From contig JAUVWV010000005.1 of assembly GCA_030603925.1 (NCBI GenBank), positions 1 through 33,376 on the forward strand: 33,376 nucleotides of DNA. The letters run 5' to 3'. Below are positions 1 to 33,376 of this stretch, piece after piece. Under the pieces are notes generated by a model, which saw only the letters and a program-made list of their open reading frames with translations, ran no database searches and had not been told where the DNA came from. The position numbers and the translations under genes were made by a program. Within the stretch, counting starts at the first letter, position 1, and every line of letters starts with the position of its first letter. This DNA comes from Thauera sp. Its GTDB lineage: Bacteria; Pseudomonadota; Gammaproteobacteria; Burkholderiales; Rhodocyclaceae.

Positions 1-648
1 ATCACCTTCGGCATCGGCCCGGCCGGCACCGGCAAGACCTATCTCGCCGTGGCCAAGGCGGTCGAGCGTCTTGTGAACGGTCAGGTCGATCGCATCATCC
101 TGTCACGGCCGGCCGTGGAAGCCGGCGAGCAACTGGGCTTCCTGCCCGGCAACATGCGGGAAAAGGTCGATCCCTACCTGCGTCCGCTGTACGACGCGCT
201 GTATGACCTGATGGGGCTGGAGCGTGCCGGCAAGCTGTTCGAGCGCGGCGCGATCGAAGTGGCGCCGCTCGCCTTCATGCGCGGACGCACCCTCAACCAC
301 GCCTTCATCATCCTCGACGAGGCGCAGAACACCACGCCCGAGCAGATGAAGATGTTCCTCACTCGCATCGGCTTTGGTGCCAAGGCGGTGGTCACCGGCG
401 ACCTCACCCAGATCGACCTGCCGCGCGGCGCGAAGAGCGGGCTGCTGGAGGCGCGCGAGGTGCTGGCGCGGGTGCGCGGCATCGCGTTCACCGAATTCCA
501 GAAGGAAGACGTGGTGCGCCATCCGCTGGTGATGCGCATCGTCGAAGCCTACGATCTGCAGGCCGCGCGCGAGGCGCGTGCCAAGCAACGAGACAAGGAG
601 CGTACGCATGGCGAAGAGTCCGGCCAGCCCGAAGATCACCGCGATTGA
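1..648 (+). CDS. ybeZ: PhoH-like ATPase (YbeZ), 5' truncated by window edge
   Basis: Frame is open from base 1 ([19 protein letters not shown] = Walker A); contains [23 protein letters not shown] and [12 protein letters not shown] motifs typical of PhoH; followed by ybeY. Confidence 0.93.
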
Positions 649-1360
649 TGCCGACGGCAGGCGCAGCCGGGTCAAGGCCGAACGGCTGGAAGTCGATTTC
701 GGGCGCGGACGGCGCCTGGTGCTCGATTTCCCGCACATGGCCTGGGGAGACCTCGATCTGGAGGCCGAATCCGAGGACGGTACGCCTGTCATCAGCGTGC
801 AACCGGGCGCGTGCAACCTGCTCACCCTGCGGGTCGACGTGCATCATGAGATGGTGCCGGTCGAACTCGGTGAACTGCCCGCGCTGACGCGCGCACCGCA
901 ACTCGGCCTGGTGGTGCAGAAGGCACTGAGCGATGCGGAGCGCGCGCAGGCGCCGAAGAAGCACCGCATCCGCCGTTGGGCGCAGGCGGCGCTGCGGCGC
1001 GACGCCGAGGTGACCATCCGCCTGGTGGGCGAGGAGGAAGGGCGCGCGCTCAACCGCGATTTCCGCGGCAAGGACTACGCCACCAACGTGCTGACCTTCG
1101 TCTATGGTGAAGGGGAGCACATGCCTGATGAGTCGGCGGATGCCCCGCTGAGGGGCGATCTGGTGCTGTGCGTCCCGGTGGTGGTGCGCGAAGCCGCCGC
1201 CCAGGGCAAGGTGCTGGAGGCCCACTACGCCCACTTGGTGGTGCATGGTATGCTGCATTTGCAGGGTTTCGACCACGAGTCGGAAGCCGATGCGGCGGTG
1301 ATGGAAGCACTTGAAACGGAGATTCTGGGCGGGCTCGGCCATGCCGACCCGTATGCCTGA
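608..1360 (+). CDS. ybeY: Endoribonuclease YbeY (rRNA maturation factor) with an N-terminal extension; ORF could start at 578
   Basis: Zinc-binding motif [16 protein letters not shown] and [14 protein letters not shown]; overlaps the end of phoH; the first ~90 aa precede the usual YbeY core. Confidence 0.9.
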
Positions 1361-1457
1361 AAGGACCCAGGCGCCCGCGTGAGGCGTCAGGCGTGGCGCA
1401 GGGCAGCACGATTCGTGCTTGCGCTGTGCACCCCTGACTCCTTACCTGCCACCCGAC

Positions 1458-2303
1458 ATGGACAGTTCCCCTAGTAGACCCTCATTACTCGAGCGACTTT
1501 CGGCCCTCCTGACGCGCGAACCGGAAGATCGCGAACAACTTCTCGCGCTGCTCCATTCGGCCTTCGAGCGCAATCTGCTCGACGCCGATGCCCTCTCGAT
1601 CATCGAAGGCGCCCTGCAGATGTCCGACATGCAGGTGCGCGACGTGATGATTCCGCGTGCCCAGATGGACGTCATCCATCTGGACGACCCGATGGACAAG
1701 ATCGCCGCCTTTGTCATCGACACCGCGCACTCGCGCTTTCCCGCAGTGGGCGAAGGCAAGGACGACGTGGCCGGCATCCTGCTCGCCAAGGATCTGCTGC
1801 GCTACTTCGCCGGGCGTGAGTTCGACCTGCGCGACATGCTGCGTCCGGCGGTCTTCGTGCCCGAATCCAAGCGCCTCAACGTGCTGCTGCGCGAGTTCCG
1901 CGTCAGCCGCAACCACATGGCCATCGTGGTCGACGAGTATGGCGGCGTGGCCGGCCTGGTCACCATCGAGGACGTACTCGAGCAGATCGTCGGCGACATC
2001 GAGGACGAATACGACTTCGACGAGGCCGGCGACAGCATTCGCCTCGATGCGCAGGGGCGCTACCGCGTAAAGGCCACCACAGAGATCATCGATTTCAACA
2101 CCGCTTTCGACACCCATCTCTCCGACGAGGAGTACGACACCGTCGGCGGGCTGGTGATCCGCCAGCTCGGCCGCCTGCCCAAGCGCGGCGAGAGCATCGT
2201 GGTCGATGGGCTGAAGATCCAGGTGCTGCGCGCCGACAGCCGGCGGGTGCATACCCTGCTGGTCGAGCGCAGCGTCGTACCGCCGGAGATCGTCGGCGGC
2301 TGA
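1458..2303 (+). CDS. corC: CorC/HlyC-family protein with paired CBS domains and transporter-associated domain
   Basis: MQVRDVMIPRAQMDVI, VVDEYGGVAGLVTIEDVLEQIVGDIEDEYD; precedes lnt as in many proteobacteria. Confidence 0.9.
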   Translation: MDSSPSRPSLLERLSALLTREPEDREQLLALLHSAFERNLLDADALSIIEGALQMSDMQVRDVMIPRAQMDVIHLDDPMDKIAAFVIDTAHSRFPAVGEGKDDVAGILLAKDLLRYFAGREFDLRDMLRPAVFVPESKRLNVLLREFRVSRNHMAIVVDEYGGVAGLVTIEDVLEQIVGDIEDEYDFDEAGDSIRLDAQGRYRVKATTEIIDFNTAFDTHLSDEEYDTVGGLVIRQLGRLPKRGESIVVDGLKIQVLRADSRRVHTLLVERSVVPPEIVGG

Positions 2304-3787
2304 TGCGCGCTCCCCTGCTTGCGGCCTTCCTTGCCGGTGCCGCTTCGGTACTGGCCTACGCCCCCTTCGGCCTGTTTCCGTTCGCCGTCGCGGCCCTTGC
2401 GGTGCTTGCCGCCTTGCTCGGGCAGGCGCAGGGCAGCCGGCGTGGCTTTCTGCTGGGCTTCGCCTGGGGGCTGGGGGCCTTTCTGGCCGGTGTCTCCTGG
2501 CTGTATGTGGCGCTCAACCGCTACGGCGGCATGCCAGCCCCGCTCGCGGCGACGGCGATCCTGCTGTTCTGCGCGGTGCTGGCGCTGTTTCCGGCGCTGG
2601 TCGGCGCCTCCTTCGTCCGCCTGCGCCCGGCCGGGGGGCTCGCCCGCATCGCCCTGTTCGCCGGCCTCTGGCTGCTCGGCGAGTGGCTGCGCGGCTGGGC
2701 GTTTACCGGCTTTCCCTGGCTCTCGCTGGGGTACAGCCAGACCGCCCCCAGCCCCCTCGCAGGCCTCTTCCCCTTGCTCGGAGTCTACGGCGTGGGCGGT
2801 GCGCTTGCCGTGCTCGCCGGCTTGCTGGCCTTCGTGCCCTGGCGCAACCCGCCGCGCGCGCGCGCGGCCACGCTGGCGGCCGGCGCATTGCTGCTGAGCG
2901 CCTTCGGGCTGGGCCGCGTGGCGTGGACCGAGCCGGCGGGTGAGCCGCTGCGCGTCGCGCTGCTGCAGACCAACATCGAGCAGGGCCTGAAGTGGCAACC
3001 CGAGCGCCTGCTCGACTGGCTGGATACCAACCTCCGCCTGGTGGCGGAAAACCCCGCGGAGTTGGTCGTCCTGCCTGAGACCACGCTGCCCCTGCTGGTC
3101 GAGCAGCTGCCCGACGGCTATCTTGCCCATCTGCAGGCGCGCATGCGCGAGGTGGGCGGCGATCTCGTGCTGGGGGTGTTTACCCGAGATGCGCAGGGGC
3201 GCATCTACAACGCCGCGATCAGCACCGGACGCTCGCCCGAGCAGTGGTACGCGAAGCGTCACCTGGTGCCGTTTGGCGAGTATTCGCCGCCCCTGTTCGG
3301 CTGGTTCTACCGCCTGGCGGAGATCCCGATGTCCGACCAGAGCCGCGGGCCGGCCCGCCAGGCGCCGATGGTGCTCGGCGAGCAGCGTGTGGCGCTGAAC
3401 ATCTGCTACGAGGATCTGTTCGGCGCCGAACTGCTCCATGCCTTGCCCGAGGCCACGCTGATGCTCAACCTGTCGAATCTGGCCTGGTACGGCGACTCGC
3501 TCGCCCAGCCGCAGCATCTGCAGATCGCGCGCGCGCGGGCGATGGAGACCGGGAGGCCGATGCTGCGTTCCACCAATACCGGGATGACCGCGCTGATCCA
3601 GCCCGACGGCCGGGTGGCGGCCGTGCTGCCCGCCTTCGAGCAGGGTGCCTTGCATGCCGAGGTGCGTGGCTACCGCGGCCTGACCCCCTATGCGCGCTGG
3701 GGCGACCGCGCGGCGCTGCTGCTCGCCGCGGCCGGCGTGCTGTTCGCCGTGGCGCGCCGGTGGCGGCGGACCGCCGCGCACGGGTAG
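2303..3787 (+). CDS. lnt: Apolipoprotein N-acyltransferase
   Basis: Multi-TM N-terminus plus nitrilase domain ([70 protein letters not shown]); stop/start overlap with corC. Confidence 0.95.
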
Positions 3788-3866
3788 CGTCGAACCCCGC
3801 ACGCCGGGAATTCCCAGTAAAATCCACCTCTTTGCGTTCGCAGCGCGGCATATGCCGCCCGAGACC

Positions 3867-4778
3867 ATGACTGCACACAAACCCACCTTCCAGCAAGTCA
3901 TCCTGACGCTCCAGCAGTTCTGGGGCGATCGTGGATGCGTGCTGCTCCAGCCCTCCGACCTCGAAGTGGGGGCCGGGACCTCGCACACCGCCACCTTCCT
4001 GCGTGCCATCGGCCCGGAGCCTTGGAATGCCGCCTACGTGCAGCCCTCGCGCCGCCCCAAAGACGGCCGCTACGGCGAGAACCCCAACCGCCTGCAGCAC
4101 TACTACCAGTATCAGGTGGTGCTCAAGCCCTCGCCGCTCAACATCCAGGAGCTCTACCTGGACAGCCTGCGCGCGCTGGGCATCGACCCCAACGTGCACG
4201 ACATCCGCTTTGTCGAGGACGACTGGGAAAACCCCACCCTGGGCGCCTGGGGCCTGGGCTGGGAGGTATGGCTGGACGGCATGGAAGTCACCCAGTTCAC
4301 CTACTTCCAGCAGGTCGGCGGGCTGGACTGCAAGCCGGTGCTGGGCGAGATCACCTACGGTCTGGAGCGCCTGGCGATGTACCTGCAGGGCGTGGAGAAC
4401 GTCTACGACCTGACCTGGGCGGTGTACCCGGACGGTTCCAAAGTAACCTACGGCGACGTGTTCCACCAGAACGAGGTCGAGCAGTCGAAGTACAACTTCG
4501 AGCACTCGAATGTCGACTTCCTCTTCTCGCTGTTCGGCAACTACGAGTCCGAGGCCAAGCGCCTGATGGAGGCGGGCCTGGCGCTGCCCGCGTACGAAAT
4601 GGTGCTCAAGGCCGCGCACACCTTCAACATGCTGGACGCGCGCGGCGCTATTTCGGTGACCGAGCGTGCCGCCTACATCGGCCGCATCCGCAACCTGTCG
4701 CGTGCGGTGGCGCAGGCCTATTTCGAATCCCGTGAAGCGCTCGGCTTCCCGATGCTGAACAACAAGGAGGCCGTGTGA
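3867..4778 (+). CDS. glyQ: Glycyl-tRNA synthetase alpha subunit (possible alternative start at 3852)
   Basis: [78 protein letters not shown] is highly conserved GlyQ sequence. Confidence 0.97.
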
Positions 4779-6889
4779 TGAGTGCCACCCCCCATCGCGC
4801 GACCCTGCTGGTCGAGCTGCTCACCGAGGAACTGCCACCCAAGGCCCTGCCGCGCCTGGGCGAGACCTTTGCCGCGAAGATCGCCGAAGGCCTCAAGGCC
4901 AAGGGGCTGGCCGCCGTCGATGCCGCCAGCCGCAGCTTTGCCAGTCCGCGCCGCCTTGCGGTGACCGTGGCCGGGGTCGCCGGCGAAGGCGCGGCGAAGG
5001 AAGTCACCGAAAAGCTGATGCCGGTCTCGGTGGCGCTGGATGCCGAAGGCAAGCCCACCCCTGCGCTGCTGAAGAAGATGGAAGCCAAGGGCATCCCGCT
5101 GGAGGCCGTGGCCGGCTTCGAGCGCCGTATGGACGGCAAGGCCGAGGCCCTGTTCCACACCGCGCTGGTGCCCGGCGCAAAGCTTGCCGAAGTGCTCTCC
5201 TCCATCGTGCAGGACGCGGTGAAGGCGCTGCCGATCCCCAAGGTGATGCGCTGGGGCGATGGCGATGCCACCTTCGTGCGCCCGGTGCACAAGCTCACCC
5301 TGCTGCACGGCGCCGAGGTGGTGCCGGGCCGCGTGCTCGATCTCGATGCCGGGCGGACCACGCGCGGCCACCGCTTCATGAGCCGCGGCGACATCGATAT
5401 CGCCACCGCCGAGGCCTACGAGCCCACCCTGCTGGCCGAAGGCAAGGTGATTCCCTGCTTCGCCGAACGGCGCGCCAACATCGAGGCGCAACTGGTGGCC
5501 GAAGCCGCCCGCCTGGGCGCGCAACTGGGCGAGTACGCCGACCTGCTCGATGAAGTCAGCGCGCTGGTCGAGCATCCCACCGTGTACGTGGGCGAGTTCG
5601 AGGCCGAATTCCTCGCCGTGCCGCAGGAATGCCTGATCCTGACCATGCGCGCCAATCAGAAGTATTTCCCGCTGTTCGACGCGCAAGGCCGCTTGCAGAA
5701 CCGCTTCCTGATCGTCTCCAACATGAATGTGGCCAACCCGGTGAACATCGTCGCCGGCAACGCCCGCGTGGTGCGCCCGCGCCTGTCGGACGCGCGTTTC
5801 TTCTACGAGCAGGACAAGAAGCAGAAGCTCGCAGCCCGTCTGCCGCGCCTGGCGCCGGTGGTCTACCACAACAAGTTGGGCAGCCAGCTCGAACGCGTCG
5901 AGCGCCTGGAGGCGCTGGCCGGCGCGATCGCCACACAGCTGCATGCCGATGCCGGCGCCGCGCAGCGCGCCGCGCGCCTGGCCAAGGCGGATCTGGTCAC
6001 CGACATGGTGGGCGAATTCCCCGAACTGCAGGGCATCATGGGACGCTATTACGCGCGGGCCGACGGCGAGGGCGAGGTGGTGGCCGACGCCATCCAGGCC
6101 CACTACCAGCCGCGCTTCGCCGGCGATGCGCTGCCGGCGGGCAACGTCGCCGCGGCGGTGGCGCTGGCCGACAAGCTCGATGCGCTGGTCGGCTTCTTCG
6201 GCATCGGCATGGTGCCCACCGGCGACAAGGACCCCTTCGCGCTGCGCCGCGCGGCGCTGGGCGTGCTGCGCATCCTGATGGAAACGCCGCTGCCGCTCGA
6301 ATTGCCCAAGCTGATCGACACCGCTGCCGCCGGCTTCAAGCCCGGCCTGCTGACCGCCGACGGTTTTGCCGCACAACTGCAGGAGTTCATGCTGGAGCGC
6401 CTGAAGCACCTGCTGCGCGGTGATGAGACCGGCGCCGGGTGCGAGCTTGCGGTGATCGATGCGGTGCTGGCGCTCAAGCCGGCGCGCATCGACCTGGTGC
6501 CGGCCAAGCTCGCCGCCGTGGAGGCCTTCCGCGCGCTGCCGGAAGCCGATGCGCTGGCCGCGGCCAACAAGCGCATCGTGAACATCCTGAAGAAGGCTGA
6601 AGGTGCACCGGGCGAACCGGACCTCGCCCTGTTGCAGGAGGAAGCCGAGAAGGCGCTCTTCCATCAGGTGGTGGACGTCGCCCCGCTGGTGCGCTCGCAC
6701 GTGGATAACGAAAACTACACCGAGGCGTTGTGCGTGCTGGCCGGGCTGCGCGATGCGGTGGACCGCTTCTTCGACGACGTCATGGTGATGGCGGAGGAGC
6801 CGCTGACTCGCGCCAACCGTCTTGCGCTGCTCAACCAGCTGGCCGGGTTGATGAACCGCGTCGCTGACATCTCCCGCCTGTCCGCCTGA
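4778..6889 (+). CDS. glyS: Glycyl-tRNA synthetase beta subunit
   Basis: [55 protein letters not shown] overlap with glyQ. Confidence 0.97.
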
Positions 6890-6898
6890 GGCCGCGCC

Positions 6899-7432
6899 GT
6901 GAAGCTGATCATTCTCGACCGCGACGGCGTCATCAATCACGACTCCGACCAGTTCATCAAGTCGCCGGAGGAGTGGAAGCCGATCGCCGGTTCGCTGGAA
7001 GCCATCGCCCGCCTCAACCAGTGGGGCTGGCGGGTGGTGGTGGCCACCAACCAGTCCGGGGTCGGGCGGGGCCTTTTCGGCATGGACACGCTCAATGCGA
7101 TCCACGAGAAGATGGTCAAGAGCCTGGCGCAGGTCGGCGGGCGGCTGGATGCGATCTTCTTCTGTCCGCATGCGGCGGACTCGACCTGCGACTGCCGCAA
7201 GCCGCGGCCCGGCATGCTGCAGCAGGTCGCCGAGCGTTTCAACGTGCCGCTGGACGGCGTGCCGGTGGTGGGCGACAGCCTGCGCGACCTGCAGGCCGGC
7301 GTGGCGGTCGGCGGCAGGCCTTACCTGGTCCTGACCGGCAAGGGCCAGCGCACGCGCGAGGATCCGGACTTGCCGCCCGATACCGCGATCTACCCGGATC
7401 TGGCGACCGTGGTCGCGGATCTCACTGCCTGA
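6899..7432 (+). CDS. gmhB: D-glycero-beta-D-manno-heptose 1,7-bisphosphate 7-phosphatase (HAD family), GTG start
   Basis: LIILDRDGVINHDSDQFIKSPEEW, ATNQSGVGRGLF, FCPHAADSTCDCRKPRPGML, VVGDSLRDLQAG. Confidence 0.93.
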   Translation: MKLIILDRDGVINHDSDQFIKSPEEWKPIAGSLEAIARLNQWGWRVVVATNQSGVGRGLFGMDTLNAIHEKMVKSLAQVGGRLDAIFFCPHAADSTCDCRKPRPGMLQQVAERFNVPLDGVPVVGDSLRDLQAGVAVGGRPYLVLTGKGQRTREDPDLPPDTAIYPDLATVVADLTA

Positions 7433-7473
7433 CGCAGCCTCCTCTTCCTGCCCTGCCCGGATAGCCGATCACC

Positions 7474-8229
7474 GTGTTCGTCCTACGCTCGATTCTGTTC
7501 GCCCTGGTGCTGGCGGTGGTCACGCCGCCGTATGCGATCTTCGGATTCCTGACCTTTCCGCTGCCGCCGCGCCTGCGCCACCGCATCATCACCTCTTGGG
7601 CGCATGTGGTGCTGTGGTTCGTCTGGCACCTGCTCGGCATCCGTTACCGCGTGATCGGGCGCGAGAACATTCCCGCCGGGCCGGCGGTGATTCTTTCCAA
7701 GCACCAGTCGGCCTGGGAAACCATGGCGCTGCAGGCGATCTTTCCGGCGCTGTGCTTCGTTCTCAAGCGCGAGTTGCTGCGGGTGCCGTTCTTCGGCTGG
7801 GGGCTGGCGCAGATTCCCGGCATCGCGATCGACCGGGCGGCCGGCAAGGACGCGCTGTCACAGGTGGTGGAGCAGGGCAAGGCCCGGCTCAAGGAAGGTT
7901 ACTGGGTGGTGGTGTTCCCGGAGGGTACCCGCGTGGCGCCGGGTGCGACCCGGCGCTACAAGGTCGGCGGGGCTTTCCTGGCGCGCCGCGCCGGGGTGCC
8001 CGTGGTGCCGGTGGCGCACAACGCCGGCGAGTTCTGGCGGCGCAATGCCTTCTTCAAGCGCCCGGGCGAGATCGTGGTCAGCATCGGACCGGTGATCGAG
8101 GTCAAGGGCAAGAAGGTCGAGGCGATCAACGGCGAGGCCGAGCAGTGGATCGAGGGCGAGATGCGTCGCCTGTTCCCGCACCACTACGCGAACAGCGGCG
8201 GCGAGGCGGTGGTGCTGGACGAGCGCTGA
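7474..8229 (+). CDS. plsC: 1-acyl-sn-glycerol-3-phosphate acyltransferase (PlsC family), GTG start
   Basis: LSKHQSAWETMALQ (HX4D-like block), FPEGTRVAPG, GVPVVPVAHNAGEFW. Confidence 0.88.
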   Translation: MFVLRSILFALVLAVVTPPYAIFGFLTFPLPPRLRHRIITSWAHVVLWFVWHLLGIRYRVIGRENIPAGPAVILSKHQSAWETMALQAIFPALCFVLKRELLRVPFFGWGLAQIPGIAIDRAAGKDALSQVVEQGKARLKEGYWVVVFPEGTRVAPGATRRYKVGGAFLARRAGVPVVPVAHNAGEFWRRNAFFKRPGEIVVSIGPVIEVKGKKVEAINGEAEQWIEGEMRRLFPHHYANSGGEAVVLDER

Positions 8230-8290
8230 ACGACGCGCGGGGCGAGCGGCATCGCTTTGCCGGGGGAGTGCGAACTGCCGCCGGAAATGA

Positions 8291-8318
8291 AAATGGCCCC
8301 GCCGAGGCGGGGCCATTT
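8291..8318. terminator. Intrinsic (probably bidirectional) terminator between convergent plsC and phasin genes
   Basis: Near-perfect inverted repeat aaatggccccgcc-gag-gcggggccattt between the two convergent stop codons. Confidence 0.75.
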
Positions 8319-8335
8319 ACTTGCGCCTGAGGAGA

Positions 8336-8896
8336 TCAGGCGGCCTTCTTGGCGGCGGTCTTGGCGCCGGTGCTGACGGCCTTCACGGTGGCGTTGGTCG
8401 CGGCGGCCACGTTGGCTTCGGCGATCTCGGCAACCTGCTTGGCAGCCTTGCTCATGCTGTCGTAGGCGCTGTTGGCGGCGGCGATGGCGGACTTGACGGC
8501 AGCCACGGCGACGTCGGAGCCAGCCGGGGCGGACTTGGCAGCCTTGTCCAGCGCGGAGGCGACGCCCTTGTTCAGCTCGGCAACCTGGCCTTCCAGCAGC
8601 TTGGAGACTTCTTCCTGGCTCTGGGAGGTGATTTCATACACGTTGCGCGCGTAGGCCACGGCCTTTTCGACCAGCGGCTGGGCCAGCGAGGCTTGCAGGT
8701 TGATCAGTTCCTGGGCGTCCTTCACGGCCAGCAGGGCCTTGGTGTTGGCAACGCCGTCTTCCAGGATGGAGCGGGCGGTGTTCAGGTTCAGCGCAGCCAG
8801 ACGCTCGGCGCTGGCGAAGGCGGTGTTGGCCAGGGTCAGCAGGGTTTCGATGTTGGCCTTGTTGGAGGCGGCGAACTGCTCGGGGGTAGCAAACAT
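8336..8896 (-). CDS. Phasin family protein (PHA granule-associated)
   Basis: MFATPEQFAASNKANIETLLTLANTAFASAERLAALNLNTARSILEDG...; Ala/Lys-rich C-terminus; typical phasin length and composition. Confidence 0.92.
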   Translation of the reverse strand: MFATPEQFAASNKANIETLLTLANTAFASAERLAALNLNTARSILEDGVANTKALLAVKDAQELINLQASLAQPLVEKAVAYARNVYEITSQSQEEVSKLLEGQVAELNKGVASALDKAAKSAPAGSDVAVAAVKSAIAAANSAYDSMSKAAKQVAEIAEANVAAATNATVKAVSTGAKTAAKKAA

Positions 8897-8976
8897 TTGG
8901 ATCTCCTTCGATGGATTCGGACCTGATTCAGTGCAACCGGCACACAGTGGGTTTGTTGCGGTGCATCATGCCCCCG

Positions 8977-9004
8977 ATTATAGGAGACAGAGTCATCAAG
9001 TCAA
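8977..9004 (-). promoter_or_regulatory. Predicted sigma70 promoter for the phasin gene
   Basis: Minus strand reads TTGACT-N16-TATAAT (-35 at 8999-9004, -10 at 8977-8982), about 80 nt upstream of the phasin ATG. Confidence 0.7.
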
Positions 9005-9176
9005 GCACTGGCTTGTGCATCGCAGCATCCTGTTTCAATTATCAGATTCAATTGCTTACAGGTTGCTGACGGGTGGGCGTGCTGCGCGCCGTCGGAGAAC
9101 CCTGGTTACCCGTTCTGGGTCGTCAGTGCCGTGCGGCGCGCAAGCGCAGCATGCGTTGCCGGGCGCGTTAACGAAA

Positions 9177-9199
9177 ACAGCCGGCGCGCGGCCGGCTGT
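9177..9199 (-). terminator. Intrinsic terminator downstream of the enoyl-CoA hydratase gene
   Basis: Minus-strand stem acagccggc/gccggctgt with 5-nt loop, followed by TTTTCGTT. Confidence 0.7.
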
Positions 9200-9217
9200 C
9201 CCGCGGGCGAGCGTGGT

Positions 9218-9994
9218 TCAGCGGTGCTTGAACTCGGGCTTGCGCTTTTCCACGAAGGCGGCCATGCCTTCCTTCTGGTCTTCCAGCGCGAAGGCCGAGT
9301 GGAAGACGCGGCGCTCGAACAGCAGGCCCTCGTTGAGGCTGCCTTCGAAGGCGCGATTCACGGATTCCTTGATCATCATCACCACCGGCAGCGAGTAGCC
9401 GGCGATCGTTTCGGCCGCCGAGAGGGCTTCGTCGAGCACCTTCTCGGCCGGTACCACGCGGGCCACCAAGCCGGCACGTTCGGCTTCGGCCGCGTCCATG
9501 AAGCGGGCGGTCAGGCACAGGTCCATCGCCTTCGCCTTGCCGACCGCGCGCGGCAGGCGCTGGGTGCCGCCGGCGCCGGGCAGGATGCCCAGCTTGATCT
9601 CGGGCTGGCCGAACTTGGCGGTATCGGCGGCGATGATCATGTCGCACATCATCGCCAGCTCGCAGCCGCCGCCCAGGGCGAAGCCGGCCACTGCGGCGAT
9701 CACCGGCTTGCGGCAGGTCTTCACGCGCTCCCAGTTGCGCGTGATGTAGTCGCCCTTGTAGGCGTCCATGTAGGAGAAGTTCGCCATCGCGCCGATGTCG
9801 GCGCCCGCGGCGAAGGCCTTCTCCGAGCCGGTGATGACGATGGCGCCGATACCTTCGTCCGCCTCGAAGCCGTCGAGGGCGTGACCGATTTCATCAACCA
9901 GGGTGTCGTTGAGTGCATTCAACGCCTTCGGGCGGTTGAGCGTGATCAGGCCCACGCGGCCGCGCGTGTCGACGACGATGTTCTCGTAGTTCAT
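9218..9994 (-). CDS. Enoyl-CoA hydratase/isomerase family protein
   Basis: Crotonase motifs: [68 protein letters not shown]. Confidence 0.95.
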
Positions 9995-10026
9995 GCAGTC
10001 TCCTTGCTGTCTTGCCTGTTACAGGG

Positions 10027-10569
10027 TCATTGTTGTGCGCCGCCGTCGGGCGTCTCGGCAGCCTTCGGCTGGATCACCGCACGCACCCGCCCGCCGGGCT
10101 GTGCGTTGCTGCCGGGGGCTGCGGTGACGACGTAGTTCTCGCTCAGTGCGTCGTACTCGATGTAGTTGCCGCGCACTTCGTCGCCGCCGCTCTTGACCCG
10201 GGCGCGCACGAACAGCTTGGCGCGTTCGGTGCGGCTGTCGTACTCGATGCGCTCGGCTTCACCCTCGACATACTCGTTGGTGCCCTCGCGCCGCTGGCGG
10301 AAGGTCGCCAGGCGGTTGCCGCTGGCCGTGGCGACGCCGTTCTGGAAGCCGTCGGCGCCCTGGGTGACGACGAGCTTGTCGCCGCGGATCTGCAGCGAGC
10401 CCTGGCTCAGGATCACGTCGCCTTCGAAGATGTGGGTCTTGCTGCGGTCATCCACGGTCACCAGATTGGCCTCGATGTTGACCGGCTGCTGGCGGTCGGC
10501 GCGCTCGGCCAGTGCCGGGGTGGCAAGCAGGGCGAGGGCGAGCAGGGTGGTGCTGGCTTGAAGTCTCAT
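10027..10569 (-). CDS. lptA: Lipopolysaccharide transport periplasmic protein LptA
   Basis: Signal peptide then RADRQQPVNIEANLVTVDDRSKTHIFEGDVILSQGSLQIRGDKLVV (OstA-like fold); directly downstream of lptC. Confidence 0.92.
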   Translation of the reverse strand: MRLQASTTLLALALLATPALAERADRQQPVNIEANLVTVDDRSKTHIFEGDVILSQGSLQIRGDKLVVTQGADGFQNGVATASGNRLATFRQRREGTNEYVEGEAERIEYDSRTERAKLFVRARVKSGGDEVRGNYIEYDALSENYVVTAAPGSNAQPGGRVRAVIQPKAAETPDGGAQQ

Positions 10570-11147
10570 GGCTGGTTCCGTCCGCTGCGCGGCATTGTGG
10601 CGTTGACCCTGCCGGTGAGCTGCAGGGTTCCGAACAGATTGTCCGCGCGCATCCCCTGGCCGTGGATCACCGTGCTGCCGCGCGTGAGTACCACCGGCAT
10701 GTCGCTCGCCGCGCGCTCGTCATCGGGCCACACGGTGAGGGTCTCGGAGGCAAAGGTGCTGTCCGCTTCGCCGGGGGCGCCGCTGCGCCGCCCGCGCACG
10801 TCGCCGCGCAGCAGGATTTCCTCGCCCTGGCGGTAGGCCTCGCCGTGGGCGGCCACCAGGTGTACGGTCGGTCCGCCGGAGTCGTAGCGCAGGCGCGGGT
10901 TGGTCAGTTCGGTGACGTCGGTGTGCGGATAGTGGACGATGCGGTCGGCGAGCAGTTCGTAGCGCTGCCGGCCGCGCTCGTCGAAGCTGATCAGGCGCGT
11001 GCCCTCGGCGCTGAAGTCCGGCTTGCCGCGTTCGACCACCGGCGCCCGTGCTTCCTGCGGCGCACTGACGCGCGCCAGCCAGAGCGTGCCGCCGGCGAGC
11101 AGGGCGAGGGCGACGACGGGCTACAGGTGGTGGGAGGGAATCGCCAT
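10566..11147 (-). pseudogene. lptC: LptC (LPS export ABC transporter periplasmic protein) reading frame interrupted by an in-frame TAG at codon 9 (11121-11123)
   Basis: Minus-strand read from ATG at 11147: MAIPSHHL*PVVALALLAGGTLWLARVSAPQEARAPVVERGKPDFSAEGTRLISFDERGRQRYELLADRIVHYPHTDVTELTNP...; the ORF track only offers a GTG start at 11039, after the TM segment. Confidence 0.75.
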
Positions 11148-11152
11148 GTCGG

Positions 11153-11266
11153 TCAGGCCGGAGAGGGAGCAGGCATGGCGTTCGCGCGAGTCGGGCAGGC
11201 GAGCATCCGGCCGCCGACGGCGAAACCCGTCAGGCGGATACCGGCCGGGGGGCGCAGGGCAGGCAT
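11153..11266 (-). pseudogene. Apparent kdsC remnant: N-terminal ~15-20 codons of a KdsC-like protein followed by unrelated sequence and a stop
   Basis: MPALRPPAGIRLTGFAVGGRMLACPTRANAMPAPSPA*, in the expected kdsD-kdsC-lptC position and overlapping the kdsD stop as TGATG; the beginning resembles the GIRLMGFDVDGVLTDG N-terminus of KdsC but without the aspartates. Confidence 0.5.
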
Positions 11267-12258
11267 CAGATCACCTTCGCCAGCATCAGGTCGTGGGTGG
11301 TGAGGGCGCCGATGAGGCGGCCCTCGGGGTCGATCGCCAGCAGCTGGCTGATGCGCAGGCGCTCCATGATCTCGGCGGCCTCGACTGCCAGGGCGTCGGG
11401 CGAGATGGTGCGCGGCGAGCCGCTCATCACCTCGGCCAGGCGGGCGCTGCGCACGTCGCACCCGCGCTCCAGCGCGCGCCGCAGGTCGCCGTCGGTGAAG
11501 ATGCCTACCGGGTGGTGTGCGGCATCCACCACCGCGATCATGCCCATGCCGCCGCGCGTCATCTGCAGCAGCGCGTCCTGCAGGCTGGCATCGGCGGCGA
11601 GCGCCGGGACCTTGTCGGCCGGGCGCATCACGTCGCGCACATGGGTGAGCAGGCGGCGCCCGAGTGCCCCGCCGGGATGGGAGCGGGCGAAGTCGTCCGC
11701 GCCGAACCCGCGCGCATCGAGCAGCGCTACGGCCAGCGCGTCGCCCAGCGCGAGCGCCGCGGTGGTGCTGGCCGTGGGGGCGAGGTTGAGCGGGCAGGCC
11801 TCTTCGCTGACCCCCGCGTCGAGGTGCACGTCGGCCTCGCGTGCGAGCGGGGACGTCGGGTTGCCGGTCATCGAGATAAGCCGGGCGCCCTGGCGCTTGA
11901 CCAACGGGACGATGGTGAGCAGTTCCTCGCTCGAGCCGGAGTAGGACAGGGCAATCACCACGTCCTCCGGGGTGATCATGCCCAGGTCGCCGTGCGCGGC
12001 TTCGGCCGCATGCACGAAGTAGGCCGGGGTGCCGGTGCTGGCCAGGGTGGCGGCCAGCTTGCGGGCGACATGCCCCGACTTGCCGATGCCGGTGACGATC
12101 ACCCGTCCGTTGCGCTGCAGGATCAGCGCCACGGCACGCTCGAACTCGACGCCCACCCGCTCGGCGAGGGCGGCCACGGCGTCGGCCTCGATGCGCAGCA
12201 CCCGGCGCGCGAGCGCGGCAGCGCCTTCGGCTGTGGGGGCGGGATGGGGTCGGTTCAT
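11266..12258 (-). CDS. kdsD: D-arabinose 5-phosphate isomerase (SIS domain + CBS pair)
   Basis: VIVTGIGKSGHVARKLAATLASTGTPAYFVHAAEAAHGDLGMI, SYSGSSEELLTIVPLVKRQGARLISMTGN, FTDGDLRRALERG. Confidence 0.95.
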   Translation of the reverse strand: MNRPHPAPTAEGAAALARRVLRIEADAVAALAERVGVEFERAVALILQRNGRVIVTGIGKSGHVARKLAATLASTGTPAYFVHAAEAAHGDLGMITPEDVVIALSYSGSSEELLTIVPLVKRQGARLISMTGNPTSPLAREADVHLDAGVSEEACPLNLAPTASTTAALALGDALAVALLDARGFGADDFARSHPGGALGRRLLTHVRDVMRPADKVPALAADASLQDALLQMTRGGMGMIAVVDAAHHPVGIFTDGDLRRALERGCDVRSARLAEVMSGSPRTISPDALAVEAAEIMERLRISQLLAIDPEGRLIGALTTHDLMLAKVI

Positions 12259-12322
12259 CGTTCGGATGGGTATGGTGGGCGGGCGGCGCGCCCTGCTGTT
12301 TACGTGTGCGTAAAGCCGGCAA

Positions 12323-12331
12323 AGTATAGCA
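12323..12331 (-). promoter_or_regulatory. Predicted extended -10 promoter element for kdsD
   Basis: Minus strand TGCTATACT about 65 nt upstream of kdsD ATG; no strong -35 seen. Confidence 0.4.
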
Positions 12332-12445
12332 GAGCGGCAGGTTGCCGATCGGCAGCCGTGCGTCCGGCGTGCAGGCCGATGGCGGTGCGTGGCGCCGTCC
12401 TGTTGTGTGCGATGCAACACCGTTACAGGTCGAATGTTGCAGCTC

Positions 12446-12454
12446 TGCTAAAAT
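12446..12454 (+). promoter_or_regulatory. Predicted extended -10 promoter element for the mla operon
   Basis: Plus strand TGCTAAAAT about 40 nt upstream of the mlaF GTG start; no well-spaced -35. Confidence 0.4.
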
Positions 12455-12491
12455 CGCGCGTTTGATATTCCGAACCGGAACCGGCTGGCCC

Positions 12492-13310
12492 GTGACCCAA
12501 ACCCGTGATGACAACCTGGTGTGCTTGCGCGATGTCCGCTTTGCCTATGGCGAGCGGGAGATCCTGCGCGGCATCGATCTGTCGGTGCGGCGCGGGCAGG
12601 TGGTGGCCATCATGGGCGGCAGCGGTTGCGGCAAGACCACGCTGTTGCGCCTGATCGGCGGGCAGTTGCGCGCTTCTGCCGGCAGTGTGGAAGTCGAAGG
12701 GCGGGAGCTCTCCGACCTGTCGCGCGACGCGTTGTACGCGCTGCGCCGGCGGATGGGGATGCTGTTCCAGTTCGGGGCCTTGTTCACCGACATGTCGGTG
12801 TTCGACAACGTGGCCTTCCCGCTGCGCGAACACACCAACCTGCCGGCCGACCTGGTGCGCGACCTGGTGCGCCTCAAGCTCAATGCGGTCGGTCTGCGCG
12901 GTGCGGAGGCGCTCAACCCGGCGGAGCTGTCCGGCGGCATGGCGCGGCGGGTGGCGCTGGCGCGCGCGATCGCGCTCGATCCGATGCTGATCATGTACGA
13001 CGAGCCCTTCGCCGGACTCGACCCGATTTCGCTCGGGGTGATCGGCCAGCTGATCCGCCGGCTGAACGACGCGCTCGGCGCCAGTACGATCATGGTTACC
13101 CACGACATCCACGAATCGCTGGAGATCGTCGATTACGTGTATTTCGTCTCCGACGGACGCATCGTCGCGCAGGGTACGCCGGAGGAGATTCGCGCCTCGG
13201 CCGACCCCTTCGTGCATCAGTTCGTCCATGCCGAGGCGGACGGCCCCGTGCCCTTCCACTATCCCGGACCGCCGATTGCCGAGGTCCTGCTCGGCGGAGA
13301 GACCCGATGA
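12492..13310 (+). CDS. mlaF: Phospholipid ABC transporter ATP-binding protein MlaF (GTG start proposed)
   Basis: Walker A GGSGCGKTTLLRLIGG, signature LSGGMARRVALARAIALDPMLIMYDEPFAGLDPISLG. Confidence 0.93.
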   Translation: MTQTRDDNLVCLRDVRFAYGEREILRGIDLSVRRGQVVAIMGGSGCGKTTLLRLIGGQLRASAGSVEVEGRELSDLSRDALYALRRRMGMLFQFGALFTDMSVFDNVAFPLREHTNLPADLVRDLVRLKLNAVGLRGAEALNPAELSGGMARRVALARAIALDPMLIMYDEPFAGLDPISLGVIGQLIRRLNDALGASTIMVTHDIHESLEIVDYVYFVSDGRIVAQGTPEEIRASADPFVHQFVHAEADGPVPFHYPGPPIAEVLLGGETR

Positions 13311-14101
13311 GCGCGCTGCCCGACATCTTGCGCAGCATCGGCGCCCGTACCGTGGAAGGCATCTGGCGGCTGGGCTTTGCCGCGCGCTTCTTCGTGCTGG
13401 TGCTGCTCTATTCCGGGCAGTCCTTCCGCCGGCTGCATCTGACGATACGCGAGCTGTATTTCTCCGGCGTGCTGTCGCTGCTGATCATCCTGGTGTCCGG
13501 TCTGTTCGTCGGCCTGGTGCTCGGCCTGCAGGGCTACGAGACCCTGCAGCGCTTCGGTTCCAGCGACGCGCTCGGCGTGCTGGTCGCGCTGTCGCTCACC
13601 CGCGAGCTCGGGCCGGTGGTCGCCGGCCTGCTGTTCGCCAGCCGCGCCGGCTCGGCCGTGACCGCCGAGATCGGCCTGATGAAGACCACCGAGCAACTGA
13701 AGGCGATGGACATGATGGCCGTCAGCCCGATTGCCCGGGTCGTCGCCCCGCGCTTCTGGGGCGGCGTGCTGTCGATGCCGCTGCTCGCCGCGCTGTTCAC
13801 CGCGATGGGGATCTTCGGCGGCTGGCTGATCGGGGTGGTGTTCATCGGCGTGGATGACGGTGCCTTCTGGTCGCAGATGCAGGCCGCGGTGGATTTCCGC
13901 TATGACGTACTGAACGGTGTGATCAAGAGCGTGGTGTTCGGTATCGCGGTGTCGCTGATTGCGGTGTTCGAGGGCTATGACTGCACGCCCACCGCCGAGG
14001 GGGTGTCGCGTGCGATCACCCGCACGGTGGTCAGTTCGGCGCTTGCCATCCTGGCGCTCGACTTCGTTCTGACTTCCTTCATGTTCCGGGGCCAATCATG
14101 A
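13307..14101 (+). CDS. mlaE: Phospholipid ABC transporter permease MlaE
   Basis: FVGLVLGLQGYETLQRFGSSDALGVLVALSLTRELGPVVAGLLFASRAGSAVTAEIGLMKTTEQLKAMDMMAVSPI; ATGA overlap with mlaF. Confidence 0.95.
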   Translation: MSALPDILRSIGARTVEGIWRLGFAARFFVLVLLYSGQSFRRLHLTIRELYFSGVLSLLIILVSGLFVGLVLGLQGYETLQRFGSSDALGVLVALSLTRELGPVVAGLLFASRAGSAVTAEIGLMKTTEQLKAMDMMAVSPIARVVAPRFWGGVLSMPLLAALFTAMGIFGGWLIGVVFIGVDDGAFWSQMQAAVDFRYDVLNGVIKSVVFGIAVSLIAVFEGYDCTPTAEGVSRAITRTVVSSALAILALDFVLTSFMFRGQS

Positions 14102-14553
14102 GCCGTACAGCGCTCGACCTGTGGGTCGGCTTCTTCGTCGTCATCGGCGCTGCCGCGCTGCTCTTCCTGTCCTTCAAGGTGGGCAGCTTCTCCGGCTTCA
14201 ACTCCGGCCCCAGCTACGTGCTGCAGGCGCCTTTCGACAACATCGGCGGGCTCAAGGTGCGCGCCCCGGTGAAGAGCGCCGGGGTGGTGGTCGGACGGGT
14301 GTCGGAGATCAGCTTCGACGCCGAGACCTACCGCGCGGTGGTCCGCTTCACCGTGGATGCGCGCTACGCGTTTCCACGCGACACCATCGCCACCATCCTG
14401 ACCTCCGGGCTGCTCGGCGAGCAGTACCTCGGGCTCGATGCCGGCGGCGATATCGACATGCTGAAGGATGGCGATACCGTGCAGATGACCCAGTCGGCGG
14501 TGGTGCTGGAGAAGCTGATCGGGCAGTTCATGTTCGACAAGGCTGCGGAATGA
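14098..14553 (+). CDS. mlaD: Outer-membrane lipid asymmetry maintenance protein MlaD (MCE domain)
   Basis: LDLWVGFFVVIGAAALLFLSFKVG, FDNIGGLKVRAPVKSAGVVVGRVSEISFD, LTSGLLGEQYLGLDAGGD. Confidence 0.94.
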   Translation: MSRTALDLWVGFFVVIGAAALLFLSFKVGSFSGFNSGPSYVLQAPFDNIGGLKVRAPVKSAGVVVGRVSEISFDAETYRAVVRFTVDARYAFPRDTIATILTSGLLGEQYLGLDAGGDIDMLKDGDTVQMTQSAVVLEKLIGQFMFDKAAE

Positions 14554-15440
14554 GTGGCCGGATGAAGCGAGGAGACGGCGACATGCCCGTGACGAAGACC
14601 CCCGGCGCGCGGCGCCGGCTTGCCGCCCTGGCCTGTATGGCGTTGCTGGCGAGCGGCTGTGCCGGCGCGCCGCGCAACCCGGACGATCCGCTGGAAGGCT
14701 ACAACCGGGCGATGTTCTCCTTCAACGACGGGGTGGACCGTACGGTGATCAGGCCGGTCGCGCAGGCCTACGACACGGTGGCGCCGACGCCGGTGAAGAT
14801 CGGCGTGGGCAACTTCTTCGGCAACCTGGCCGACCCCTGGATCGGCCTCAACAACATGCTGCAGGGCAAGCCAGGCGAGGCCTTCTCGGACTGGATGCGC
14901 TTCCTGTTCAACAGCACCTGGGGCATCCTCGGCCTGCTCGACATCGCCAGCGAGGCCGGTCTGCCCAAGCACGACGAGGATTTCGGCCAGACCCTGGCGG
15001 TGTGGGGCGTCGGCGACGGCGCCTACGTGGTGCTGCCCTTCTTCGGCCCGCGCACGATGCGCGATGCGGCAGCCACCCCGCTCGACCTCACCGGCGACAG
15101 CCCTCTGCGCATCGATCACGTGCCGACGCGCAACAGCGCGCGGGCTCTGCGCATCACGCATGTGCGCGCCACCCTGCTGGGTGCCGACCGCACGCTGGAG
15201 GAGAGCACCTTCGACAAGTACGCCTATGTGCGCGACTTCTATCTGCAGCAGCGCCGCTACAAGATCCACGACGGCAATCCGCCGCTCGAGTACGAAGATT
15301 TCAACGGTGCCTCGCTGCCGCGTCCGGCCGGCGGGGTGGCCGATGCGGCGGCCGATGCCGCGCTCAGCCGGCTCGAACTGATCGATCCCACCGCGGTCGG
15401 TCCTTTGTCGGCCGCTCCGGTCAACCATCCGCAAAGGTGA
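14550..15440 (+). CDS. mlaA: MlaA/VacJ family lipoprotein
   Basis: Lipobox LLASGC; DPLEGYNRAMFSFNDGVDRTVIRPVAQAYDTVAPTPVKIGVGNFFGNLADPWIGLNN. Confidence 0.93.
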   Translation: MSGRMKRGDGDMPVTKTPGARRRLAALACMALLASGCAGAPRNPDDPLEGYNRAMFSFNDGVDRTVIRPVAQAYDTVAPTPVKIGVGNFFGNLADPWIGLNNMLQGKPGEAFSDWMRFLFNSTWGILGLLDIASEAGLPKHDEDFGQTLAVWGVGDGAYVVLPFFGPRTMRDAAATPLDLTGDSPLRIDHVPTRNSARALRITHVRATLLGADRTLEESTFDKYAYVRDFYLQQRRYKIHDGNPPLEYEDFNGASLPRPAGGVADAAADAALSRLELIDPTAVGPLSAAPVNHPQR

Positions 15441-15445
15441 CGCCC

Positions 15446-16066
15446 ATGAAAGCGCTTGCCCTCAGTTTCTGCCTGTTCCTTACCGCCCTGCTGCCGGCGC
15501 ATGCCGCGGTGACGCCGCCCGACGTGCTGGTGCAGGAGGTCACCCGCGAGGTGCTGGAGATCGTCCGCAAGGACCGCGACATTCAGAGCGGCGACCCGGC
15601 CAAGGTCAATGCCCTGGTGGAGGCCAAGGTGCTGCCGCACTTCAACTTCCGCCGCATGACCATGCTCGCCGTGGGGCGCGACTGGCGCGAGGCCACGCCC
15701 GAGCAGCAGGCCCGCCTGATCGACGCCTTCCGCACCCTGCTGGTGCGCACCTATTCCAATGCGCTGACCCAGTACCGCGACCAGAGCATCGAGTTCCGCC
15801 CCTTGCGGGCCGCGCCCACCGACAACACCGTGCAGGTGCGCACCGAGGTGCGCCAGCCCGGGGCGCAGCCCATCGGCATCGACTACACGCTGGAGCGTAC
15901 CGACGCCGGCTGGAAGGTGTTCGACGTGGTGGTGGCCGGTGTCAGCCTGGTGACCAATTACCGCGGCACCTTCAGCCAGGAGATCCGCAGCGGTGGCATC
16001 GACGGCCTGATCCGTTCGCTGCAGAACCGCAATCGCCAGCTCGACCCGGGCTCCGCGGGCGCATGA
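15446..16066 (+). CDS. mlaC: Phospholipid-binding protein MlaC (Tol-Pal/ABC transporter auxiliary family)
   Basis: Signal peptide; VLPHFNFRRMTMLAVGRDWREATPEQQARLIDAFRTLLVRTYSNAL, WKVFDVVVAGVSLVTNYRGTFSQEI. Confidence 0.94.
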   Translation: MKALALSFCLFLTALLPAHAAVTPPDVLVQEVTREVLEIVRKDRDIQSGDPAKVNALVEAKVLPHFNFRRMTMLAVGRDWREATPEQQARLIDAFRTLLVRTYSNALTQYRDQSIEFRPLRAAPTDNTVQVRTEVRQPGAQPIGIDYTLERTDAGWKVFDVVVAGVSLVTNYRGTFSQEIRSGGIDGLIRSLQNRNRQLDPGSAGA

Positions 16067-16347
16067 TGCGCATCGACGGCGAGGTGCTGCGCCTGCAGGG
16101 CGAACTCACCATGGCCACCGTCGGCGCGCTGCTTGCCGACGGCCGGCGGGCGGTGAGCGAGGCCGACCGGGTGATCGACCTGTCGGCGGTGACGACCGCC
16201 GACTCGGCGGCGCTGGCCCTGCTGTTCGACTGGTTGCGCAGCGCGCGTGCCGCCGGCCGCGGCTTTGCGCTGCGCGGCATGCCCGCCGGTCTGCAGAGCC
16301 TTGCCGCACTGTATGGCGTCGATGCCCTGTTGCCGCAGGACGCCTGA
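16063..16347 (+). CDS. mlaB: STAS-domain protein MlaB
   Basis: Short STAS-like protein (VIDLSAVTTADSAALALLFDWLRSARAAG), ATGA overlap with mlaC. Confidence 0.85.
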   Translation: MMRIDGEVLRLQGELTMATVGALLADGRRAVSEADRVIDLSAVTTADSAALALLFDWLRSARAAGRGFALRGMPAGLQSLAALYGVDALLPQDA

Positions 16348-16354
16348 GCCGCCG

Positions 16355-17243
16355 ATGTCGCTGCCCGCCATCCGCGTCTGCGCGGTCACCAAGCATTACG
16401 GCGCCTTGCAGGCGCTCGCCGGGGTCGACCTGGAGGTTCGCCAGGGCGAGTTCTTCGGCCTGCTCGGCCCCAACGGGGCCGGCAAGACCACGCTGATCTC
16501 GGCGCTCGCCGGTCTGGTGCGGCCGGATGGCGGCACCCTGGAGGTGATGGGCCACAACGTGGCCAGCGACTACCGCAACGCGCGCCGTGCGCTCGGCGTG
16601 GTGCCGCAGGAGCTGGTGTTCGACCCCTTCTTCAGCGTGCGCGAGCTGCTGCGCATCCAGTCGGGCTACTTCGGCATCCGCGGCAACGACGACTGGATCG
16701 ACGAGATCCTCGCCAGCCTGGACCTCACCGCCAAGGCCAACGTGAACATGCGCGCGCTCTCCGGCGGCATGAAGCGCCGCGTGCTGGTGGCCCAGGCGCT
16801 GGTGCACCGCCCGCCGGTGATCGTGCTCGACGAACCCACCGCCGGGGTGGACGTGGAACTGCGCCAGGGCCTGTGGGCTTTCGTGCGCAAGCTCAACCGC
16901 GACGGCCACACCATCGTACTCACCACCCACTATCTGGAAGAAGCCGAAGCGCTGTGCGGGCGCATCGCCATGCTCAAGGCCGGTCGCGTGGTCGCGCTGG
17001 ACACCACCGACAACCTGTTGCAGCGCTTCGCCACGCATTCGCTGCGGGTGCGCCTGGCCGAACCGGCGGCCGGGGTGGCGCTGGGCGGGGCGGCCGGGGA
17101 GGGCGGCTGGGTGGATTTCGCCTTCGACAGCTACGCCGACGTGGAGTCCCTGCTGGCCCGTCTGCGCGAGGCCGGCGCGGGCGTGCAGGAGATGCAGTTG
17201 GGCGAACCCGACCTGGAGCGGGTGTTCGTGGAGGTGATGCAGC

Positions 17244-17251
<8 letters not shown>
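16355..17251 (+). CDS. ABC transporter ATP-binding protein (YadG/NodI-like)
   Basis: LLGPNGAGKTTLISALAGLVRPDGG, LSGGMKRRVLVAQALVHRPPVIVLDEPTAGVDVELRQGLW. Confidence 0.92.
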
Positions 17252-19558
<2,307 letters not shown>

Positions 19559-19559
19559 G

Positions 19560-20852
19560 GTGGATGGCCCCCAGGCCGGGCCGCTGCCGGCCGGCGCGGC
19601 CCCTCGGGAGCGCGCAGTCCCACGCGCGATCGTCGTCGGCGGCGGCCCGGCCGGGCTGATGGCCGCCGAGGTGCTGGCCGCCGGCGCGGTCGAGGTCGAC
19701 CTCTACGACGCCATGCCCTCGGTGGGGCGCAAGTTCCTGCTCGCCGGGCGTGGCGGGCTCAACATCACCCATTCCGAAGCGCTGCCCGATTTCCTCGCGC
19801 GCTACGGCGCGCGGCGCGCCTTCATCGAACCGCTGCTGCAAGCCTTCGGTCCGCAGGCCTTGCGCGAATGGGTGCATGGGCTGGGTGTGGACACCTTCGT
19901 GGGCTCCAGTGGGCGGGTATTTCCGGTTGGCATGAAGGCCGCGCCGCTGCTGCGCGCCTGGCTCGCGCGCCTGCGCGCGGGCGGGGTGCGTATCCACGTG
20001 CGCGAGCGCTGGATGGGGTGGACGGCGGACGGCGCGCTGCGCTTCGACGGGCCCACCGGCGGGCACGACGAGCGTGCCGATGCGGTGGTCTTTGCGTTGG
20101 GCGGCGGCAGCTGGGCGCGCTTTGGCGCCGACGCGCGCTGGATGGCGCCGTTTGCTGCACGCGGCATCGCGCTGGCGCCGCTGCGCCCGGCCAACTGCGG
20201 GTTCGACCTGGCCGACGGCTGGTCCGAGTTCCTGCTCGAACGCCATGCGGGGCAGCCGCTGAAGAATGTCGCCCTGTCCTTCGTCGATGCGCAGGGCGTG
20301 CGCCACACCCGCGCCGGCGAATGCCTGCTGACCCGCAGCGGGCTGGAAGGCAGCCTGATCTATGCGCTCTCCGCGCCCATGCGCGACGCGCTGGAGGCCG
20401 CCGGCAGCCTGCAGATCGAACTCGACCTGCTGCCCGCACGCGACCTGGACTGGGTGGCCGCGCAACTCGCCCGCCCGCGGGGCAGCCGCTCGCTGGCCAG
20501 CCACCTGCAGGGCAAGCTGGCACTGGCGGGATTGAAGAGCGCGCTGCTGCACGAGGTGCTGGGCCGTCCGCTGCCCGCCGCGCCGGCGGCGCTGGCGGCT
20601 GCCATCAAGGCACTGCCGCTGACGCTGTCGGCCACCCGGCCGCTCGACGAGGCCATCAGTACCGCCGGCGGGGTGCTGTGCGAGGCGCTCGATGCGCAGT
20701 TGATGCTGCGTGAGCTGCCCGGCGTTTTCTGTGCCGGCGAGATGCTGGACTGGGAAGCGCCTACCGGCGGCTATCTGCTTACCGCCTGCCTGGCCAGCGG
20801 CCGGGTGGCGGGGCAGGGGGCGCTGGCCTGGCTGGCGCAGCGCCCGGACTGA
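19560..20852 (+). CDS. BaiN-like NAD(P)/FAD-dependent oxidoreductase (flavoprotein, HI0933-type)
   Basis: AIVVGGGPAGLMAAEVLAAGAVEVDLYDAMPSVGRKFLLAGRGGLNITHSE, FCAGEMLDWEAPTGGYLLTACLASGRVAG. Confidence 0.88.
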   Translation: MDGPQAGPLPAGAAPRERAVPRAIVVGGGPAGLMAAEVLAAGAVEVDLYDAMPSVGRKFLLAGRGGLNITHSEALPDFLARYGARRAFIEPLLQAFGPQALREWVHGLGVDTFVGSSGRVFPVGMKAAPLLRAWLARLRAGGVRIHVRERWMGWTADGALRFDGPTGGHDERADAVVFALGGGSWARFGADARWMAPFAARGIALAPLRPANCGFDLADGWSEFLLERHAGQPLKNVALSFVDAQGVRHTRAGECLLTRSGLEGSLIYALSAPMRDALEAAGSLQIELDLLPARDLDWVAAQLARPRGSRSLASHLQGKLALAGLKSALLHEVLGRPLPAAPAALAAAIKALPLTLSATRPLDEAISTAGGVLCEALDAQLMLRELPGVFCAGEMLDWEAPTGGYLLTACLASGRVAGQGALAWLAQRPD

Positions 20853-21239
20853 TCAGGCGGCGGGCTGTTCCACCGCCATCACGCGGATGCGGATGGCCTT
20901 GCCCTCGGGGCCGATCCAGTCGATGCTCTGGCCGGTGGACAGGCCCAGCAGGGCACTGCCGGCAGGGGAGAACACCGAGACCTTGCCGCCGTCCTGGCTG
21001 GCTTCATGCGGGTACACCAGGGTCAGGGCGTACTCGCGTCCGCTCACTTCCTCGCAGAAGCGTACCTGGCTGCCCATGCTGATCACATCGCCGGGCATGT
21101 CCTCCGCTTCACGCACGTCGGCACGGGCGAGTTCGTCGCGCAGGCCGTCCAGGTCGTTGCGGCTGCGCGCGTTGGGCGCGTGCAGCAGGCCTTCCAGGCG
21201 TTCCAGGTCGGCGGAGGAGATGATGATTTCGGGCTTCAT
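20853..21239 (-). CDS. rnk: Rnk-like nucleoside diphosphate kinase regulator (GreA/B C-terminal domain)
   Basis: MKPEIIISSADLERLEGLLHA...VRFCEEVSGREYALTLVYPHEASQDGGKVSVFSPAGSALLGLSTGQSIDW. Confidence 0.87.
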   Translation of the reverse strand: MKPEIIISSADLERLEGLLHAPNARSRNDLDGLRDELARADVREAEDMPGDVISMGSQVRFCEEVSGREYALTLVYPHEASQDGGKVSVFSPAGSALLGLSTGQSIDWIGPEGKAIRIRVMAVEQPAA

Positions 21240-21297
21240 GGCAGGGTCTCTCGCAGGAGGGCTCCGGGTGTCGGTACGAGTCTGAAAAAGTAAAAAC

Positions 21298-21323
21298 GGC
21301 TGAACCGCCGCATGCGGTTCAGC
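21298..21323 (-). terminator. Terminator-like hairpin in the rnk 5' region (minus-strand polarity)
   Basis: Minus strand ggctgaaccgc-atgcg-gcggttcagcc followed by gttttta; about 59 nt upstream of the rnk ATG. Confidence 0.5.
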
Positions 21324-21394
21324 CGAGCGCACAAGGCTAACAGAAGCCGCGCCGGGTTACAATGTGCGCCACTTTGCAATCCCGAGGCGCCTCC

Positions 21395-22036
21395 GTGTCC
21401 AGCATCACCCTCGCCCTGTCCAAGGGCCGCATCTTCGAGGAAACCCTGCCGCTGCTCGCCGCGGCAGGCATCGAGCCGACCGACAATCCGGAGAGTTCGC
21501 GCAAGCTCATCATCGGTACCAACCGTCCCGACGTGCGGCTGGTGATCGTGCGTGCCACCGACGTGCCGACCTACGTGCAGTACGGCGCCGCGGACCTGGG
21601 CATCGCCGGCAAGGACGTGCTGCTCGAACACGGTGGTGCCGGGCTGTACCAGCCGCTGGACCTCAATATCGCGCGCTGCCGGCTGTGCGTGGCGGTGCCC
21701 AGGGGCTTCGACTACGCCGCGGCCAGCAAGCCGGGCGGGCGCATCCGCGTGGCCACCAAGTACATCAACAGCGCCAAGGCCCACTTCGCCGCCAAGGGCA
21801 TGCATGTGGACCTGATCAAGCTCTACGGCTCGATGGAACTGGCGCCGCTGGTCGGCCTGGCGGACGCCATCGTGGACCTGGTGTCCACCGGCGGCACGCT
21901 GCGTGCCAACAATCTCGAAGAGGTCGAGGACATCATGCCGATCAGCTCGCGCCTGGTCGTCAACCAGGCCTCGCTGAAGCTGAAGCGCGAACTCATCCAG
22001 CCGGTGCTGGATGCCATTGCCGGAGCGGTGAAATGA
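21395..22036 (+). CDS. hisG: ATP phosphoribosyltransferase, short form (GTG start; alternative ATG at 21362)
   Basis: [55 protein letters not shown]. Confidence 0.95.
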
Positions 22037-23340
22037 GCCAGACCGTGCGCAGGCTGGATGCCCGCGAAGCCGAATTCCTGTCCACGCTCGACGCCCTGCT
22101 GGCCTTCGAGGCGGAGGCCGACGAGCGCATCGACGCCGCGGTGAGCGAGATCCTGCGCGCGGTGCGCACCACCGGCGACGCGGCGGTGATCGAGTACACC
22201 CGCCGTTTCGACCACCTCGAGGTGTCCTCGATGGCGGCGCTGGAGCTGCCGCACGCCGAACTGAAGGCGGCGCTCGATGGCCTTACCGTCGAGCAGCGCG
22301 AGGCGCTGCGCATCGCCGCCGACCGCGTGCGCCAGTACCACGAGCGGCAGAAGATCGACTCGTGGTCCTACCAGGAGGCCGACGGCAGCGTGCTCGGCCA
22401 GCAGGTCACCGCGCTCGACCGCGTCGGCCTCTACGTGCCGGGCGGGCGCGCCTCCTATCCCAGTTCGGTGCTGATGAACGCCATTCCGGCCAAAGTGGCC
22501 GGGGTGGGCGAGCTGATCATGGTGGTGCCCACCCCGCGCGGTGAGAAGAACCCGCTGGTGCTGGCCGCCGCGGCGATCGCCGGTGTGGACCGGGTATTCA
22601 CCATCGGCGGTGCGCAGGCGGTGGCCGCGCTGGCCTACGGCACGCAGACCATTCCGCAGGTGGACAAGATCGTCGGCCCGGGCAACGCCTATGTGGCCGA
22701 AGCCAAGCGCCGGGTGTTCGGCACCGTCGGCATCGACATGGTGGCCGGCCCCTCCGAGGTGCTGATCATCTCCGACGGCAGCGGCAATCCGGACTGGGTG
22801 GCGATGGATCTGTTCGCCCAGGCCGAGCACGACGAACTGGCGCAGTCCATCCTGCTGTGCACCGATGCGGCCTTCATCGACGCGGTGGCGGCCGCCATCG
22901 AGCGCCTGCTGCCAACCATGCCGCGGCGCGAGATCATCGCCAAATCGCTCGCCAACCGCGGCGCGCTGATCCATGTGGACAGCCTGGAGCAAGCCTGCGC
23001 GATCGCCAATCGCATCGCGCCGGAGCACCTCGAGCTGTCGCTGGAAACCCCCGAACCCTGGGTGGAGAAGATCCGCCATGCCGGGGCGATCTTCGTCGGT
23101 CACCATTCGGTCGAGGCGCTGGGTGACTACTGCGCCGGGCCCAACCACGTGCTGCCGACCATGCGCAGTGCGCGCTTTTCGTCGCCGCTGGGGGTGTATG
23201 ACTTCCAGAAGCGCACCAGCATCGTGCACATCTCGGAAGCGGGTGCGCAGATGCTGGGCAAGGTCGCTTCCATTCTCGCCCACGGCGAAGGCCTGCAGGC
23301 CCACGCACGCTCTGCGGAGATGCGGCTCAAGAACTCTTGA
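22033..23340 (+). CDS. hisD: Histidinol dehydrogenase
   Basis: [72 protein letters not shown]. Confidence 0.97.
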
Positions 23341-23347
23341 ACGTCCG

Positions 23348-23418
23348 GATCGCGGCCAAGGCCGCTCCTACAGCGAAACGGTCACCGGCCGCGTGTAGGA
23401 GCGGGCTTGTCCGCGATC
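23348..23418. repeat. REP-like imperfect inverted repeat between convergent hisD and hisC
   Basis: Arms gatcgcggccaaggccgctcctaca (23348-23372) and tgtaggagcgggcttgtccgcgatc (23394-23418); 'TGTAGGAGCGG..TTG..CGCGA' resembles interspersed REP elements of gamma/betaproteobacteria. Confidence 0.75.
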
Positions 23419-23428
23419 AATTCGGAGT

Positions 23429-24499
23429 TCAGCCCAACAGTTCGCCGAGCACGCGCACCAACTGGCCGCACTGCGCGTCGGTACCCACGGTGATGCGCAG
23501 GAACTGGTCGATGCGTGGCGCCTTGAAGTGGCGTACCAGCACCGCGCGGTTGCGCAGCGCCAGGGCGAGCTCGCCGGCGTCGTGCTGCGGATGGCGGGCG
23601 AAGACGAAGTTGGCCGCCGACGGCAGTACTTCGAAACCCAGTCCGGCAAGGTCCGCGCTCAACTGCTCGCGGGTGGCGATCACCCGCCGGCAGCTCTCGC
23701 GGAAATGCGGTTCGTCCTCCACCGAGGCCACCGCGCCGGCGATCGCCATGCGGTCGAGCGGGTCGGAGTTGAAGCTGTTCTTCACCCGTTCGAGTCCGGC
23801 GATCAGGTCGGCGTGGCCGATCGCGTAACCCACCCGCAGGCCGGCCAGCGAACGGCTCTTGGAGAAGGTCTGCACCACCAGCAGGTTGGGGTAGCGGTTC
23901 ACCAGTCCGACCGCGCTCTCGCCGCCGAAATCGACATAGGCTTCATCCACCACCACCACGGCGTCCGGGTTGCCGGCCACCACCCGCTCGATGTCGGCCA
24001 GCGGCAGCAGGCGGCCGGTGGGGGCGTTGGGGTTGGCGATGATGATGCCGCCGGCGCGCTCGTCAGCGTGCGGCAGGTAGTCGTTGGCGCGGATCGCGTA
24101 GTCGTCGTCGAGCGGGATCAGGCGATGGCCCACACCGTACAGACCGCAGTACACCGGGTAGAAGCTGTAGGTGATGTCGGCGAACCACAGCGGCCGCTCG
24201 TGGCGCAGCAGGGCATGGAAGGCGTGCGCCAGCACCTCGTCCGAGCCGTTGCCGACGAAGACCTGCTGCGGCTCGACCGAGAAGCGCGCGGCGAGCGCCG
24301 CCTTCAGGCGGTCGGCGTTGGGGTCCGGGTACAGGCGCAGGCTGTCGGTGACTTCCATGCGGATGGCCTGCAGCGCCTTGGGCGAGGGGCCATACGGATG
24401 CTCGTTGGTGTTGAGCTTGACCAGGTTGTCGATGCGGGGCTGTTCGCCCGGTACATAAGGGGTCAGGCCGTGGACCACGGCACTCCAGTAGCGGCTCAT
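23429..24499 (-). CDS. hisC: Histidinol-phosphate aminotransferase
   Basis: [89 protein letters not shown]. Confidence 0.96.
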
Positions 24500-24604
24500 T
24501 TCTCGGGTACGAAAGGTTGGGGGGGCGGCCTGCCTGTTGCAGCAGGATTCTGCGGCGATGGTATCATGGCCCTTGTTCATTTCCTTTGTGCCACGCACTG
24601 CGCC

Positions 24605-25192
24605 ATGCGGCAAGCCGACGTCACCCGCGATACCCTCGAAACCCGCATCTCCGTCCGCATCGACCTGGACGGCACCGGCAAGGCCGTGCTGGCTACCGGC
24701 GTGCCCTTCTTCGATCACATGCTCGACCAGATCGCCCGCCACGGTGCGATCGACCTGGAGATCAAGGCCGAGGGCGACACCCATATCGACGACCACCACA
24801 CGGTGGAAGACGTCGGCATCACACTCGGCCAGGCCTTCGCCAAGGCGCTGGGCGACAAGAAGGGCATCCGTCGTTACGGTCATGCCTACGTGCCGCTCGA
24901 CGAGGCGCTGTCGCGCGTGGTGATCGACTTTTCCGGGCGGCCCGGGTTGCACTACTGCGTGGACTACACCCGCGCGCGCATCGGCAACTTCGACGTGGAC
25001 CTGGCGCGCGAGTTCTTCCAGGGTTTCGTCAATCATGCCGGCGTCACCGTGCATGTCGACAACCTGCGCGGCGACAACGCCCACCACCAGTGCGAGACCA
25101 TCTTCAAGGCCTTCGGGCGTGCGCTGCGCATGGCGGCCGAGCGTGACGAACGCGCCGCCGGCATCGTGCCTTCCACCAAGGGCGCGCTCTGA
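24605..25192 (+). CDS. hisB: Imidazoleglycerol-phosphate dehydratase
   Basis: [84 protein letters not shown]. Confidence 0.97.
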
Positions 25193-25229
25193 CGCCTGTT
25201 CCGATACCTCTAGAAGCGAGATTCCAGTG

Positions 25230-25868
25230 ATGACCAAGGTGGCCATCATCGACTACGGCATGGGCAACCTGCGTTCCGTCGCCAAGGCGATCGAGTACGT
25301 CGCAGGGGGTGCCAAGGTGGCCGTCACCGCGGACCCCGACGTGGTCCGGCGTGCCGAACGGGTGGTGTTCCCCGGTCAGGGGGCGATGCCCGACTGCATG
25401 CGCGAACTCGAGACGCGCGGATTGCGCGCGGCGGTGCTCGAAGCGGCGCGCGACAAACCTTTTCTCGGCATCTGCATCGGTCAGCAGATGCTCTTCGCGC
25501 ACAGCGCGGAAGGTGACGTGCCCGGTCTGGGCATCCTGCCCGGCGAGGTCGTGCGCTTTGACGATGCGCGCATGGTCGGTGCCGACGGCATCCGCCTGAA
25601 GGTGCCGCACATGGGCTGGAACGAGGTCTGGCAGGCCGCACCCCACCCCCTGTGGGAAGGCATCGCCGATGGCGAGCGCTTCTACTTCGTGCACAGCTAT
25701 CACGTGGTGCCGGCCGAGTCCGCGTTGATTGCCGCCAGCACGGACTATGGCGTGCGCTTTACCAGTGCGGTGGCTCGGGCTAATATCTTTGCGGTCCAGT
25801 TCCATCCGGAAAAGAGCGCCGCAGCCGGCTTGCGCCTGCTTTCCAACTTCGTCGGCTGGGCGCCCTGA
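25230..25868 (+). CDS. hisH: Imidazole glycerol phosphate synthase, glutaminase subunit
   Basis: [67 protein letters not shown]. Confidence 0.96.
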
Positions 25869-25922
25869 ACGGCCTGCCGCGCGAACTTCCATACCCTTCC
25901 ACTCTAGTCTTCACTACCCGGT

Positions 25923-26671
25923 ATGCTGCTGATTCCCGCCATCGACCTCAAGGACGGCCACTGCGTTCGCCTCAAGCAGGGTGAAATGGAAGATGCCACG
26001 GTGTTTTCCGAAGAGCCCGCGGCGATGGCCCGGCACTGGATCGACCAAGGCGCGCGCCGCCTGCATCTGGTCGACCTGAATGGTGCCTTTGCCGGCAAGC
26101 CCAAGAACGAAGCCGCCATCCGTGCGATCTGCGAGGAGGTCGGCGACGACATCCCGGTGCAGCTCGGCGGTGGCATCCGCGACCTCGATACCATCGAGCG
26201 CTACCTCGACAACGGCATCTCCTACGTCATCATCGGAACCGCTGCGGTGAAGAACCCGGGCTTCCTGCATGACGCCTGTGGCGCCTTCCCCGGGCACATC
26301 ATCGTCGGCCTCGACGCCAAGGACGGCAAGGTGGCGGTCGATGGCTGGTCCAAGATGACCGGCCACGACGTGGTCGATCTGGCGAAGAAGTACGAGGATT
26401 ACGGCGTCGAAGCGGTGATCTACACCGATATCGGGCGCGACGGCATGCTCTCCGGGGTCAATATCGAGGCCACCGTGCGCCTCGCGCAGGCGCTGCGCAT
26501 CCCGGTGATCGCCAGCGGCGGCATCGCCAGCCTGGTCGATATCGATGCGCTGTGCGCGGTGGAGTCCGAAGGCGTGGCCGGGGCCATCACCGGGCGCGCC
26601 ATCTACGAGGGCACGCTCGACTTCGCGGCGGCTCAGGCGCGTGCCGATGCGCTGAACGGCGTGGCCGGCTG

Positions 26672-26672
<1 letters not shown>
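25923..26672 (+). CDS. hisA: Phosphoribosylformimino-5-aminoimidazole carboxamide ribotide isomerase
   Basis: [66 protein letters not shown]. Confidence 0.97.
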
Positions 26673-27426
<754 letters not shown>

Positions 27427-27430
<4 letters not shown>

Positions 27431-27825
27431 GCGCAGCCAATGCAAGGTGGCTCAACGAGGTGCAGTGGGACGAACACGGCCTGGTGCCGGTGATCGCCCA
27501 GGAGGCGGGCAGCGGCGACGTGCTGATGTTCGCCTGGATGAACCGCGAGGCGCTGCAGCGCACCGCCGAGAGCGGGGAGGCGATCTACTGGTCGCGCTCG
27601 CGCCGCAAGCTGTGGCACAAGGGCGAGGAGTCCGGCCACGTGCAGAAAGTGCTGGAGATCCGCGTCGACTGCGACAGTGACGTGGTGCTGCTGAAGGTGG
27701 AGCAGGTCGGCGGCATCGCCTGCCACACCGGGCGCCACAGCTGCTTTTTCCAGAAGTACCTCGCCGACGGTCGCTGGGAGGTCGTCGAACCGGTTGTGAA
27801 GGACCCGAAGGACATCTACAAATGA
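27427..27825 (+). CDS. hisI: Phosphoribosyl-AMP cyclohydrolase
   Basis: [62 protein letters not shown]. Confidence 0.96.
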
Positions 27826-28148
27826 TCGACATCGAAGTGCTGCACCGCGTTGCCGCGACCCTGGCCGAGCGCAAGAAGGCCGACCCGGATGCCTCCTACG
27901 TCTCCAGCCTGTATGCCAAGGGCACCGACGCGATCTGCAAGAAGGTCGCCGAGGAGGCTGCCGAGACCATCATGGCCGCCAAGGACAAGGACATGCTCCA
28001 CCTGGTCTGGGAAGTGACCGACCTGTGGTTCCATTCCATGGTCCTGCTGGCGCACCACGGCCTGTCGGTGGACGACGTGCTCGCCGAGTTCCGGCGCCGC
28101 GAAGGCGTGTCGGGCATCGACGAGAAGAAGTCGCGCAGCGCGGTCTGA
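27822..28148 (+). CDS. hisE: Phosphoribosyl-ATP pyrophosphatase
   Basis: [33 protein letters not shown]...[32 protein letters not shown]. Confidence 0.95.
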
Positions 28149-28158
28149 GGACGGGACG

Positions 28159-28506
28159 ATGAGCGACTGCATCTTCTGCCGCATCGTCGCCGGCGAGATC
28201 CCGGCGAAGAAGATCTACGAGGACGAGCTGGTGCTCGCCTTCCATGACATCAATCCGATCGCGCCGGTCCATTTCCTGGTGATTCCGAAGGTGCACGTCG
28301 CCTCGATGGCCGAGCTGGGGCCCGAGCACGAGGCGGTGATGGGCCGGGTGATGAGTGTTGCCGGCAAACTTGCGCGGGAACAAGGCGCGACCGACGGGTT
28401 CAGAACTATTGTCAACACCGGCAGGGTGGGCAGGCAGGAGGTGTATCATCTGCACGTTCACGTCCTCGGTGGGCCGGAAGTCCTTCCGGCCATGTTGAAG
28501 CGTTAA
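28159..28506 (+). CDS. hinT: HIT-family purine nucleoside phosphoramidase/hydrolase
   Basis: [20 protein letters not shown] and HIT motif HLHVHVLGG. Confidence 0.92.
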
Positions 28507-28516
28507 GGAGAGCGGT

Positions 28517-28753
28517 ATGGGTTCATTCAGCATCTGGCACTGGCTGATCGTGCTGGTCATCGTAGTGCTGGTCTTCGGCACCAAGAAGCTGCGCAATATC
28601 GGCCAGGATCTGGGCGGTGCGGTGAAGGGCTTCAAGGACGGCATGAAGGAAGCCGAGGGGCCGGCAGAGGGCGCGCAGTCGCAGCAGAAGATCGCCGAAG
28701 GGCAGGTCATCGACGGCGAGGCCAAGGAAAAGGTCGAGAAGGCCGGCTCCTGA
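28517..28753 (+). CDS. tatA: Sec-independent protein translocase subunit TatA
   Basis: [47 protein letters not shown]. Confidence 0.96.
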
Positions 28754-28778
28754 AGCGCGTCGGCAGGTATCGATCGAT

Positions 28779-28810
28779 AAGGGGCGCCGCGCCAGTGCGC
28801 CCCTTCGTTT
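28779..28810 (+). terminator. Intrinsic-terminator-like hairpin between tatA and tatB
   Basis: aaggggcgc-(9 nt loop)-gcgcccctt followed by cgtttt in the 75-nt tatA-tatB gap. Confidence 0.6.
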
Positions 28811-28828
28811 TGGCGTCGGGCGGAAAAC

Positions 28829-29305
28829 ATGTTCGATTTTGGTTTTTCTGAGCTGCTGCTGATCGCACTGGTGGCACTCGTGGTGGTCGGGCCGGAGCGC
28901 CTGCCGAAGGTGGCGCGCACCGCCGGGCATCTGCTCGGGCGCCTGCAGCGCTATGTCGGCGACGTGAAGTCCGACATTCAGCGGGAAATGCAGCTGGAGG
29001 ATCTGAAGAAGCTCCAGCAGCAGGTCGAGCAGCAGGCACGCGACCTCGAAAGCTCGCTGCGCGGTCAGGTGGCCAGCGTCGAGGCCGATCTGGGCAAGAC
29101 CGCGGCGGAAGTGCGCGAAGCGGTCGTCCCGGAGACCCCCGCGGTGTCCAGCGGCAGCAGCCTGCTGGCCGGCGAGACCCCCGCGGCGGCCCCCGCGCCG
29201 GAGGGCGTGAGCGCGCCCGAACCGGCCGCTGCGCCCGACGCGCAACTTGAACTTGGGCTCGATCCGGCCGCGGCGCCGGTCAGGCAACCGGTGGAGAAGG
29301 CATGA
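28829..29305 (+). CDS. tatB: Sec-independent protein translocase subunit TatB
   Basis: MFDFGFSELLLIALVALVVVGPERLPKVARTAGHLLGRLQRYVGDVKSDI. Confidence 0.96.
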   Translation: MFDFGFSELLLIALVALVVVGPERLPKVARTAGHLLGRLQRYVGDVKSDIQREMQLEDLKKLQQQVEQQARDLESSLRGQVASVEADLGKTAAEVREAVVPETPAVSSGSSLLAGETPAAAPAPEGVSAPEPAAAPDAQLELGLDPAAAPVRQPVEKA

Positions 29306-30108
29306 GCAGCGCCGCACAGGAAACCTTCATCTCCCACCTGGTCGAACTGCGTGACCGCCTGATCCGGGCGGTGGTCGCGGTGCTGGTGGTGTTCGTCTGC
29401 CTGATGCCCTGGGCGGGCGACATCTACGACCTGCTCGCCCTGCCGATGATGCAGACCCTGCCGGAAGGCACGCACATGATCGCCACCGGGGTGGTGACGC
29501 CCTTCTTCGTGCCGGTGAAGGTCACCCTGATGGTGTCCTTCGTGCTCGCCCTGCCCATCGTGCTCTACCAGGCCTGGTCCTTCATTGCCCCCGGGCTTTA
29601 CGCACACGAGCGCCGCATGGCGATTCCGCTGGTGCTCGGCACCACGGTGCTGTTCATCATCGGCATGGCGTTCTGCTATTTCTTCGTCTTCGGCATGGTG
29701 TTCAAGTTCATCGCCGAGTTTGCGCCGAAGAGCATCGTGCCTGCGCCGGACATCGAGCAGTACCTGTCCTTCGTGATGACCCTGTTCCTCGCCTTCGGCC
29801 TGACCTTCGAGGTGCCGGTGGTGGTCATCGTGCTGGTCAAGGCGGGGGTGGTCAGCCTGGAGAAGCTTCGCGAGGCACGCCCCTACGTGATCGTCGGCGC
29901 CTTCGTGATCGCAGCCATCGTCACGCCGCCGGACGTCATCTCGCAGTTCATGCTCGCGGTGCCGATGTGCCTGCTCTATGAACTCGGCTTGGTGCTGGCG
30001 CGCTTCGTTGCGAAGCCGGTGCCGGCGTCGGACTACGCTCCGCCCAGCGAGGCCGAAATGGATCGCGAACTCGATCGCATCGAAGGTTCGGAGCGCGGCG
30101 AGAAGTAG
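29302..30108 (+). CDS. tatC: Sec-independent protein translocase subunit TatC
   Basis: ETFISHLVELRDRLIRAVVAVLVVFVCL, multi-TM, FGLTFEVPVVVIVLVKAGVVSLEKLREARPYVIVGAFVIAAIVTPPDVISQ. Confidence 0.97.
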   Translation: MSSAAQETFISHLVELRDRLIRAVVAVLVVFVCLMPWAGDIYDLLALPMMQTLPEGTHMIATGVVTPFFVPVKVTLMVSFVLALPIVLYQAWSFIAPGLYAHERRMAIPLVLGTTVLFIIGMAFCYFFVFGMVFKFIAEFAPKSIVPAPDIEQYLSFVMTLFLAFGLTFEVPVVVIVLVKAGVVSLEKLREARPYVIVGAFVIAAIVTPPDVISQFMLAVPMCLLYELGLVLARFVAKPVPASDYAPPSEAEMDRELDRIEGSERGEK

Positions 30109-30163
30109 TGCGGCGTACCGGCGGCGCTCGCGGCCTCGACAGCCTGCGGTGCGCCGGGTGTGC

Positions 30164-31336
<1,173 letters not shown>

Positions 31337-31402
31337 AATATGCTCTAGGGCCGGACGGCGCGGTGCCGTCGGCAAGGGGTCGGAACGAAGGACGGAGACG
31401 GC

Positions 31403-32149
31403 ATGCAACTCAGCGCACTGCAGACATACCTTGACGAACTGCTCGAAGTCTCGCGCCTACGCGATTATTGCCCAAACGGTTTGCAAGTGGAAGGACGCCC
31501 CGAGGTCCGCCGCGTGCTGTGCGGTGTGACGGCGAGCCAGGCCTTGCTCGACCGTGCAGTGGACGGCCGCTTCGATGCCGTGCTGGTCCATCACGGCTAC
31601 TTCTGGAAGGGCGAGGACGGGCGGATCACCGGCATTCGCCGGCAGCGTCTGGCGACCTTGCTGAAGCACGACATCAGCCTGCTTGCCTATCATCTGCCGC
31701 TCGACGCGCATGCCGAACTGGGCAACAACGCGCAACTGGGCCGTCTGATGGGCTGGATGCCGACGGGGCGTTTTGCCGATCAGGAGCTGGGCTGGCTGGG
31801 CGAACTGGCGCAGGCCGAGCCGGCCGCCCAGCTGGCGCGGTCGGTGGCCGCACGGCTGGGGCGCGATCCGCTGCTGATCGGTGACGAGAAACGCGCGGTG
31901 AAGCGGGTAGCGTGGTGTACCGGTGGCGCGCAGGGCTATTTCGAGCAGGCCATCCTGGCCGGGGCCGACCTCTACGTTTCGGGCGAGATCTCGGAGCAGA
32001 CCGTGCATCTGGCACGCGAGTCCGGGGTGCCGTATCTGGCTGCCGGCCATCATGCCACCGAGCGCTACGGGGTGAAGGCGCTGGCCCGGCATCTGGCCGG
32101 CGAATTCGGCCTGGAGGCGGAGTTTGTCGATCTCGACAATCCGGTCTAG
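31403..32149 (+). CDS. Nif3-like dinuclear metal centre hexameric protein (YbgI family)
   Basis: [95 protein letters not shown]. Confidence 0.93.
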
Positions 32150-32225
32150 GCATCGAAACACGCCATGCCGTTCGCCTCGACAGCTTCAGCCCGAACGGAA
32201 CGGTGCTTGATCGCCGGCTTCCGGC

Positions 32226-33376
32226 TCAGGCAGGCGGCCGGTCATCGGTGGGGCGATAGCGGCCCAGTTCGATCTCCAGTACGGCCGCCAGGGTCAGCAG
32301 TTCGTCGATGACGGTCAGCGGGAAGCCCTGCCGGGTGCCGTCGCGGTTGTCGCGGATCAGCTTCTCCAGGTAGGCCTGGCATGCCACGGTGCCCCAGCTG
32401 CGGCACAGCTGGTCGACGACGTGCGGCATGTCCTCGACGTGGTGGCGCGCGGCGCGCGCCTCGTCATAGCTGTCCCAGGTGACGGTGGTGACGTTGAAGG
32501 TCTTGTTCAGCTGGCGCGACAGTCCGTCGAATTCGGCGCGCATGCCGGCTGCGCGATACACGTCGAGCAGCTTCAGCCAAGGCTTGATGGCCTGGCGTGG
32601 GTTGCTGCGGATGAATTCCGCCAGGGTCTCCGCGGCGCCCTGCACGCGACCGAAGCTCATCATGATCTCGGCAAGTTCGACGGCGGACTCGTGCTCCTCG
32701 ATCGTCTCCTCATGCACCGTAATCGGGGTGGCTGCGGCCTGCGGCAGGGAGGGTGCGGCCCAGTCATAGTCGGGCGTGGCGGTTTCGGTCTGCGGTGTGC
32801 TCGTCTCGGGGGTCAGCGTCTGCTCGCCGCGTGCGGGTTCTAGGCCGGCCGTGGCTAGGGCCTCGGCCGGCCATGCGCCTGTGGCGTGGGGCGTGGCATT
32901 CTCGCGCGCCGCCTGCTCGGCCTGCAGACGCTGCGCGCGGCGGCGCTGCAGCGTCTGCAGGCCGAGTAGGGCTGCGACCACGGCGGCGAACAGCAGCAGG
33001 TAAGTCAGCCAGCCCGGCGCGCTGCGGGCGCGCTGGGTGTCCGGTACGCGCGTGGTGGGCACACCGTCTGCGTCGGGTGGCGCGGTGGGCGCGGCGCCAG
33101 CGGGCCGGGTGGGCAGGTCCGTGCCGAGCTGGCTTGCGCGCTCGATCAAGCTGGCCTGCAGGCGTTCGAGTTCGCGGATGCGCTCGAGCAGGTCGAGCTG
33201 CGCCTGGATGCTGCGATCGAGCGCCGCCACCAGTTCGCGCTCGCGCGCCATCATTGCTGCGCCCGGGCCGTCGGCGGGCTCTGGTCGGGCGCTTGCGGAC
33301 GTGTCGGTATCGCCTTCCACTACCAGCCGGTCGCTTTCCACGCGGGGCGTTGCGCTCGGCGCCGGCGCCGGGGCGG
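32226..33376 (-). CDS. FimV-like / tetratricopeptide-type membrane protein, 5' end beyond the window
   Basis: Coiled-coil, TM segment (LTYLLLFAAVVAALLGLQTL), Pro/Thr-rich linker, C-terminal HESAVELAEIMMSFGRVQGAAETLAEFIRSNPRQAIKPWLKLLDVYRAAGMRAEFDGLSRQLNKTFNV as in FimV C-terminal regions; frame open to base 33376. Confidence 0.7.
   Translation of the reverse strand, partial: APAPAPSATPRVESDRLVVEGDTDTSASARPEPADGPGAAMMARERELVAALDRSIQAQLDLLERIRELERLQASLIERASQLGTDLPTRPAGAAPTAPPDADGVPTTRVPDTQRARSAPGWLTYLLLFAAVVAALLGLQTLQRRRAQRLQAEQAARENATPHATGAWPAEALATAGLEPARGEQTLTPETSTPQTETATPDYDWAAPSLPQAAATPITVHEETIEEHESAVELAEIMMSFGRVQGAAETLAEFIRSNPRQAIKPWLKLLDVYRAAGMRAEFDGLSRQLNKTFNVTTVTWDSYDEARAARHHVEDMPHVVDQLCRSWGTVACQAYLEKLIRDNRDGTRQGFPLTVIDELLTLAAVLEIELGRYRPTDDRPPA

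Follow-up and report, generated by a model that had tools for sequence, protein, structure and literature searches.

An in-frame amber codon in the lptC frame of a Pseudothauera draft genome, probably a consensus error or a recent private allele, next to a decayed kdsC remnant

The lptC frame of the window (the whole stretch of 33,376 nucleotides analysed here) is interrupted by an amber codon immediately before its membrane anchor, which raises the question whether the organism makes LptC in an unusual way, has lost it, or carries no such codon at all. The frame (10566..11147, minus strand) starts with the ATG at 11147 and reads MAIPSHHL*PVVALALLAGGTLWLARV...NQP*, with the TAG at 11121-11123 as codon 9, exactly as in the initial annotation, the coordinates of which proved correct on re-reading. 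Downstream of the TAG the frame is uninterrupted as far as the TGA at 10566-10568, and a profile search with this part identifies TIGR04409 with 149.7 bits against a cut-off of 38 (E 5.9e-44), which bears out the earlier reading of the sequence as convincing LptC. The N-terminal membrane anchor, PVVALALLAGGTLWLARV (11067..11120, minus strand), a hydrophobic stretch that aligns with congeneric LptC, is encoded in frame, albeit 3' of the TAG in the present consensus. The first common in-frame start past the TAG is, as noted before and again found on reading the frame, a GTG at 11039 (11037..11039, minus strand), the product of which lacks the anchor. The next gene, lptA (10027..10569, minus strand), is intact judging by its frame and profile match, and its start codon and the lptC stop share bases (ATGA). 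Promoters, terminators and repeats were sought around the TAG site and yielded nothing useful. Given that the codons on either side of the TAG can be matched to LptC of congeners (MAIPAHRIYPVVALALLAG in P. rhizosphaerae), the interruption is not an artefact of a chance open reading frame.

Comparison with relatives shows what the codon should be. In the alignment, all five congeners and the relative G014 have TAC or TAT opposite the TAG, in agreement with the earlier proposal that a TAC codon for tyrosine would be restored by a single change; in the wider set, tyrosine is retained across the Azoarcus/Thauera group, with phenylalanine, leucine or other sense residues further out. The homologues possess the same hydrophobic helix, and their starts coincide with the ATG at 11147 or lie close to it, so that the native LptC does not start downstream; the condition under which the initial annotation would have been refuted, a native protein that begins past the TAG and has no TM, does not hold. 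In Pseudothauera lacus (L033, genome G003), the lptC start is apparently GTG where other congeners have ATG. A family survey detected an lptC match in 195 of 200 genomes, about 160 of these matches being listed, and among the matches listed no early stop was found in any other family member. Stops in eleven listed matches were considered as possible parallels, fetched and inspected, and all turned out to be natural C-terminal stops, as did, on separate reading, a TAA in the lptC of G003; because the other listed stops are ordinary C-terminal ones, the early stop is private to the window assembly among the matches listed. The window gene resembles known LptC (TIGR04409, YrbK, the LPS export periplasmic protein of the LptB2FGC complex) in its full-length profile match, in the kdsD-lptC-lptA gene order and in the in-frame N-terminal hydrophobic helix, but differs from it by the TAG at codon 9, which is absent from the other listed family members.

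The remainder of the gene bears no sign of decay. No second stop or frameshift is present in the 184 lptC codons past the TAG, and pN/pS values computed from codon 10 onward are 0.41-0.51 for the window gene against four congeners and 0.77 against the most distant congener, compared with 0.32-0.66 among the computed congener pairs. These values are comparable, which indicates that lptC is not relaxed, and the combination of a single lesion with normal constraint implies that the lesion is recent or altogether absent from the organism. The source genome (G000, Pseudothauera) is a draft of 3.5 Mb in 416 contigs, 86% complete and 4.6% contaminated. No other in-frame lesions were detected when genes across the 33 kb window were compared with those of G005 and G001, or in four other loci of this genome; other stops in the window alignments were examined as candidate lesions and discarded, their positions being upstream of the real starts. 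In the absence of any other obvious error, the assembly is not generally poor at the window, which counts against the reading favored below. A second lptC copy was not found in the 86% complete genome, the incompleteness of which means that the sequence still lacking could hold such a copy or a tRNA that suppresses amber codons.

Taken together, and given that the close relatives all have tyrosine at this codon, these observations are most likely explained by an error in the consensus or by a private, recent nonsense allele, with the error slightly ahead; together the two readings carry a high probability, and a new biological mechanism appears less likely. The lesion would then be a single-base change private to the window assembly, in an otherwise normal, constrained lptC. 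The LptC of the organism would be made from the ATG at 11147 with a sense codon at position 9 (tyrosine in relatives), would be inserted into the membrane via its N-terminal helix and would work with LptB2FG and LptA as its partners, so that neither recoding nor bypass would be required. In the recent-allele variant, the nonsense allele would be present in the sampled strain or in part of the population. Among the options offered in the initial annotation, sequencing or assembly error is the one that the comparative data favor, alongside a private recent allele; suppression and bypass are not borne out, and a restart at the GTG is very unlikely, for the reasons given below.

A firmer lesion than the TAG, missed in the initial annotation, lies directly upstream. 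The neighborhood kdsD, kdsC, lptC, lptA is present at this locus except for kdsC, which sits between kdsD and lptC in six of six relatives examined. The kdsD gene (arabinose-5-phosphate isomerase; 11266..12258, minus strand) is intact, as indicated by its frame and profile match, and its TGA overlaps (TGATG) the ATG of a short frame (11153..11266, minus strand) that stops 5 bases short of the lptC ATG. Of 173 kdsC codons, 37 are left here, in frame: the first approximately 19 correspond to the beginning of KdsC, the last approximately 18 to its end, and the identity at either end was reached by none of 5000 shuffles. To judge from this alignment, the remnant is what was left when a deletion removed about 136 internal codons and preserved the frame. 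It has decayed since, with 13 second-position changes relative to G005, compared with at most 2 in congeners, and it reads GFAVGG in place of GFDVDG, so that both catalytic aspartates of the DxD motif are lost (DxD to AxG); neither this motif nor the full HAD domain that define KdsC (TIGR01670) is present. No KdsC above the cut-off was found elsewhere in the 86% complete genome. The same holds for five Thauera-type genomes, in which lptC directly follows kdsD with no kdsC in between (L052, L055, L056, L057 and L058) and no KdsC scores above the cut-off. The window resembles these genomes in both respects but alone keeps the 37-codon in-frame remnant, of which the Thauera-type loci retain nothing. 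A further locus, L129 of genome G200, likewise has kdsD followed directly by lptC, without kdsC. The comparison of these loci indicates that kdsC loss is real and old, and that it has recurred within the family. The locus does, accordingly, carry real losses, which counts against the reading favored above, but from the kdsC loss alone no decay of lptC follows.

The rival explanations each carry a low probability. That the TAG is fixed in the species, with LptC made scarce through natural readthrough or not made as an anchored protein, seems improbable. Readthrough of a fixed TAG by a near-cognate or suppressor tRNA, yielding enough LptC, is quite unlikely, even though constraint on lptC persists past the TAG and the base directly 3' of this codon is C, a weak termination context: stop codons followed by C are leaky. 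Against such readthrough, no CUA anticodon was found among 34 tRNAs (all Rfam tRNA matches in the genome, read with ARAGORN), a set from which about a dozen tRNAs are missing because the draft is 86% complete. Furthermore, TAG is the normal terminator of 3 of the 35 window genes, no other in-frame TAG was seen within the window, and RF1 is intact (prfA, 535.9 bits, no stops). Since this codon ends three window genes and RF1 is intact, the organism reads TAG as a stop, and recoding of the lptC TAG is not supported.

Very unlikely, too, and ranking behind readthrough, is a real lesion that is tolerated, either through a bypass involving LptF or LptA or through an unanchored LptC restarted from the GTG at 11039. 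Precedents for such tolerance come from E. coli, where LptC without its TM domain is still functional and the deletion of lptC is viable when R212 of LptF is replaced, as in the R212G/S/C bypass mutants (PMC4986956, PMC9972910). The window genome differs from these mutants in that its LptF keeps the arginine: R-Y-E within GRRYEG corresponds to R212-F213-E214 of E. coli (residue context from PMC9972910). With this arginine retained, the known bypass has not evolved here, and an evolved LptC bypass, judged by the sequence of LptF, is unsupported. An LptC restarted at 11039 would be devoid of any membrane signal or signal for periplasmic export, the lptC gene is not relaxed, and a genuine early stop would probably be harmful to lptA too, perhaps by reducing the amount of LptA, because the lptA ATG overlaps the lptC stop. 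The genome has intact genes for LptB, LptD, LptF and LptG; a split profile match of LptG was considered as a lesion and dismissed, the frame being intact and the gap reflecting divergence. The least likely of these rivals is that lptC is becoming a pseudogene jointly with its lost neighbor as parts of one decaying LPS locus. The decayed kdsC remnant directly upstream speaks for this scenario, but kdsD, lptA, lptB, lptD, lptF and lptG are all intact, lptC has one lesion only and evolves under normal constraint, and the Thauera-type genomes that lack kdsC keep an intact lptC.

If the TAG were nevertheless real and fixed, the organism would be a natural Gram-negative in which LPS export relies on scarce or unanchored LptC, and hence a test, set up by nature, of whether a cell can do without anchored LptC. 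The likelier case, the consensus error or recent allele favored here, serves as a warning against taking single stops in draft assemblies for biology. The repeated loss of kdsC, with a decayed in-frame intermediate at the window locus, is a modest yet well-founded evolutionary finding, and it directs attention to the Kdo8P phosphatase that serves Kdo synthesis in these bacteria.
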